Assembly (NCBI RefSeq): GCF_009695545.1
Contig: NZ_VUNS01000006.1
Coordinates: 62,001 to 126,000 of the forward strand
Length of the DNA stretch: 64,000 bases
Source of the DNA: Victivallis lenta
GTDB lineage: Bacteria; Verrucomicrobiota; Lentisphaeria; Victivallales; Victivallaceae
Direction of reading: 5' to 3'
This document shows positions 1 to 64,000 of this stretch, piece after piece (position 1 is the stretch's first letter; each line of letters starts with the position of its first letter). The notes under the pieces were generated by a model. The model did not search any database, was not told where the DNA came from, and saw nothing but the letters and a program-made list of their open reading frames with translations. A program made the translations under genes and the position numbers.

Positions 1-483
1 CCATGCCGCGAGCTTCTCCTCGAACCGCAGCGCCGCCGCCGCCGGGCTGGTCGAGGGGAGCTGCACGATGGTGAGGCGCGCTTCCGCAAACAGCTCCGGC
101 GCGCTGCGTTTGAGCTGCGCGTGGGATTTGGTGCCGTTGCAGCCGATGAAGCCGATGCTTGGGTGCTCGGCGAGCAGCCGGGCGACCGGATTCGGCTCGA
201 TGTCCCGGATATGGACGTCGAGGCTCCCCTTCCGCCGCCCGGCCCCGATCGTGTCCCAGAGCGCCACCCCGGCGGCCTTCAGGCATTCGAGCCGGTCGTC
301 ATAGGGGAGGGACGGATCGAAATCAAGCAGCTTCCCCATGATCGGCCAGAAGGCGTTGTGTTTGTAGGCGTAATACTGCTGCTGCCGCAGCGACTCCTCC
401 CCCGGCAGCGAGCCGAGGATCAGCACCCGCGGTTTCTCGCCGACCATCGGCGGGAACGACCGTTTGAGCTCTTCCGCATTCAT
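1..483 (-). CDS. DNA-deoxyinosine glycosylase (UDG superfamily), C-terminus cut by the window edge
   Basis: The gene reads from ATG at 483 to the window edge without a stop, giving 161 codons. The product has the uracil-DNA-glycosylase-superfamily core: an N-terminal strand VLILGSLPG, then a QQQYYAYKHNAFWPIM helix region, and near the end the loop motif LPSTSPAAA. This pattern fits the hypoxanthine/deoxyinosine glycosylase family (UDG family 6), which removes deaminated adenine from DNA to begin base-excision repair. A Shine-Dalgarno AAGGAG lies just upstream. The start overlaps the stop of a short upstream ORF as ATGA. Family assignment is from motifs; the substrate is inferred from the family. 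Confidence 0.85.
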   Translation of the reverse strand, partial: MNAEELKRSFPPMVGEKPRVLILGSLPGEESLRQQQYYAYKHNAFWPIMGKLLDFDPSLPYDDRLECLKAAGVALWDTIGAGRRKGSLDVHIRDIEPNPVARLLAEHPSIGFIGCNGTKSHAQLKRSAPELFAEARLTIVQLPSTSPAAAALRFEEKLAAW

Positions 484-578
484 CGGAGCAGCTCCTTCGG
501 CCGGGCGGCCGGTTGAGCGGTTCCGGCTTTTCCGCCGGGCTGCGGGGCGCGGACGAACTGTCTGGCGAAGGCGAACAT
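480..578 (-). CDS. Possible 32-residue ORF coupled to the glycosylase
   Basis: A 33-codon ORF starts with ATG at 578 after a good Shine-Dalgarno (GGGAG, 7 nt spacing). Its TGA overlaps the glycosylase ATG as ATGA, an arrangement typical of translational coupling. The peptide begins MFAFARQFVRAPQPGG and is basic, with no recognised domain. It could be a real small protein, a leader peptide, or chance in GC-rich DNA. Confidence 0.35.
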   Translation of the reverse strand: MFAFARQFVRAPQPGGKAGTAQPAARPKELLR

Positions 579-619
579 CACAATTCTCCCGGATTCCGTT
601 TGGATTTCTTTCTGTATTT

Positions 620-648
620 AACATACATCGAACCGGATTTTTATGCAA
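620..648 (-). promoter_or_regulatory. Sigma70-like promoter for the glycosylase
   Basis: Minus strand -35 TTGCAT (648-643) and -10 TATGTT (625-620) are separated by 17 bp, upstream of the short ORF/glycosylase pair. Confidence 0.5.
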
Positions 649-656
649 ATCCACAC

Positions 657-684
657 TTGTATCGCCGCGAGATCCGGTTATATT
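657..684 (+). promoter_or_regulatory. Sigma70-like promoter for the membrane protein at 729
   Basis: TTGTAT (657-662) and TATATT (679-684) are separated by 16 bp. It diverges from the glycosylase promoter. Confidence 0.45.
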
Positions 685-728
685 GCGGATGGGGCGTTTT
701 TGCAAAAACACGATGAAAGGGGGACGGT

Positions 729-1499
729 ATGGCTGCGTTTCTTCTGCGTTCACCGGGAGTCCTGACCGGCGGCGTGCTGTTCGGTGCGTTTGCCGCCGCC
801 GCGATCGCGCCGCAGACCCGGCTCTTTTCCGGCGGTGCGTTTGCCGGGAAGTTCGGAGAACCGCTCTCCTTTGTGCCGGCGGGCGGGGCGGCGGGCCTGG
901 CGGCCGCGCTGCTTCTCCGGACGGGGAAGGGAAGACGTTTTCCGCTTTCCTGGCTGGCGGCAGCCGTGTTTCCGGCCGTGACCGGCGGATGGTTCCTCGG
1001 CGGTCTGGCCGGATGGAGCCTGGTTTTCTGGAATCCGGGCCTTCTGTCTTTCGATTACCGTTCCAGTGAAGCCGTCTATGCCGGATGGGTGGCCGGGAGT
1101 CTTGCCGGTCAGCTTTGCGGCTGGGCTTTCGCCGTGTTCGGCACTCTCCTTTCGCCGGAGCCGGAGCCGGGACGTTCGTTCCTGTCGCTGGCGTTCCCGG
1201 CCCGGAGCTTCTGGACCGATCTGGCATGGGCGGCGGTTATCGGAGAAGGGCTCCTGCTGCTGACTTGTTTTCTGAGTCCCTGCTCTTCCGGGGCGCTCTG
1301 GCGTTTTCCGCACTGGCTTGTCGCCGGGCTCGGCATTCTGGCCGGTGTCTGGATATCAGCCGGCTGGATTGCCGCTTTGGTGTTTGCCTGGTTCGGGGTG
1401 ACACGCGGCGAGGATGAGAAGCGATGCGGGCAAGTCAGGACTGTCGCGCTCATCCTGGGGATCGTTCTGATTCCGGGGGGGCTTCTGCCCGCCTTCTGA
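729..1499 (+). CDS. Hypothetical multi-pass membrane protein
   Basis: The 256-residue product is almost wholly hydrophobic, with about six membrane segments rich in Ala, Gly, Leu and Trp. Hydrophilic stretches are short; the longest is near residues 140-155 (EPEPGRS) and near the C-terminus (GEDEKRCGQ). Translation starts at ATG 729 behind a strong GAAAGGGGG. I do not recognise the family. The neighbouring genes do not suggest a function. Confidence 0.7.
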   Translation: MAAFLLRSPGVLTGGVLFGAFAAAAIAPQTRLFSGGAFAGKFGEPLSFVPAGGAAGLAAALLLRTGKGRRFPLSWLAAAVFPAVTGGWFLGGLAGWSLVFWNPGLLSFDYRSSEAVYAGWVAGSLAGQLCGWAFAVFGTLLSPEPEPGRSFLSLAFPARSFWTDLAWAAVIGEGLLLLTCFLSPCSSGALWRFPHWLVAGLGILAGVWISAGWIAALVFAWFGVTRGEDEKRCGQVRTVALILGIVLIPGGLLPAF

Positions 1500-1524
1500 A
1501 TATCCGGAATCTCGGGAGGCTGCC

Positions 1525-1791
1525 GTGAAGGATACCGGAATTCGTCTTATCGGCGGAGCCGCCTTGTTCGGAGCGGCGCTCGGGCAGGCGGCGGTCGGCG
1601 CGAATGTTTTGCCCGGGACATTGCCGGAAACCGGCTGGCCGTTGCTCCGCTTTGGTTTTTCCGGTTGTCGTCCTGCGCTTGTCTGCGTTTCTCCCGCTGT
1701 TGCTGCGTTAACCCCGATACGGCTCATTCAAGAGGTCGCGGCCAGGGTTAATGGCGCAGGCGGCGGAAGACGGCGGGGGCGCTGTGCATGA
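1525..1791 (+). CDS. Possible small hydrophobic protein
   Basis: An 88-codon frame opens with GTG at 1525 after GGGAGG, 25 nt behind the previous gene. The N-terminal half is hydrophobic (IRLIGGAALFGAALGQAAVG) and could be one membrane segment. The last 44 nt overlap the 3' end of the convergent AraC gene and encode a low-complexity RRR/GGG tail, so the true gene may be shorter or not exist. No family recognised. Confidence 0.35.
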   Translation: MKDTGIRLIGGAALFGAALGQAAVGANVLPGTLPETGWPLLRFGFSGCRPALVCVSPAVAALTPIRLIQEVAARVNGAGGGRRRGRCA

Positions 1792-2515
1792 GGCGGGAAA
1801 AGACCCGGGAGAAGTGGTAACGGTCGGCAAAGCCGCAGAGTTCCGCGATCTCCTCGATCGAGCGGTTGCTGTAATGCAGCAGCCGGCAGGCGCGTTCGAT
1901 GCGGAGCCGCCGGGAAAACTGCTGCGGGGATTCGCCGCACTCGTGGCGGAACAGCCGGACGAAACTCTCGCGGTTCAGCCCGGCGATTCGGGCGAGTTCG
2001 GCGTTGTCGGGCGGATCGGCGGGGCGTTCTTCGATGATCTTCCGGGCGCGGGCGATCCGCGGGTCCGATTCCGGCGCAAGGCGGAGCGCGCCCGGAGGTA
2101 GCCTGAGCAGCGCGGCCAGCAGCAGCGATTCGGCGATGAATGCGCGGCGGAACGCTGCTCCCGGTTCCGGCAGCAGCGCCCGGAACTCCTCCCAGCCCTC
2201 CCGCCATTCGCCGCAAAGCGGGATGCGGTGGATGCGCGGCTCCGGCATGCTCAGCCGGTCCGGCGGATTGAAGTGGATGTAATACTGGCTGAACGGCGCG
2301 GCGGCGCGCGTCGAGAAGACCAGATAGCCCGGAATGACCGTGACGGCTTCCGGCGTCAGCTCGATCCGTTCGGCGCCGCAGTCGAGCACGCCGCCCGGAA
2401 CGGGATTCCAGTAATACCGCCAGAACGGCGTGTATAGATTCGGCTGCACCCACGGGAAAATATTTTCCAGATAATGCACCAGGTGGATCTTCAATTGCGG
2501 AAATGTCATGTCCAT
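1748..2515 (-). CDS. AraC-family transcriptional regulator
   Basis: 255 residues. The N-terminal ~150 residues form a cupin-like ligand-sensing region (FWRYYWNPVPGG, then VIPGYLVFSTRAAAPFSQ). The C-terminal ~100 residues are a double helix-turn-helix of AraC type (ELARIAGLNRESFVRLFRHE, then IEEIAELCGFADRYHFSRVF). I chose ATG 2515 because GAAGGGGG lies upstream. A longer frame continues upstream but is only antisense to the rhamnosidase. The gene is divergent from the GH78 gene 111 bp away and is the likely regulator of it, responding to rhamnose or a rhamnoside (inference). Confidence 0.85.
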   Translation of the reverse strand: MDMTFPQLKIHLVHYLENIFPWVQPNLYTPFWRYYWNPVPGGVLDCGAERIELTPEAVTVIPGYLVFSTRAAAPFSQYYIHFNPPDRLSMPEPRIHRIPLCGEWREGWEEFRALLPEPGAAFRRAFIAESLLLAALLRLPPGALRLAPESDPRIARARKIIEERPADPPDNAELARIAGLNRESFVRLFRHECGESPQQFSRRLRIERACRLLHYSNRSIEEIAELCGFADRYHFSRVFSRLMHSAPAVFRRLRH

Positions 2516-2626
2516 AAGCAGAAAAATTCCCCCTTCTGCAATAAACAGATACAAATCTTCTCTTAATATCCATTCCAAATCCGCAAAAATCAAGTATCGT
2601 ATTGAAAAACAACAGGAGGAATCGAT

Positions 2627-5134
2627 ATGAGTATTTTTCATGTGACCGGTCTGCGTGCGGAGGGATTGATCGATCCGCTCGGCATCGACGTTCGGAATCC
2701 GGAACTTTCGTGGCGGCCGGGTACGGAGCAGAAGGCGTGGCGGGTCCGCGCGGCGGCCGTCGCGGCGGAGCTGGAGACAGGGCCGTATCTCTGGGATTCC
2801 GGCTGGGTCGAAGGTTCCCGCAGCCACCATCATCCGTACGGCGGCGCACCGCTGGAGAGCCGGGAGCGGGTCTTCTGGCAGGTCAGAATCCGGAACGGCC
2901 GGGATGAGCTCTCGGCTTGGAGCGAACCGGCGTTTTTCGAAGCCGGATTGCTGGAGGAGAAGGATTGGGTGTGCGTCTGGAACGGCATGCCGGGCGCCTG
3001 GTCCGGCTTCGCCCGCTATTTTCAGTCGAAATTCAACGCGCCGGAGCAGGTGAAGACCGCCCGGCTCTATATCTCCGGTCTCGGCTGGTTCGAGGCGTAC
3101 CTGAACGGCCGCCGCCTCGGCGACGCGGTGCTCGATCCGGCGCCGACCGACTGCTCGAAGAGCGTGATCTACCGCGTCTTCGACCTGGCCGGCATGCTGG
3201 CGCCGGGCGAGAACGTCCTCGCCGTCCATGCCGGCGGCGGCTGGCATGTTTCGCCGATCGTGCGCTGTCAGGTCGAACTCGACGGCGAAGTCGTCGCGAA
3301 GACCCGGCCGTTCGGATTCCTCTGCGGTCCCTCCGCGATCACCCGGAACAGCATCTACGGCGGCGAGGAGTACGACGCGCGGCTCGAGCCGGATTCCGGC
3401 TGGATGCTGCCCGGCGGTCCGGCGCTTCCGCCCGGGCGGGGCAGCTGCCGTGTCGATCCTCCCGCCGGGAAGATGCGCGGCGCGATGGCCGAACCGATCC
3501 GCGAGCTTATGGAACTGCCGGTGCGGAGCTGGCAGGCGCTGCCGGACGGCCGCTTCGTTGCGGATTTCGGGCAGAATTTCGCCGGTTACTGCCGTCTGAA
3601 GGTCAAGGCTCCGGCCGGAACCCGGATCACGCTCCGTTTCGCCGAATACTGCAATGAGGACGGCAGCGTGAATCAGGACAATCTGCTCGGCGATCACGCC
3701 GTCGACGCCTACACTGCGTGCGGCGCGGAGGAAGGCGAGGCCTGGAAGCCGCGTTTCACCTATCACGGCTTCCGCTACGTCGAGGTTGCCGGGCTGCCCG
3801 CCGCGCCGGAGGCGGAGACGCTGACCGGCATTGCGGTCGGCACCGATTGCCGCCCGGTCGGTCGTTTCCGGACCGACAACGGGCTGCTGAACCGGATCGA
3901 GACGATGGTGCAGTGGACCGAGCGCAGCAACCTGCACGGCGTCCCCACCGACTGTCCGCAGCGGACCGAGCGCATGGGCTGGCTGAACGACATGATGGCC
4001 CGCTGTGAATGTGCGCTGTTCCATTTCGACGAGGCGAATCTGCTGCGCAAATGGCTGCGCGACATCGCCGAGGCGCAGGACCCCGAAACCGGTTTCGTCC
4101 CGATGACCGCGCCGTGTCACTGGACGCCGGACAAGGTCGACCCGGTCTGCTCGAGTTTCGTCGAGTCGGCCTGGAATCTGCATCTTTACTGCGGCGAGCG
4201 CATGCTGCTGCGCGAGCTGTTTCCGAACTTCCTCGCCTGGTGCCGCTGCATGGAGAACGCGGCGGAGAACCACATCCTGATCGACGGCGGCGAAATCGGC
4301 GACTGGGTTCCGCCGGTCGAGTTCTGTCCGCCCGGCCGGTGCCGCAGCGGCCTCGTGCCGCCGGAGCTCGTCTCGACGGCGCTCTACGGCTATGCGGTGT
4401 CGCTGACCGCGAAGATTGCGGCGTTCCTCGGGGAAGAGGAGAGTGAGGCGGCCCTGAAGCTGCAGTTCGCGGCGATCCGCGACGCGTTTCACCGCCGTTT
4501 TCACCGCGGGGAGGGGCGGTACGAATCCGGTTCGCAGGCCGCTTATTGCTATGCGCTTTACTGCGGCATGGTGCCGGAGGAGCTGCGAAAGTCCGCTTTC
4601 GCTCACCTCGTCGAACGCTTCGAGGCGGACGGCCGCAAGCTGACCACCGGCAACATCGGGACGAAATACCTGCTTGAGATCCTTTCGGAGTCCGGGCGCG
4701 CCGATTTGGTGTTCGGCATGGTGAATTCGACGGAGTATCCGGGCTGGGGATACATGCTGGCCAACGGTGCGACGACGCTCTGGGAGCGTTGGGAGAAGGC
4801 GACCGGCAGCGGCATGAACTCGCACAACCACCCGATGCTCGGTTCGGTCGGCGGCTGGTTCTACAAATACCTCGCCGGCATCCGTCCGCTGCCGGATTCG
4901 GACGGCTTCGACCGCTTTGGGCTCGCCCCCTGTTTCGTGGAGGGGCTGAACGAGGTGGAGGCGCAGTACGACTCCTTCGCCGGAACGATCCGTTCCCGCT
5001 GGAAGCGGGAAGGCGACCGCATCGTGTGGGAGTTCTCCGTCCCGCCGAACTCTTGTGCCGCCGTCCGGCAGTCGGACGGCACGGTGCGGCACTACGGAGC
5101 CGGAGAGCACACCCTGGTGATTTCGAGAGCATAA
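2627..5134 (+). CDS. Alpha-L-rhamnosidase, GH78
   Basis: 835 residues. The order is an N-terminal Fn3/beta-sandwich region, the Bac_rhamnosid_N domain (FSRYFQSKF-type core with YISGLGWFEAYLNGRRLGD), a beta-domain ending VADFGQNFAGY, and an (alpha/alpha)6 barrel. Conserved active-site motifs are seen: TDCPQRTERMGWLND with Asp442, Glu448 and Asp455, and TTLWERW with Glu720. The family hydrolyses terminal alpha-L-rhamnose from glycans and glycosides by inversion. No signal peptide is present, so it probably acts in the cytoplasm on imported oligosaccharides. The start is set by an ideal AGGAGGAATCGATATG. Confidence 0.95.
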   Translation: MSIFHVTGLRAEGLIDPLGIDVRNPELSWRPGTEQKAWRVRAAAVAAELETGPYLWDSGWVEGSRSHHHPYGGAPLESRERVFWQVRIRNGRDELSAWSEPAFFEAGLLEEKDWVCVWNGMPGAWSGFARYFQSKFNAPEQVKTARLYISGLGWFEAYLNGRRLGDAVLDPAPTDCSKSVIYRVFDLAGMLAPGENVLAVHAGGGWHVSPIVRCQVELDGEVVAKTRPFGFLCGPSAITRNSIYGGEEYDARLEPDSGWMLPGGPALPPGRGSCRVDPPAGKMRGAMAEPIRELMELPVRSWQALPDGRFVADFGQNFAGYCRLKVKAPAGTRITLRFAEYCNEDGSVNQDNLLGDHAVDAYTACGAEEGEAWKPRFTYHGFRYVEVAGLPAAPEAETLTGIAVGTDCRPVGRFRTDNGLLNRIETMVQWTERSNLHGVPTDCPQRTERMGWLNDMMARCECALFHFDEANLLRKWLRDIAEAQDPETGFVPMTAPCHWTPDKVDPVCSSFVESAWNLHLYCGERMLLRELFPNFLAWCRCMENAAENHILIDGGEIGDWVPPVEFCPPGRCRSGLVPPELVSTALYGYAVSLTAKIAAFLGEEESEAALKLQFAAIRDAFHRRFHRGEGRYESGSQAAYCYALYCGMVPEELRKSAFAHLVERFEADGRKLTTGNIGTKYLLEILSESGRADLVFGMVNSTEYPGWGYMLANGATTLWERWEKATGSGMNSHNHPMLGSVGGWFYKYLAGIRPLPDSDGFDRFGLAPCFVEGLNEVEAQYDSFAGTIRSRWKREGDRIVWEFSVPPNSCAAVRQSDGTVRHYGAGEHTLVISRA

Positions 5135-5169
5135 TTGTTCCGGACTGCCGGAAAAAACAGCGAATCTTC

Positions 5170-5198
5170 TTGACACCCCCCTGCGGCAGGTTTATATT
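5170..5198 (+). promoter_or_regulatory. Strong sigma70-like promoter of the glycan-assembly operon
   Basis: A consensus TTGACA (5170-5175) and TATATT (5193-5198) are exactly 17 bp apart; transcription would start near 5205, ahead of the membrane transferase at 5250. Confidence 0.75.
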
Positions 5199-5249
5199 AT
5201 ATGATCTGTCGCAATGGATATTTTGATGGCGAAATTCGGGGAGACGAAA

Positions 5250-6757
5250 ATGATTCGCTATTTTCAGAATCGGCGAGTTGTGCTCGGTGTCGCGTTTGCC
5301 ATCGGGATCGTGGCGGTTTTTCTTTTTGTCCTGTTCAATTACAGCGTTTACCGCGACGTGGCGAACTGTTACGCCGTTCTGGCCCGTGAATTTGCCGCGG
5401 GCAATTACGCCGGGGCGTTTCATCCTTCGCTGCCGCCGCTGAATACGACGCTGGCCGGATTGCTGGCGGCGGCCGGAATAACGCCGCTGACGGCGCTTAC
5501 GCTGGTGTCCGGCGCATTTTTCATTTTGACGATTTTTCCGCTTTACGGTTTTCTGCAGCGTTTTCTTTCGCCGCTGGCGGCGGCCTGGGGATGCGTCCTG
5601 TATGTGACTGCGCCGAAGGTGATCCGCTTCGGCGGGACCGGGCTGCTGGAGTCGGCACGGAATTTTTTCATCGTCAGCGCCCTGTATTTCTTTTCCGCTG
5701 CCGCGACGGAGCGGGGTGGAAAAGTGCGTTGCTGTTCGGCGTCTCGCTCGGCGGCATGTCGCTGGCCCGCGGGGAGGGGATCGCCCTGGCCGGGCTGCTT
5801 CTCGTGCTGTTCGTCGCGGAGCTCTGGCGGAAGCACCGCGCTTCGGGGAGGTGGCGGAAATCGCTCTTCCGCCTGACCGCGATTGCTGCATTTTCGTTTC
5901 TGGCCGTGATCGCGCCGCGGCTCTGGCAGAACTACTGCGCGGTCGGTTTTCCGAGCACGGATGACCGGCTGGTGATCGGTCTCCGCCAGCGCCTGGCGAC
6001 GGGTACTCCGTACCGCGCGCCCGCCGGGAGCGCGGCTCCGCTGCGCGAACGGTTCGAGTATGCGGGCAAGGTCGCCGGGGATAACCTCCGCGGCGCATAT
6101 GAACCCTATTTCGCTCTGGCCGTGCTCGGAATCATTCTGACTGCCGCCGGAGTCCGGCGCCGGACGCTTTTCGGCGCCGCCCTGCCGCCGGGGGGCTGGC
6201 GGGCCGAGTACGGCGTCCTCGCTGCGCTCATGGCCGGGGCGTTTCTGATCTTCTTCTTTTCGGTCAGCGCCTACCGGTACTACACCGTCAACCTCATCTA
6301 TCTGATGATGTTCACCATGTATGCGCTGAGCTGGCTGCTGGAGCTTCTGAAAAGGCATCGGGCGGGATTTCTGGTTCCGGCCGGCGTCGCTCTTCTGATC
6401 TGCGGCAACTTCTGGAATGTCTGGACGTTTCTGGCGGAGGAGGAGCCGCGCCGGGAGTACGAGCTCGGCAGCTGGCTGCGTTCGCAGAGCGGGCTTTTCG
6501 CCCCGGACGGACGCAGGCCGGTCGCGTTTTCCGGCGATGTCGTCGTCTGGTACTTCACCGGGTTCGACCGAATCAACGAAATTGAGAAACCCAAGCCGGA
6601 TTTCTTCAACCGGCGCGATTACGATCTGATTATTCTGGATGCGGAGGACGGGCGGCTTGACCGGGTCCTTTCCACGCCGGATTTTGAGGAAGTTCCGGGG
6701 CCGCATCCGGATATCGCGCGGATTTTTCGGAACAGAAACAGGAGTTTTCATGAGTGA
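5250..6757 (+). pseudogene. GT39/ArnT-like membrane glycosyltransferase, frameshifted
   Basis: Two overlapping frames together make one protein of about 502 residues. The first frame (from ATG 5250 behind GGGGAG) carries the N-terminal membrane segments with YSVYRDVANCYAVLAREFAAG, the early loop typical of GT39/Dol-P-Man mannosyltransferase-like enzymes. Coding then switches frame near 5711-5719, at a GGGG run, and continues from WKSALLFGVSLGGMSLARGEG to the stop at 6757. Adding one base at the G run restores a single frame of exactly 503 codons. Such enzymes move sugars from polyprenyl carriers on the outer face of the inner membrane. This may be a true mutation or an assembly error; the rest of the downstream frame shows no decay. 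Confidence 0.8.
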
Positions 6758-7637
6758 CAGCAGTTCTTCGCTCACGGTGGTGATTCCGTGCTACAACGAG
6801 GCCGACAACATTCCCCGGGTGATCCCGGAGGTGCTGGCGTTCTGTCGGGAGCATGGCTGGCGGCTGATTCTGGTGAATGACGGTTCAAAGGACAATTCGG
6901 CCGGGCTGCTTGCCCCATATGCCTCGGAGTCGTGCCGGATTCTCACGCACCGCAGCAACCGCGGCTATGGCGCCGCGCTCAAAAGCGGCCTCGCCGCCGT
7001 GGAGACGGAGTATGCCGTCACGATCGATTCCGATGGCCAGCACGACCTGAAGGATGTCGGCCGGCTGCTGGAGCTTGCCGTGGCGAAAAACGCGGATATG
7101 GTGGTCGGCTGCCGTCCGGTGAGCGATTCCAGCCGCTACCGCCGTTGCGGAAAGTGGATTATTCGCACCTTTGCGGCCTTCCTGATCGGGCGGAAATTCC
7201 GGGATCTGAATTCCGGCATGAAGCTCTACCGCACTGATACGGTTCGAGACTATCTGCAGCTCTGCCCGGACGGAATGTCGTTCAGCGACATCATTCTGCT
7301 TCTGATCGCGAGCGACCGCCATCTGGTGCTGGAGGAGTCGATTACGATTCACCCGAGAACGGCGGGACACAGCACGATCGGGCTTCATACCGCCAAGGAG
7401 ACGCTGTTTGAAATTCTGAATATCGCGATGCTGATCCATCCGCAGCTGGTGTTTTCCCGCATCGGAACGGTTTTTCTGCTGGCGGGAGTCGCCTGGGGAA
7501 TCCGGAGTTACTGCTACACCCGCAATCTGTCGACCGGCTCCGGCATGCTGCTGGTGACCGGGTGTCTGATTTTTATGATGGGGCTTCTGGGGGAACAGGT
7601 CGCGCAGGTCCGCCGGATGCTGGCGAAGCAGAGATGA
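6750..7637 (+). CDS. GT2 glycosyltransferase, polyprenyl-phosphate sugar synthase type
   Basis: 295 residues from ATG 6750 (CAGGAG just upstream), overlapping the previous stop by 8 nt. The N-terminal domain is a GT-A fold with VVIPCYNEADNIPRVI, LVNDGSKD, the RGYGAALKSGL loop and the metal-binding TIDSDGQHD. The C-terminus has two membrane helices (VFSRIGTVFLLAGVAWGI and MLLVTGCLIFMMGLLG). This matches the dolichol-phosphate mannose synthase-like branch that loads a sugar on a lipid carrier, which would feed the GT39-like enzyme encoded just upstream. Confidence 0.88.
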   Translation: MSDSSSSLTVVIPCYNEADNIPRVIPEVLAFCREHGWRLILVNDGSKDNSAGLLAPYASESCRILTHRSNRGYGAALKSGLAAVETEYAVTIDSDGQHDLKDVGRLLELAVAKNADMVVGCRPVSDSSRYRRCGKWIIRTFAAFLIGRKFRDLNSGMKLYRTDTVRDYLQLCPDGMSFSDIILLLIASDRHLVLEESITIHPRTAGHSTIGLHTAKETLFEILNIAMLIHPQLVFSRIGTVFLLAGVAWGIRSYCYTRNLSTGSGMLLVTGCLIFMMGLLGEQVAQVRRMLAKQR

Positions 7638-7641
7638 GCGA

Positions 7642-8469
7642 ATGAAAATTTCTGTTCTGATGCCCGCTTTCAATGCGGAAATGTTTTTGCGGGAGGCGGT
7701 CGATTCGATTCTGAATCAGACCTTCGGCGACTTTGAATTCGTGATTGTCGATGACTGTTCGACCGATGCAACCCGGCAGATTCTCGAAGAATATGCCGGC
7801 CGGGACTCCCGGGTGAAACTATTCCGGAATGAGGTGAACCGGGGAATTGCCGCAACCCGGAACCGGCTGATGGCGGAAGCCTCTCCGGAGAGCGACTACT
7901 TTGCTCTGATGGACGCCGACGACATCGCGCTCCCGGAGCGGTTCGAAAAGCAGCTGGAGTACCTTGAGGCGCACCCCGAACTCGCGGCGGCGGGCAGTTC
8001 GATCTGGATCATCGATGAAGAGAGCCGCCGGATCGGCCGGCGCGACTATCCGTCCGATCCGCGCCGGATTACGGCGGCGATGATCCGGTTCAACCCGATT
8101 TCGCAGTCGAGCGTGATGATCCGCCGCTCGGCGGTCAAGGCGACCGGCCTGTACAATCCGAAGTACCGTGCGGCGAGCGATTATGATTACTGGCTCAGGA
8201 TGCAGAGCCGCTGTTCGATGGCGAATTTGCCGGAGCCGCTGATGCTGTACCGCATCAGCACGACGCAATGCAAAAGGACAAACCTGAAGCGGACGATTCT
8301 CGTTACGCTCGAGCTTCAGCGCCGTTATCTGTTCTCCCGGCGTTTTTTCTCGCCGTCGGCGGTTGTATCGCACCTGGCGAAGTATCCGCTGCTTCTGCTG
8401 CCGTCCGGGCTGATTTTCCGGCTGTTTCAGCGTCTGGCCTATAAACCGGCGGATTCCCCGCGGAAATGA
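7642..8469 (+). CDS. GT2 family glycosyltransferase
   Basis: 275 residues with a GT-A fold: ISVLMPAFNAEMFLREAVDS, IVDDCSTD, RGIAATRN and the DxD motif FALMDADDIALPERF. The middle region SDYDYWLRM is the usual acceptor/base segment of family 2. The basic, hydrophobic C-terminal stretch (KYPLLLLPSGLIFRLFQRL) may associate with the membrane. It sits 4 nt after the preceding GT2 and overlaps the flippase gene by ATGA. The likely job is adding a sugar to a lipid-linked glycan; donor and acceptor are unknown. Confidence 0.88.
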   Translation: MKISVLMPAFNAEMFLREAVDSILNQTFGDFEFVIVDDCSTDATRQILEEYAGRDSRVKLFRNEVNRGIAATRNRLMAEASPESDYFALMDADDIALPERFEKQLEYLEAHPELAAAGSSIWIIDEESRRIGRRDYPSDPRRITAAMIRFNPISQSSVMIRRSAVKATGLYNPKYRAASDYDYWLRMQSRCSMANLPEPLMLYRISTTQCKRTNLKRTILVTLELQRRYLFSRRFFSPSAVVSHLAKYPLLLLPSGLIFRLFQRLAYKPADSPRK

Positions 8470-9743
8470 ACCGCGATTACAAAAGCTTTTTCGGCGGTTC
8501 CGCCGCCGCGCTGGGAGGCGTCGTCGTTATCGGCGGCTGCAACTATCTGACACGCCGGATTCTGGCCGGATCGCTTTCTCTGGACCATTACGGCTTTTTT
8601 TACGGCATGTTTTCTTTCGTCGTTTTTGCGGTTTTCGTCGCCCGGCTCGGGACTACGGAGGCGACGGCTTACCTCCTGCCGCGGGCGATGGCGGAAAATA
8701 AGGAATGCGAAGCCCGTTCCCTGTTCAGCTGGATCGGCCGCTTCACGCTGGCCGCGACCTTTTGCCTGGTTTTGGCGGGGGCTCTGTTTTCGCCGTGGAT
8801 CGCCCGGCATCTGCTCGATTATCCGCCCGGAACCTTCTACTGGTGCCTGTTTCTGCCGTACGCGGTCATTACGGGAATCGACATGTTCACGATCGGCTGT
8901 TTGAACGGCATGCGTGAATTTCTGGTCAACAACCTGATTCAGAGCGGGAAGGCGGTGCTGCTTTTTCTGGCGGTCTGGCTGACTGCCGGAAGCTGGGGAA
9001 TCCTCTCTCCGATCCTGTTCTACAATTTGCTGTTCCTGATTTCGGCGCTGTCCGGTTTGCTGCATCTGCGGCGCAGGCGGGGATGGTCGCTGACCGTTCC
9101 GCCTGGGCCGGGAATGGCCGGGCGGGTTTTCCCGGTATCCGTATGGCTGGCGATGTTCGCGTTCGGAGATACGGTCGTCACGCACCTGAGCACGGTCAGC
9201 CTGGCCGTATTCTCGTCGCTGGAGGAGGTGGCGCTCTACAATATCGCGATGCCGGTCGCGCAGATCGTGAAGTCGCTGGTCGCGCTGTCGGTCGTGTTCG
9301 CTCCGGTGGCCACCGGGATGTTTGTGCGGGGGCAGTACCGCGATGTGCGGCGGCTCTGTCTGCTCGTCACCGGCCTGGAATTGCTGGCTTTCCCGTTTCT
9401 GGCACTGGTGCTTTGGCTGTTCGGCGATCAGATCATCACGCTCATGTTCGGCAGCCGCTTCATTCCGGCCCGGAATGCGATGGCCGTCATCACTTCGGCA
9501 ATGATATTCTGGGCGATCGCCCAGTTCAATATGACGGCGCTCAACGCGATGGGCAAGCAGCACTGGTCGGCGTGGATCACGCTGGCGGGTGCGTTGGCGG
9601 CCATATCCGGATTCTGCCTCTTCCTGCCGCGCGGCGGAGCTCTGGCCGCAGCCGTTGTTTCGGGCGGCGCCTGTGTCCTGTGGGCGGCGGTAAGCGGAGT
9701 CGTTCTCTTCCGTCACCTGGCCGGGAAGATCCGTCAGGCCTGA
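8466..9743 (+). CDS. Wzx-like polysaccharide flippase (MOP superfamily)
   Basis: 425 residues with about 12 membrane segments. The start SFFGGSAAALGGVVVIGGCNYLTRRILAG is typical of PST/Wzx proteins, which flip lipid-linked oligosaccharides across the inner membrane. Its ATG overlaps the preceding stop (ATGA). Its 3' end overlaps the convergent exonuclease gene by 10 bp. Together with the three preceding transferases it forms a small lipid-linked glycan assembly operon. Confidence 0.85.
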   Translation: MNRDYKSFFGGSAAALGGVVVIGGCNYLTRRILAGSLSLDHYGFFYGMFSFVVFAVFVARLGTTEATAYLLPRAMAENKECEARSLFSWIGRFTLAATFCLVLAGALFSPWIARHLLDYPPGTFYWCLFLPYAVITGIDMFTIGCLNGMREFLVNNLIQSGKAVLLFLAVWLTAGSWGILSPILFYNLLFLISALSGLLHLRRRRGWSLTVPPGPGMAGRVFPVSVWLAMFAFGDTVVTHLSTVSLAVFSSLEEVALYNIAMPVAQIVKSLVALSVVFAPVATGMFVRGQYRDVRRLCLLVTGLELLAFPFLALVLWLFGDQIITLMFGSRFIPARNAMAVITSAMIFWAIAQFNMTALNAMGKQHWSAWITLAGALAAISGFCLFLPRGGALAAAVVSGGACVLWAAVSGVVLFRHLAGKIRQA

Positions 9744-10285
9744 GGCGCGCTGCGGCGCAGCGCTTCGGTGAGGGCGATTTCAAGGACTTTGACGGTCCAC
9801 TCCACGTCGGCTCCGGCGCGGTGGGCGTTCATCCCCTTTTCGGACGGCAGCTGAAAATAGGCGCGCAGGCTCTGGAGGCTGTACGAGGGCAGCCCTGGAT
9901 GAGTTTTGCGCAGCAGGCGCAGCGAGTCGAGCGTCTTGCCGCTCCAGAGCGGCAGCCCGGTCCGGGCAAGGCTCTCCTGAAGAAAGCCGAGGTCGAAAAG
10001 CGCGTTGTGCGCGACGAGCGTGCTCTCCTCGGCCAGCTTCAGGAAACCGCGGACCGCTTCCTTGAAGCGCGGCGCGGTGCTGACCATCTCGTCTGAAATA
10101 TGGTGCACCGCAGTCGCGGCGGCCGGAATCGGCCGCCCGGGGTGGATCAGCGTCTGAAACCGCTGAAGCGTCCCGTCGGCTTCCACCCGGATCGCGGCAA
10201 GTTCCACGATCCGGTCGTTGGCGGGGCTCATTCCGGTGGTTTCGACGTCGAATACCGTGAACGGCCCGAGTTCGTGCCAGATCAA
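9734..10285 (-). CDS. DnaQ-like 3'-5' exonuclease (DEDDh)
   Basis: 183 residues counted from a TTG start at 10285 that overlaps the galE stop as TTGA; no ATG gives a complete domain. Exo I is VFDVETTG (Asp13, Glu15), Exo II is HNALFDLGFL (Asp98), and Exo III is HRAGADVEW (His155, Asp160), so all DEDDh residues are present. The family includes the DNA polymerase III epsilon subunit and stand-alone RNase T-like nucleases. No C-terminal tau- or alpha-binding region is evident, so it may be a free repair or proofreading nuclease. Confidence 0.85.
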   Translation of the reverse strand: MIWHELGPFTVFDVETTGMSPANDRIVELAAIRVEADGTLQRFQTLIHPGRPIPAAATAVHHISDEMVSTAPRFKEAVRGFLKLAEESTLVAHNALFDLGFLQESLARTGLPLWSGKTLDSLRLLRKTHPGLPSYSLQSLRAYFQLPSEKGMNAHRAGADVEWTVKVLEIALTEALRRSAPQA

Positions 10286-11256
10286 TTGCTGTACCCGTTC
10301 GGATGCTTGAGCTGCCACTTCCACGCCGATTCGATGATCTGCTCGGCGGATTCGTATTTCGGCTGCCACTTCAGCATCGATTTGATGCGGTCGCTGCAGG
10401 CGATGAGTTTGGCCGGGTCTCCGGGACGGCGCGGGGCGATCTCGAAGTTGACTTTCTTTCCGGTCACCTTTTCGGCCGCGTCGATGATCTCCTTCACCGA
10501 GAGACCGTTGCCGGTTCCGAGGTTGTAGTGGCCGCTCTCCGGGGCCGAGAGCGCGAGTTCGTGCGCCTGGGCGAGGTCGAGGATATGGATGTAATCGCGG
10601 ATGCAGGTGCCGTCCGCCGTCTCGTAGTCGTCGCCGTAGACCATGAGTTTCTCGCGCTTGCCGCGGATCGTCTGCAGGATGATCGGGATCAGGTGGCTTT
10701 CGGGACGGTGGTCCTCGCCGTATTTCTCCGACGCGCCGGCCGCGTTGAAGTAGCGCAGCGCGGCGTACTTCATGCCGTGGATTTCGCTGTACCATTTCAG
10801 GACCTTCTCGAAACAGAGCTTCGATTCGCCGTACGGATTGATCGGAATCTGCCGGTCGTTTTCGCGGATCGGAATCGACTCCGGCTGGCCGAAGGTCGCC
10901 GCGGTGCTCGAGAACACGAAATTCTTGACTCCGCCTTCGACCGCCGCGTCGGCGAGGTTGATGCCGGAGGCGAGGTTGTTGCGGAAGTATTTGGACGGAT
11001 TCTGCATTGATTCGCCGACCAGGCTGAAAGCCGCGAAGTGCATGACCGCGTCGAATTCGCCTTCGCGGCAGACCTTCTTGATGAGCTCGCGGTCGGCCAG
11101 GTTGCCGAGGATGAATTTCGCGCGCGGATCGACCGCCTCGCGGTGGCCCGTGATGAGCGCGTCGAAAATCGTGACTTCATAACCGCGGTCGAGCAGATAT
11201 TCGGAGCAGGCGCTGCCGATGTAACCCGCGCCGCCGGTGACCAGAACCTTTTTCAT
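10282..11256 (-). CDS. galE: UDP-glucose 4-epimerase
   Basis: 324 residues, the usual length. The NAD-binding GGAGYIGS lies at residues 8-15, and the catalytic pair of the extended SDR family is in PYGESK (Tyr142, Lys146), with SSTAATFG supplying the Ser/Thr. It interconverts UDP-glucose and UDP-galactose (cytoplasm, Leloir pathway and glycan precursors). The Shine-Dalgarno is AAAGG; the promoter lies at 11304-11332. The exonuclease gene follows with overlapping codons. Confidence 0.95.
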   Translation of the reverse strand: MKKVLVTGGAGYIGSACSEYLLDRGYEVTIFDALITGHREAVDPRAKFILGNLADRELIKKVCREGEFDAVMHFAAFSLVGESMQNPSKYFRNNLASGINLADAAVEGGVKNFVFSSTAATFGQPESIPIRENDRQIPINPYGESKLCFEKVLKWYSEIHGMKYAALRYFNAAGASEKYGEDHRPESHLIPIILQTIRGKREKLMVYGDDYETADGTCIRDYIHILDLAQAHELALSAPESGHYNLGTGNGLSVKEIIDAAEKVTGKKVNFEIAPRRPGDPAKLIACSDRIKSMLKWQPKYESAEQIIESAWKWQLKHPNGYSN

Positions 11257-11303
11257 GATCTCGCCTTTCTGAATGGAATGATGTAAGAAAAAGCTCAGTC
11301 TTA

Positions 11304-11332
11304 AAAATACAGCAAAACAGCCGGAATTTCAA
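11304..11332 (-). promoter_or_regulatory. Sigma70-like promoter of galE
   Basis: Minus strand TTGAAA (11332-11327), a 17-bp spacer and TATTTT (11309-11304). Confidence 0.6.
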
Positions 11333-11447
11333 GTCGTTCGGGTGAAAAGGAGCGAAAGTGTCCGGTTTGTCCGCCCGGAAATCCGGTCCGGACAGCGGCT
11401 GTGCTGCCGGATTCGCCGTTTTTTTCGTTTTTTTGTTGCTGCCGCCC

Positions 11448-11476
11448 TTGACAAAGCGGTGCGGATCGGCCATAAT
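11448..11476 (+). promoter_or_regulatory. Sigma70-like promoter of the LacI gene
   Basis: TTGACA (11448-11453), a 17-bp spacer, CATAAT (11471-11476). The predicted start near 11483 lies inside the palindrome TATACGTATA. Confidence 0.7.
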
Positions 11477-11477
11477 A

Positions 11478-11497
11478 TATACGTATAAGCAAAAGAG
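11478..11497 (+). promoter_or_regulatory. Candidate operator, copy 1
   Basis: A perfect 10-bp palindrome TATACGTATA followed by AGCAAAAGAG. The same 20-bp block recurs at 12491 with 18 of 20 identical bases. Its position on the transcription start of the LacI gene suggests autorepression. Confidence 0.6.
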
Positions 11498-11503
11498 AGG
11501 CCC

Positions 11504-12472
11504 ATGACCCAGAAGGAAATCGCAAAACTGCTGAACGTGTCGCAGCCGACCGTTTCGATGGCCCTGAATGGGTCGGAACGGATCAGCCGGGAGCTGCGTG
11601 ACGCGGTGCGGAAACTCGCCGACCGTTCGGGCTACCGGCCGAACCTGGCCGGGCAGCTGCTGCGGCAGGGGCGCAGCAATGTGGTCGGCGCGGTGTTTCC
11701 TTCGCTGACCAACAATTTTTTTGCGGAACTGTTTCAGGAGCTTCAGAATCAGTTGATTCCGCACGGTTATCTGCTCTATCTGGTTCAGCCCGGCGCGGAT
11801 GGGGAGCTTCCGGCAGCCGCGGAGTGTCTGCGGCGGATGCAGGCCGCCGGCGTTATTGCGATCGGGAGCGCCGCGGAGTCGCTGCTCCGATTGAAGGAGG
11901 ACGGAATCGCGCTCGTGCTCTATGGCGGCGACTCCCGGCTGGAACTCGGCGTGAGTCAGGTGCTGCCGGACCGCTACGCTGCCGGGCGGGAGGCCGTCCG
12001 CCACCTGCTTGCCGCCGGGCGGCGGCGGATCGCGTTTCTCGGCATGAAGAATCCGCAGGAGCCCCGCTGCCGGGCCTATCTCGACGTTCTTGCGGAGGCC
12101 GGGCTTGAGCCGTTGACGCTCCGGGCCGGGGAGGACGGCGATTCGCCTGAAGCCGGCTGCCGGCTCATGCGGGAGCTGCTGTTCTCCCGCCCCGATACGG
12201 ATGCGGTCTTCATGCACAACGACGAGCTGGCGGTCGGGGCGCTCCGGGCTGCGCTGCAGCTGGGGCGGAAGGTGCCGGAGGAGCTGGCGGTTTTCGGGTT
12301 CGACAGCATCGGGACCGGCCGTTATCTGAGTCCCGCGCTGACTTCGGTCGAACAGCCGCGGCGGGAGATCGCCGCCGCTCTGGTGGCGGAACTGCTCGCC
12401 ACGCTGGCCGATCCGGCGCACTGCCGCTTTGTCCCGGTCGCCTGCCGTCTGGTGATCCGGGAGTCGGCATGA
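11504..12472 (+). CDS. LacI-family transcriptional regulator
   Basis: 322 residues. An N-terminal helix-turn-helix (QKEIAKLLNVSQPTVSMALNG) and hinge helix are followed by a periplasmic-binding-protein-like domain (VVGAVFPSLTNNFFAEL, then HNDELAVGALRAAL and ELAVFGFDSI). It would bind a sugar-like effector and repress nearby genes. The start ATG 11504 follows AGAGAGG. The repeated operator-like block sits before this gene and before the next gene, so it probably controls both. Confidence 0.92.
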   Translation: MTQKEIAKLLNVSQPTVSMALNGSERISRELRDAVRKLADRSGYRPNLAGQLLRQGRSNVVGAVFPSLTNNFFAELFQELQNQLIPHGYLLYLVQPGADGELPAAAECLRRMQAAGVIAIGSAAESLLRLKEDGIALVLYGGDSRLELGVSQVLPDRYAAGREAVRHLLAAGRRRIAFLGMKNPQEPRCRAYLDVLAEAGLEPLTLRAGEDGDSPEAGCRLMRELLFSRPDTDAVFMHNDELAVGALRAALQLGRKVPEELAVFGFDSIGTGRYLSPALTSVEQPRREIAAALVAELLATLADPAHCRFVPVACRLVIRESA

Positions 12473-12490
12473 TTTTTTTGAACTTTTATC

Positions 12491-12510
12491 TATACGTATC
12501 AGCAAAAAAG
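12491..12510 (+). promoter_or_regulatory. Candidate operator, copy 2
   Basis: TATACGTAT followed by CAGCAAAAAAG, 18 of 20 bases identical to the block at 11478, located 15 nt before the next gene. No convincing separate promoter is seen here, so it may act on a weak promoter or as a roadblock. Confidence 0.5.
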
Positions 12511-12524
12511 AATGAGGGAGCGGC

Positions 12525-13727
12525 ATGGGCATTCACGCGAATTACGAATGGAGGAAGATTTCCCCGGACGGCGTCAGTTGTTTTTTCGGCTATTACGACC
12601 GCAACCCGTGGAATCTGGCGCAGTCGCTGCACCTTGCGATGCGGATTCCGCAGGAGGAGCGCCTGCCGTTCCCCGGCGAGACGGCTGAAATCGGCGTGAT
12701 CGGCGAAGACGGCTACGAGCCGCTCGTGACGACGCGCGCCTGGTGCCATCAGCAGGGATGCATGGAGCTTTTTCTGCCGCGCCGCCCGGACTGCTTCATC
12801 TACAACGACTACGACCTGGACGACCGGAAGCTGGTCGCCCGGATCTTCCGTCTCGGCTCCGGCGTGGTCGGCCGTTATGAACTGCCGATCTATGCGATCA
12901 CGCCGGACGGCCGTTACGGCGTGTCGCTGAATTTCAACCGGATTCCGCGCCGGGGCTACAGCTATGCCGATGCGGCGCTTCCGGAGGAGCCGCACCCGGC
13001 CGATCCCGATGCCGACGGTCTCCGGCTCATCGATCTCGACAGCGGGGAGGAGAAGCTCATCGTCAGCTACCGGACCATGATCGAGCGTCATCCGTACGCT
13101 TACAGCATCGGGAACCGGCACATCTGGCTGAATCACGCGATTTTCAACTGCGATTCGAGCCGGGTGCTCTGGCTTTTCCGCCAGTGCGACGATCCGCACG
13201 ACATGCGCAAAGGGTGGATGACCTTCCTGTATACGAGCTCGCTTTCCGGCGGGGACGCGGCGTGCATCCTGCCCGAAGTCTACTGGAAGGGCCGGATTTC
13301 GCACCAGATCTGGGGACGGACGCCGCATGAGATCCTGGTCGATGCGAACTGGTCCGGCGACGGCAGCGGCGCAGTCGTATTCGACGAAAGCCGCTGCCCG
13401 TTCCATGCGGAGCGGCTGTCGCGCGGACACGGCAGGGCCTCCCACATGGTCTGTTCGCCGGACGGGCGGTATATCCTCTCCGACAGCTATCCGCAGGACG
13501 GCCTTCAGACGCTGATCCTGATCGATGCGGAGAGCGGCCGCTTCGAAACGCTCGGAACCTTCCGCCACCGGCAGCCGGAAAGCGCGCCGGACGATGTCCG
13601 CTGCGACCTGCATCCGCGCTGGAGTCCGGACGGACGGGTCGTCACGGTCGACTCGATCCACGACGGCCGCCGCGGCATCTGGCTTCTCGAACTCGCTCCG
13701 GCTCTGGAGAAGCTCTCCGGACAGTGA
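12525..13727 (+). CDS. Beta-propeller protein, oligogalacturonate-lyase (PL22)-like in layout
   Basis: 400 residues, no signal peptide. Several WD40/TolB-like blades carry the SPDGR turn: ITPDGRYGVSLNF, CSPDGRYILSDSYP and HPRWSPDGRVVTVDS. His-rich spots (SIGNRHIWLNHA, GRISHQIWG, ASHM) are spaced like the metal-binding blades of oligogalacturonide lyases, but I cannot confirm homology. It follows the LacI gene by 52 nt and carries a second operator copy, so it likely acts on an oligosaccharide sensed by that regulator. Alternatively it is a non-enzymatic propeller. Confidence 0.6.
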   Translation: MGIHANYEWRKISPDGVSCFFGYYDRNPWNLAQSLHLAMRIPQEERLPFPGETAEIGVIGEDGYEPLVTTRAWCHQQGCMELFLPRRPDCFIYNDYDLDDRKLVARIFRLGSGVVGRYELPIYAITPDGRYGVSLNFNRIPRRGYSYADAALPEEPHPADPDADGLRLIDLDSGEEKLIVSYRTMIERHPYAYSIGNRHIWLNHAIFNCDSSRVLWLFRQCDDPHDMRKGWMTFLYTSSLSGGDAACILPEVYWKGRISHQIWGRTPHEILVDANWSGDGSGAVVFDESRCPFHAERLSRGHGRASHMVCSPDGRYILSDSYPQDGLQTLILIDAESGRFETLGTFRHRQPESAPDDVRCDLHPRWSPDGRVVTVDSIHDGRRGIWLLELAPALEKLSGQ

Positions 13728-13754
13728 AAAATCGCATTTTTTCAGGCGGCGGAC

Positions 13755-13782
13755 TTGAAAAATCGCAAACTTGGGGTATTTT
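13755..13782 (+). promoter_or_regulatory. Sigma70-like promoter of rpsT
   Basis: TTGAAA (13755-13760), a 16-bp spacer, TATTTT (13777-13782), giving a short leader before ATG 13856. Confidence 0.5.
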
Positions 13783-13855
13783 AGTTTACTCATGCTCAGT
13801 AAGATTATGCATTCATTTACAATAGGCTTTAAAACCAAGTAGAGAGAACAGAAAA

Positions 13856-14122
13856 ATGGCTCACACCAAATCCGCCGTCAAGCGTCTGCGCACCAGTCAG
13901 CAGGCCAATCTCCGCAACCGTATGCGCACCAGTGAACTCAAGACGATCGAAAAGAAGCTGCGCGCCGCCGTCGCCGAAGGCAATGCCGCCGCCGCCGCCG
14001 AGCTCGGCAAGACCTTTGCGAGCCGTCTCGACAAGGCCGCGAAGGTCGGCACGATCCACGCGAACCGCGTCGCGAACAAGAAGTCGCAGCTCGACAAGCT
14101 CCTGAACTCGCTGGCCAAATAA
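13856..14122 (+). CDS. rpsT: 30S ribosomal protein S20
   Basis: 88 residues, the usual size. The start MAHTKSAVKRLRTSQQANLRNR and the C-terminal TIHANRVANKKSQLDKLLNSL are diagnostic of bS20, a helical protein that binds 16S rRNA early in 30S assembly. It is a single-gene unit with its own promoter and a strong terminator 20 nt after the stop. Confidence 0.97.
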   Translation: MAHTKSAVKRLRTSQQANLRNRMRTSELKTIEKKLRAAVAEGNAAAAAELGKTFASRLDKAAKVGTIHANRVANKKSQLDKLLNSLAK

Positions 14123-14142
14123 GCGCGGTTTCCGGGAGGAAG

Positions 14143-14179
14143 GGCGTTCCGCTCCGACAAGGGCAGCGGGACGCCTTTT
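14143..14179 (+). terminator. Intrinsic terminator of rpsT
   Basis: Stem GGCGTTCCGCT (14143-14153) pairs with AGCGGGACGCC (14165-14175) with one G-U pair, followed by TTTT. Confidence 0.75.
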
Positions 14180-14203
14180 CGTTTTCAGGGAGGTTTTCCG
14201 GCC

Positions 14204-15127
14204 ATGATGTATCAGGTTTTTCTCTCGATTCTCGAAACGTTCATCGTCTTCGGCTTCGGCGCGCTGGCCTGGAAGCTCAGGATGATCGAAACCGGTGATC
14301 TGGACAAGCTGTCGCGGCTCACGCTCGACATGTTCTTTCCGATGCTGACCTTTTCGACCATCACGCGCACGTTCGACCCGAACCGGCTGACCGAGCTCTG
14401 GGTCATGCCGCTGCTCGGCATTGCGCTCATGCTGTTCGGCGCCGGCGCCGGCTGGGTGTTCAAGCGGCTCATGAAGTCGAAGGGACACGGGCGCGAGGGG
14501 ACGTTCCATCACATCTGCGCCATCAACAACTATGTGTTCCTGCCGATCATCGTGCTGCAGAACATCTACGGCGAACGGCACGTCGCGCTGCTGCTCCTGA
14601 TGAATGTCGGCTCGACCATCGGCTTCTGGACGATCGGGGTACTGACGCTGACCGGAGGCGGTTCGCTCTCCAAAACCATGAAGAGCATTTTTTCGATCAA
14701 CGTCGCGGCGGTGGCCGCGGCGCTCCTTGTGTCGTTCCTGCACATTCCGCTGCCGGAGGCGCTGAATTACACATTCCAGTATCTCGGCAACATCACCGTG
14801 CCGCTGATGCTCGTCGTCATCGGCGTGGCGCTGGTCGGCTGCTTCCGGGGAATGCTCGAGAACTGGTACGACATGCTGCTGCTGTCGGTTGTGCGCCTGG
14901 TGCTGATCCCGGTTGCGCTGCTTCTGCTGCTCCGGCTCCTGCCGCTGCCGGAGGAGGCGTATCAGGTCGCGGCGGTCGTTGCATTGATGCCGGCTGCGTC
15001 GAGCTCGGTGCTGATCGCCAAGCGCTACGGCGGCGACCCGGATTTCGCCGGGCGGGCGATCATCCTGACCACACTTTTCTCGCTCGGAACGATCCCGCTC
15101 CTGATGGCGCTGTTTCTGCCGGCGTGA
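14204..15127 (+). CDS. AEC family (auxin efflux carrier-like) transporter
   Basis: 307 residues, ten membrane segments in two sets of five. The opening ILETFIVFGFGALAWKL and the later VPLMLVVIGVAL and ALMPAASSSVLIAKRYGG are characteristic of bacterial AEC (MleP/auxin carrier) transporters, which export or exchange small organic acids. The start ATG 14204 follows GGGAGG. It lies immediately after the rpsT terminator; no clear promoter of its own was found. Confidence 0.88.
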   Translation: MMYQVFLSILETFIVFGFGALAWKLRMIETGDLDKLSRLTLDMFFPMLTFSTITRTFDPNRLTELWVMPLLGIALMLFGAGAGWVFKRLMKSKGHGREGTFHHICAINNYVFLPIIVLQNIYGERHVALLLLMNVGSTIGFWTIGVLTLTGGGSLSKTMKSIFSINVAAVAAALLVSFLHIPLPEALNYTFQYLGNITVPLMLVVIGVALVGCFRGMLENWYDMLLLSVVRLVLIPVALLLLLRLLPLPEEAYQVAAVVALMPAASSSVLIAKRYGGDPDFAGRAIILTTLFSLGTIPLLMALFLPA

Positions 15128-15151
15128 ATTCCGCCGACGGGTGAGCGAAGG

Positions 15152-15186
15152 AGTGCCGGAAGAGGCGCTTTCCCCTCTTCGGCACT
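15152..15186. terminator. Hairpin between convergent genes
   Basis: AGTGCCGGAAGAGG pairs with CCTCTTCGGCACT around a short loop (one bulge). There is no U tract on either strand; probably a bidirectional transcript end for the AEC and uxaA genes. Confidence 0.45.
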
Positions 15187-15200
15187 TGCGGGATTGCAGC

Positions 15201-16694
15201 TTACAGCGTGACCCCGTCCTTGAAAATCGCGATTTCGCGGTAGCCGTGGGTTTCGTTGCGCGCTTCAACCTCGCCTGAGGCGAGACGGACCACGTAATCG
15301 AACAGTTCCAGGCCGAGTTCATCGAGGGTTCCGTGCCCCTTGACCAGACGGCCCGCGTCGAAATCGATCCAGTTCGGCTTGCGCTCGGCCAGCTCCGTGT
15401 TGGTCGAGATCTTGACGGTCGGGACCGGTCCGCCGAACGGCGTGCCGCGCCCGGTGCTGAACAGCACGAGCTGCGCGCCGGCCGCCGCGAGAACCGTCAC
15501 GGCGACCATGTCGTTGCCGGGGCCGGTCAGCAGATTCAGCCCCGGCGTGTGGAGCGCTTCGCCGTAATCGAGCACGTCCGTGACCTGCGACGTGCCGCCT
15601 TTCTGGGTGCAGCCGAGCGATTTTTCCTCCAGCGTCGAGATGCCGCCCGCCTTGTTGCCGGGGGAGGGGTTCTCGTAGACGACCTGATTGTGCCGGATGA
15701 AGTAGTCCTTGAAACCGTTCACCATCGCCGCCGCGCGGCGGAAGGTCTCCTCATCCCGGCAGCGGTTGAAGAGCAGCGTTTCGGCGCCGAACATTTCGGG
15801 GACTTCGGTCAGCACGGTCGTGCCGCCCGCCGCGACGAGCAGGTCCGAGAAACGGCCGATGAGCGGGTTCGCCGTGATGCCGGAGAGCCCGTCCGAGCCG
15901 CCGCACTTGAGCCCGACCTTCAGCTCCGAAACCGGAACCGCTTCGCGCCGGAAGCGCTTCGCGTTTTCCGCGAGTTCGGATAAATGCGCGAGCCCCTGTT
16001 CATATTCGCTGCCGTCGTCCTGCGCTTTGAGGAAACGGACGCGGGTTTCGTCATAGCTGCCGAGCCGTTCGCGGAAGCTTTCGAGCGTGTTGTTCTCGCA
16101 CCCGAGCGCGACTACCAGCACGCCGCCCGCGTTCGGATGCTTCACGAGCGCGGCCAGCAGATTCGCGGTCGTTTCATGGTCGCCGCCGAGCTGCGAGCAG
16201 CCGTACGGGTGCGGGAAGGCGCAGCAGCGCGTTCCGTTCTGCCGCTCGAAATCTCGCGCGAGGTTTTCGGCGAGCTTGTTCACGCAGCCGACCGTCGGGA
16301 TGATCCAGAGGTCGTTGCGGATTCCGACCGTGCCGTCGGCGCGGCGGTAGCCGAAGAAGGTGCGCCCTTTTTCCGCCTCCGGCAGAGGCGAGGGCGGCAG
16401 CGGGCGGTAGGCGTATTCGAGTTCGCCCGAGAGGTTCGTCCTGAGGTTATGGGTGTGAACGAAGCTCCCGGGAGGAATGTCGGCTGTCGCGTGCCCGATC
16501 GGCATGTCGTATTTGACGACCGCTTCGCCTGCCCGGATCGGACGGAGGGCGAATTTGTGTCCGCGCCCGACCGGTTCCCGGAGCGTGACCGCCGCGCCGT
16601 CGACGGCCGGACTCTCCCCGGCGGCGAGGTCGGCAAGCGCGACGGCGACGTTGTCGGTCCGCCCGATCTTCAGATAGCGCGGGAGTTCGCTCAT
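15201..16694 (-). CDS. uxaA: Altronate dehydratase
   Basis: 497 residues. The N-terminal SAF-like segment (residues ~1-95: DNVAVALADLAAG, HKFALRPI) is followed by the large catalytic UxaA domain with GYRRADGTVGIRND, a Cys-rich CGGSDGLSGITANP and GCTQKGGTSQVTDV. It dehydrates D-altronate to 2-keto-3-deoxygluconate using Fe2+ in the galacturonate pathway. The longer upstream frame is antisense noise: ATG 16694 starts 1 nt after the uxaB stop, giving a tight uxaB-uxaA operon. Confidence 0.93.
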   Translation of the reverse strand: MSELPRYLKIGRTDNVAVALADLAAGESPAVDGAAVTLREPVGRGHKFALRPIRAGEAVVKYDMPIGHATADIPPGSFVHTHNLRTNLSGELEYAYRPLPPSPLPEAEKGRTFFGYRRADGTVGIRNDLWIIPTVGCVNKLAENLARDFERQNGTRCCAFPHPYGCSQLGGDHETTANLLAALVKHPNAGGVLVVALGCENNTLESFRERLGSYDETRVRFLKAQDDGSEYEQGLAHLSELAENAKRFRREAVPVSELKVGLKCGGSDGLSGITANPLIGRFSDLLVAAGGTTVLTEVPEMFGAETLLFNRCRDEETFRRAAAMVNGFKDYFIRHNQVVYENPSPGNKAGGISTLEEKSLGCTQKGGTSQVTDVLDYGEALHTPGLNLLTGPGNDMVAVTVLAAAGAQLVLFSTGRGTPFGGPVPTVKISTNTELAERKPNWIDFDAGRLVKGHGTLDELGLELFDYVVRLASGEVEARNETHGYREIAIFKDGVTL

Positions 16695-16695
16695 G

Positions 16696-18198
16696 TCACG
16701 CCTCCAGCAGCTGTTTGACCGCGGCGGCTGCGCCGTTGTTCCGGATCGCGGCGAGATCGGCCGCGACCGCGTCCGGGAGTCCCGGAACCGCATTCAGGTC
16801 CTGTCCCCAGAAATCGGTCCGCGCGAGGATGCTCCGGACGAATTTCGCATAATCCCCGTCCGCATCGAGTACCTTGTAGCACTCGTTGATGAATTTGATT
16901 TTATCCGCATCGTCGCTGATCGGATAGGCGCCTTTGTCGCGCTGCCCCGCCCATTTGCCGTCGGCGCCTTCGGTCCCGCGGTAGAAAGCGAGCAGCGCCG
17001 CGAGCGAGAAGGTCAGCACCTTCGGCAGCTTGCCGGCGGCTGCGCGATAGTCGAGCAGCGACGGCAGCACGCGGACCTGCCACTTCGAGATCGAGTTCAG
17101 CGAGATCGAGATCAGCTGGTGGTTGGCGAACGGGTTCAGGAAGCGGTCGATGATCGACTCCGCGAAGGCCCTCTTTTCATCGTCCGGCAGCTGCACGGTC
17201 GGGAAAACTTCTTCGAAGAGCGCGGTGCGGAGGTAGCGTCCGAAAAGCGGGTCGGCGGTCATCCGGTCCACGAAGTCGAAGCCGGCCAGGTAGGCGGCGA
17301 GCACGCTCGACGTGTGGCCGCCGTTCAGGAACCGGACCTTGCGGCTGCGGTACGGCGTCTGGTTCGCGGTCCAGACGAGGTTCAGCCCCGCCTCGGCGAA
17401 CGGGATGGCGGAGCGGTATTTCTCGTCACCCTCGATCACGAAGAGGTGGAAAATTTCGCCGCAGTCGAGCAGCTTGTCCTCGTAGCCGAGCTTTTTGCAG
17501 TACGCTTCGGCTTCGGCGCGCGGATAGCCGGCGACGATCCGGTCGACGAGCGTGTTCAGGAAAGCGCAGTCGTTTTCGACATAGGCGGTGAAGCCGTCGC
17601 CGAGTTTCCAGTCCGCCGCATAGCGGAGGATGCACTCTTTCAGCTTCTGGCCGTTCCGGTCGATGAGTTCGCACGGAACGAAGACAAGCCCCTTCCGCCC
17701 CGCTTTGAAGCGCTCGTAAAGCAGGCTGGTCACCTTCGCCGGAAAGGTGCTCTGAGCTTCGCCCGGCGTGTAGAGCTCCGGCCTGTATTCGATTCCGGCT
17801 TCGGTCGTGTTCGAAAAGACGAGCTCGAGTGTCGGCAGGCAGGCGCATTCGACGACTTTGTTCCACTCGGTCGCGGTCTTGAGGCACCCCTTGACGCAGG
17901 TGATGACCCGTTTGTATTCGGCCGGGCTGCCGTTTTCCATGCCGCGCAGGATCAGCGTGTAGAGCCCGTCCTGCTCGTTGATCAGGTCCGCAGTGCCCTG
18001 CGGCAGCGGCTGGACGAGCTGGACCATGCCGTTGAATTTGCCTGCCTCATTCGATTTGTCGATCATCCAGTCGATGAATGCGCGAAGGAAGTTGCCTTCG
18101 CCGAACTGCATGACCCTGACCGGATATTCCTGCCGGGGGCCGATTTCAAGTCCCGGCACATGCAGAGCCGGCAGCAGCGAACGGTTCAATCTGTCCAT
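16696..18198 (-). CDS. uxaB: Tagaturonate reductase (mannitol dehydrogenase family)
   Basis: 500 residues from ATG 18198 behind AGGAGA. The N-terminal YPVRVMQFGEGNFLRAFIDWMID is the NAD-binding signature of UxaB. The polyol-dehydrogenase C-terminal domain contains FLNGGHTSSVLAAYLAGFD and the Lys-x4-Asn-x2-His-like region RFLNPFANHQLISISLNSISKW. It reduces tagaturonate to altronate, the substrate of the next enzyme UxaA, so the operon handles galacturonate released from pectin. UxaC is not in this window. Confidence 0.92.
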   Translation of the reverse strand: MDRLNRSLLPALHVPGLEIGPRQEYPVRVMQFGEGNFLRAFIDWMIDKSNEAGKFNGMVQLVQPLPQGTADLINEQDGLYTLILRGMENGSPAEYKRVITCVKGCLKTATEWNKVVECACLPTLELVFSNTTEAGIEYRPELYTPGEAQSTFPAKVTSLLYERFKAGRKGLVFVPCELIDRNGQKLKECILRYAADWKLGDGFTAYVENDCAFLNTLVDRIVAGYPRAEAEAYCKKLGYEDKLLDCGEIFHLFVIEGDEKYRSAIPFAEAGLNLVWTANQTPYRSRKVRFLNGGHTSSVLAAYLAGFDFVDRMTADPLFGRYLRTALFEEVFPTVQLPDDEKRAFAESIIDRFLNPFANHQLISISLNSISKWQVRVLPSLLDYRAAAGKLPKVLTFSLAALLAFYRGTEGADGKWAGQRDKGAYPISDDADKIKFINECYKVLDADGDYAKFVRSILARTDFWGQDLNAVPGLPDAVAADLAAIRNNGAAAAVKQLLEA

Positions 18199-18213
18199 GA
18201 TATGTCTCCTTTG

Positions 18214-18227
18214 TGCCATCGATGGCA
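18214..18227 (-). promoter_or_regulatory. Candidate operator of the uxaB-uxaA operon
   Basis: A perfect 14-bp palindrome TGCCATCGATGGCA at about +7 to +20 of the uxaB transcript, upstream of its Shine-Dalgarno. The symmetry suits a LacI- or GntR-type repressor of uronate genes (inference). Confidence 0.5.
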
Positions 18228-18240
18228 TTGCTTTTTCTAT

Positions 18241-18269
18241 AAAATAGCACACGGTCCGGGGGAATGCAA
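18241..18269 (-). promoter_or_regulatory. Extended -10 promoter of uxaB
   Basis: TTGCAT (18269-18264), a 17-bp spacer and TGCTATTTT with -10 TATTTT (18246-18241). Confidence 0.65.
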
Positions 18270-18291
18270 ATTTCCGGATCGCCGGAACAAG

Positions 18292-19806
18292 TTATTCCAT
18301 GAAGAGGTTGCGGCTCGTGAAGCACGGTTCGCTCGTGATGCGGATTCCGAGCCGGCGCAGCGCGAGTTCGTCACCCGGGGTCGGCAGGTGGCTGATGTGC
18401 ATCTCGCACCCGGCCAGCCGGGAGAGCTTCTTCATGGCGAGCTGGGCGGCCGGATTGTTCGGCACGCTGACCGAAAGCGCGGTCAGCGTCTCGCCGAGAT
18501 CGAGGCTGAGCCCCTTGTTCTTGTAGATTTTCTTCTTGAGCTGGCTTACTGAGTCGATGACCTGCGGAGAGAGCAGATAGAGATCGTCCGGCAGTTTGGC
18601 TAGGACCTTGATCGCGTTCAGGATGCAGCTCGACGCCGCGTGCAGCAGCGGTGAATTCTTGCCGGTCACGATCGTGCCGTCCGGAAGCTCGAGCGCCGCG
18701 CCGCAGAAGACGTTCCCGCTGCCCTTGCCGGGCTGCTGCTCGGCCTCTTCGGCGGCGGCCCGCGCCGGAGCGACGACCTTGCGGTCGAATTCGGTGATGC
18801 CGAGGTCGTCCATCAGGAGCTTGACCCGGTCGGCGGCGATCTTGTCGGCGTTTCCGAGTGCATGGGCGCACATGTACTGAAAATAGCGGCGGATGATCTC
18901 CTGCGTCGAGGCCTGGCAGCAGACCTTGTCGTCGGTGATGGCGAAGCCGACCCGGTTCACGCCCATGTCGGTCGGCGACTTGTAGAGCTGCTCCGGCGGC
19001 ATGATGCGCGCGCAGATGCGCTTCACGACCGGGAAGATTTCAAGGTCGCGGTTGTAGTTGATTACGGTCTCATTGTAGGCTTCGAGGTGGAAGGAATCGA
19101 CCATATTGATGTCGCCGAGGTCGGCGGTCGCGGCTTCGTAGGCGATGTTGACCGGGTGTTTCAGCGGCAGGTTCCAGACCGGAAAGGTTTCGAACTTCGC
19201 GTAGCCGGCCTTCACACCGCGCTGGAACTCATGGTAGACCTGCGAAAGGCAGGTCGCCATTTTCCCGGAGTTCGCGCCGGGGCCGGTGACCACCACGATC
19301 GGCCTGTCGGTCTCGATATAATCGTTCGCGCCGTATCCCTGCGGGCTCACGATCGTGTCGAGATCGGTCGGATATCCTTCGATCGGGTGGTGGGTGTAGA
19401 CGCGGATGCCGCGACGGGACAGCTTGTTGATGAAGCCTTTGACCGCAGGCTGCTCCTGGTAGCGGGTGACGACCACGGCCTTCACGTCGAGTCCCCAGTC
19501 ACGCAGGTCGTCGATCGTGCGCATCGTGTCGGTGTCGTAGGCGAGCCCGAAGTCGGCGCGCATCTTCTTCTGCTCGATGTCGCCGGCGTAGATGCAGATC
19601 ACGATGTCGATCTTGTCCTTCATGCGCTGCAGGAGTTTGATCTTGGTATCCGGATCGAACCCCGGCAGGACGCGCGCGGCATGGAAGTCGCAGAGGAGTT
19701 TGCCGCCGAATTCGAGGTAAAGCTTGTCGTCGAACTTACCGGCCCGCTCGAGGATGGCCTGGGATTGTTCACTTAAATACTTTTCACTGTCGAATCCGGT
19801 TTTCAT
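18292..19806 (-). CDS. DUF1846 (UPF0371) family protein
   Basis: 504 residues, the full length of the family. The start MKTGFDSEKYLSEQSQAILERA, the nucleotide-loop-like VVVTGPGANSGKMATCLSQ (near residues 172-190) and AITDDKVCCQASTQEIIRRY are highly conserved features of DUF1846. Structures are known for the family, but the reaction is not established; a P-loop-like site suggests a nucleotide- or phosphate-using enzyme. Start ATG 19806 follows AAAGGAG. It has its own promoter and is not obviously linked to the uxa genes. Confidence 0.9.
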   Translation of the reverse strand: MKTGFDSEKYLSEQSQAILERAGKFDDKLYLEFGGKLLCDFHAARVLPGFDPDTKIKLLQRMKDKIDIVICIYAGDIEQKKMRADFGLAYDTDTMRTIDDLRDWGLDVKAVVVTRYQEQPAVKGFINKLSRRGIRVYTHHPIEGYPTDLDTIVSPQGYGANDYIETDRPIVVVTGPGANSGKMATCLSQVYHEFQRGVKAGYAKFETFPVWNLPLKHPVNIAYEAATADLGDINMVDSFHLEAYNETVINYNRDLEIFPVVKRICARIMPPEQLYKSPTDMGVNRVGFAITDDKVCCQASTQEIIRRYFQYMCAHALGNADKIAADRVKLLMDDLGITEFDRKVVAPARAAAEEAEQQPGKGSGNVFCGAALELPDGTIVTGKNSPLLHAASSCILNAIKVLAKLPDDLYLLSPQVIDSVSQLKKKIYKNKGLSLDLGETLTALSVSVPNNPAAQLAMKKLSRLAGCEMHISHLPTPGDELALRRLGIRITSEPCFTSRNLFME

Positions 19807-19882
19807 AAAACTCCTTTACAGCCAACTGCTTCTGTCTTTTTGTCGTCAAGGGAGCCGCCGCCTGAGGCAAACACCGGAATGT

Positions 19883-19911
19883 AATATACCACTTCGCAAA
19901 ATGTAAAGCAA
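19883..19911 (-). promoter_or_regulatory. Promoter of the DUF1846 gene
   Basis: TTGCTT (19911-19906), a 17-bp spacer, TATATT (19888-19883). The 353-bp gap between 19806 and 20160 holds only this and the divergent ABC-importer promoter; a short minus-strand frame there has no support. Confidence 0.55.
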
Positions 19912-20069
19912 GGCTCCGGCCGGGGAATCTTCCGCAAAAAATCATATGGCTTCACCGTTCGTGTCGGAATGCGCCCGAAGGGAAACGTAAAAGGCGGGTT
20001 CGCGTTTTACGGAAATTTCATAATTTGGAAACCCGGGTAAAATAGTTACAAAAAATACACGCTTCCGGG

Positions 20070-20098
20070 TTGAAAAAAACAGAAAACAGGTGTAATCT
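20070..20098 (+). promoter_or_regulatory. Promoter of the sugar ABC importer operon
   Basis: TTGAAA (20070-20075), a 17-bp spacer, TAATCT (20093-20098). Confidence 0.5.
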
Positions 20099-20159
20099 AC
20101 ACGCATGATTACAATATTGCTTAAAGAAACCTAACCAAAAGCGAGAGTGCCGTTGTAAA

Positions 20160-21803
20160 ATGAAAAAATTGTTTGTGACGATTTTGCTGGCGCTCGTGGC
20201 TGCATCGTTTTTCACGATGTACACCAGCCGCGATCAGAGTTCGGATGTCCCGGTAATCACCTGGCGTACCGACGCAAATCCGCAGCGCGAGGAGCAGATC
20301 ATGCTGTTCCGCGAATGGCTGGTTGCCAATGGGCATGTGCGGAAGGATAAAAACGGCAATGTCGTCAATTACACCCAGAAGGAGGCCGACGCGCTGAACA
20401 AGGCGTACGGTACGGCCGGCAAGCCGCTCGACCCGTCCAGTCCGCACTACGTGAAGGCCGGTACGCCGAAGCCGAACGGCGACGTCGCGCTCGAAACCGC
20501 GAATAACCAGAGCACGCTCATCCAGGCGGTTTCCGGCATGGCCGGCGATATTTTCGACACCTTCGACGTCCTGGGCTACCAGCAGCTCGGCGTCGCGCTC
20601 GACATCACCGAAGACGCCGAAAAGAATGGATACGGCCTCGATACGACCTATCCCGGCATGGCCGGGCTGCTGACCGGCATGGACGGGAGGCAGTATGCGT
20701 ATCCCTGCAACGGCGCGAGCGTTTCGATGTGGATCAACCTTTCGACGCTCGAGAAATACGGTTTCAAGCGGCCGCCGCTCGAGTGGACGCCGGAAGAGTT
20801 CGAAGCGATGGGCAAGGAGTACGTCAAGCGGGCCAACGAAGGGCTGCCGCGGCAGGAATACTTTTTCATCCAGGCGCTGGACAGCGGCTGGGGCGTCAAT
20901 ATGGCGATGTGCATCGCGCGCAGCAAGGGGTGGGACATCTACAATGAAACCCTGACCCGCAGCGTTGCGGACAACGAGCCGCTGAAGCATGCGATCAAGC
21001 TCTTCCATAAATGGACCTATGTCGACCGCATCGCTCCGACTGCGGCGGACGTCGCTTCGATGAATACCGACGCCGGCTACGGCGGCGCCGACTTCTCGAA
21101 TTTCATCTCCGGCAAGTACGCGATGATCGTCATGGGCCGCTACTGCCTGATCCGCTTCCGTGAAGTTCAGCAGCAGAAGGATATGACGATTCAGTTCGCG
21201 GTGAGCCAGCTGCCGATGTACGACTATAAGAACCACCCGATTACGGTCCGCGCGGCGATGCCGTACCGCGGCAGCAAGCATCCGGAGCTCGCGAAGCTCT
21301 TCCTGCAGTTCCTCGCCAGCAAGCCGTACAACCAGTACATCGTCGACGGCGCGGACGGCCTGCCGCCGAACCCCGAGATCGTCGAGCAGGAGATGAAGGA
21401 CATCCGGATTCAGCGTCCGAACGAACGCGACTGCAGCGAACTTGAATCCTCCTGGGCCCGCACGATCGCGCTGCCCTCCTTCTACAGCCCGTATGTGAAG
21501 GCCGGTTCGACGAACTGGCTGCAGAACGGCATCAACCGCTTCTTCAACAACCGCAGTTCGCTCGACGATGCGCTGAAGTACATCCAGGATCGCTACAATC
21601 AGGAGATCGAAATCTCCAAGAACGCGAATCCGGCCATGATGGAAGCCTGGAAGAAGGACTGGGCCCTTCAGGAAAAGATCGACGCCTGCAAGAAGGAAGG
21701 AAAGAAGATCCCCGTCGAATGGATCAAGAATCCTTTCTATGTCAAGTATTATCGTGATAGGGGAATGCTGGATGAAACCGGAACGGCTGGAGGAGTCAAG
21801 TAA
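20160..21803 (+). CDS. Extracellular solute-binding protein, family 1 (sugar ABC importer)
   Basis: 547 residues. The N-terminal hydrophobic segment (KKLFVTILLALVAASFF) is a signal peptide or membrane anchor; no lipobox Cys is present, so it may be anchored by this helix. The mature part resembles type 1 carbohydrate-binding proteins: GYQQLGVALDITEDA, GMDGRQYAYPCNGASVSMWIN and FISGKYAMIVMGRYC. The C-terminal ~100 residues are long and charged (KKDWALQEKIDACKKEGKK). It leads an operon with two permeases. The ATPase is not encoded here and may be shared, as with MsmX-type systems. Confidence 0.88.
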   Translation: MKKLFVTILLALVAASFFTMYTSRDQSSDVPVITWRTDANPQREEQIMLFREWLVANGHVRKDKNGNVVNYTQKEADALNKAYGTAGKPLDPSSPHYVKAGTPKPNGDVALETANNQSTLIQAVSGMAGDIFDTFDVLGYQQLGVALDITEDAEKNGYGLDTTYPGMAGLLTGMDGRQYAYPCNGASVSMWINLSTLEKYGFKRPPLEWTPEEFEAMGKEYVKRANEGLPRQEYFFIQALDSGWGVNMAMCIARSKGWDIYNETLTRSVADNEPLKHAIKLFHKWTYVDRIAPTAADVASMNTDAGYGGADFSNFISGKYAMIVMGRYCLIRFREVQQQKDMTIQFAVSQLPMYDYKNHPITVRAAMPYRGSKHPELAKLFLQFLASKPYNQYIVDGADGLPPNPEIVEQEMKDIRIQRPNERDCSELESSWARTIALPSFYSPYVKAGSTNWLQNGINRFFNNRSSLDDALKYIQDRYNQEIEISKNANPAMMEAWKKDWALQEKIDACKKEGKKIPVEWIKNPFYVKYYRDRGMLDETGTAGGVK

Positions 21804-21806
21804 AAA

Positions 21807-23387
21807 ATGGCTATGACAAAGAAAGATATCAAGGAACTTGCGATCGGAGTCGGTTTCCTGCTTCCGAATATTCTCGGTTTTCTCGCCTTCACGGTGATTC
21901 CGCTGGTGATGAGCATCTATATGGCCTTCACCGACTGGAATCTGGAAATGCACAACTATTTCCGTTCCGAGCCGATCACCTTCGTCTGGTTTGAAAACTT
22001 CACCCGGCTCTTTTCCGACCCGGACTTCCCGCAGTATTTCGGCAACACCTTCTTCATGATGATCGGCATTCCGTTCGGCGTGGCCGGCAGTCTGGTCGCC
22101 GCGCTCCTGCTGAACATGGAATTCGTGAAGGGCGACGGCAAGAAGAAGCTCATGATCACGATGATCCTGACCGCCGTCATGGTCGCCTGCTTCGGACTGC
22201 TCGCCGTGCTCGGTCTCGGCGGCACCGGTATGACGATCCTGATGGTTTCGCTGCTCGGCGGCGTTTTCATCATCGGCTCGATCGGCGGCAAGACCGTCTA
22301 CCGCACGCTGTTTTACTTCCCGTACTTCACGGCGGGCGTAGCGACCTTCATCCTCTGGAAAAAGCTTTACAATCCGCTGAACGGCCCGATCAACAATGCG
22401 CTGCGCCCGCTGCTTGACGCACTGACTCCGGTGGCCGTCATGATCAGTCCGGCCTGCCAGACGATCGGCATCGTGATCCTCGTGCTGGTCGGCCTTCTCT
22501 ATCTCCACATGGTGCGCCGCAAGCTGCGGCTCTGGCGGGACGGCGAGTCCGGCACCGTCAGCTGCTATCTGGCGATGATTCTGCTTTCGCTGCCGCTGAT
22601 TTTCTGCTGGAGCTGGGTCTCGCCGACCTGGATGCACGTGGTGATGAATACGCCGGAGATGAAGGAGATTGCGAATGCATCGCAGGAGTTGTCGTTCCTG
22701 AGCCGCGACGCGAAATGGACGCTGCTGCTGATGCTGGTCTTCCTCGGCATCGGGTGGGGGCGTTTCCTCTACACGGTTTACATTGCGAAGCGCAAATACA
22801 AGTGCATCGCCGACCGGGGGATCGGCGACTCGGCGATCGTCGACGGTTCGGCGATGGTGCTGAATATGGCGCTGGTCGGCCTCTGCTGCGTCTTCTGGCT
22901 GCTGCCGGAAATGGCCGCCGCCGAGGAGGGGCTTCAGCCGCCGCAGTGGATCTCGGATTACTACTGGGCCAAGCCTTCGCTGCTGATCATGGGCTTCTGG
23001 GGGGCGATCGGTTCGAACAACATGCTGCTTTACCTCGCCGGTCTCTCCGGCGTGCCGCAGGAGCTTTATGAAGCGGCGGACATCGACGGCGCGAGTCCGT
23101 GGCAGCGTTTCTGGAACATCACCTGGCCGCAGCTGGCCAACGTGACCTTCTTCATCATGGTCATGGCGGTGATCGGCGGCCTGCAGGGCGGCTTCGACAT
23201 GGCGCGCGTGATGACGGAGGGCGGGCCGGCCGGTTCGACCACGACGCTGGCCTACTACATCTACACGCAGGGCTTCAATACCGGCCGCCTCGGCTATGCG
23301 TCGGCAGTTTCCTGGCTGCTGTTCGTGATGGTCTTTGTGGTGACCATGTTCAACTGGAAGTTCGGCAACCGTTATACGAACGAGTAA
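21807..23387 (+). CDS. ABC sugar permease, MalF-like, with large internal insertion
   Basis: 526 residues, compared with about 300 for typical partners. The N-terminal part (LLPNILGFLAFTVIPLVMSIYMAFTDWNLEM) and the C-terminal EAA loop (EAADIDGASPWQRFWNITWP) are standard. Between them lie extra hydrophobic segments and a charged linker (YLHMVRRKLRLWRDGE, then VYIAKRKYKCIADRG), so about four membrane helices seem to be added. It starts 3 nt after the binding protein stop, with the Shine-Dalgarno GGAGGAG inside that gene. Confidence 0.88.
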   Translation: MAMTKKDIKELAIGVGFLLPNILGFLAFTVIPLVMSIYMAFTDWNLEMHNYFRSEPITFVWFENFTRLFSDPDFPQYFGNTFFMMIGIPFGVAGSLVAALLLNMEFVKGDGKKKLMITMILTAVMVACFGLLAVLGLGGTGMTILMVSLLGGVFIIGSIGGKTVYRTLFYFPYFTAGVATFILWKKLYNPLNGPINNALRPLLDALTPVAVMISPACQTIGIVILVLVGLLYLHMVRRKLRLWRDGESGTVSCYLAMILLSLPLIFCWSWVSPTWMHVVMNTPEMKEIANASQELSFLSRDAKWTLLLMLVFLGIGWGRFLYTVYIAKRKYKCIADRGIGDSAIVDGSAMVLNMALVGLCCVFWLLPEMAAAEEGLQPPQWISDYYWAKPSLLIMGFWGAIGSNNMLLYLAGLSGVPQELYEAADIDGASPWQRFWNITWPQLANVTFFIMVMAVIGGLQGGFDMARVMTEGGPAGSTTTLAYYIYTQGFNTGRLGYASAVSWLLFVMVFVVTMFNWKFGNRYTNE

Positions 23388-23403
23388 GGAAGGCTACTCT
23401 ATC

Positions 23404-24246
23404 ATGCAGGAAAAAAATAAATTCTGGGGCGGTTTCGCCAAACTGGTTTCGTTGAATGTCGTTTTGACTCTGATGGCGGTGCTGCTGGTACTGCCGTTCA
23501 CCTGGATGGTTCTCGCGAGTCTGAAGGTGCTGGACGAGATCGGCTACGATTCGTGGCTGCCGGAGGTCTGTCAGTGGCACAACTACCACGACGTGTTCAC
23601 CATGAAGGGCATCTTCTTCGGCCGCTGGTACTGGAACACGGTGTTCACCTCGTGCTGGATCACCTTCCTTCAGGTGTTCACCAGCAGTCTGGCCGCCTTC
23701 AGTTTCTCCCGGCTCCGCTGGAAGGGGCGCGATCAGGTCTTCTTCCTTTATCTGGCCACGATGATGCTGCCGGGCCTCGTGATGATGATTCCGAACTATC
23801 AGAACATGATTCTGCTCGGTCTGGTCGACTCCTATACGGGGCTGATCCTGCCGGCCGCGTTCTCGGCCTTCGGCACCTTCCTGATGCGCCAGTTCATGAT
23901 GAACATTCCGAAGTCGCTCGACGAGGCGGCGGAGATCGACGGCGCGACGAAGTGGCAGCTTTACTGGGATGTCGTGCTTCCGCTGGCGCGTCCGGCGCTG
24001 GTCACGCTGACCATCTTCACCTTCATCGGCAGCTACAACAACCTGTTCTGGCCGCTGGTGCTGATGAAGACGCCGGACAAATACACGCTGCCGATCGGCA
24101 TGCTGGCCTTCCAGTCTTCGCAGGGGCAGCAGACCAACCTGCTGATGGCCGCGGTCGCCATGAGCGTGATCCCGATGATCATCATCTTCGTGCTGATGCA
24201 GAAGCAGCTGGTCAAGGGCATCATGCTGGGCGGCGTCAAGGGCTGA
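23404..24246 (+). CDS. ABC sugar permease, MalG-like
   Basis: 280 residues with six membrane segments. It has the typical VLLVLPFTWMVLASLK opening and the EAA motif EAAEIDGATKWQLYWDVVLPLARP, which contacts the ATPase. It is the third gene of the importer operon and is followed by a clear terminator. The imported sugar is unknown; downstream GH5 and the adjacent uronate genes suggest plant-polysaccharide oligomers. Confidence 0.92.
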   Translation: MQEKNKFWGGFAKLVSLNVVLTLMAVLLVLPFTWMVLASLKVLDEIGYDSWLPEVCQWHNYHDVFTMKGIFFGRWYWNTVFTSCWITFLQVFTSSLAAFSFSRLRWKGRDQVFFLYLATMMLPGLVMMIPNYQNMILLGLVDSYTGLILPAAFSAFGTFLMRQFMMNIPKSLDEAAEIDGATKWQLYWDVVLPLARPALVTLTIFTFIGSYNNLFWPLVLMKTPDKYTLPIGMLAFQSSQGQQTNLLMAAVAMSVIPMIIIFVLMQKQLVKGIMLGGVKG

Positions 24247-24263
24247 AAAGGGACGCTTTCCGA

Positions 24264-24292
24264 AAGCGGGGGAATGCTCCTCCGCTTTTTTT
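24264..24292 (+). terminator. Intrinsic terminator of the ABC importer operon
   Basis: AAGCGGGGGA (24264-24273) pairs with TCCTCCGCTT (24278-24287) around a 4-nt loop with one G-U pair, followed by seven Ts. Confidence 0.8.
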
Positions 24293-24325
24293 GTGCCGTT
24301 TTTCGGGAGAGAATGGGTTGCGGAT

Positions 24326-24354
24326 TTGCAAAAGCGGATTCCGGGCGTTATGGT
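24326..24354 (+). promoter_or_regulatory. Possible promoter of the secreted-protein/GH5 operon
   Basis: TTGCAA (24326-24331), a 17-bp spacer, TATGGT (24349-24354). It is moderate in quality but well placed between the terminator and the next gene. Confidence 0.4.
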
Positions 24355-24397
24355 TATGCCGTATCATGTCATGGCCGGTTCGGGAAAAGGGGGGACG

Positions 24398-25705
24398 ATG
24401 CGCATTCGAATGGGAATTCTGGCTGCCTGCTTTTGCTGGCTTGGCGCTCTTTCCGCGGCAGCGGAATTGAGCCGTTATGTGCCGGAAGAGGCTTTTCTTG
24501 CGGTGAAGGCCGACGGCCCGCGCATCTGGCGGCTGCCGCAGGCGCGGCGGCTGCTCGGCCTGGTCGAGGCGGCGAATCCGAAAGTGGAGCAGGTCCTGAT
24601 GGGGGATTTCGCTTCGGCCGCAACTGCGGATTACCTGGCTTTTGCGGTTTCCGGCGAGGTGCGGATTTTGATCCGTCCGGCGGATGGGGAACCGGAAAAG
24701 CTGTTCCGGAGCAGGTGCGAGTGGATCCGGTCGAATTACGGCGACCGGATCAGGGACGAGGGCGAGGCGCCGTTTCCGTATATCGGCGTGGACGGCGGGA
24801 GGCTGATGCTTGCCGGCGATCATCTGGAGTGGGTATTCCGGGAGTTCCCGGAAGATGCCGAACCGGCACTGCCGGTGAAGGATTCGCCGCTCGGAAAACG
24901 GCTCGCCGCCGGAGCCGAACCGCTGAAACTGATCGTGACCGACCGGGTCAGGAGTGCGGCCGGGGATAAGTTGCGTCTGCCGCCGTTCCTGGCCCAGGTA
25001 AAGCAGCTTGAGTTTGTACTCGATGACTCCGGGAAAGTGCCGGTTCTCCGGCTTTCGGGCCTCTATCCGGATGAAGCCGGGGCGCGCGCCGCGAAAGGGG
25101 CGCTTGCCGGCATGTCAGCTCTGGCCCGGCAGAAGGTGTCCGGTGCGGAGCTGGAGCTGTTGAACGCGCTGGCGGTTGAAACGGCGGGGAGGGAACTGAC
25201 GGTGTCCGCGGCAGTCGCGGAGTCCCTGGTCGGGAAGATCGAAGAGCGGGTCATGATGGCTCCGGCGGAGGATAAGCTTCGGCAGATCGGGGTGGCGATT
25301 GCACTTTTCGTCAGCGAGGAGAAGCGCATGCCGGACTCCTTCGACGAACTTTACCGGAAGAATTTCCTGACACGGGCCGACGTGTTCCGCCTTCCGGGCG
25401 ACGGCGGTTCGCGGCCGCCGGCGGACGGGCAGCCGGTCGGGGAGGAGAATTGCAGCTTCTATTACTGGGGGCGCGGAATTCCGGCCGGGACGGCGGTGCC
25501 GTCCCGGATTCCGGTCGCCGCCATGAAGAGACGGCTGGCTCCGAAAGGGCGGTTCGCGGTTCTTTTCCTCGACGGACATGTCGAGGTGAGGCAGACGGAC
25601 AGCCCGGACGAAGCGGGGCTGATTCGCGGGCTGCTGAAGGACGAGGCATTCGACGGGCGGCGGGAGATCGAATCGCTTCTGCTGAAGAACCGTATGGAAG
25701 AATGA
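24398..25705 (+). CDS. Secreted protein with H-X9-DG-like C-terminus, function unknown
   Basis: 435 residues from ATG 24398, chosen for the AAAAGGGGGG upstream and for the signal peptide that follows (MRIRMGILAACFCWLGALSAAA). The body is an alpha/beta repeat region (FLAVKADGPRIWRLPQARRL, then YLAFAVSGEVRILIRPADG). The C-terminal ~110 residues resemble the processing-associated tail of pseudopilin-type proteins in this phylum: LRQIGVAIALFVSEEKRMP, FYYWGRG and LFLDGHVEV. It lacks the pseudopilin N-terminus. It appears related to the next gene product in its first domain. Confidence 0.65.
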   Translation: MRIRMGILAACFCWLGALSAAAELSRYVPEEAFLAVKADGPRIWRLPQARRLLGLVEAANPKVEQVLMGDFASAATADYLAFAVSGEVRILIRPADGEPEKLFRSRCEWIRSNYGDRIRDEGEAPFPYIGVDGGRLMLAGDHLEWVFREFPEDAEPALPVKDSPLGKRLAAGAEPLKLIVTDRVRSAAGDKLRLPPFLAQVKQLEFVLDDSGKVPVLRLSGLYPDEAGARAAKGALAGMSALARQKVSGAELELLNALAVETAGRELTVSAAVAESLVGKIEERVMMAPAEDKLRQIGVAIALFVSEEKRMPDSFDELYRKNFLTRADVFRLPGDGGSRPPADGQPVGEENCSFYYWGRGIPAGTAVPSRIPVAAMKRRLAPKGRFAVLFLDGHVEVRQTDSPDEAGLIRGLLKDEAFDGRREIESLLLKNRMEE

Positions 25706-25732
25706 CATTTGAATCACAAGGAGGAGGTTTTC

Positions 25733-26653
25733 ATGAGATCGAAGCTGTTGGCGGTACTGGCCGCCGGATTGGCGGCCGTGTCGCTTCGTGCGGCGGATGT
25801 GGATATGGTCATCGCGGTGAACGGAGCGGCGCTGAATGCGCATCCGCAGGTAATGCAGCTTCGGGAGAAGTTCGACCGGGAGGCGAAGAGTTCCGGCGGA
25901 AAATCGTTCGCCGAGCAGCTCGGCGCGCTGAAGCTGACGGAGGAGATGCTCGAAAACCGGCTGACCGCTTATATCAGTCTCGATACCCGCGAGGGAGCGG
26001 TCGTGATCGACACGAAAGAGGGGAAAGCGCCGGAACTCTTTGAAAAGCTTCGGGATATCCTGAATTTCCGGGACGGCGGCACGAAGACCGAGGTTGCCGG
26101 CTGTCCGGTCTACACCGGCGTCACGGCCGACGGGAGCAGGGGGACGATCCTCCTGAAGTCGCCGTCGCAGATCCAGATTCAGGCCGGTGAATCGCTGCCG
26201 CTGCCGCTGAATTTCGGCAGGATCAGCAAGAACCTGATGCTGGAGGCGAAGAGCGGCCGGCTGGTCAACATCGCCCTGGTGCCGACGGAGGAGATGCTCG
26301 CCGCTCCGGATGCGATGCCCCAGATGAAGTCACTCCGCATGATCACGCTCGGGCTTACCGATACGAAGCCCGAAGCGGCGATCGTCTTCGAGGGGCTGTT
26401 CAAAAACGACGAGGCGGCCATGGAGGTGAAGGGGCTGGTGGATGTCGTGCTGTTCGGTTTCGAGCAGAACCAGGCGCTTGACAACCGTTTCTTCCGGAAG
26501 ATCGAGAGCAATGTCGCGGGCGGCAAACTCACCTATCGCCGGGTCGTCGATGACGGATTGCTCGAAGCGATCCTCCAGACCGTGGGCGGCCGGTTCGGCC
26601 GGCTGCCGAAGGCGGCGGGCCCGGCGGCGGTTCCCGAAACGCAGGGCGAATAG
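25733..26653 (+). CDS. Secreted protein of unknown function, related to the preceding one
   Basis: 306 residues from ATG 25733 with a strong AAGGAGGAGG upstream and a signal peptide (SKLLAVLAAGLAAVSLRA). The mature part starts DVDMVIAVNGAALNAHPQVM and contains YISLDTREGAVVIDTKEG, which parallels the first domain of the preceding gene product. It probably lies in the periplasm. It belongs to one operon with its neighbours; no enzyme motif seen. Confidence 0.65.
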   Translation: MRSKLLAVLAAGLAAVSLRAADVDMVIAVNGAALNAHPQVMQLREKFDREAKSSGGKSFAEQLGALKLTEEMLENRLTAYISLDTREGAVVIDTKEGKAPELFEKLRDILNFRDGGTKTEVAGCPVYTGVTADGSRGTILLKSPSQIQIQAGESLPLPLNFGRISKNLMLEAKSGRLVNIALVPTEEMLAAPDAMPQMKSLRMITLGLTDTKPEAAIVFEGLFKNDEAAMEVKGLVDVVLFGFEQNQALDNRFFRKIESNVAGGKLTYRRVVDDGLLEAILQTVGGRFGRLPKAAGPAAVPETQGE

Positions 26654-26665
26654 CTCCGGGGCGCG

Positions 26666-27439
26666 ATGAGACGGTCTGGCGGCTGGAAGCAGGCGGCGGA
26701 AGGAGCCGGATATCTGCATGCGGGAATCCGGGCCTTTTACCGCGATCCCGGGTTGTGGGGATATGCGCTCATTCCGATGGGTATCCTGTTCGCGTTTTAC
26801 GCGCTGATGATGCTCCTGCTGTTCTGGTTCGCGGCGCCGTGGGCGGCGGGGCTGCTGCCGGACCCGGCGCAGTGGAGCGCCTGGTTCCGCTGGCTGCTCT
26901 ATGCTGCGAGGGTGCTGATTTACGTGTCGGTATTCGGCATGGCGGTACTGACGGGGGCGTTTTTCCTCTGTTCGTTGTATGAGGCGTTCGGCGCGTTTTT
27001 TTTCGACAGTCTCGTTCAGAAGTTCGAGCGGGAGCGGTACGGGGTTGAAGCCGCTCCGGTGCCGTTCCGGGAGAATCTGCGTTATCTGCTGCAGTCGGCA
27101 GGGTTCTCCTTCGTGACGATGATCTGGAGCTTTCTGCTGTTCTGGCCCGGAATTTTCATCCCGGTGGCCGGGATTCTGCCGGCGGTGCTGGTGGTCGGCT
27201 ACCGTTTCGGGCTCACGTACGTTTTCTCCAGTGCGTTTGCGGACCGTGTTGACGTGCGCGAGGTCAGGCGTCTGGCGGCCCGGAACCGGGCGCTCATGCT
27301 CGGCTTCGGCGCGGCCGGCTACCTCTGGCTTCTGATTCCGTTTTCCGCGGTGTTTCTGCTGCCGGGATTCGCGCTTGGCGGCGCGATGATCTACCGGGAG
27401 CGTCTGATATGTTCCACCAAACAGGGAGGTGTGTCTTGA
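26666..27439 (+). CDS. EI24/CysZ-like membrane protein
   Basis: 257 residues with about five membrane segments. The N-terminal GAGYLHAGIRAFYRDPGLWGYALIP, the central SLYEAFGAFFFDSLVQKFER and the C-terminal ARNRALMLGFGAAGYLWLLIPF match the EI24 domain family, which includes the sulfate transporter CysZ. The role here is not evident; no sulfate genes are adjacent. The gene overlaps the GH5 TTG start. Confidence 0.7.
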   Translation: MRRSGGWKQAAEGAGYLHAGIRAFYRDPGLWGYALIPMGILFAFYALMMLLLFWFAAPWAAGLLPDPAQWSAWFRWLLYAARVLIYVSVFGMAVLTGAFFLCSLYEAFGAFFFDSLVQKFERERYGVEAAPVPFRENLRYLLQSAGFSFVTMIWSFLLFWPGIFIPVAGILPAVLVVGYRFGLTYVFSSAFADRVDVREVRRLAARNRALMLGFGAAGYLWLLIPFSAVFLLPGFALGGAMIYRERLICSTKQGGVS

Positions 27440-28968
27440 AAAAATGGAGACGATGGATGGTGTGGGCGGCGGCATTGGCCGTGCTGCCGCTGCGGGCGGC
27501 GCAGCCGGAACTGCTCTACGCGGTGAATTTTGACGATCCGGACGTCCGGGCGGCGGTCGACAAGTGTCCGTTCGCGAAGGTCGAGAAGGATTTCGAAGGG
27601 ACTTCCGTCCTGACCGTGACGGTCCCGCCCGACAAGATGTCGGACGGGAACCCGGTTGCGGTGGTCATTCCGATCGACATCGAGAAGATCGGCGCGGCCG
27701 GCGGGAATCTTTACGGAGAGGGCGATCTGAAGTTCACCGGCGTCACCAGGCCGATGTACAGCTGGAACGGCGTGAAATTCATGCTGGTGTTCAAGAGCGA
27801 AGGGAAAGAGCAGTATCCGGACTTCAACCCCGGCTGGCAGACCAATTGCGGGACGAAGGACTGGTACCGCGCCAGCTCGAGCACCGTGATCCCGAAGGAT
27901 GTGAAGAAAGCGTACCTGAATCTCGGACTCCAGCAGTCGTCGGGTACGGTTTCGTACCGCAACATCCGGTTTTACCGCGGCGATGCGTCTCCGGAGTCGA
28001 CGCTCGCGAAGCAGCCGGTTCCGCAGGCGAAGTACACGGTCGATCTGCCGGTCCATCGCGGGGTCATGTCGCCGAACCGGTTTGACGAAAAGGATTTCGC
28101 GGACCTTGCGAAGTGGAATGCAAACCTGATCCGCTGGCAGTTGAACCGGCCGCTGGACCGGCCGTACACGCTCGACGAGTACAAGGCGATCACCGCGAAG
28201 AAGATCGACGAACTCGGCAAAGTGCTCGACGCGGCGCGGAAACACGGAATCAAGGTCGTGATCGACCTGCATCCGTTCGAGGGCGGCAAGCTGATTTTAA
28301 GCACGCCGGAGGGACGGCAGTACCTGGTCGACGTCTGGAAGGAGATCGCAACCCGGTACAAGGGGCATCCGGCCATTTTCGGCTACGATATCCTGAACGA
28401 GCCCCATTCGCGAAATCTGCGTCCCGGCGACCCGACATGGCCGGAGCTGGCGGAGCGGACGATCAAGGCGATCCGGGCGATCGACCCGGTAACTCCGATC
28501 ATCGTCGAGCCGGACCAGATGGCGCACTACGAACTGCTCGAGTACCTGCCGGTCTTCGAGGAGCCGAACATCATTTACAGCATCCACTTCTATGCGCCGG
28601 GGCAGCTGACCCACCAGCTCGATCCGAAGGTGAAGCCGATTCTCGGCTATCCGGATGAAACGCGCGGCTGGAACAGGGAGTACCTGCGGAAGAATCTGGA
28701 GAAGGCGCGTGAATTCCAGCAGAAGACCGGGGCGCGGATCTACGTCGGCGAATTCAGCTGCATCCGCTGGGCGCCGGGCGCGGACCGGTATGTCAAAGAC
28801 CTGATCGATCTGTTCGAAGAGTACGGCTGGGATTGGAGCTATCACGCCTTTCGCGAATGGCAGGGTTGGAGCGCCGAGCACAGCGACGATCCGGCCGTCA
28901 TGGACCCGGTGCCGACCACCGGCCGCAAGGAGGTTCTGCTGAAAGCCTTCGAAAAGAACGGAAAATAA
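27436..28968 (+). CDS. GH5 family endoglycanase, secreted
   Basis: 510 residues starting at TTG 27436 (AGGGAGGTG upstream; TTGA overlap with the previous stop). A signal peptide (WRRWMVWAAALAVLPLRAAQ) is followed by a beta-sandwich region (~25-190, possibly carbohydrate-binding) and a GH5 barrel. Catalytic residues are visible: acid/base Glu322 in GYDILNEP and nucleophile Glu439 in IYVGEF, with the conserved VVIDLHPF strand. GH5 enzymes cut beta-1,4-glucans, mannans and related chains; the exact substrate cannot be read here. It probably acts in the periplasm or outside the cell. Confidence 0.9.
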   Translation: MKKWRRWMVWAAALAVLPLRAAQPELLYAVNFDDPDVRAAVDKCPFAKVEKDFEGTSVLTVTVPPDKMSDGNPVAVVIPIDIEKIGAAGGNLYGEGDLKFTGVTRPMYSWNGVKFMLVFKSEGKEQYPDFNPGWQTNCGTKDWYRASSSTVIPKDVKKAYLNLGLQQSSGTVSYRNIRFYRGDASPESTLAKQPVPQAKYTVDLPVHRGVMSPNRFDEKDFADLAKWNANLIRWQLNRPLDRPYTLDEYKAITAKKIDELGKVLDAARKHGIKVVIDLHPFEGGKLILSTPEGRQYLVDVWKEIATRYKGHPAIFGYDILNEPHSRNLRPGDPTWPELAERTIKAIRAIDPVTPIIVEPDQMAHYELLEYLPVFEEPNIIYSIHFYAPGQLTHQLDPKVKPILGYPDETRGWNREYLRKNLEKAREFQQKTGARIYVGEFSCIRWAPGADRYVKDLIDLFEEYGWDWSYHAFREWQGWSAEHSDDPAVMDPVPTTGRKEVLLKAFEKNGK

Positions 28969-28984
28969 GAATATGTGCTTGCGG

Positions 28985-29019
28985 GGAGCGCAGGTGCTGT
29001 CAGCACTCCCCGCCGCAGG
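28985..29019. terminator. Possible bidirectional terminator
   Basis: GCGGGGAG pairs with CTCCCCGC, with an inner GTGCTG/CAGCAC hairpin, between the convergent GH5 and GH39 genes. There is no U tract. Confidence 0.4.
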
Positions 29020-29040
29020 CGACTCAAGCCGGAAGAGGGA

Positions 29041-30489
29041 TTATGGTTCGATCATCTCCGGCAATTCGAAGGTGAGGAGGGCGATTTCGCCCGGAGCCAG
29101 GCTGATCCCGGCATCGGCGGAATACCGGAACCGGCGCGGATGCGAAGCTGACTCCAGCTGCGACAGTTCGGCAACGGACGCAAATTCCGGCGCTCCCTGC
29201 CGGAGCCAGGATTCGTAGGCGCTCCCGTTTTCCGGCATGACCTGTTCGCAGACGGCGCCGCTTTTCAGGCCGTCGATCCGGATTTCGAAGGTCTCATTCT
29301 CCTTTTCCGGGTCGAGATAGTTCCAGAGGAGGAGCCGCACCGTCTTTTGCTCCCGGGCGGCCAGGGCGCCGAGGCACTTCGCGGGGCGGCTCCACACTGC
29401 GGACAGTTCCTCTCCTGATACGGCGCGGAGAAAGCGGAACGCATGGAACGACGCCTTCGGAATGCCGTTGACGTTCAGCAGCCCGTAGCCGCCGTGGAAC
29501 GGGGCGGAATGGAAACCGCACTCCTCATAAATGTCGGAACCGTTCCAGAATAAACTGCCCGTGCAGACGGAGCGGAGTTCGGCCATGGTTTTGACAATGA
29601 ATGCCGCGTTCGCGCATTCGTCGTGATTGAATGCGAGCGGGCCGGCAGAGGAGTTCCACTCTCCGAGGAACAGCGGAACCGGTTCCGGCAGCAGCTTCAT
29701 GGTCTGCCGCACCCGCGTGAGGAGCCGCGGCAAAAGATCGGCGCTCTGCAGCCTGACTTCTCCTTCGGCTCCGTCCAGGAAGGCGATGTCGCTCGGATAG
29801 GCGTGCGTGGAGACAAAATCGCACCGGCACCCCGGCGACGGGTCTTCCGGCGATGGTGCGGAGACATGGCGGCAGAAGTCGGCAATCCACGCGGTTTTGC
29901 TGGTCGCCGGCCCGCCGACGCGAAACCGGGAATCCTGACGCTTGATTGCAGCGCGGGAAAGGTCGTACAGCTTGAAATACTCCTCTTGCGTGCCGGTCCA
30001 GAAAGGGAGGTCCGGTTCGTTCCAGACCTCGAAATACCACCTGCAAAGCTCTTCGCGGCTGAACCGTTCGATGAGAACATGCAGGAATTGTTCCACGAGT
30101 TCCTCCCAGCGCCGCCAATCGCGCGGCGGAGCCGAGCGGAAACGGTAATGACAGACCGATTCCTCCGTCCGGGCCAGTGCGCCCGGCATGCCCGACAGTT
30201 CGAGAAAGGGGATCTGCCCGTTGTCCAGGATGCGCTCGAGAACCGTCAGGGGCTTTTCGAAGTGGAAAGAGCCGTCCGGCGCAACCGCTTCGAGCTGGTC
30301 ATTGAAGATTCCGTGACAGCGCACATAGCGCATGCCGAGCTCTTCCCGCAGCCGCCGGAAGTGGCGGGGCAGATCCTCCCGCAGCCAGAGGGCCGCATGA
30401 CAGCTGTTGATGCCGAACGAGCCGATGTTGCGTACATTTTCTCCGGTGGCGCTGCCGATCGACAGACCGATTTTTTCCTGATTTTTCAT
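29041..30489 (-). CDS. GH39-type glycoside hydrolase
   Basis: 482 residues without a signal peptide. The (beta/alpha)8 barrel carries the acid/base Glu158 in FEVWNEPD and the nucleophile Glu277 in LFLGEWNSS. The early YVRCHGIFND and the C-terminal beta-sandwich (RFRYSADAGISLAPGEIALLTFELP) fit GH39 beta-xylosidase or related enzymes. It likely cleaves imported oligosaccharides in the cytoplasm. Shine-Dalgarno AGGAG. It is the last gene of the minus-strand carbohydrate locus, 72 nt after the GH2 gene. Confidence 0.85.
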   Translation of the reverse strand: MKNQEKIGLSIGSATGENVRNIGSFGINSCHAALWLREDLPRHFRRLREELGMRYVRCHGIFNDQLEAVAPDGSFHFEKPLTVLERILDNGQIPFLELSGMPGALARTEESVCHYRFRSAPPRDWRRWEELVEQFLHVLIERFSREELCRWYFEVWNEPDLPFWTGTQEEYFKLYDLSRAAIKRQDSRFRVGGPATSKTAWIADFCRHVSAPSPEDPSPGCRCDFVSTHAYPSDIAFLDGAEGEVRLQSADLLPRLLTRVRQTMKLLPEPVPLFLGEWNSSAGPLAFNHDECANAAFIVKTMAELRSVCTGSLFWNGSDIYEECGFHSAPFHGGYGLLNVNGIPKASFHAFRFLRAVSGEELSAVWSRPAKCLGALAAREQKTVRLLLWNYLDPEKENETFEIRIDGLKSGAVCEQVMPENGSAYESWLRQGAPEFASVAELSQLESASHPRRFRYSADAGISLAPGEIALLTFELPEMIEP

Positions 30490-30561
30490 GATTGCTCCTG
30501 AAGGTGTCGGGGCGCGCGGACGAATCTCACGCGACGCTCCGGAAAACAGTTCAAACGGAAC

Positions 30562-33500
30562 CTACCAACGATAGTAGCGGTACGGGTCGTCTTCCTCCTC
30601 CGGCGTTTGAAGATAATAACTGTTCAGCCACGGACCGTCTGCAAATAATCGCGGGCTTCCGGCCATGCCTCCGTCCCGGAAGATGTTTTTCACGCGAACC
30701 GCGATCACATTTCGTCCCGGCAGGAGCTCCGACCGCCGGATGGCGAAGTCGCGCGGACGACACCAGTAATCCATCGGAGCGTTGGCTTTGGTCACTTCCC
30801 CGAGAAATTTCCCGTTGAGCCAGATCTGCGATTCGTCATCTACCGGCCCGAGCGAGAGTGTGAGTTCTTCCGGCAGCAGCGGTGAGGGTTCGAATTCGAG
30901 CCGATACCAGCCGTATCCGAGGTCGTCGTAGTAGTGCGGCAGCGTGACCTGCTGCCAGCCCGAGTCGTCGAAATCGGGTTTCCAGGCATTCTCCGTTGCA
31001 TTCACGATCTTTTCCTCCGGCATCATGCACCAGTTGCGGGAGAGGTCCTGCCGGAGCAGCGGCGCCGGAGTCGTGAAGAAGTTCCGCAGCGGCGTCGTCA
31101 TCTCCGCCCCGTCGGTTGCGAGAAAACGCGAGAGCAGGAACACATTGCGGCGGTAGCTGCTCCGCAGCGCCGGCTCCTTCGTGTAATCAAAATTCCACGG
31201 TGCAGCCTGGAGAATCGTCACCGTCCCCCGCCCGACCCGGTAACGCCGGAACCAGGAATTCTTCCCCTCCTTTGATGGTGGCAACGGCGCGAGCTTCGGA
31301 AAACGCCGCCAGTAAGTGTCAGCGTGAGAGATCCCCGCAACACCCAGCGTCTTCCACTGATCCGGTTCGTAGTACGGAATCGCATCCACGGCTTCCCCTG
31401 CGTTCATGCCCAGTGCGGCGAGAGTTTGGTTGTCCGCGCCCAGCGCGAGAACCCGCAAGCCTGCGTTGATCCGGCGGCGCAGATCGGCGGGAGGCGTTGC
31501 TTCCGGACCGAGCACGAGCAGCGTTTCTTCCGGTTCCGCCGCGGGTGGCAACTGCCGGTTCACGGCGACGCCGAGCCGGGTCAGCAGTTCGACCCCGGCA
31601 TCGTTCCCCGCGTAATAGAGCGTCCTGCCCGGAGCAGGCGCGGGAGCTCTCTGTATGTAATCGGCGATCCGGCGCAGCAGCGCTGCCGCCGCGGGATCGT
31701 TCTCCGTCCGCCCGGAGAGATCCATCTGGCAGAACAGTATGCGCTGTCCCGCTTCCTGATGCTCGAGCAGCGGCGTGTATTGCAGGTCAAAGCCGCAGTC
31801 CACGAGCGGCAGCCAGTTGCCCCGGGAGGGTTTTTCAATCAGCACCGAAGCCACGGCGTTGCGGTTCCCGCGCCGCCACACCCGCGGCAGGTCGAAGCCG
31901 TTCCAGACCGACCGCGGAAACGCACTGTCGAAGGCGTTCGCGGGAGAGGAACCCGGCGTGAGCGTTGCGTCTCCGCGCCAGTTCGCCAGAAGCTCCTGCG
32001 GAAAACCCGCCATGACCGGATGCTCCGGCGTTCTGACAAATCCCTCGCGGGCGCCCCATTCGGTCACCCGGAACCCGAAACGGTTGTTCAATGCGTTCGA
32101 GCTCTGTTCGAATACAACGATCCCCCGGAGTTTCGCGAGCGTTTCCGGCGGCAGCGCCCACGACGGCTTCGCATCAAACGCCTCGCGGCCGATCAGGAGT
32201 GCGTCTCCATCGGCGAGTTCACCCGGATTCGTCACCGGCGTGAATTCCACACCGGCGGCGCGGAGCGCCGAGGCGCTCATCCCCTTCGGGTCGAAAAGCC
32301 GGAGTTGCGCCCGGGCCTCCGCGGCGTTTCCCCCGGGCGGCAGATGCAGCAGGATTCGTTCGACCCGTTCCCTGCCGTCCGCGGAAATCCGCGCCTCGAG
32401 CCGGCATGTGCCGGAAGCGCTTTCCGGCATGATGCCTTCGAGCGGAATTGCGACGGTTTCGCCGGGATCCACCCGAACCGTCTCCCGGGACGACCATTCG
32501 CCGTCACCGATTCGCCAGAGGTACGCGACATCGCGGGCAGAATGGTGGTCATTGATGATGATCAACTGTTTATGAATCGGTTCGCCGGGTTTGTAAATAT
32601 GGGTCTTATCCGTGAAGACCGGAGCGCCGCCGAGAAACGCGAGCAGTGGCTGGTTGTCGCGCAGCAGCACTTCTCCGGTCGGGGTCGGACGGAAATTCTT
32701 CTTCTCGGGATCGTTCAGATAATTACGGTTTGCAGTGAAGTGGTCCGGGACGATTCCGGGCTGATGCAGATTCTGCCGCGCTGCCGGATTCGGCCGTTTC
32801 GCCGTCGGACGGATCCGCTGCCAGAAATCGACCTGATCCCACGGCAGTACGGCGGAGATTCCCCAGCCGCGCATGGCGCGCCAGTTGTCCTGCATATACC
32901 ACGCTTGTACTCCGCTGTAAAGATCGGTAAGAGCCTGGATGCGGGAGGTCAATTCCCAGCCTCCGAAATTTTCGCCGCTCGCGAGCAGCTTCCGTTCGCG
33001 TTCCAGCAGCGCGAGCTTGGCATCGTCGAGCCGGTACGCGGCATCCCCGAGACAGGCGGCGGCAAACTCGGACGCCCACGCCCAGGTTCGAACCGGCGTC
33101 GTCCAGATGAAGGCCGGTCCCCGGTAATGCAGCCAGCTCGCGAGGTGCGGCATGCCCCACTCCACGAAGAAGAGCGGTTTGCTCCCCTCCGCTGCCCAGT
33201 GTTCGAGCCAGTCGCTGCGCTCCTGGCGCGGACTCCAGTTCAGATAGATGTTGACCGTGTGCATGTTCCCGAAGTTGCCCGACTCGTGATGGTAGACGGG
33301 GCGCGACGGGTCGAATTCCGTTGCCACGGCCTCCGCGAGTCGCCCCTGCTTCCGGATCGCGAGGAACGAACCGGTCGCTCCTTCCTGTTTGGCCGGGTCG
33401 AGCAGCCCGTCCATCCGGTCCGGATTCTGATCGCCGCCGTAGCCCAGCGCGTTGTGGTTCATGGTGTACAGGATTGCCGCCGGACGATTCTGCACCTGCC

Positions 33501-35364
33501 GCACCAGATAGTGTGTCAGGGTGCGGTAGCGGGCCGCCGTTTCCGGATCGTCCAGCTTCATGCCGAAGTCGCCGATGTGGGGAAGGCTGAGCGCGTACAG
33601 CGTTCCGCTCTCGTCGGCGGCGTCGAGCACCCCCCGCAGATAACCGACCTGGCCGGGGGTGAATCCGTAGTTGCCGGTGATGAAGAAGTTGAAGCCGAAC
33701 TCTTTCATCCGGTGCATCGACCGTAACGCGCTTTCGCGGGCGGCCTGGTCGGCGTATTCGGTCGGGTTGGTCAGCAGCGCGGCCCGCAGGTGGACCTTGT
33801 GGCCGTTCAGCCGGAAATCCCGCCCGTCGATCCAGAACTCCCGGAATCCAAACGAAATCGGCAGGCTTTGCGAGAGAAGCCGGCCATTTGCGGCGTTTTT
33901 CAGCGTGACGGTTGCCTCGTAAACATTTTGCGGATGTTCCGGGTCCCACAGTTCCGCATCGCTCCACGGCGCAGAGAAACGCAACGGGCCTCCGGCGGCC
34001 GGAACCGTCATCGGCTCAGACGAAAAATGCTTCACGCTGCTGCCGTTTTTCCGTATCTCGGCTTCCAGAAGCACCCCGTGCGTCCGAACATCGGCAAGAG
34101 TCACGAAAAAGGCGATTTCGCCGCGGCGTACCGAGGTCTCCACCCGGATGTCCACAATGCGGTCCTGCATCGGGGCGGAGGTCAGAAACACATCTCCGGT
34201 CAGCCCCTTCAGATTGATTGCGCTGCTGCCCGCCACGAGCCGGTCGGGAGCCATGAACCGCTCCGCTCCGGCTTCCACGGGCTTGGCAGAAACGAAGACG
34301 GCCAGCTCCTGCGGTTTGCCGAATTTCACCAGAGGGGTAAGCTCTACGGGTCCGCCGGGAAACCAGGCTTCCCCGGCCGGGCGGCCGTCGAGAAATACGC
34401 GGGCATGGGTCTGGAGCAGCGTAAAATCCACCTCAATTCTGCGGCCGCGCCATGTTTCCGGCACCGTCACGGTGCGGCGATACCATGCCTGATCAAGTTT
34501 GTCGGCGGTTTCCGTCTGCGAATGCGCATATCCCGGCGGCAGATGAATATCCTGCGCCGGGACTGCATGGGGGAGCCCCTGCGGATTGGGCCAGATGCCC
34601 GGTACCTTGAACCAGCCCCATTCGCCCTGCGGCACTGCGGCAGTTCCGGCATTGTCTGCGGGAAGAAAATTCCAGTAACCGTTAAGACAGATTTTTCCGT
34701 TGGTTGAAGAACTTCGAGACCAGGCGCCATCCAGCGACCAGGAAACTTCAGCTCCGGAGGGAGGGCGCCACGCCTGCTCCATGTTCCGCACTTCGTCGGA
34801 ATGGACCAGACGGATATCGGCGAACTGCAACACGCATTCTCCCTTTTGCTGCGTTCCCGGCATGACTCCGAAATTCAGGGTGGAAACGCGCGTGCGGTCG
34901 TAATCGCCATCGAACAACGGCAGCGGAATCAGGACTGTCTGGAATTCGCCGGTGATTTCAGAAAGCAGCCCTGAAGCCAGCAATCGGACCTGACCGGAGC
35001 TTTTTCTGTCCGCATCGCCGAGCTGGAACCAGAAGTCGGCAAGCTCTCCCGACACTTTGCGAAACTTGAGCGAGAGTGCATTATAAGGGCGCAGGTCGTC
35101 GCCGCCCGGTTGCCAGTTGTGCCAGTTCCAGCCTCCGCCGGCCCAGTAGTTGGTCCAGCCGGCCCGGAACTCCAACCCCTTGCGATTCTGGAGCACAGGT
35201 AGGGAGGTGATCGCCAGCGAAGTGGTCTCCTTTGGATCGGACCAGCCGGAGCCGTGGAGCCGGCTGATTCCGTCGAAAATGATTCCGGGCTCAATGCCGC
35301 TGACTGCCGCAATGGAAAAGACGGATAAGAAAACGGCTTGAAAAAAAATCCGTATGTGACGCAT
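30562..35364 (-). CDS. Very large secreted GH2-family protein
   Basis: 1600 residues. A signal peptide (IRIFFQAVFLSVFSIAAVSG) is followed by a ~170-residue domain (WSDPKETTS, NYWAGGGWNWHNWQ) shared with the separate gene at 36259, a GH2 sugar-binding jelly roll (WYRRTVTVPETWRGRRIEVD), immunoglobulin-like parts and the GH2 barrel. The nucleophile Glu735 is in LFFVEWGMPH. At the usual acid/base position the protein reads YTMNHNALGYGG (Asn636-His637-Asn638) and no Glu is seen. The C-terminal half has a glutaminase-amidotransferase-like sandwich and a final jelly roll (WYRLEFEPSPLLPEE). It acts outside the cytoplasm. Substrate unknown. Confidence 0.85.
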   Translation of the reverse strand: MRHIRIFFQAVFLSVFSIAAVSGIEPGIIFDGISRLHGSGWSDPKETTSLAITSLPVLQNRKGLEFRAGWTNYWAGGGWNWHNWQPGGDDLRPYNALSLKFRKVSGELADFWFQLGDADRKSSGQVRLLASGLLSEITGEFQTVLIPLPLFDGDYDRTRVSTLNFGVMPGTQQKGECVLQFADIRLVHSDEVRNMEQAWRPPSGAEVSWSLDGAWSRSSSTNGKICLNGYWNFLPADNAGTAAVPQGEWGWFKVPGIWPNPQGLPHAVPAQDIHLPPGYAHSQTETADKLDQAWYRRTVTVPETWRGRRIEVDFTLLQTHARVFLDGRPAGEAWFPGGPVELTPLVKFGKPQELAVFVSAKPVEAGAERFMAPDRLVAGSSAINLKGLTGDVFLTSAPMQDRIVDIRVETSVRRGEIAFFVTLADVRTHGVLLEAEIRKNGSSVKHFSSEPMTVPAAGGPLRFSAPWSDAELWDPEHPQNVYEATVTLKNAANGRLLSQSLPISFGFREFWIDGRDFRLNGHKVHLRAALLTNPTEYADQAARESALRSMHRMKEFGFNFFITGNYGFTPGQVGYLRGVLDAADESGTLYALSLPHIGDFGMKLDDPETAARYRTLTHYLVRQVQNRPAAILYTMNHNALGYGGDQNPDRMDGLLDPAKQEGATGSFLAIRKQGRLAEAVATEFDPSRPVYHHESGNFGNMHTVNIYLNWSPRQERSDWLEHWAAEGSKPLFFVEWGMPHLASWLHYRGPAFIWTTPVRTWAWASEFAAACLGDAAYRLDDAKLALLERERKLLASGENFGGWELTSRIQALTDLYSGVQAWYMQDNWRAMRGWGISAVLPWDQVDFWQRIRPTAKRPNPAARQNLHQPGIVPDHFTANRNYLNDPEKKNFRPTPTGEVLLRDNQPLLAFLGGAPVFTDKTHIYKPGEPIHKQLIIINDHHSARDVAYLWRIGDGEWSSRETVRVDPGETVAIPLEGIMPESASGTCRLEARISADGRERVERILLHLPPGGNAAEARAQLRLFDPKGMSASALRAAGVEFTPVTNPGELADGDALLIGREAFDAKPSWALPPETLAKLRGIVVFEQSSNALNNRFGFRVTEWGAREGFVRTPEHPVMAGFPQELLANWRGDATLTPGSSPANAFDSAFPRSVWNGFDLPRVWRRGNRNAVASVLIEKPSRGNWLPLVDCGFDLQYTPLLEHQEAGQRILFCQMDLSGRTENDPAAAALLRRIADYIQRAPAPAPGRTLYYAGNDAGVELLTRLGVAVNRQLPPAAEPEETLLVLGPEATPPADLRRRINAGLRVLALGADNQTLAALGMNAGEAVDAIPYYEPDQWKTLGVAGISHADTYWRRFPKLAPLPPSKEGKNSWFRRYRVGRGTVTILQAAPWNFDYTKEPALRSSYRRNVFLLSRFLATDGAEMTTPLRNFFTTPAPLLRQDLSRNWCMMPEEKIVNATENAWKPDFDDSGWQQVTLPHYYDDLGYGWYRLEFEPSPLLPEELTLSLGPVDDESQIWLNGKFLGEVTKANAPMDYWCRPRDFAIRRSELLPGRNVIAVRVKNIFRDGGMAGSPRLFADGPWLNSYYLQTPEEEDDPYRYYRW

Positions 35365-35382
35365 GTGTTCTCCTGGGAAAAA

Positions 35383-36166
35383 TCAAAGTGCAATCAGTTT
35401 ATTGGGATCGTAAAAAGCGGCTCCGAACGTGACCATCCGGTATCGTTGTCCTTCCCCGACGTGAAGATCATAGAAGAGCAGGTTGATACGGTTGCCGTGC
35501 CGGTCGAAATCCACAACACTGTCATCCACATTGATTCCATTGGCGAAATCACCCTGCCACTCTGCGCCGCTGATTCCGAATCCGTAAGGCCAGCCGTGTT
35601 CCTCATTTTCGTTCGCCGTCTCCGAAACCAGGCCGCGCCGGGAGGGATGGGTGATGGAATGAACGCGGAACCACTTGAAATTACTGTCATAATACTGATT
35701 CGTGGCAAAGAAATTGGTTTCCCGCTCCGGATACTGATTCATGCCGTAGCAGGAAAAATTCAGTTCGCTGACGTTGTCCGGCACTTTGGGGACGACGCTT
35801 TTGCACCCGGTGTAGAACATGCTTTTCGAATTCCACAAGTCGGCGAGCGTCGGATAGCCGTCACCCGACCGGGGAGCGCCTTCCAGATAGATCGAGAGAT
35901 TCTGAATCCACATCCGCTGGTAATCCCGGGCGGTATAGGTTCCGTTCCAGTCGTCCGCATAAAACTGATGGGCCGCGCCGATATTTTTGAGCGTTATTCT
36001 TACAGGTCGTCTTGTGGGCCGCCATGCGCGCCTGCTGCAGCGCGGGCAACAGCAGCCCCGCCAGAATTACGATGATCGCAATAACGATCAGCAATTCAAT
36101 CAGCGTAAAAGGACGAAATCGAAACAAGCCGGTGGACACAGGGGCAAACCGATATCGAAGAGTCAT
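35383..36166 (-). pseudogene. Pseudopilin-like secreted protein, frameshifted by one base
   Basis: The first frame has the prepilin-type N-terminus [28 protein letters not shown]; the residue before Phe is Pro, not the usual Gly. The matching C-terminal part lies in another frame (start of this part: [19 protein letters not shown]) and ends with LLFYDLHVGEGQRY, a processing-associated H-X9-DG-like tail. The switch lies near 35991, and removing one base gives exactly 261 codons. It follows the GGAGG Shine-Dalgarno at the right distance. Such genes are numerous in Lentisphaerota and Planctomycetes; their role in secretion is unproven. Confidence 0.75.
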
Positions 36167-36258
36167 GACGATATTCCTCCATGTTGGACTCCTGATGTTT
36201 CAGTCGGTACTCCGAATCGCTCACTTCCCGTTATCGCGGAAGTGGAAAAGAGGAAAGG

Positions 36259-36831
36259 TCAATCTTTGCCGTCGAACTGAATCCGGCTGATCTCCACCGC
36301 ACCCCTGCCGTCGGCACTGCCGGGTACGAGACCGATATTCAACGAACAGACGGTCTTGAAGTCAGCTCCGCCCGTCAGCAGTTTCAGAGGAATCGATACC
36401 GTCATGAATTCGGCCGGAAGCTCTTTTACTATTTCGGCTCCGACCAGCTTGACCTGCGGGCTGGTTTTATTCGCGGCATCGGCAAGCTGTACCCACACGT
36501 CCTTCAGCTGTTCTCCTTCCGCCTTGCGGATTGTGACCGTCAGGAAGTCAAAAGAGGTGATATCGCTGCCCGGCCCCTGCCAGTTCGTCCAGTTCCAGCC
36601 GCCGCCGGCCCAGTAGTTTTTCCACCCGCCTTCAAACCGCAGAATTTTTGCTCCGCCGGTTTGGGCCGCATCAATCAGGACGAATTTCGTGATATCCTTC
36701 GGGTCGGACCAGGAGGAGCCGCCCGCGTGCTTCTCCCCGTCGAATACAACCAGCGGCGCACCGGCTGCAAAAAGATTCATAACGCAGGCAGACAGCAGAC
36801 AGGCAACCGGGAAAACATACTTTACCAACAT
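36259..36831 (-). CDS. Secreted single-domain protein, homologous to the N-terminal domain of the GH2
   Basis: 190 residues. The N-terminus has a possible lipobox LSAC (Cys16) or, alternatively, signal peptidase I cleavage after AAG. The body reads FDGEKHAGGSSWSDPKDIT and NYWAGGGWNWTNWQGPGSD, clearly related to the first domain of the GH2 enzyme encoded downstream. Aromatic-rich beta-sandwich character suggests a carbohydrate-binding role (inference). It begins 39 nt after the LacI gene with AAGGAGAG, so it is probably co-transcribed with the regulator. Confidence 0.7.
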   Translation of the reverse strand: MLVKYVFPVACLLSACVMNLFAAGAPLVVFDGEKHAGGSSWSDPKDITKFVLIDAAQTGGAKILRFEGGWKNYWAGGGWNWTNWQGPGSDITSFDFLTVTIRKAEGEQLKDVWVQLADAANKTSPQVKLVGAEIVKELPAEFMTVSIPLKLLTGGADFKTVCSLNIGLVPGSADGRGAVEISRIQFDGKD

Positions 36832-36870
36832 GACTTCTCTCCTTGTGTGATGAAAATTCAGGGGGGATAG

Positions 36871-37827
36871 CTATTTCAGGAATTTCACGGAATCACGCGG
36901 AATCAATTGATTGTCCACAAGAATGCGCATCGGATGCTCCGTTTCGTCGTCCAGGAGCCGGGCGGCGATATCGATTGCGTTCGTCACAAGCTGGATATGG
37001 TTCTGCTTCAGCGTCGTATGCGCCGGCCAGAGGTAAGGGGAAATGCTCGGGTGTTCATAGGAAATCAGCGACAGGTCGTCAGGAATCCGCACACCCAGCC
37101 GGTGAAGCTCTCGAATGACTTTCAAAACGGCACTTTCAGAGGAAATGACAAGCGCGGTGAATTTCCGAGAGAGAACATGTTCCAGTACGTCGGAAATCGT
37201 GTTGCCGGTGATGTCGAAACTCCGTTCCGCTTCGCTGTCGACGCCGTGCTGTTCGAGCGATTCCAGAAAACCCAGGCGCCGTTCACTGTTGCCCCAGCCG
37301 CCGAGATGGTCCTGGAGCAAGCCGATTTTACGGTGACCGTTTTCGTACAGATGCTCGTACGCCAGCCGGATTCCCTGCCGATGGTTGACGCCGACGCTGG
37401 AAACGCCGTCGGCGATTTCATTGATCAGCACGAACCGCGTATGCTTCTGCCGGAGCAGCAGCTTCTTGCTTTCCTCAAAGTAAGGAATGGCGATGGCGGA
37501 GTGAATGAAATGCTCCTGCAATTTTTCGATCCGGCCGATGGAAATCAGCTCCAGGCCCAGATTCCGCGCGGAAAGCTGTTGGGCGACATAAGCGAGCATG
37601 GTGGCAAGGTAAAAGTCGCTGTGAATTTCATCGAGGCTCTCGATCACCAGTCCGATGCTGCGCTCTCCGGCGGTGATCCGCGGGGAATATTTTAGCTGAT
37701 GGGCCGTATTCAGAATTTTTTCCCGCATTTTCCGGCTGACATTGGGATGATTTCTGAAAACACGCGATACCGTAGCGAGGGAAACTCCGGCCCGCTCCGC
37801 TATCTCGGTTATGTTTTTTTTATCCAT
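36871..37827 (-). CDS. LacI-family transcriptional regulator
   Basis: 318 residues from ATG 37827 behind AAAGGAG. N-terminal helix-turn-helix NITEIAERAGVSLATVSRVF with the hinge, then a sugar-binding domain (SIGLVIESLDEIHSDFYLATM, GHRKIGLLQDHLGG, LVISSESAVLKVIREL). It heads the operon with the secreted domain protein, pseudopilin, GH2 and GH39, and likely represses it in the absence of the sugar. Two TGAAA-TTTCA palindromes flank its promoter, so autorepression by looping is plausible. Confidence 0.92.
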   Translation of the reverse strand: MDKKNITEIAERAGVSLATVSRVFRNHPNVSRKMREKILNTAHQLKYSPRITAGERSIGLVIESLDEIHSDFYLATMLAYVAQQLSARNLGLELISIGRIEKLQEHFIHSAIAIPYFEESKKLLLRQKHTRFVLINEIADGVSSVGVNHRQGIRLAYEHLYENGHRKIGLLQDHLGGWGNSERRLGFLESLEQHGVDSEAERSFDITGNTISDVLEHVLSRKFTALVISSESAVLKVIRELHRLGVRIPDDLSLISYEHPSISPYLWPAHTTLKQNHIQLVTNAIDIAARLLDDETEHPMRILVDNQLIPRDSVKFLK

Positions 37828-37875
37828 GATCAAACTCCTTTCCGATGGCCATTCCACAAAGCAAAAGGATGTTTA

Positions 37876-37889
37876 TGAAAAAACTTTCA
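37876..37889 (-). promoter_or_regulatory. Operator-like half palindrome O1
   Basis: TGAAAAAACTTTCA, an imperfect palindrome with TGAAA and TTTCA arms, about +26 relative to the predicted LacI-gene transcript. Confidence 0.5.
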
Positions 37890-37914
37890 ATTCATACTTG
37901 GCCTGTCTTAATAT

Positions 37915-37943
37915 ATTATGTGATAATTTTCCATCGATGTCAA
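37915..37943 (-). promoter_or_regulatory. Consensus promoter of the LacI operon
   Basis: TTGACA (37943-37938), a 17-bp spacer and CATAAT (37920-37915). Confidence 0.7.
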
Positions 37944-37960
37944 GTTTATTTGCGAGAAAT

Positions 37961-37978
37961 ATTGAAAAATTTTTCAAT
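37961..37978 (-). promoter_or_regulatory. Operator-like perfect palindrome O2
   Basis: An 18-bp perfect palindrome, ATTGAAAAATTTTTCAAT, about 87 bp from O1 and upstream of the -35. Confidence 0.5.
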
Positions 37979-38059
37979 TTCTGCGGCGGCCGGGTTCCGA
38001 AATCGGGAGCAGCTCTGCAACTCCGCCGGGATCGGGGGGATTCGAAAACGGGTTCGGCG

Positions 38060-38215
38060 TCAGGGGCGGAGGGGGAGCCGGTATGCCCTGCCGGGCATAT
38101 CGGACGCGAGAATCAGCAGAAGCCGTTCAAGTCCGTGTGCGAGCGCTTCGTCCGCTGGAATCGGTTCCGCCGGGAAATCGTCGAAGGAGAGAGGCGGCTC
38201 CAGAAGCCGTTTCCG
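38060..38215 (-). pseudogene. Decayed fragment of the 3' end of the RgpF-like gene
   Basis: A minus-strand frame of about 50 codons ends in TGA at 38062-38060 and encodes KRLLE, PLSFDDFP, EPIP and then AHGLERLLLILASDMPGRAY. The intact gene at 41311 ends the same way, with DVPGRAY, and the DNA match covers about 145 bp. There is no start codon or upstream part. It is a copy of the last 45 residues left by duplication or rearrangement. Confidence 0.75.
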
Positions 38216-38481
38216 GGCGGGCACGCCCGGCGTGCCCGCCTGTAACGCGGATATGTCAGGCTGCTGAGTGTTCGAGTTGCCGCGGGAATAGCAGGAGCGG
38301 AACCCCGAAAAAACTTTATTTGCGCTGAAGTTTCTTCGGAGTTCCGCTCCTGTTTGAATTCAATCACGCAGGACCTGCCGCTTACTGCCGCCTCCGTGCC
38401 GATCCGCCCGATGCGGGGAAGATGGTCTGGTCATACCCTCATCATGCTGCCGGGTCTGCTGAACGTATGCTTTGTCCGTGA
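38216..38481. other. Non-coding stretch with a long hairpin
   Basis: No gene is seen between the RgpF fragment and the symporter stop. The notable item is an inverted repeat at 38292-38352. Confidence 0.6.
38292..38352 (-). terminator. Long hairpin downstream of the symporter
   Basis: Two 25-nt arms beginning CAGGAGCGGAAC and ending GTTCCGCTCCTG enclose a ~11-nt loop. On the minus-strand RNA all positions pair, with two G-U pairs; on the plus strand these become mismatches. It lies 130 nt after the symporter stop. It lacks a final U tract, so it may be a 3' stabiliser or processing site instead of a simple terminator. Confidence 0.5.
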
Positions 38482-40770
38482 TTACTTTTTGTCATCTGTA
38501 TTGTCCACGATCTCCTGGAAGACCTGTCCGTTGTCGGAGGTGTCCACGGTACGCGCGGCCAGATCCTTGAAGAGGCGTATGATATCGACCGTTCCGCCGA
38601 TCGAGAACCACACCGTGGAAATAACTCCGACAATACCGGGCACGAGCAGATAGGCAATGTAGTAGTAGTTGCTCCACCACTCATTCGGCCACGGCGAAAT
38701 GGCGTTCCAGATTACGACCGCGATAAACGTCAGTCCCAGCTGGTAGATGAAACTATAAGTGAATACGCTCCAGGCAATGACCTTGTCGCCGCGCGTGTAG
38801 TCCGGCGTGATGCTCAGCAGCTTGGCGAAAATATTGCGGAGAGTCCAGCTCTGGCGTTCCACGATGTGGCCGTCACTGTATTCGCCGCGATGCAGAAGCT
38901 TGTCCAGATTATACGGCTTGTAGGTGAGGTACGAGCCGATGATATAACTGCCGATCGCCAGCATCATCGAAATGAAGAAGATTTCGTAGCTGTTGATCGG
39001 AAACTTCACTGCATCCATCTGCCACTCGATCCAGGGATTGAAAGGATCGCTGACGGCTCGCAGGAAGTTGTCCAGCGACTCGACCCAGCCCTTGTCCGCC
39101 AGGAACGGATAGATGTGCAGCGCCCAGTTGCGCTGGAAAATCAGTCCGAGCAGCGACGTGCCGCTGCCGAAGATCAGGGCGCACCACGCACCGGTCAGGT
39201 TGCCGAAACGGGTGTACAGACCGAACACCATGATCGGACCGGCTCCGCCCAGCCAGAAGGCGCACATGATCGTCGTGAACATGTTGATATAATCCATCTG
39301 AGAGAAGAACAGGGCTACGACCAGGAAGAAGAGCGATACCCCCACCGTGCACCAGCGCAGCAGGATCATGTGCGTTTTGGGGTCAAGCGGTTTTTTGAGA
39401 AAAGGCAGGACCATATCCTGAATGATGCATCCGGCGGCGTTGAAGATTCGGCTGTCGTCGGTGGAAACCAGCAGCATCACCATCAGTACGCAGAACAGCC
39501 CCATCACGCCGACCGGAAGGATTTTTCCCATCATCGTCGGCATCATCATCTGGTTGTAGAGCGAACGGAATTTCTGGAAGGAGTGGCGTCCCTCGGGCGT
39601 GTCGCCTAATTCATTGCGCACGATATTAAGATACCGGGTATCGAGGTTGTCGTTCTGCGACAGCAGGATGTTGCTGTCGTGGGTGTCGTGCGCCTTGTCC
39701 GGGATCGCCCGCACCGTTTCGATGACCTTGGAACGGACTTCCGGATCCGTGATCGCCTCGCCGGCGACCCGCTCGGACAGGATCTTGCGCATTTCGTTAT
39801 TGGTCACGCCGAACCGGTCTTTGTTGAACGCGAATTCCGGGCTGTTCATAAAGACCACGGTGATGATGCCGATCAGGATCATCATGATCATGGAGAATCC
39901 ATTGCGGAAACTGCCGAGAATACCCGCCATTTTCTGTTCATGCGGGGTTCGGCCGGAGTTGCTCGTATCGTTGCCGATCCAGCTTGCGCGGTTGATGACG
40001 GATGAAATCAGATTGACGATCAGGGCAAATAAATTGAAATCGCGGAGCTTGGCGATGTCATAGGGATTGAGGAAGCTTTCGCCGTCGACACGGTCGAGAA
40101 GAATCGGCGCAAGATCCACGTCCCAGGAGAATTTCAGGATCACGAAGCCGATGATGACAACGAAGATCGGGTAGCTCATCAACCCCTGGATCGAGTCGGT
40201 CACCAGCAGGGAGACGCGGCCGCCCGGCCAGATCACGAGTGTCGCCAGCGTCAGGCACATTACCACGATAATGGCGTAACACGGCAGGTTGATTCCGCAG
40301 ATCATCACCTCATGCGGCAGGCCGAGGAAGTAGATGAAGAAGTTGGTTGCGATGGCGGGCCCGATCGCGTTGGTCACCATCTCCGCCGTCGTGCTGACGA
40401 AAGCGGTGATGAAGCGGAAACTCCTGCTGCCGTAACGCAATTCGATGAACTGCCCTTTGGAAAGACACTTGGTTTCGCGCCAGCGGTAGGTGCAGAAACC
40501 GGTCAGCGCCAGTACGATACCGATCGGCGCGGTAATATTTGCCCAGAATGCCACGCCGAATCCGGTCTGGTAATATTGTTCCGCATTGGCAACGAGGGTA
40601 ATGACGGAAAGTCCGGCCATCAGGTCGCCTACCGAGATCACATAACGGCCGGCTACGCGGCCGGCCGCCAGATAATCCACCACTCCTTTGACGTATCGTT
40701 TGGAGAAGAAAGCGATCCAAACGACAAATGCAATCGGCAGGATAACGATCAGCCAATCAATCCACGACAT
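38482..40770 (-). CDS. Sodium:solute symporter family protein, long form
   Basis: 762 residues, much longer than the ~500 of typical SSS transporters. The core has SSS features: YLAAGRVAGRYVISVGDLMAG, the TEMVTNAIGPAIATN and NRASWIGNDTSNSGRTPHEQKM segments. Extra hydrophilic insertion (residues ~320-400) and additional C-terminal helices with a charged tail follow. ATG 40770 is chosen over an upstream TTG because a GGGGGG Shine-Dalgarno lies at the right distance. It probably imports the sugar or organic-acid product of the GH2/GH39 enzymes encoded downstream on the same strand. Confidence 0.88.
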   Translation of the reverse strand: MSWIDWLIVILPIAFVVWIAFFSKRYVKGVVDYLAAGRVAGRYVISVGDLMAGLSVITLVANAEQYYQTGFGVAFWANITAPIGIVLALTGFCTYRWRETKCLSKGQFIELRYGSRSFRFITAFVSTTAEMVTNAIGPAIATNFFIYFLGLPHEVMICGINLPCYAIIVVMCLTLATLVIWPGGRVSLLVTDSIQGLMSYPIFVVIIGFVILKFSWDVDLAPILLDRVDGESFLNPYDIAKLRDFNLFALIVNLISSVINRASWIGNDTSNSGRTPHEQKMAGILGSFRNGFSMIMMILIGIITVVFMNSPEFAFNKDRFGVTNNEMRKILSERVAGEAITDPEVRSKVIETVRAIPDKAHDTHDSNILLSQNDNLDTRYLNIVRNELGDTPEGRHSFQKFRSLYNQMMMPTMMGKILPVGVMGLFCVLMVMLLVSTDDSRIFNAAGCIIQDMVLPFLKKPLDPKTHMILLRWCTVGVSLFFLVVALFFSQMDYINMFTTIMCAFWLGGAGPIMVFGLYTRFGNLTGAWCALIFGSGTSLLGLIFQRNWALHIYPFLADKGWVESLDNFLRAVSDPFNPWIEWQMDAVKFPINSYEIFFISMMLAIGSYIIGSYLTYKPYNLDKLLHRGEYSDGHIVERQSWTLRNIFAKLLSITPDYTRGDKVIAWSVFTYSFIYQLGLTFIAVVIWNAISPWPNEWWSNYYYIAYLLVPGIVGVISTVWFSIGGTVDIIRLFKDLAARTVDTSDNGQVFQEIVDNTDDKK

Positions 40771-40839
40771 AATTTTATGTCCCCCCAATTCTTTCTTGGT
40801 TTACTGTTTATTGTATTTCGTAAAATAAAAAAACGGAAT

Positions 40840-40867
40840 AATATACCATGAGATTTCCAAAAGTAAA
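40840..40867 (-). promoter_or_regulatory. Extended -10 promoter of the symporter
   Basis: TTTACT (40867-40862), a 16-bp spacer, TGGTATATT with -10 at 40845-40840. Confidence 0.55.
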
Positions 40868-40880
40868 GACCAAATTGGTC
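40868..40880 (-). promoter_or_regulatory. Palindrome abutting the symporter -35
   Basis: GACCAAATTGGTC, a 13-bp perfect palindrome with a central base, directly upstream of the -35 box; a possible activator or repressor site. Confidence 0.4.
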
Positions 40881-41310
40881 CGGTAGGCTTAAATAAATGC
40901 CATAAATTTCCCGAAGGACCTATAAAACTATTGATAATACATGATAGTTGATTATATAAAATCTCTTTGGAAAGTTTTTTTCTTATCTTCGAATCTTCTC
41001 GCATGGCATTGATCGGTGACGAATATCGGAGTAATGGATTGCAATTTTGCTTCGATGCGTTCGATGGCTGCCTATGTCAACGTGATCCGGCAGTTTTCAG
41101 GCGCCGGCTGTGCCGCTGATCTTCCTGCGCGGAGAGGCAGATCGCGGCAAAGTTGAAAATTTTGCCCTGAGCGGTCCCGGATGAACCTGGCTGTAAACGG
41201 AGTTTTCCCGACCTGCATACGGTGTGCTTTCATCATTCCAGCAGGCACGGGAGGTTCTTTCCGTCAGAGCGGGTTTCGCGTATGGCGGTGTGCGGTTCCG
41301 GATAGCGGGG
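40881..41310. other. AT-rich intergenic region without a gene
   Basis: The first ~120 bp are AT-rich and then base composition rises. A 67-codon minus-strand frame (40801-41004) overlaps the promoter and has no Shine-Dalgarno or recognised domain. I see no RNA gene or repeat here. Confidence 0.6.
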
Positions 41311-42552
41311 TCAGCGGACGGCGGTGAGCCGGTATGCCCTGCCGGGTACGTCGGACGCGAGAATCAGCAGAAGCCGTTCAAGTCCGTGTGCGGGCGTTCC
41401 GTCCGGCGGAATCGGCTCCTCCGGGAAATCGTCGAAGGAGAGCGGCAGCTCCAGAAGCCGTTTCAGGGCCTCCGAGCGCGCCCAGAACATGCTGCCGTGC
41501 GGAAAATCGACAACCGGAAATTGCCGGATATCCAGATCCGTGTACCGGTTGAGCAGCCGTTCCGCTTCATCGTAATTGCAGCTCCAGCCGGTCGCCGGGT
41601 CCGGCGTCACATCGGCGGGCGGCGCGGGATAAACGAACTTGCCGTCCCGGGAGAGCAGCTCCCGGATGCCTGCAACCCGTTCGGGGCTCCCGAGCAGAGA
41701 ATCAAGGGTGCTGCCGAGCCAGCCGGAGAGGCGCCGGTCGTGCGGACTCTTCTTGCTGTGGATATGGCAGATGAAATCGTATTCCAGCAGCCTTCGCCCG
41801 AACCGGACGATGAACGGGGCCAGGTCCCGGCCGCGGTTCGGAACCGTCTCCACCGCTGTCGGAAGGCCCGGAAACGCGGCGGCCAGCCGGGCCGCCGTCG
41901 TTTTCCGGACGGAGTCGGAACTGACCGACACGAACAGGTCGAAGCTTCCGGGAATATTCCTCAGCCTGCCGATGAAGCCGTCGAGCATCTCCGGGTAGAA
42001 CAAATGCAGATGCACCGCCGTGCGCCGGGCGGCCGTTTCCCGGTCCGGAACCGTATGCAGCTCCGTGACTCCGAGGCGCGCAAACGACTCGCGCCGCACC
42101 TCGCTGAGTTGTGCGGGCGGCAGCGCGATCCGGCCGAAGCCGGAGGCGTTTCCGCCGCTGCGGATGCAGTGCCAGAGCGGATTGATCGTTGTCTGCACGA
42201 TCTCCGGATGGGCGGCGAGGTAGCGGGCGGTATCGAAGAATATGCAGGGATTGCGCAGTTCCGCCGCGCCGCGCCGGACATAATGGGTAATCGGGTGGGT
42301 CGCCAGGCGGCCGAATTTGGAAATGACCGGGAGACGCTTTTGGCCGAGCCGGTACAGACGGCTGCGCCTGACCGGAAGGAACGCATCCGGGTTTTCATTC
42401 CAATACCAGAGCGGACAGAAAAGCTCGCGCTTTCTCAGGGCGCGGATGACGTAAAAATCGTACAGCAGCCGGGCGGCTTTCCCTCCGCCGCCCGCAAGAA
42501 TCCATGATTCCAGATTGCGTGTTTTCGAAGACGTCACTTGATCTTTCCGCAT
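41311..42552 (-). CDS. RgpF-like (rhamnan synthesis F) glycan protein
   Basis: 413 residues. One FDxxxYLxxHPEI-NPLWHCIRSGG repeat (residues ~105-140), common at the front of capsule glycosyltransferases, precedes an RgpF-type domain: HLHLFYPEMLDGFIGRLRNI, VPNRGRDLAPFIV, CHIHSKKSPHDRRLSGWLGS, and MFWARSEALKRLL near the end. RgpF proteins take part in rhamnose-rich polysaccharide building, though the precise reaction is unsettled. It overlaps the preceding GT gene by 19 bp and is the last gene of the wzm-wzt operon. Confidence 0.85.
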   Translation of the reverse strand: MRKDQVTSSKTRNLESWILAGGGGKAARLLYDFYVIRALRKRELFCPLWYWNENPDAFLPVRRSRLYRLGQKRLPVISKFGRLATHPITHYVRRGAAELRNPCIFFDTARYLAAHPEIVQTTINPLWHCIRSGGNASGFGRIALPPAQLSEVRRESFARLGVTELHTVPDRETAARRTAVHLHLFYPEMLDGFIGRLRNIPGSFDLFVSVSSDSVRKTTAARLAAAFPGLPTAVETVPNRGRDLAPFIVRFGRRLLEYDFICHIHSKKSPHDRRLSGWLGSTLDSLLGSPERVAGIRELLSRDGKFVYPAPPADVTPDPATGWSCNYDEAERLLNRYTDLDIRQFPVVDFPHGSMFWARSEALKRLLELPLSFDDFPEEPIPPDGTPAHGLERLLLILASDVPGRAYRLTAVR

Positions 42553-45500
42553 TGCTCCTGGGAAATCATGTGTTTTTCAAGTACCAGTTCCCGGGCATTC
42601 CGGGCGATCTGTTCCCGCTTTCCGCGGTCGCGGATCAGGTCCGCCAGGGCTGCATACCACGCTTCCGGATCGTCGCCGTCGACAACGACAGCCGTGACGC
42701 CGTTCTCGACGAGCTTGCCGTAAACGACTTTGCTGCACACCGTCGGCAGACCGCAGATGCTGTTTTCAAGGAACTTCAGGGGACTCTTGAAAGCGTTCAT
42801 CGGCTTCTGCGAAGAGAGGGGAGCCACTGCGATATTCATCCATTCCGACACGCTGCGCAGCCAGGAGATGAATGCGTAATATTCCGAATTCGGAACCGGC
42901 AGTGTAATCCACTCTTCACAGCCTGTTTTCTGGCGTGTTCCGCCGATCATGAAGAACTGAACCGGAAATTCCTTCTTCAGGCGGGCCACGACCGGATTGA
43001 TCAGCGCCAGGTCATCATCGTGCGTCCGCGAACCGAAATAGATCACATTGACTTCACGGCGTTTATTCTGGATAATCTCCAGCGTTTCGATATCCAGAGG
43101 GGCTTTGATCCCATCGATCCACGCCTGCCGGTTCAGCGCATTCGGCTTGACTGAAATATTCGAGGCATAAGGCGCGATCGCCTCCGCCAGCTCCGGTACC
43201 GAAACAACGACTCCCGCCGCATGCCGCATCAGCCGTTTCAGGACAGGCAAATACAGCACATGTTCCTGCGTCAGCAGCGGATTATCGTCAAGTTCAATAT
43301 AAAACGGCAGCTTCAGAAGGGCGCATTTCAGCAGAAAAGACGATACCAGTTCCTCAGGAATCGCGTCGCGGCAGATGACCAGCGCATCATACCGGTCGAA
43401 GGCGGTTCGATCCAATGCCAGTGCATTGAGCACATCGACTCTGGCTCCCGTTTCCTCGTATGCTTTGCGCCAGTCGAGCAGACGGACACAGCTGCTGGCA
43501 AAGAAACCGTTGCGGGAAGGACGTGGAATCAGCCCGAGACGCGGCGCGGTTTCAAGCAGTTCGCCGAACGTTTTTCCCGGTACCGGTTTCCCCGCATGAT
43601 CGGGCTGAAGCAGCCCGGAATAGATGTCCATGTACATGGAAGCCATCCGTTCGATGGTATTGTTCCTGCCGAAGCCGGACTGCCATTCGGCAATCGCCTC
43701 AAGCCGTTGCAGATAGCCCGGCTTGTCGGCTTTGATGTCCAAAAGCTGCCGATACAGAATCTGGGGATCACGGTCAAGCAGCCAGCCTCCGCGGCATTCC
43801 CGCTGCAGTCGTCGGCCGACCGCTCCAAGGTCGAATGCCGCCACGGGAAGGCCTGCGCTCCAGCTCTCCGTCAGCGTGTGGCACCAGGTTTCCGGCCAGA
43901 TTGAAAAAATAACGGAAATGACCGGATTGATACGGGCGACACGTGCGGCAAACTGATCCCGCTCGTATCCGCCGTGGATGATGATTGATTTTGCAAATCG
44001 TTTGGACCGGAGTTCATTGACGGCTTCGCCGAGAATATGGAACTCCAGGCGATTTTCCACATCAAGCTCCTTCAGCCGCAGGATGATGGCCGCACCTTTC
44101 TCCCGGGAGATGTTGCCGGGGACGAGGATACGGAGGCGCTCGCCGCTTTCCGGGAAACGGTCTTCCGGCTGAAGGAATTTTGTGAAGTTCCGGCCGTGCG
44201 GAATCACATGAAAATCTTCCGGCCGCCGGCTGATTTCGGAAAAGTTCTCGAGCAGCAGATCGCGGGCGAAGGACTCTGTCGTTACGAAGCGGTCGCAATA
44301 TGGGAACACCGCCGTGTTGAACGTGTTTTTCCAGCGTTTCGAAAATGCCTCGTTCAATTCGGGCAGGAAAGCCGCAGGCAGCTTGCCCAGACCGATGTTT
44401 GCCCGGTTGTTGGTGATTCCGTGCGGCCAGAAGGTTCCATCCCGGTCCACCAGCTTCACGCTGGGGCAAATGGTGTAAAAATCATGGAAGGAAAACACCA
44501 CCGGGATGGCGAGGCGCTTCGCCAGCGGAAACAGCCCGATGCTGTTGAAGCCGATGTGACGGACGTGAATCAGCTCAATTTTGTATTCGAGCAGGATCGA
44601 TTCGGCAATCCGGTCGTATTCGCCGGAGCGCAGCGAAAAGAAATTCACCGGGTTTTCCAGGCGGTACTCCTCCAGCAGCTTTTCCGAGCGCCGGCAGTCG
44701 AACAACTGCAGAGTGCGATCCTGGCAGAACAGGAGAAACGGTTCGTAGTGCTCCCGGATCGCCGACATCAGATCGCGGTTGGTCTGCGGCGTTCCGCCGG
44801 TACGGACACAGATGACGTAGAGCACCCGCGGCTTTGCCGTACGCCGGGCGTACATCCACTGTTCCAGCTTTGCCGCCTGCTCGCGGATCGGCTGGAATGC
44901 GCTTTCCAGCAGAGAACGGTTCAGCTGCGGAAGTTCCGGATAGCGGGAGTGAAGAATTTCCCGGGCTTTCTGGACCCGTTCTTCTTTTTGTGGACCGAAC
45001 GACTGGGCGTTGACGTGATAGACCAGAACGGCATCGGCGATGGAATGCGTCCAGCCGCGATAAAATGCCCGCATGCAGAAATCGTTCTCTTCACCGTAGC
45101 CGAGTCCGAACGTCTCGGCGTCGAACATTCCGACGTCGTCCAGAAGCGCACGTTTGATATACATGCAGAAACCGTGTCCATTATGGATTTCCGGGCCCCA
45201 GTTCCGCGCATGCTGGAAATACATCCGGGAAATCTGAGGCAGAGTCTGATGCGGCGGAAGCGGATTTTCTCCTTTGATCGGGACGGAAAAAGCGTTCGAA
45301 TTATTTGAAACCGCCGACACGGTTCCGATGGCATCAGAACGATAAGCCGCCAATTTCAGCAGCGTGCTCCAGCGGTGGGAAACAACCGTGTCGCTGTTGA
45401 GGATAATGACATCGCAGCCAGCGGCAAGTTCAAAACCGCGGTTGACGGTTCGGACAAAACCGAGATTGGTTTCATTCCGACAGGTTTCGAGCCGGGGCGC

Positions 45501-46301
45501 AAACCGTTCCTTCAGTTGTCCGAACAGCTCCCCGATACGCGGATCCGGGCTGCAGTCATCAATCAGGAGAAGCCTCACCTCTTTCGGAGTGTATTCCAGA
45601 AGAGAAGTCACGCAGTCCAGCAGAACGGAAAAACCGTTGTATACCGGAACGACCACGGCGATTTTCGGCTCTGCGGCAACTGCGGCCGAATGTGTGTAAT
45701 TCACTCCGGAGGGATGTTTCTCCTCCGGAATCGGCAGGCATACCGGCAGCTCGCTTTTCTTCTTCCGCATCAGGGGCTGCCGGGATTCGTACCGGCCGCG
45801 GGTAATGAAATGAAGCAGCGGATTCTGCCCGGAATCGCGGACATCATCATTATTCCGCAAATAGAATAAAACATCGAAATCCGGTGAAGGATTGCGTCCT
45901 TCCAGCCAGCCGTTCCGGCAGAAATGCACGATGGGCGAAAACAGGAACCTGCCTCTCAGATCCCTGTTGTTCTGCAGATAGAAAATCTCGTCGAACATTC
46001 CGCTGCGGCGGATGGTCTGAATTTCGCGCAGCAGGTGCAGCCCCCGGCGCGGGTGAAGGAGACCGCATTTTCCCACCGACAGCAACAGCCCGCCGAATCG
46101 CCCCAGACGGACAAAGAAGCTTTTTTCTCTGATTTGAAGCTGAAGATATTCTTGATGTTTTTGCAGAAAACGGAGCTTTTGTTCCATTTCTGCCGTATTC
46201 TGCCGCAAAGAGGCTGCATTCCGCACCAGCATTTCCCGCACAGCGGAAAACTGTTCCGATACGAATTGCTCCGTCAAGATACTTTCATCCGTTTTGTTCA
46301 T
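42534..46301 (-). CDS. Multidomain glycosyltransferase (GT2 plus two GT4-like domains)
   Basis: 1255 residues from ATG 46301 (ATGA overlap with the preceding stop). Order: a short coiled coil (~10-75), two FDxxYL-NPLxHF repeats (~125-190), a GT2 domain (VVVPVYNGFSVLLDCVTSLLE, LIDDCSPD, ILNSDTVV, ~220-440), a GT4-like domain (ILVPGNISREKGAAIIL, ETWCHTLTESWSAGLPVAAF, ~500-870), and a third GT4-like domain (VNVIYFGSRTHDDDLALINP, KFLENSICGLPTVC, ~920-1255). Such proteins can add two or three linkages of a repeat unit. It follows the coiled-coil methyltransferase and shows how the chain could be polymerised next to its ruler. Confidence 0.88.
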   Translation of the reverse strand: MNKTDESILTEQFVSEQFSAVREMLVRNAASLRQNTAEMEQKLRFLQKHQEYLQLQIREKSFFVRLGRFGGLLLSVGKCGLLHPRRGLHLLREIQTIRRSGMFDEIFYLQNNRDLRGRFLFSPIVHFCRNGWLEGRNPSPDFDVLFYLRNNDDVRDSGQNPLLHFITRGRYESRQPLMRKKKSELPVCLPIPEEKHPSGVNYTHSAAVAAEPKIAVVVPVYNGFSVLLDCVTSLLEYTPKEVRLLLIDDCSPDPRIGELFGQLKERFAPRLETCRNETNLGFVRTVNRGFELAAGCDVIILNSDTVVSHRWSTLLKLAAYRSDAIGTVSAVSNNSNAFSVPIKGENPLPPHQTLPQISRMYFQHARNWGPEIHNGHGFCMYIKRALLDDVGMFDAETFGLGYGEENDFCMRAFYRGWTHSIADAVLVYHVNAQSFGPQKEERVQKAREILHSRYPELPQLNRSLLESAFQPIREQAAKLEQWMYARRTAKPRVLYVICVRTGGTPQTNRDLMSAIREHYEPFLLFCQDRTLQLFDCRRSEKLLEEYRLENPVNFFSLRSGEYDRIAESILLEYKIELIHVRHIGFNSIGLFPLAKRLAIPVVFSFHDFYTICPSVKLVDRDGTFWPHGITNNRANIGLGKLPAAFLPELNEAFSKRWKNTFNTAVFPYCDRFVTTESFARDLLLENFSEISRRPEDFHVIPHGRNFTKFLQPEDRFPESGERLRILVPGNISREKGAAIILRLKELDVENRLEFHILGEAVNELRSKRFAKSIIIHGGYERDQFAARVARINPVISVIFSIWPETWCHTLTESWSAGLPVAAFDLGAVGRRLQRECRGGWLLDRDPQILYRQLLDIKADKPGYLQRLEAIAEWQSGFGRNNTIERMASMYMDIYSGLLQPDHAGKPVPGKTFGELLETAPRLGLIPRPSRNGFFASSCVRLLDWRKAYEETGARVDVLNALALDRTAFDRYDALVICRDAIPEELVSSFLLKCALLKLPFYIELDDNPLLTQEHVLYLPVLKRLMRHAAGVVVSVPELAEAIAPYASNISVKPNALNRQAWIDGIKAPLDIETLEIIQNKRREVNVIYFGSRTHDDDLALINPVVARLKKEFPVQFFMIGGTRQKTGCEEWITLPVPNSEYYAFISWLRSVSEWMNIAVAPLSSQKPMNAFKSPLKFLENSICGLPTVCSKVVYGKLVENGVTAVVVDGDDPEAWYAALADLIRDRGKREQIARNARELVLEKHMISQEQCGKIK

Positions 46302-48118
46302 AATGCTATCTGTTTTTTCTGTCGATTTCGGAATTTGCGCCAGACAATCCGCAGCTTTCTCGGGAAATATGTAATGCACTGGCCGGCCCGATAACTACGG
46401 GAGTTCCGGATTTGCATCAACTGCTCCGTCAAAAGCCGCAGCTCCACGCATTTGTCGTCAATGATCCGCCGATTCTGCGCCAGCCATCCGTCCCGTTTGG
46501 CAATTGCCGCCTGATGCCGCAGCAAAGCTTCATCCCGTTTCGCGATTACGGCCTTATGCTTCACGAGGGCGGCGTCCCGTTTATCAATTGCCGCCCTGTG
46601 CTTTTCCAGTGAAATGGATAATTCCTCAATACGTCGTTTCTGTTTTTCCAGTGCCTCATCGCGCCATATGACGGCTGTGCGGCATTTTTCGATCTCCATT
46701 TTTCCTGCCGCAATCTCGGCGTTCCGTTTGTCTATCACACTGTTGCGTTCTTCCAGCAAGCGGTGCATGCATTCCGTTTTTTGAACCAGCGCTTCTCGTT
46801 CGAGCTTCAGCTTCTCAAGCGATGCATCGCGGCGTGAGACGGTATCGCGGAGTGCCGCCAGCAGCTCCTTCTGCTGCCGGTATTCCGTTTCGCGCCGGTC
46901 GATCACACTCTTTTGTTCCGCCAGCAACTGCTGCAGGTGTTCCGTTTTGCGGACTGTCGTTTCACGTTCGAGCTTCAGCTTCTCAAGCGATGCATCGCGG
47001 CGTGAGACGGTATCGCGGAGTGCCGCCAGCAGCTCCTTCTGCTGCCGGTATTCCGTTTCGCGCCGGTCGATCACACTCTTTTGTTCCGCCAGCAGCTGCT
47101 GCAGGTGTTCCGTTTTGCGGACTGTCGTTTCACGTTCGAGTTTCAGTTTTTCAAGCGATGCATCGCGGCGTGCGACGGTATCGCGGAGTGCCGCCAGCAG
47201 CTCCTTCTGCCGTACGCATTCGGCACGCCATTTCTCCAGTGCCTGCTTCGTTTCGTTGAACTGAAGTAATGCCTGATCGCGGCGGACAATCGTTTCCCGA
47301 TGTTTTTTCAGCGCAGCCTGCAGCTCGCGTATCGTCTCCGCGCTTTTTTCACATTCTGCCTGGAGTTTTCCGGAAAACTCTTTCTGGACATCATACCGGA
47401 GCGTCTGCATCTGCGCCTGGAATTCCTGCGTTGGTCTCCCCAGGATTCCGGCCAGGAAGCGGGAAAGTTCCTCGTTCGAATTTTCCCGGATGCAAAGAAG
47501 GCTGTCCCGGTTCGGCGCGATCGTGGAATATTCAATATCCATGAATCGGTTTACAATTTCGCTTCTGCGGTCGCTCAGCACGGTTGAAGCGGGGTTCAGA
47601 TTTCCGACGAAACAGAGGCCCGAAGGACCGATGTTGAGATTGTATATCTTTAGATCCGGGCGGAACTCTTTCAGGCAGAGGACGAATTTATAAACATCGC
47701 CCGTCCAGAATCGTGTCTGCCGTTCGCGTTTTACCGATAATGCGTCTGCCGGAACCGTATCGTGGATCAGGACGATCGTGTGCGGCCCGGCCCAGCGCTC
47801 AACATGGATGAAATCATCCAGGACGGATTCAAACAGATGCATTCCGTCGATGAATGCAAGATCGATCACTCCATTGCCCAAAACATCTTCTTTTTTTCTG
47901 GCGGCAAAAAAATCATCGCTTTTTTCAGGAAAAACGGTTGTATTTGCCGTCAGCTCATGTCGGATTTCAGGTTCCGGATCGATGCCGATCGTTTGCGTTT
48001 CCGGTTCTGCCAGGCAGAGGGATTCGCCGTATTGCACGCCGATTTCGAGATAATGAGCCGGTCGAAGCAGCAGATGAAGCTCCCGCAGCAGATAGTAATA
48101 TTCCGGAATCGCCCGCAT
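46298..48118 (-). CDS. Methyltransferase with long coiled coil, WbdD-like chain terminator candidate
   Basis: 606 residues. The N-terminal ~190 residues form a CmcI/class I SAM methyltransferase-like domain (HYLEIGVQYGESLCLAE, IGIDPEPE, AFIDGMHLFESVLDD). From ~240 to 560 lies a continuous coiled coil with 56-residue tandem repeats (unit RQQKELLAALRDTVSRRDAS...) and then 14-residue repeats (KHRAAIDKRDAALV type). The basic, aromatic C-terminus (SRSYRAGQCITYFPRKLRIVWRKFR) could bind membrane. This plan parallels E. coli WbdD, where a methyltransferase/kinase caps the O-chain and a coiled coil sets its length; here no kinase is seen. It sits between wzt and the transferases. Confidence 0.75.
   Translation of the reverse strand: MRAIPEYYYLLRELHLLLRPAHYLEIGVQYGESLCLAEPETQTIGIDPEPEIRHELTANTTVFPEKSDDFFAARKKEDVLGNGVIDLAFIDGMHLFESVLDDFIHVERWAGPHTIVLIHDTVPADALSVKRERQTRFWTGDVYKFVLCLKEFRPDLKIYNLNIGPSGLCFVGNLNPASTVLSDRRSEIVNRFMDIEYSTIAPNRDSLLCIRENSNEELSRFLAGILGRPTQEFQAQMQTLRYDVQKEFSGKLQAECEKSAETIRELQAALKKHRETIVRRDQALLQFNETKQALEKWRAECVRQKELLAALRDTVARRDASLEKLKLERETTVRKTEHLQQLLAEQKSVIDRRETEYRQQKELLAALRDTVSRRDASLEKLKLERETTVRKTEHLQQLLAEQKSVIDRRETEYRQQKELLAALRDTVSRRDASLEKLKLEREALVQKTECMHRLLEERNSVIDKRNAEIAAGKMEIEKCRTAVIWRDEALEKQKRRIEELSISLEKHRAAIDKRDAALVKHKAVIAKRDEALLRHQAAIAKRDGWLAQNRRIIDDKCVELRLLTEQLMQIRNSRSYRAGQCITYFPRKLRIVWRKFRNRQKKQIAL
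46801..47212. repeat. 168-bp tandem repeats inside the coiled-coil gene
   Basis: Units at 46801-46968 and 46969-47136 differ at one position (46927, A versus G); a third, partial and slightly diverged unit covers 47137-47212. The period is 56 codons, so gain or loss keeps the frame. A more diverged unit is visible at about 46740-46800. Confidence 0.9.
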
Positions 48119-48121
48119 GGT

Positions 48122-49474
48122 TTACTTTTCCTCCATTCGTCCCAGTCTGGTCATTTTTATCTCATGCATGGGAATTCCGGCCAGACCGACCGCAACGGAA
48201 GAGGCATGAGATTCGAATAGAAGCGCCTCATACATCCACTCATGCTGAACATTTTCCTTCTGTGTTCCCTCGGCGGCGGAAAGCAGGACGGAATAGTGTC
48301 CTTTCGGCAACAGCGGCATGACAAATGTGAAATCCGCGGAAAACATTTCACCGGCCCTGATTGTCAGCGGATTATCCAGATAAGTGAGGCAGGTGTTGTC
48401 GCCGAACAATTTCTGGCCGAGCTTGTCGTTGACATAAAAACCGACAATCGGGGAGTGAATATCCTGCTTCGCCAGGCATTCTACGTGCAATTTCACGATT
48501 TCCCCGCCGACAATCCAATTTACCGGCTTATTCTTTTCGTCGGTGAAACAGACGTTTTTGATTTTGATCCCTCCGGCACCGAAGCTTCTGGAGTCCTCCT
48601 TGAAGGTGAATACCTCCAAATCATTGCGCAGATTCGTCCGGTTCAGGAAATCGGTTCTCATATCCCGCCATTTGGCCGGACCGCCCGGAACCGGCTTTGC
48701 CGCCGGCGCTTTCCGGGTCCCGTCGATTTTCTGATTTTCCGCATACAGCTCTTTCAGGTAAAGGTCCGCCACTTGCTTGGGTTCCCCGCTCGTGACCATT
48801 CGCCCCTTTTTCAGGTAGATGGCATGGGAGCACAGGCTTTTCACGGAAGAGATATTGTGGCTGACGAACAGTACAGTGTGGTCTTCCATGAATTTACGGA
48901 GATAGCGCATGCATTTTTGCTGAAAAGCCGTATCTCCGACCGACAGGGCTTCGTCGATAATGAGAATATCCGGGGCGGTCACGATCTGCACTGCGAACGC
49001 CAGGCGCATCCTCATGCCGCTGGAATAAGTTTTTACCGGCTGGTCGATAAAGTCGCCGATGTCGGCAAAGTCGATGATTTCGTCATACTTCGCCAGTATT
49101 TCCCGGCGTTTCAGGCCGAGAATCGTTCCATTGAGGAATACGTTTTCCCGGCCGGTGAATTCCGGATTGAATCCGCTGCCCAATTCCAGAAGCGCGCCGA
49201 TTCTTCCCCGGCGTTCGACTTCGCCGGTCGTGGGCTGAAGTGTGCCTGCGATGATCTGGAGCAGTGTGCTTTTGCCCGCCCCGTTCCGTCCGAGAATGCC
49301 GATGCACTCTCCGCGGCCGACCTCGAATGAGATGTCGCGCAGCGCCCAGAATTCCCGGAAAAAATTCCGGTGTCCCATGCAGAGCGTCTGATAGAGACGG
49401 TGGACCGGTTTCTGGTAGATCTCGTAACACTTCGATATGTGAGAAACCCGTAATACGGCTCCTTCAGATGACAT
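48122..49474 (-). CDS. wzt: O-antigen-type ABC transporter ATPase with C-terminal glycan-binding domain
   Basis: 450 residues from ATG 49474 (the longer frame lies in the permease gene). Walker A GRNGAGKST (62-70), signature SSGMR (~151-155), Walker B ILIIDEAL (~170-177). The C-terminal ~150 residues are a Wzt_C-type beta-sandwich (GIKIKNVCFTDEKNKPVNWI, then LTIRAGEMFSADFTFVMP), which in known systems binds the terminal modification of the finished chain. It pairs with the permease encoded just upstream; the genes overlap by 11 bp. Confidence 0.93.
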   Translation of the reverse strand: MSSEGAVLRVSHISKCYEIYQKPVHRLYQTLCMGHRNFFREFWALRDISFEVGRGECIGILGRNGAGKSTLLQIIAGTLQPTTGEVERRGRIGALLELGSGFNPEFTGRENVFLNGTILGLKRREILAKYDEIIDFADIGDFIDQPVKTYSSGMRMRLAFAVQIVTAPDILIIDEALSVGDTAFQQKCMRYLRKFMEDHTVLFVSHNISSVKSLCSHAIYLKKGRMVTSGEPKQVADLYLKELYAENQKIDGTRKAPAAKPVPGGPAKWRDMRTDFLNRTNLRNDLEVFTFKEDSRSFGAGGIKIKNVCFTDEKNKPVNWIVGGEIVKLHVECLAKQDIHSPIVGFYVNDKLGQKLFGDNTCLTYLDNPLTIRAGEMFSADFTFVMPLLPKGHYSVLLSAAEGTQKENVQHEWMYEALLFESHASSVAVGLAGIPMHEIKMTRLGRMEEK

Positions 49475-50309
49475 CGGCAAACCCCTTTTTGGTTTTGATA
49501 AACCAGACCAGCCCCAGGTGGGCACACAGAGCGCAGGCTGCGATCGTGGTCAGCATAATCGTCCAGTTTGGCGTCATGCCATACCAGAATACCTTGCGGG
49601 TTTCTTCAATAATATATGCCAGCGGATTGAAGCGGATGATGAAACGGAAGCCCGGCGGAACGGCATTGATCGGATAAAAAATCGGCGTAATGAAAAAAAG
49701 AACGCGGATGATTACAGCCACGCATTGCTGGATATCTCTGATATATACTCCGATTGACGCCATGAACAATCCTACTCCCAGCGACAGAAGTACAACTGCC
49801 AGAATGGGCAGCGGCAAAAGCAGCATTGTCCAGTAAACCGTCCCTTTTGCCAGCACGACGGCGATAAACAGCAGGACGAACCAGGCCAAGCCGAGCACAA
49901 GGCTGGAAAACACGCGGGCTATCGGCAGAATTTCCAGCGGAAAAACGACTTTTTTCACATAATTCTGTTGTTTGGTGATCTCTCCGCAGCATGTACCGAG
50001 ACTTTCACTGAAAATATTGAATGTGGCCAGGCCGCAGAGCATGATGATGGCGTAAGCGCTGCGCGAATTTTCTTCTCCGCCCCAGCGGGATTGGAAAATC
50101 ACGGTGAAGACAAACGTATACACGGCAAGCATCAGCAGCGGCAGAATGAAACTCCAGAGGATTCCGAAAAGAGATCCGCGGTATTTGGCGTGAATGTTGC
50201 GCCGGACCAGTTGCTCAAGCAGATCCCGGTTTTTCCAGATGATCCGGATACCCAGTGCAGGATCGAATAAAGGTTTTATTTTGCTCCAGAAAGATCTGTT
50301 CATTGCCAT
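49464..50309 (-). CDS. wzm: ABC-2 polysaccharide export permease
   Basis: 281 residues from ATG 50309; the alternative ATG 50330 lies in the loop of a hairpin. Six membrane segments with the ABC2 pattern: YRGSLFGILWSFILPLLMLAVYTFVFT, the NYVKKVVFPLEILPIARV coupling helix and IIRFNPLAYIIEETRKV. It moves the lipid-linked polymer to the periplasm together with Wzt. It starts the five-gene minus-strand operon and is preceded by a clear promoter. Confidence 0.9.
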   Translation of the reverse strand: MAMNRSFWSKIKPLFDPALGIRIIWKNRDLLEQLVRRNIHAKYRGSLFGILWSFILPLLMLAVYTFVFTVIFQSRWGGEENSRSAYAIIMLCGLATFNIFSESLGTCCGEITKQQNYVKKVVFPLEILPIARVFSSLVLGLAWFVLLFIAVVLAKGTVYWTMLLLPLPILAVVLLSLGVGLFMASIGVYIRDIQQCVAVIIRVLFFITPIFYPINAVPPGFRFIIRFNPLAYIIEETRKVFWYGMTPNWTIMLTTIAACALCAHLGLVWFIKTKKGFADVI

Positions 50310-50316
50310 ATTGTTC

Positions 50317-50344
50317 CGGCTTCGGCACATGTGGACCGAAGCCG
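50317..50344 (-). promoter_or_regulatory. Hairpin in the wzm leader
   Basis: CGGCTTCGG and CCGAAGCCG, 9-bp perfect arms with a 10-nt loop that holds the upstream ATG at 50330. It could block that start or affect ribosome loading on ATG 50309. Confidence 0.45.
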
Positions 50345-50437
50345 CTGTTTCCTGTGATTACCGAATAAAAACAGCTCGCAAGCCGGCAGGAAACCGCAAT
50401 ATCCAATTCAATATCCAGAAGTCCCGCTATTCTTTTT

Positions 50438-50466
50438 ACTATACACTCTCCGCTTTCCATTTTCAA
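50438..50466 (-). promoter_or_regulatory. Promoter of the wzm-wzt operon
   Basis: TTGAAA (50466-50461), a 17-bp spacer, TATAGT (50443-50438). Confidence 0.65.
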
Positions 50467-50527
50467 TATGCAGCCGCCAATTAAAATCCCGTATTTGAAA
50501 AAAATGCCGCTTCCTGTCGAACCGGTC

Positions 50528-50556
50528 TTGCCGGAATGGTCTTGCCGTGCTATTTT
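50528..50556 (+). promoter_or_regulatory. Extended -10 promoter for the GT2 gene
   Basis: TTGCCG (50528-50533), a 17-bp spacer, TGCTATTTT with -10 at 50551-50556. Confidence 0.45.
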
Positions 50557-50656
50557 AACTGTTTGAAAAAACACATTCAGCCGAATGGCGCGAAGGCGTG
50601 TTCCGGAGTTTCATGAAAACCGGCTGCGGCCGTTGTCCGGCTGAAATCATCAGGGA

Positions 50657-50857
50657 TTGAAAGCAATGAATGTCATCGACATTGCGGTTGCCGTCCGGCC
50701 GGCGGCGCCCGGCGGCGCAGGCCGTTTTTTCGGGCCGCGGAACAGGGCGAAGTCCGCTGGGACGGGCCTCGGCGCCGGTCTCGGGCATAGGCAGGCGAAT
50801 CCCGTGCGCGGCGCCTTCCGTGAATTTTCGGCCGAAAAAATCCGGGAATCCGCATGA
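50657..50857 (+). CDS. Possible 66-residue ORF coupled to the GT2 gene
   Basis: An ORF ending in a TGA that overlaps the GT2 ATG as ATGA. The start is uncertain (50657 or 50666); the opening MNVIDIAVAVRP is hydrophobic and the remainder is Gly/Arg-rich low complexity. No domain is recognised. It may be a real small gene, a fragment of a longer gene, or chance. Confidence 0.3.
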   Translation: MKAMNVIDIAVAVRPAAPGGAGRFFGPRNRAKSAGTGLGAGLGHRQANPVRGAFREFSAEKIRESA

Positions 50858-51777
50858 CGATCGATATTCTTCTGGCAACCTTCAATTCGGAGCGGTTTCT
50901 GGCGGATCAGCTGGATTCCATTCTGGCGCAGGAGGATCGCGACTGGCGGCTCCTGATCCGGGACGGAGGCTCCTCGGACGGGACCGTTCCGATTCTGGAG
51001 GAGTACCGCCGGCGGAATCCGGACCGGATTTTCCTGCTGCCGGGCGGACGGGCTTCGGCCAAAGAGAATTTCGCGGCGCTTATGGCGGCTGCCGATGCGG
51101 AGCTGATCATGTTCTGCGACCACGACGACCGGTGGCTGCCGGTCAAGGTGGGGCACAGCCGCGCCGCATTCGAAAAACGGGCGGCGAAGCTGCCGGCCGG
51201 AACTCCGCTGCTCCTGTTCACCGATCTGCTGGTCGCCGATGAGACGCTGGAAAACGTTTCCGGGTCGTTTTTCCGGCACGAGCACATTGATCCCCTGCGC
51301 CTGGAGCTGCGGGAGCTTCTGCTGCAGAATGCCGCGTCCGGCTGCACGATGCTGTTCAACCGTCCGCTGCGGGAGCTGGCGCAGCCGGTTCCGCCGGAGG
51401 CGTTCATGCACGATCACTGGCTGATGCTGACGGCCGCCTGTTTCGGGGAGATCGAACCGCTGTCGGAGCCGACGCTGCTTTACCGCCAGCACGGCGGCAA
51501 TGTATTCGGCGCTTCCGGGTACGGGGCTGCCTATTTCTGCCGCAAGCTGTCGCTGGGCGTGAGGGAGATCAGGGAGCGCCTGTTCCGGCAGTGCCGCCAG
51601 GCGGGGGCGTTCCGGGACCGCTTTCACGACCGGCTCGCGCCGGAAACGCTGGCGCTGCTGGAGGACTTCGCCCGGCTTCCCGAGGCGGGATTTCTGGAGC
51701 GCCGCCGGATTCTCTGCCGGCACCGGATCTTCAAGAGCGGCTGCCTGCGCAATTTCGGCATGTTCCTGATCGTCTGA
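50854..51777 (+). CDS. GT2 glycosyltransferase, rhamnosyltransferase-like
   Basis: 307 residues with the family 2 core: IDILLATFNSERFLADQLDSI, IRDGGSSDGT, and the DxD-containing FCDHDDRWLP, followed by the acceptor-side HDHWLMLTAACFG. This subgroup includes rhamnosyl-transferases of O-antigen and capsule synthesis. It lies next to the wzm-wzt locus on the opposite strand, so it may supply the same glycan. Confidence 0.85.
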   Translation: MTIDILLATFNSERFLADQLDSILAQEDRDWRLLIRDGGSSDGTVPILEEYRRRNPDRIFLLPGGRASAKENFAALMAAADAELIMFCDHDDRWLPVKVGHSRAAFEKRAAKLPAGTPLLLFTDLLVADETLENVSGSFFRHEHIDPLRLELRELLLQNAASGCTMLFNRPLRELAQPVPPEAFMHDHWLMLTAACFGEIEPLSEPTLLYRQHGGNVFGASGYGAAYFCRKLSLGVREIRERLFRQCRQAGAFRDRFHDRLAPETLALLEDFARLPEAGFLERRRILCRHRIFKSGCLRNFGMFLIV

Positions 51778-51847
51778 CGGATCGGCAGCCGTGCCGCTCC
51801 CGCCGGGCCGGAACCGATTTTCTCCCTGAAAAAAAACAGGTCGGAGC

Positions 51848-51876
51848 TTGAGAAAAGCGCTTCGAGAGAGTATAAT
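51848..51876 (+). promoter_or_regulatory. Sigma70-like promoter of dnaE
   Basis: TTGAGA (51848-51853), a 17-bp spacer and a perfect TATAAT (51871-51876). Confidence 0.7.
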
Positions 51877-51916
51877 ATCTGCATGTGATTATGCTTTCAG
51901 GAAAAGGAGTTTTTCA

Positions 51917-54900
51917 ATGCCCTCGGATTTCGTACACCTGCACCTCCACACCCATTACAGTCTGCTCGACGGCGCCTGCACCGTCAAGGGGCTGGTCCAG
52001 CTCGCCAAGGAAAACGACATGACGGCCATGGCCATCACCGACCACGGCTATATGGGCGGCGTCGAGGAGTTTCATCAGGTCCTCTCCGGCGCGGGAATCA
52101 ACCCGATCGTCGGCGTCGAAGCGTATGTCGCCCCCGGCGACCGGCGCGATTTCGATTCGAACAAGCCGTTCAACCGCGGCGGCTTTCACCTGATTCTGCT
52201 CAGCGAGAACGAGCAGGGCTACCGGAACCTCTGCAAGATGATGTCCGCCGCCAACAAGGACGGCTTCCATTACAAGCCGAGGATCGACAAGGAGCTGCTC
52301 AGGCAGTACCACGAGGGGCTGATCTGCTCGAGCGCCTGCATCGGCAGCGAAATTTCGCAGTATTATCTGCAGGGCGACGAAAAGCGGGCCGAACAGGCGC
52401 TGCACGAATATCTCGACATCTTCGGCCCCGACAACTTCTTCATCGAGCTGATGGATCACTATATGGACGAGGAACGGCGCTGCAACCGGTTCCTGATCGA
52501 TCTCGCCCGCCGCAACAATCTCCGGATGATCGCGACCAACGACGTCCACTATATGCGCAAGGAGGACGCTGAGGCGCATGAAATCATGCTCTGCATCCAG
52601 ACCGGAGCGCGCCTGGCCGAGAAGCATTTCAAATTTTCGGGTCCCGACTACTACTTCAAGACCGAGCAGGAGATGAAGGAGCTGTTCCGGGAAGTTCCCG
52701 AGGCGGTCACGAACACCCGGCTCGTCGCCGAGCGCTGCAGCATGAAGTTCCACTATGTTCCGGAGGTCAACCACTATCCGAAGTTCTACATGCCGGACGG
52801 CCGCCTGGCGGACCGCAACGACCTGCGCGAGGTCTGTTTCGACAATATGGAGTACCGTTACGGTTTCGACCCGCGCAAGCTCGACAAGCTGACCGACGAG
52901 CAGCAGCAGATCATCGACCGCATGGATTACGAGCTCGGCGTCATCGAAAAGACCGGGTTCATCAGCTATTTCTTCGTGGTGTCGGACTTCATCCGCCATG
53001 CGAAGGACGAGGACATTCCGGTCGGTCCGGGGCGCGGCTCCGGCGCGGGTTCGCTCGTCGCCTACCTGACGCGGATCACCGACATCGATCCGCTCCGGTT
53101 CAACCTCTTCTTCGAACGTTTCCTGAACCCCGAGCGCGTGAGTCCGCCGGACTTCGACATCGACTTCTGTGAAAAACGGCGCGGCGAAGTCATCGACTAC
53201 GTGCGCGGCCGCTACGGTTTCGACAGCGTCGCCCAGATCTGCACCTACGGTCTGCTGAAGCCGAAGGCGGTTGTGAAGGATGTCGCCCGCGTGCTCGGCC
53301 ATGATTTCGATTTCGGCAACCGGCTGACCAAGCTGATTCCGGAGGACCCGAAGATGACGCTCGACAAGGCGGTCGAGCAGTCGAAAGAGCTCGCCGCGCT
53401 GATCGAGAGCGATCCCGACGTCGCGCGGGTGTTCAAGTTCGCGAAGGTCCTCGAGGGGCTGAACCGGCAGACCGGCATCCACGCCGCGGGCGTCATCATC
53501 GGCGACCAGCGGCTCGACAACCTCGTTCCGCTGGCCCGCAGCGCCTCCGACAGCATGGTCGTGCCGTTCCCGGCCCACCCGTGCGAGGAGCAGGGGCTGC
53601 TGAAGATGGACTTCCTCGGGCTGCGGACGCTGACCATCATCAAAAACGCGCTGAACATGATCAAGAAGAATCACGGCATCGACATCGACATGATGAAGAT
53701 TCCGCTCGACGACCCGAAGACCTTCGAGATGCTCCAGCGCGGCGACACGGTGGCGGTGTTCCAGCTGGAATCCGGCGGCATGCAGAATCTCTGCCGCTCG
53801 TTCGGCGTGGAGACGCTCGAACATATCATCGCGCTTCTGGCCATCTACCGCCCGGGCCCGATGCAGTTCATCCCGGACTTCATCGCCCGCAAGAAGGGCG
53901 AGGCGCAGATCATTTACGACCACCCGCTGATGGAGGACTGCCTGAAGGAGACTTACGGCATCATGCTCTATCAGGAACAGATCATGCAGGTCGTGCAGGT
54001 GCTGGCCGGCTTTACGCTCGGCGGCGCGGACATCCTGCGACGGGCCATCGGCAAGAAGAAGGTCGATGTGCTGGCCAAGCAGAAGGAGAAGTTCTTCAAG
54101 GGATGCAAGGAGACGAACAACATCGACGAGGCGCTCGCCGACCAGATCTGGGAGAAGATCAAGTTGTTCGCCGGTTACGGCTTCAACAAATCGCACTCGG
54201 CGGCTTACGGCTTCGTCTGCTACCAGACCGCCTACCTGAAGGCGAATTATCCGGTCGAATTCATGGCGGCGGTGCTGACGAGCGAGCTCGAGTCGGCCGA
54301 CCAGATCGCATTCCTGATCAACGCCTGCAAGGAGATGGGGATCAAGGTGCTGCCTCCGGACGTGAATTCGTCGGACATCAGCTTTTCGGTCGACTCGGGC
54401 TGCATCCGTTTCGGGCTCGGCGCGATCAAGGGGGTCGGCGAGGTCGCGGCATCGAAGATCATCGAGAGCCGCCGGAACGACGGCCGGTTCGAAAGTTTCC
54501 TCGATTTCTGCGAGCGGTGCGGAACCGACGTGAATTCGCGCATGCTCGAACACCTGACCCGGGCCGGGGCGCTCGACACGCTCGGGCTGCGGCGGAGCCA
54601 GATCCTCGCGATCGCCGAGCCGATGATGACCTTCGCGGCCGGGCGCGCGAAGGACAAGGCGGCCGGGCAGGGGTCGCTGTTCGACCTGCTCGGGGAAGAG
54701 GATGCGAGCGAGGCGTGTTCGGTGCCGATCCCGGATATCCCGGAGTTCGATCAGGAAGAGATTCTCAAGAGCGAGAAGGAGCTGCTCGGTTTCTACGTGA
54801 CCGGTCACCCGCTCGACCCGTATGCGGAGCTGGTCAAGACCTATTCAAGCTGCCCGATCCGCCGGATCGACGAGCTCTCCGACAATTCGCAGATCCGCAT

Positions 54901-55480
54901 CGCCGGCATGGTCGGCAGCTTCACGAGCAAATTCAGCAAGAAGAGCGGCAAGCCGTTCGGAATCATGCTGCTTGAGGATCTCGATTCGTCGGTCGAGTGC
55001 ATGCTTTACGAGCGGGCGCTGAGTGATCTCGCCCAGCAGGAGATCGAGCTGGTTCCGGGCATGGCGATTCTGGCCAACGTGACCGTGAGCAAGCGCGACG
55101 AAGCCGAAAAACCGCGCGTCATCGTGGACAGGATCGTGCCGCTGGCCGATGCTCCGGCCGAGCTGACCGAGGAGCTGCACATCCATCTTTATGCCGACAA
55201 GCTCGGACCGGACGCTCTGAAGCGGGTTTCCGAGGCGTGTTTCCGGATTCCGGGCCGCGCGATGGTCGTGCTCTGCCTGGTCGGGCTGGACGACTCGGTG
55301 ACCTTTATTGAGGCGCGGAAGAGCAAGATCACCGTGACCCGCGAGCTGCTGAACGAGCTTGACGCGATCCTGACCCCGGGCCACTGGCGGCTCAAGGCGA
55401 CTCCGTATGCGCCGCCGCCGCGCCGCTCCTGGAACCGCGATAAAGAGAAGGAGAAGGAGCCCGCCGCCGCTTCGAATTGA
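51917..55480 (+). CDS. dnaE: DNA polymerase III alpha subunit
   Basis: 1187 residues from ATG 51917 (AAAAGGAG upstream; a longer frame is not needed). The PHP domain starts FVHLHLHTHYSLLDGACTV. The catalytic PDFDIDF holds Asp412 and Asp414, preceded by GPGRGSGAGSLVAYLTRITD. The helix-hairpin-helix, GYGFNKSHSAAYGFVCYQTAY and the C-terminal OB fold (IRIAGMVGSFTSKFSKKSG) follow in the usual order. It is the main replicative polymerase, in the DnaE1-like long form. It is a single-gene unit with its own promoter and terminator. Confidence 0.97.
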   Translation: MPSDFVHLHLHTHYSLLDGACTVKGLVQLAKENDMTAMAITDHGYMGGVEEFHQVLSGAGINPIVGVEAYVAPGDRRDFDSNKPFNRGGFHLILLSENEQGYRNLCKMMSAANKDGFHYKPRIDKELLRQYHEGLICSSACIGSEISQYYLQGDEKRAEQALHEYLDIFGPDNFFIELMDHYMDEERRCNRFLIDLARRNNLRMIATNDVHYMRKEDAEAHEIMLCIQTGARLAEKHFKFSGPDYYFKTEQEMKELFREVPEAVTNTRLVAERCSMKFHYVPEVNHYPKFYMPDGRLADRNDLREVCFDNMEYRYGFDPRKLDKLTDEQQQIIDRMDYELGVIEKTGFISYFFVVSDFIRHAKDEDIPVGPGRGSGAGSLVAYLTRITDIDPLRFNLFFERFLNPERVSPPDFDIDFCEKRRGEVIDYVRGRYGFDSVAQICTYGLLKPKAVVKDVARVLGHDFDFGNRLTKLIPEDPKMTLDKAVEQSKELAALIESDPDVARVFKFAKVLEGLNRQTGIHAAGVIIGDQRLDNLVPLARSASDSMVVPFPAHPCEEQGLLKMDFLGLRTLTIIKNALNMIKKNHGIDIDMMKIPLDDPKTFEMLQRGDTVAVFQLESGGMQNLCRSFGVETLEHIIALLAIYRPGPMQFIPDFIARKKGEAQIIYDHPLMEDCLKETYGIMLYQEQIMQVVQVLAGFTLGGADILRRAIGKKKVDVLAKQKEKFFKGCKETNNIDEALADQIWEKIKLFAGYGFNKSHSAAYGFVCYQTAYLKANYPVEFMAAVLTSELESADQIAFLINACKEMGIKVLPPDVNSSDISFSVDSGCIRFGLGAIKGVGEVAASKIIESRRNDGRFESFLDFCERCGTDVNSRMLEHLTRAGALDTLGLRRSQILAIAEPMMTFAAGRAKDKAAGQGSLFDLLGEEDASEACSVPIPDIPEFDQEEILKSEKELLGFYVTGHPLDPYAELVKTYSSCPIRRIDELSDNSQIRIAGMVGSFTSKFSKKSGKPFGIMLLEDLDSSVECMLYERALSDLAQQEIELVPGMAILANVTVSKRDEAEKPRVIVDRIVPLADAPAELTEELHIHLYADKLGPDALKRVSEACFRIPGRAMVVLCLVGLDDSVTFIEARKSKITVTRELLNELDAILTPGHWRLKATPYAPPPRRSWNRDKEKEKEPAAASN

Positions 55481-55492
55481 TCAAGGGCGCAG

Positions 55493-55533
55493 AAAACGGT
55501 TCCGCGGGCTGCGGCAGTCTGCGGAACCGTTTT
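55493..55533 (+). terminator. Terminator of dnaE
   Basis: AAAACGGTTCCGC (55493-55505) pairs with GCGGAACCGTTTT (55521-55533), a 13-bp perfect stem ending in TTTT. It may also stop minus-strand transcription from the AIDA-like gene. Confidence 0.8.
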
Positions 55534-55538
55534 GTCTG

Positions 55539-55685
55539 TTACGCCGGTTCTCCGCCTCCGCCTCCGCCGTCGTCGCCGTCGCCGCCCGGATTGTACGGCC
55601 CGGAGTCTCCCTCTGTTCCGAAGGCGATGCCGCTGCCGATGTAGGATTCGAGCTCCGGGGGTTCATACGAAAATCGGTCGTCCAT
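55539..55685 (-). CDS. 48-residue Gly/Asp-rich protein
   Basis: The ORF begins at ATG 55685 after AAGGAGACAACTCATC and ends just before the dnaE terminator. It starts MDDRFSYEPPELESYIGSGI and finishes with an acidic and Gly-rich tail (PGGDGDDGGGGGGEPA); no Cys. It lies 14 nt after the stop of the large protein and is probably in one operon with it. A larger frame upstream is antisense to that gene. Possible roles are a secretion substrate or partner of the large protein, or a ribosomal-peptide precursor; none is proven. Confidence 0.55.
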   Translation of the reverse strand: MDDRFSYEPPELESYIGSGIAFGTEGDSGPYNPGGDGDDGGGGGGEPA

Positions 55686-55699
55686 GATGAGTTGTCTCC

Positions 55700-58600
55700 T
55701 TATGCCGGAAGAACGGCGAGGGAACCGCCGCTGCGTTTCAGTTCTTCGCTTTCGGACAGGTAAGCCGCCGCGGCCGGCGGGGCTTCGGTGTCCGCCGGCT
55801 GCCAGTGCAGCGAGAGCTGCCCGTTGTCGATGCCGAGTTTCCATTCGCGGTCCCGGAACGCGGTCCAGCTCGCCGCCCCGGCGAACAGGGTGTCGGACTC
55901 GGCGCTGTAACGGAGGGTGAAGCCGCCGTCGTCCGCGAAATTCAGCAGTTCCGGCGTCGCGTCCACGAGGAGGAGGCTGCCGCTGCCGGTGAACAGGGCG
56001 CCGTCTCCGAGGTCGATGATGCGGGCGGCCGAGGCTCCCGTGAAGTTCCAGCTGCCCGACAGCCGGGAGACCATGGCGGTCGACAGCTCCGAGGAATTCC
56101 GGCCGGAGAGGTTGAAGGTGTAGCTGTTGACCGCCGCATCCGCTTCCCGCTTGGTCAGCGTTACCGACGTGCCGCCGCTGAACTCGATCGCGTCGAAGTT
56201 CCGGACGGCGGCGTTGAAGTCGCCGGTGTAGTCCGTAAAGGCGAGCGTGCTGATTCCCGCGACGACGGCGGAGGCGTTTCCGCCGCTGCTGCGGCCGGTG
56301 CCGTAGAGATTGCCGTCGAAGGTCAGGTTCGCGCCGCTGCCGGTGAAGGTGACGCGGGCGCCGCCGGAGACGTCGGCGTTTGCGCCGTCGAGCGCGTATC
56401 CCCCCGCATAGACGGCGTCGAGGAAGGTCGTCCGGTCCTGCGACGTGTCGACCGTGATCGAAACGTCGCCGAGCACCTGCGCCGTGCTGCCGGATGAATT
56501 CGCGAAGCCGCCCCCGTGCAGCCGTTTGCGGAAAATCCCGCCGGAGATGGAGATGTTTGCGCCGCCGGCGTTGGCCGTGCCGCCTTTTTCGGCGCGGCCG
56601 CCGCCGAGGACATAGTTGAGGTCCGAGCCGCCGGAGATGTTGACCGAGCAGGTTCCGCCGACATAATCCTGCGCTCCCGCGCCGTTGGCGAAACCGCCGC
56701 CGAACAGCCAGCCGGTCGAGCCGGCCTGATGGGTGGCGCCGCTCACATTGATCGTGATGTCGTTGGTCACCCGCGAGACGAGCGCGGCGACCGACGAGTT
56801 GTAGCTGCCGCCGTGTACGAGTCCGAACAGCGAAGCGCCGGTGAGGTTCATCGTGATGCTGCCGGTGACGGTTGATCCGGTTCCGGCGGCGGTGACGGCC
56901 GCCTGTCCGCCCTTCGTGCTGTTCAGCGCTCCGGTATAGCCGTTCAGCGTGCCGCCGTAGATGTTCGGCCGGGCGGAGAAATCGACTCCGCTGCCGATGT
57001 TCAGGACGATGTCGCCGGTCACGCTGCCGATGCCGCCGCCGTAGAGGACGCTGGTGATGCCGCCGCCGGAGAGATCCAGCGAGATATTGCCGGTCACGTC
57101 TCCCTCCGCGCCGCCGCCGAACAGCTTCCAGACGCTGCCGGAGCGCATGGCGATCCCGATGTCGCCGTTCACATTGCCGCGGAGACCGCCGCCGTACAGG
57201 TAGTTGACGTTCCCGTCGCGGAATTCGAGGTTTACCGCTCCGGTCGAGGCGTTGTCGCCGCCGCCGAAGAGATTGTAGATGCGGGTTCCGGCTTCGGCTG
57301 TCAGATTGACCGTGCCGGTCATGGCGCGGTTGTCGCCGCCGCCGAACATGGTTCCGGCCTCGTGTTTCAGGACGAGCCAGACGTTTCCGGCGAAGTCTCC
57401 GGTTCCGGGGCCGCCGTGCAGGACCTTTCCGGCATACGAGGCGTCGCAGACCACGCTGACGTTGCCGTCGGCGATAAAGCCGCCGTGGTCGGCCAGCGAA
57501 CTTACGTCCGCTCCGGTGGAAAGCAGCGAAACGATGGTCGCGGAGCCCCAGTCGGCCGGGGGGACATATGCCGCCGAAACCGTCAGCACGAGTTCGTCTG
57601 CGGCATTGCGGGCGAGATCGTAATAGTTTCCGGCCGCATCGGCCAGTGTATTGTACCCGGTTCCGTTCCAGACGAAGTTTCCCGAAAGGAAGGAGGCGGC
57701 CGTGACCGTTCCGGTGAAGTCCGCCGCGTTCCCGGCGAGTTTGTAGGAGCCGAAAGCGGGCGTCGCTCCGGCGGCCAGCGTCAGGGACGCACCGGTAATC
57801 GCCGCGAGGTTGTCGATCATGACGGTGTCCGTGTCGGCGGCATAGCCGGAGACGTCGATGGAGAGGACTCCTCCGGCCGTCATGGTGACGGCGCCGAGCA
57901 CCTTCATGGTTCCGCCGGTCAGGAACACCGTGTTGAGCCGGGTGCGTTCCCCCATCATGATCGTGCCGCCCGCTTCGGCGGTGAGACCGGTCGCCGTGAC
58001 TGCGGACTGGACCATGATCTGGTCGAACCGGTTCTGCACCGCGGCTCCGACGGTCTGGCCGCTTTGGGCGGTCTTGACGAAACTGAGCGTCATATCCCGG
58101 TTTTTATCGCTGCAGATGCCGTAACCGTAGTCGAAGTCGATGTACAGAATCCGGTCGGTCAGCGCGACGCTCCCGCCGCCCCGGTTGATGGGCGCCTTGA
58201 GCGTCATGACCGGAATTTCCTGATTCAGAGTTCTGGCCGCCAGGCGGTAGACGCCCGCCGCCTGATTGTAGGAGGTCCGGATTTCATAACTTCCCCCGGT
58301 GATATAGCCGAGCCCCGTCAGCATCGGCTGCTGATACTGGGAATTCGGAGCGAGAGTGCGCAAATCAAAACTGATCACACCGTTCTCGGCGACGGTCGCG
58401 CCCGTTCCGGTGACGGTCATCCTGCCGGCGATCTCGGTTCGGCCGCTCAGAACCGTATTGCTGTAATAGATATTCATGATGCCGCCGGATTCGATGACGG
58501 TATCGGTTGCGGTCGTTACCGGAGAAGTGCCGGAAACGTATGAGTTGTCGAGGATCATCATGCCGCTGTTCCGGATGATTGTTCCCACGGCAGTACCGCC

Positions 58601-61102
58601 GGCCCTCACCGTCTGCTGGGTTCCGCGGCCGCTGAGGACAGTGCCGACGGCGGTTTGTCCCGATGAAACAAGCTGATAGGATTTCCCCCCACACAGATGC
58701 AGGTTGTAGCTGTTCGATGTCGTTTCATAGGAAAAGGCCGAACCATTGCTGGTTCCGGCGATCTGCGTGTTGAAATCGAGTCCCCATATTGCGCCGTTTT
58801 CCAGATTGACTCCGGTCATGGCTGCCCCGGAACCGGCCATGAACATGCCGCCCGAGGCGACTTCCGTTCCGTCTGCGATTCCTTGGAGATATTGATAACC
58901 GCCGGAAAGAATGCGGGTGTTGCTGACCGTGCCGCCGGAACTTATGAGCATGGTTCCGCCCGCGGCGATCTCGGTTCCGTCTGCGGTTCCGCCGGAGTAG
59001 ACGTTTACGACGCCGCCTTCCGTGATCCGGTTGCCTGAGCCGTGTTCGCCATTGCCGAAATAGTGGTTCATGGTGTCTCCGCCGCTGCCGATGACCAGAT
59101 CGCTGAAGCTGTCCCGCAGCGTGAAGACCAGCGTCGAATTCTGGTTTTTCAGCAGGTAAACCGATGACCCCTCGGAACCCGCATGCCGGAACACGGCGGT
59201 GTAGCCGCCCAATTGCCGTTCGTCCCAGACGAATGACTGCAGCTGCCGGGTTCCGAGATAGAGGTCGATCTGCCCGGTATAGCCGTCCGCGCCGTCCGCG
59301 ATCCGGAAGGAGCCGCCCGCCGCAATCATGCTTTCGGTGACGGTGATGCGAAGCCCGCCGGAGGTCGCGGCAGTGATGTTGCCGATCGAATTGATTATCG
59401 AAGAGGCCGCCGGGCTCCTGCCTTCCAGCTGGAGGTCGATTCTGCCGCCCGACTGCACGGTGACGGCTCCGTGGGCGGCCAGAAAGCCGGCGACCCGGAT
59501 TACGCCGCCGAGCTCCGCTCCGGACGCAAGCGAGAGAAGCGCATGGTTGCTGATGCTTCCGTCCCGGAGAAGCCCGCCCGACTGAATATTCAGGGAACCC
59601 TTGTTGAGCGTGGTGTTCGAAGCGATTCCGCCGTTCTCGACGACTTGCACTCCATGGTCGATGACCGTATTGACCGCGCTCCCGCCGGAGGAGACGATCT
59701 GCGTGCCGCCGGAGAGCCGGGTGTCGGATACGGCGATCCCGCTTGAGACGAACTGCGTGCCGCCGGAGAGGACTGCTCCGTTTTCCGCCGCCCCGGCGAG
59801 GATCTGGCTGCCGCCTCGCAGGATCGTCCCGGTGGCAACCGCTCCTTCGAGCAGCACCATGCTGCCGCCTTCGACGATGGTGTCGAACGCTCCGTTGCCG
59901 CTGCCGCTGATATTGCGGAGATTGAGGACTCCGTCCTGAAGAACCGTGTCGCGGAGTGCGGTCCGGCTCTCGATCAGCGCGGTGCCGCCGGAGATGGTCA
60001 TCCGATGGAAATCGGTCTGCTCGACATGGAAGATGCTGACGTTGCCGCCGAGCAGTTTCGTGTCGTACAGCGTTCCGGCGCCGATGGTTCCGGTGCCGCC
60101 GGAGTGGATGGTCAGGTTATGGATTTCGGCATTGCCGGTTTCGACTCTTCCGCCCGATACGGTAACGCCGTCCGCAATGCAGCCGGTCCGGAACCAGACA
60201 TAGCCGCTGTGAAGCGTCATATCTTGTACGGTGCCGAAAATCTGGCCGCTGCCGTCGTGGATGACGGCGCCTGAGATCGCTCCGCCGTATGCGGACAGAA
60301 ATCCGCCGGAAACGATGGTGCCGTATGCGGTCCCGCCGGAGGCGGCGCATTGACTGCCGCCGCTCTGCACAAGAGTGCCTGAGGCCACTCCGCCGGACTG
60401 GATGTATTCAAAGCCGCGATAACCGACAACCGTGTTCGATGCGGTTCCTCCTGAGACGTTCTGAGTGGCGGTTTCGCTGTCGAAGAAGCCGCCGGAGAGT
60501 ATGGTGTTCTGCGCAGTTCCGCCGATTCCCACGACGATCGTGCCGCCGGATTCGACCCGGTTGCCGTGGCCGGTCACGCCGTCCGGAATGGTCAGCGTCG
60601 CGCCGCTCAGGACGGTCTGGTTGTCGTATTCGGAGTTGTCGAGGGCGTAATCGAAGAGGGTGCCGTTCGTCTCGGCGTGGGCGTCGCCGACCAGGTGGCC
60701 GGTTTCGTGGCCGATCGCGTCGAAAAGCTCGTCATCGCTGCTCGTGCCGTCGAGGAGCACGAACGCGTTGTCGTTCCGGTTGCGGTTGCCGGTGTCGACG
60801 GTTTCGGAGAGCCCGGTGAAGTTGCCGAACGGAGTGAACGCATCCGTTTTTCCGACATGGATCGTCGAATAGGCGTCCAGCTCCGGGCGGTTTGTGACGA
60901 AACGGATTCCGCGCGCGGAGAATGCGGAATTCAGCCGTTTGACCAGACGGTCGATCCGTCCGGCGGAGAGCCCGGAACTTTCGATGCTGATGCCGTCGAG
61001 CGAAAGAAGTTCGCCGCGGTAGGAGAGATTGTCGCCGCCGTTGAACTCAAGATAGATGAGCTGCTCGGACGACAGAGGACCGCTTCCTGGTGATTCGTTC
61101 AT
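55700..61102 (-). CDS. Metzincin-like protease fused to AIDA-type repeats
   Basis: 1800 residues. The N-terminal ~170 residues start LIYLEFNGGDNLSYRGELLSL and contain HETGHLVGDAH (His132, Glu133, His136, His142), which matches the HExxHxxGxxH zinc site of metzincin proteases. From ~190 to ~1050 come AIDA-like repeats (SGGTASNTVV, ISSGGTVSNTRILSGG). The remainder is Gly-rich beta-helix-like (LFGGGDN, YGGGLRGNVNGDIGI, GGGFAN). I see no signal peptide and no C-terminal autotransporter barrel, so the export route is unknown. It is likely a surface protein. Start ATG 61102 follows GGGA; a TATAAT lies at 61173-61178. Confidence 0.75.
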   Translation of the reverse strand: MNESPGSGPLSSEQLIYLEFNGGDNLSYRGELLSLDGISIESSGLSAGRIDRLVKRLNSAFSARGIRFVTNRPELDAYSTIHVGKTDAFTPFGNFTGLSETVDTGNRNRNDNAFVLLDGTSSDDELFDAIGHETGHLVGDAHAETNGTLFDYALDNSEYDNQTVLSGATLTIPDGVTGHGNRVESGGTIVVGIGGTAQNTILSGGFFDSETATQNVSGGTASNTVVGYRGFEYIQSGGVASGTLVQSGGSQCAASGGTAYGTIVSGGFLSAYGGAISGAVIHDGSGQIFGTVQDMTLHSGYVWFRTGCIADGVTVSGGRVETGNAEIHNLTIHSGGTGTIGAGTLYDTKLLGGNVSIFHVEQTDFHRMTISGGTALIESRTALRDTVLQDGVLNLRNISGSGNGAFDTIVEGGSMVLLEGAVATGTILRGGSQILAGAAENGAVLSGGTQFVSSGIAVSDTRLSGGTQIVSSGGSAVNTVIDHGVQVVENGGIASNTTLNKGSLNIQSGGLLRDGSISNHALLSLASGAELGGVIRVAGFLAAHGAVTVQSGGRIDLQLEGRSPAASSIINSIGNITAATSGGLRITVTESMIAAGGSFRIADGADGYTGQIDLYLGTRQLQSFVWDERQLGGYTAVFRHAGSEGSSVYLLKNQNSTLVFTLRDSFSDLVIGSGGDTMNHYFGNGEHGSGNRITEGGVVNVYSGGTADGTEIAAGGTMLISSGGTVSNTRILSGGYQYLQGIADGTEVASGGMFMAGSGAAMTGVNLENGAIWGLDFNTQIAGTSNGSAFSYETTSNSYNLHLCGGKSYQLVSSGQTAVGTVLSGRGTQQTVRAGGTAVGTIIRNSGMMILDNSYVSGTSPVTTATDTVIESGGIMNIYYSNTVLSGRTEIAGRMTVTGTGATVAENGVISFDLRTLAPNSQYQQPMLTGLGYITGGSYEIRTSYNQAAGVYRLAARTLNQEIPVMTLKAPINRGGGSVALTDRILYIDFDYGYGICSDKNRDMTLSFVKTAQSGQTVGAAVQNRFDQIMVQSAVTATGLTAEAGGTIMMGERTRLNTVFLTGGTMKVLGAVTMTAGGVLSIDVSGYAADTDTVMIDNLAAITGASLTLAAGATPAFGSYKLAGNAADFTGTVTAASFLSGNFVWNGTGYNTLADAAGNYYDLARNAADELVLTVSAAYVPPADWGSATIVSLLSTGADVSSLADHGGFIADGNVSVVCDASYAGKVLHGGPGTGDFAGNVWLVLKHEAGTMFGGGDNRAMTGTVNLTAEAGTRIYNLFGGGDNASTGAVNLEFRDGNVNYLYGGGLRGNVNGDIGIAMRSGSVWKLFGGGAEGDVTGNISLDLSGGGITSVLYGGGIGSVTGDIVLNIGSGVDFSARPNIYGGTLNGYTGALNSTKGGQAAVTAAGTGSTVTGSITMNLTGASLFGLVHGGSYNSSVAALVSRVTNDITINVSGATHQAGSTGWLFGGGFANGAGAQDYVGGTCSVNISGGSDLNYVLGGGRAEKGGTANAGGANISISGGIFRKRLHGGGFANSSGSTAQVLGDVSITVDTSQDRTTFLDAVYAGGYALDGANADVSGGARVTFTGSGANLTFDGNLYGTGRSSGGNASAVVAGISTLAFTDYTGDFNAAVRNFDAIEFSGGTSVTLTKREADAAVNSYTFNLSGRNSSELSTAMVSRLSGSWNFTGASAARIIDLGDGALFTGSGSLLLVDATPELLNFADDGGFTLRYSAESDTLFAGAASWTAFRDREWKLGIDNGQLSLHWQPADTEAPPAAAAYLSESEELKRSGGSLAVLPA

Positions 61103-61172
61103 TTTCCCTGTATCCTTTTTCTGGTGCTGCAGGTGATCCCGCTTTGCGGTATGATACTTTGAGCGCGTATTA

Positions 61173-61178
61173 ATTATA
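61173..61178 (-). promoter_or_regulatory. -10 box upstream of the metzincin/AIDA gene
   Basis: Perfect TATAAT on the minus strand, with AT-rich upstream sequence but no good -35. Confidence 0.4.
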
Positions 61179-61283
61179 CTGGATTTTATGGAAAAAATGA
61201 AATTTTTTTTGGATTTTTTTTATACCGATATCTTTTTTTCATCATTTACGAATGAAATTTTGTCGCTTTAATGAGAACCATTC

Positions 61284-61311
61284 TTGAAAACTTCGGAAAT
61301 CATGCTATATT
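61284..61311 (+). promoter_or_regulatory. Promoter of the hydrogenase-maturation operon
   Basis: TTGAAA (61284-61289), a 16-bp spacer and TGCTATATT with -10 at 61306-61311; start near 61318. Confidence 0.65.
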
Positions 61312-61317
61312 CGAAAA

Positions 61318-61501
61318 TGAAAGTCCGATTCCAAAGGCGCCGCCTGCGGTTGAGGATTGCAAGGTTGAATGTGTCGTTCTGAATGCGAGGGTTCGTCCCG
61401 GGCGGAAGAGGCAGGTTTCGGCGGTCGGTTTGCAGGGAAGGTTTGCATATCCTCCGTGTTTCCCCCCCCTTTTGGGCCCGGGAAGCACGGAGGATTTTTT
61501 T
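61318..61501 (+). promoter_or_regulatory. Structured leader with terminator, attenuator or riboswitch candidate
   Basis: A ~185-nt transcribed leader before the regulator ATG at 61502. Its 3' end is a long hairpin: ATCCTCCGTGTTTCCC pairs with GGGAAGCACGGAGGAT (15 Watson-Crick pairs and one G-U), followed at once by seven Ts. The 3' arm includes the Shine-Dalgarno GGAGG of the regulator. So one structure can end transcription or hide the ribosome site. No known riboswitch consensus was recognised in the 5' part; a longer reading frame across it has no support. Confidence 0.65.
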
Positions 61502-61753
61502 ATGGATGCGGAGAGCCGGATTGCGATCGTCAGCATGATCGTCGAGGATACGGAAATGAGTGCGGAAATCAACCGGATTCTGCACGAGTACCGCGACTGG
61601 CTGGTCGGCCGCATGGGAATTCCCTACAAGCAGCAGAACGTGGCCGTCATCTGTGTCGTGGTGGATGCCCCCGCCAACGTCACAAGTTCGCTCTCCGGCA
61701 AGCTCGGCATGCTGCCCGGCATCAGCGTCAAGACGGTTTACTCGAAGAAATAA
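61502..61753 (+). CDS. TM1266-family iron-only hydrogenase system regulator
   Basis: 83 residues from ATG 61502, set by GGAGG 8 nt upstream. The ACT-like fold is seen in IAIVSMIVEDTEMSAEINRIL, HEYRDWLVGRMGIPY, AVICVVVDAPANVTSSLSGKLGMLPGISVKTVY. Family members sit beside hydE/hydF/hydG and are thought to regulate the [FeFe]-hydrogenase system. It lies 32 nt before hydG. Confidence 0.88.
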   Translation: MDAESRIAIVSMIVEDTEMSAEINRILHEYRDWLVGRMGIPYKQQNVAVICVVVDAPANVTSSLSGKLGMLPGISVKTVYSKK

Positions 61754-61785
61754 TTCCAACTGGAATCATCTGGAGAACTTTGAAA

Positions 61786-63204
61786 ATGTACGATCCGAAA
61801 TCCCCCAAAGCCGAGGAGTTCATCGATGACGATGAAATCCAGGCGACCATCCGCTTCGCGCGGGAGAACCGCGGCAACCGCGAACTCATCGAAGCCGTCC
61901 TCGAGAAGGCGAAGGAGTGCAAAGGGCTGAACCACCGCGACGCCCTGCTGCTGCTCGAGTGCGACCAGCCCGACCTGAATGAGAAGATTTTCGCCCTGGC
62001 GCGGGAGATCAAGCAGAAATTCTACGGCAACCGCATCGTCATGTTCGCGCCGCTCTATCTGTCGAATTACTGCGTCAACGGCTGCACCTACTGCCCGTAC
62101 CACCACCAGAACAAGCATATCCGGCGCAAGAAGCTGACCCAGGACGAAATCCGCGCCGAGGTCATCGCGCTGCAGGACATGGGCCATAAGCGCCTTGCAC
62201 TCGAAACCGGCGAGGACCCGGTCAACAATCCGATCGAATATGTGCTTGAGAGCATCAGGACCATCTACTCGATCAGGCATAAGAACGGTGCGATCCGGCG
62301 GGTCAACGTGAATATCGCGGCGACTACGGTCGAGAACTACCGCAAACTCAAGGACGCCGGGATCGGCACGTATATCCTGTTTCAGGAGACCTACAACAAA
62401 AAGGCGTACGAGGAGCTGCACCCGACCGGGCCGAAGCACAACTACGCCTACCATACCGAGGCGATGGACCGCGCGATGGAGGGCGGCATCGACGATGTCG
62501 GCTGCGGCGTACTTTTCGGGCTGAACCTCTACCGCTACGATTTCGTCGGGCTCCTGATGCACGCCGAACACCTCGAAGCGGCGAAGGGAGTCGGCCCGCA
62601 CACGATCAGCGTGCCGCGCATCCGCCCGGCGGACGACATCGACGCCGGGGCGTTTTCGAATGCGATTTCGGACGATATCTTCGAGAAGATCGTCGCGGTG
62701 CTCCGCATCGCGGTGCCGTATACCGGGATCATCATTTCGACCCGCGAATCCCAGGCGGCGCGCGAGCGTGTGCTGCGGCTCGGCGTGTCGCAGATTTCGG
62801 GCGGTTCCCGCACCAGCGTCGGCGGCTATGTGCAGGAAGAGACCGAGGAGGAGAATTCCGCGCAGTTCGACGTCAGCGATACGCGCACGCTCGACGAAGT
62901 CGTGAACTGGCTGCTCGGGCTCGGCTACATCCCGAGTTTCTGCACCGCCTGCTACCGGGAGGGGCGCACCGGGGACCGTTTCATGTCGCTCGTGAAGAGC
63001 GGGCAGATCGCGAACTGCTGTCTGCCGAACGCACTGATGACCCTGAAGGAGTATCTCGAGGATTACGCTTCGGACGACACGAAGAAGAAAGGCGAGGCCG
63101 TGATCAGGCGGGAGCTCGGCCATATCACGAATCCCAAAGTGCATGCCGTCGCCGCCGAGCATCTGCGGGAACTGCACGACGGCAAGCGGGATTTCCGTTT
63201 CTGA
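61786..63204 (+). CDS. hydG: [FeFe]-hydrogenase H-cluster maturase HydG
   Basis: 472 residues from ATG 61786. Radical-SAM motif C-x3-C-x2-C (Cys96, Cys100, Cys103) in NYCVNGCTYC. The second iron-sulfur cluster site of HydG, C-x2-C-x22-C, is Cys386, Cys389 and Cys412. Between them lie LALETGEDPVNNPIEYV and FQETYNKKAYEELHPTGPKH. HydG cleaves tyrosine to make the CO and CN ligands of the H-cluster. HydE, HydF and the hydrogenase itself are not in the window. Confidence 0.95.
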   Translation: MYDPKSPKAEEFIDDDEIQATIRFARENRGNRELIEAVLEKAKECKGLNHRDALLLLECDQPDLNEKIFALAREIKQKFYGNRIVMFAPLYLSNYCVNGCTYCPYHHQNKHIRRKKLTQDEIRAEVIALQDMGHKRLALETGEDPVNNPIEYVLESIRTIYSIRHKNGAIRRVNVNIAATTVENYRKLKDAGIGTYILFQETYNKKAYEELHPTGPKHNYAYHTEAMDRAMEGGIDDVGCGVLFGLNLYRYDFVGLLMHAEHLEAAKGVGPHTISVPRIRPADDIDAGAFSNAISDDIFEKIVAVLRIAVPYTGIIISTRESQAARERVLRLGVSQISGGSRTSVGGYVQEETEEENSAQFDVSDTRTLDEVVNWLLGLGYIPSFCTACYREGRTGDRFMSLVKSGQIANCCLPNALMTLKEYLEDYASDDTKKKGEAVIRRELGHITNPKVHAVAAEHLRELHDGKRDFRF

Positions 63205-63213
63205 TTCCGGAAT

Positions 63214-63239
63214 CGGCGCCCTCCGGAGGGAGGACGCCG
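63214..63239. terminator. Hairpin between convergent hydG and the chelatase gene
   Basis: CGGCG-CCCTCC folds onto GGAGGG and CGCCG; no U tract. Confidence 0.35.
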
Positions 63240-63245
63240 GCCGGT

Positions 63246-64000
63246 TCAGAGTGATGATTTCCGGCGCCGGTGGCCGAGGATGACGGCGAGCAGCGCGACG
63301 ATGATGATTCCGAGAATCACGCGCAGCGCGGCACGGTTGCTGCCCTCGTCCTGCTTCGGCTGTTCGACGGTCTGCTCCTTCAGCTTCCGGCCGCTGACCT
63401 CTTCCGCCTTCTTCCGTTCCTCGGCCAGCCGGCGCTGCTGCTCGAGAGTTTTGGCGATCTGCCGCTCATACTCCCTGCGCAGTTCGGGGTCCCTGAGCTG
63501 CTCCCTGATCATTTCACGCAGCTTTTCGTTGCGGGTCGGCGGTAGGTCGAACTTCTTCATGAGTTCGACGTGGGTTTCGGCGATCTGGCGGACGGTTTCG
63601 GCGTCGGCCTTCCAATATCCTTTGCGGACGGTTTCGAGCATGACGGCGGTCATCTCCTGAAGCGCCGCGGGATTGTTCTCCTCGAAGTATTTTCGTATTT
63701 CGAGATTCAGCTTGTCGTCAACGTAGACCTCCTTGTACTCCTGCCAGAGATGGTCTTCAAGCATATCGGGCTTCATGACCTCCCAGCCGAAGCTGTTGTG
63801 GAAGGTCTCCACGAAACTGCCGGTCGCGGCGGCGCCCTCCTTCATCATCTCTTTGATGTACTTCGGATTCAGCACCGTGCTGCGCGCCTCGACCATGGCG
63901 GCTTCGCCGGCCTCCTGCACTTTCGGGCGGCCGGGGGTGCGCAGGTCGTTGAAGTAGGCGCCGGGGTCTTTTCCGGTCACGTGCCGCGCCGCGAGGCTGA
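63246..64000 (-). CDS. CobN/HmuS-like chelatase, C-terminal part
   Basis: The frame is open to the window edge, so the N-terminus lies beyond 64000. The visible 251 residues start SLAARHVTGKDPGAYFNDLR and contain NPKYIKEMMKEGAAATGSFVE, FGWEVMKPDMLEDHLWQEYKEVYVDD, as at the C-terminal end of CobN/BchH-family large chelatase subunits. A charged coiled-coil stretch and a final membrane helix (ALRVILGIIIVALLAVILG) follow. This membrane-anchored form resembles the CobN-like proteins (HmuS type) near TonB-linked metal or haem uptake genes; metal or tetrapyrrole substrate is unknown. Confidence 0.75.
   Translation of the reverse strand, partial: SLAARHVTGKDPGAYFNDLRTPGRPKVQEAGEAAMVEARSTVLNPKYIKEMMKEGAAATGSFVETFHNSFGWEVMKPDMLEDHLWQEYKEVYVDDKLNLEIRKYFEENNPAALQEMTAVMLETVRKGYWKADAETVRQIAETHVELMKKFDLPPTRNEKLREMIREQLRDPELRREYERQIAKTLEQQRRLAEERKKAEEVSGRKLKEQTVEQPKQDEGSNRAALRVILGIIIVALLAVILGHRRRKSSL

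Follow-up and report, generated by a model that had tools for sequence, protein, structure and literature searches.

The accepted account of chain-length control in ABC-exported O-polysaccharides is a coiled-coil ruler, demonstrated with engineered coils. According to PMC11231755 and PMC5082667, the coil carries the terminator at its distal tip and keeps it apart from the polymerase, and coil length determines glycan length. The modal chain length of E. coli O9a shifts when the coil is truncated or lengthened by insertion (Hagelueken 2015, as cited in PMC5082667). Capping by methylation is described for several systems: WbdD of serotype O8 is 'a simple methyltransferase' that adds methyl only (PMC3482155), the E. 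coli O101/O162 MT, composed of a methyltransferase and a coil, is required for the end methyl according to an excerpt of PMC13168486, and WsaE caps by 2-O-methylation (PMC2943079). We found no description of a natural change of ruler length in the literature searched, and tandem duplication in coils of Wzt-linked O-antigen terminators did not appear among the literature matches listed.

Here we analyse a 64-kb stretch of Victivallis lenta DNA (the window), taken from a 5.5-Mb draft assembly of 78 contigs, which contains a methyltransferase-coiled coil (MT/coil) gene next to wzm and wzt (Table 1). We conclude that its product is, with good probability, a chain terminator that adds a methyl cap and uses a coiled coil as its ruler, acting on an ABC-transporter-dependent surface polysaccharide, and that the rod has recently grown by one unit. 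The window holds the product of one length-changing event plus its crossover interval, and a survey of related loci provides many independent events. What is new is the chimeric middle unit and the recurrence of in-frame duplications in wzt-linked coils.

Table 1. Features of the locus (window positions; all on the minus strand)
Feature	Position	Strand	Length	Basis and remarks
RgpF-like protein (Rhamnan synthesis protein F, C-terminal half)	41311..42552	-		PF05045 E 1e-41
GT2-GT4-GT4 multidomain glycosyltransferase, proposed polymerase	42534..46301	-		Pfam
Methyltransferase-coiled coil gene, proposed chain terminator and ruler	46298..48118	-	606 aa	ORF, Pfam, AF2
SAM methyltransferase N-domain, residues 1-215, Methyltransf_24, COMT-like fold	47474..48118	-		Pfam, AF2, fold match
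Coiled coil, residues 230-585	46364..47431	-		AF2 helices, period 3.50
Repeat unit 1	47043..47210	-	168 bp	TRF and unit alignment
Repeat unit 2, chimera	46875..47042	-		nt 1-78 = unit 3; nt 79-168 = unit 1 save one base
Repeat unit 3	46707..46874	-		nt 1-78 = unit 2; rest = older diverged copy
Basic C-terminus past coil, SRSYRAGQCITYFPRKLRIVWRKFRNRQKK	46301..46399	-		Read from sequence; proposed membrane/polymerase contact
wzt, ABC ATPase and Wzt_C carbohydrate-binding domain	48122..49525	-		PF14524 E 8e-33, PF00005 E 2e-25; likely true start near 49474
wzm, ABC-2 permease	49464..50330	-		PF01061 E 4e-22

Gene order and domain plan of the locus

The open reading frame of the MT/coil gene is real and lies where the initial annotation had placed it, between wzt, which is 7 bp off, and the polymerising transferases, of which the GT2-GT4-GT4 gene shares a 4-bp ATGA overlap with it. 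With wzm and wzt upstream and the GT2-GT4-GT4 gene and then the RgpF-like gene downstream, the order equals wzm-wzt-wbdD-wbdA in E. coli HS (O9). Both the transporter-terminator-polymerase order and the Wzt_C transporter are shared with the WbdD systems of E. coli O9/O9a and O8 (K. pneumoniae O3, O5). Like WbdD, the protein consists of an N-terminal methyltransferase, a long coil and a basic segment of the SRSWR/SRSYR type; this basic C-terminus, also proposed at the outset, carries an SRSYR motif and is similar to the segment SRSWRMTKGYRYL... past the WbdD coil. In the AF2 model, helices at residues 230-319, 336-462 and 474-571 form a near-continuous rod from 230 to 571, after which a short basic helix follows. 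Hydrophobic residues recur along the coil with a period of exactly 3.50 residues (peak power 2.33, compared with a maximum of 1.80 in 500 shuffles). The coil had been put at about 300 residues, a figure that we correct to nearer 350; by the same measure the WbdD coil has about 150, and its methyltransferase is of another family.

The absence of a kinase had been taken to make the protein different from WbdD. This holds for O9a WbdD, in which the kinase sits between the methyltransferase and the coil: a Pfam search found no kinase family in the MT/coil protein, and WbdD of E. coli HS has one. It does not hold for O8 WbdD, which is likewise devoid of a kinase, nor for the O101/O162 MT and WsaE, all of which cap by methyl alone; judged by these descriptions, terminators that do without a kinase are nothing out of the ordinary. 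The O101/O162 MT resembles the window protein, by description rather than by sequence comparison, in its N-terminal MTase, C-terminal coil, missing kinase and proposed ruler, and its O-methyl end modification matches the one predicted here, whereas the excerpt of PMC13168486 reports no repeat. ORF6 of K. pneumoniae O7 (PMC11231755), likewise encoded in a wzm-wzt locus, links its N-terminal methyltransferase by a central coil to GT modules at the C-terminus, but has kinase-like and CBM domains, and the window keeps MT/coil and GTs in separate, overlapping genes. WsaE of Geobacillus stearothermophilus (PMC2943079) shares the N-terminal methyltransferase, the GT domains and a gene beside wzm-wzt with overlapping ends; it differs in serving an S-layer glycan in a Gram-positive host.

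The fused form known from O7 ORF6 also occurs in a congener recorded as Victivallis sp. (L003/L112; the L003 and G002 loci are identical where compared). Here wzm-wzt is followed by a single 2135-aa protein, MT24-coil-RgpF-GT2-GT4, which also holds a CBM-like insert and has a coil of 234 residues. Congener and window are 50% identical in the methyltransferase and 61% in Wzt_C. Since parts that are fused in the congener are split in the window species, we regard them as one machine. A CBM-like domain ahead of the coil is alike in otherwise different terminators (L112 9926-16330, about aa 265-390; L163 137-4240, about aa 710-830).

Elsewhere in the window, a 164-bp direct repeat at 38055-38218 and 41306-41469 (88% identical) is perhaps a dispersed element, and a protein of 1800 aa with AIDA-type stalk repeats (55700-61102, minus strand) is probably a surface adhesin. 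Wzy_C proteins are present in the window genome and do not identify the glycan acceptor, which may be LPS or another carrier.

The methyltransferase domain and its proposed role in capping

The N-terminal methyltransferase of the initial annotation was recovered as a Pfam match of residues 24-121 to PF13578, Methyltransf_24 (42.9 bits, cut-off 26.3; E 1e-10). The N-domain is compact to about residue 215 in the AF2 model (pLDDT about 97), and fold comparison aligned it with COMT chains (Z 14.9, rmsd 2.3, 154 residues). D91, H94 and D120 are invariant across 46 relatives; by motif spacing, we take them to correspond to COMT D141, K144 and D169 (metal ligands and base), and such COMT-like residues would fit O-methylation of a sugar hydroxyl. 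A single-sequence search of solved structures with the MT/coil protein yielded no relatives, and the top matches of a profile search, which were weak (E 0.05), were CmcI and, ranking first, 6g7d, a methyltransferase-domain protein that is presumably the mycobacterial mannoside 1-O-methyltransferase MeT1. That function of MeT1 is described in PMC9883506. Assignment of the domain to the WbdD type (Methyltransf_31/25/11) was rejected, as it is a Methyltransf_24 and hhalign against WbdD gave a probability of 22%; the absence of WbdD among the 50 fold matches listed for the domain is uninformative either way. A methyl ether cap is the likeliest product of the domain.

By analogy with homologous systems, the N-domain would O-methylate the growing glycan at its free (non-reducing) end. 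This methylation would stop polymerisation, and the methylated end would let the Wzt_C domain recognise the chain for export. The coil of ∼350 residues may space the N-domain ∼50 nm (0.15 nm per residue) from the basic C-terminus, the part predicted to bind the membrane and the GT2/GT4/GT4 polymerase, such that only chains spanning the rod would be capped. Of the features expected of a chain terminator, the locus shows linkage to wzm and to a wzt with Wzt_C, linkage to GTs (or fusion with them in L003/L112) and, from the domain plan, an enzyme domain at the distal end of a long coil, which would act on chain ends.

Alternatively, the methyl groups could be added to internal residues of the repeat unit, the coil being a mere GT scaffold that measures nothing by its length. 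Among Methyltransf_24 relatives in the database, most are neither wzt-linked nor long-coiled, so that the family has other jobs too, and GT proteins beside wzt can bear coils, as does the GT2-coil protein of L262. However, the place directly after a Wzt with Wzt_C, the enzyme-coil-basic-end plan and the GT fusion of the congener are those of known terminators, and other wzt loci put MT11, FkbM, sulfotransferase or GT99 domains on the coil, which fits a shared capping role; we therefore consider internal decoration improbable. Gene order, domain plan, fold and comparative data together give good support to the reading as terminator and ruler, which the initial annotation had put forward.

A chimeric 168-bp unit in the coil

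In the gene, TRF detected an array of 168 bp × 2.5 with 97% matches; its score of 794 far exceeds those of the other three arrays in the window. The duplicated tract extends over gene nt 909-1322 (window 46797-47210), and comparing gene nt 909-1154 with the sequence at offset 168 gives 241 matches in 246 positions. Direct alignment agreed with the earlier count of 167/168 identical positions: the two complete units (gene nt 987-1154 and 1155-1322) are one base apart. Because a third, partly diverged half-unit is also present, the tract amounts to 2.46 copies and not two.

Divided as in Table 1, unit 1 differs from units 2 and 3 at four sites over the first 78 nt, whereas over the last 90 nt unit 2 differs from unit 1 by one base and unit 3 at 36. 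Unit 2 thus joins unit-3-type to unit-1-type sequence, which is what an unequal crossover between two older repeats 168 bp apart would produce. An unequal homologous crossover between the older 78-bp stretches (∼95% identical, 168 bp apart) would have added one 168-bp unit, with the out-of-register exchange presumably located in the interval from unit position 70 to 79. The ancestral protein was one unit shorter, at 550 residues, and the gained unit contributes 56 residues, or ∼8 nm of rod. As 56 residues are eight heptads, the register of the coil is kept, and the best heptad phase is indeed constant through all three units. Repeat anatomy, chimeric unit 2 and unbroken register thus bear out the growth of the ruler by in-frame duplication that had been suspected from the two near-identical units. 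Since a reciprocal crossover would shorten the rod, the locus would possess a built-in route to alter ruler length.

A near-identical repeat in a 78-contig draft could also be an artefact of assembly. This is very improbable, considering that five distinguishing bases lie in an ordered chimeric pattern across the units, that short-read assemblers tend to collapse repeats rather than create them, and that arrays of a similar kind are found in ten other genomes, one of which is a single-contig assembly (G250, L161).

Recurrence and length of duplicated coils

We surveyed about 150 Wzt_C loci from the phylum of the window species, and 21 further stretches served as control. A long-coil ORF counted as wzt-linked if it shared the strand of wzt and lay no more than 2.5 kb from it, a rule fixed when some of the data had already been inspected. 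Strong internal duplications were found in 10/21 wzt-linked long-coil ORFs, 1/40 other long-coil ORFs (p = 3.5e-5) and 8/1159 non-coil ORFs, with a home-made coil detector and duplication score and with p-values that treat ORFs as independent. The lone exception among the controls, L137, encodes MT11-coil-GT2-GT4 and starts 100 bp from its Wzt_C domain; when it is moved to the wzt-linked group, the counts become 11/22 and 0/39 (p = 1.7e-6), or 7/18 and 0/39 (p = 1.2e-4) if four orthologues from g15, one genus of the same family, are dropped. All repeat offsets in the survey are multiples of three bases, and 7/11 repeat units have a length of whole heptads, where 1/7 would be expected (p = 2e-4). 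The enzyme domains attached to the duplicated coils are Methyltransf_11, Methyltransf_23, FkbM, sulfotransferase or GT99, indicating that the pattern goes with the ruler rather than with any single enzyme. Ruler growth by repeat recombination seems frequent in related bacteria.

Such duplications might nevertheless be neutral, if repetitive coil codons recombine and length is weakly constrained, in which case the 168-bp unit would leave glycan length unaffected. Units 1 and 2 differ by a single amino acid at the protein level, and coils tolerate whole-heptad insertions. On the other hand, none of the 39 other long-coil ORFs, random genomic controls included, carries such a duplication, so that coiled-coil sequence alone is no explanation, and the O9a coil insertions and truncations quoted in the excerpt of PMC5082667 alter modal chain length. 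Neutrality thus appears rather unlikely to us.

With one genome per species compared, variation between species is strong. The coils of the g15 orthologues L134, L137 and L232 measure 371, 270 and 616 residues, and every one of them bears duplications of its own, while their MT parts are 54-64% and their GT parts 63-70% identical; the fourth, L228, is cut by a contig end. With its conserved enzyme ends, this set is a natural experiment, for which the ruler model predicts glycan lengths ordered as the coils, 270, 371, 616. E. coli wbdD, in contrast to the window gene, has no internal duplication in its coil and measures 2127 bp in 48/48 full-length matches listed (210 genomes, down to 90% identity). 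Partial wbdD matches were rejected as length variants, the two examined being genes truncated next to IS1. In these (L277 5295-6266, L278 5288-6182), wbdD is reduced at IS1 to its last 180-270 bp, and wzm and wzt are missing from the locus. The constant length of wbdD in E. coli means that rulers need not vary within a species; they can stay constant there yet change much between species. That one strain might produce several discrete glycan lengths, recombination between 168-bp units adding or removing 8-nm steps, and that repeat-driven rulers might be general in the phylum, we regard as a doubtful extension.

The survey also revealed terminator-like proteins of other kinds. Proteins with a sulfotransferase (PF13469) and a coil lie near Wzt_C transporters in L161 (10268-15106, plus strand), L243 (9322-14526, plus) and L261 (6014-8050, minus), in two cases with a GT fusion; they are candidate sulfate-capping terminators, a cap type not found in the literature searched. 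In L108 (6204-9671, minus strand), a GT99-GT4-coil protein adjoins wzt, GT99 being what we take to be the WbbB Kdo-transferase family, and its coil contains a 117-bp repeat × 2.7.
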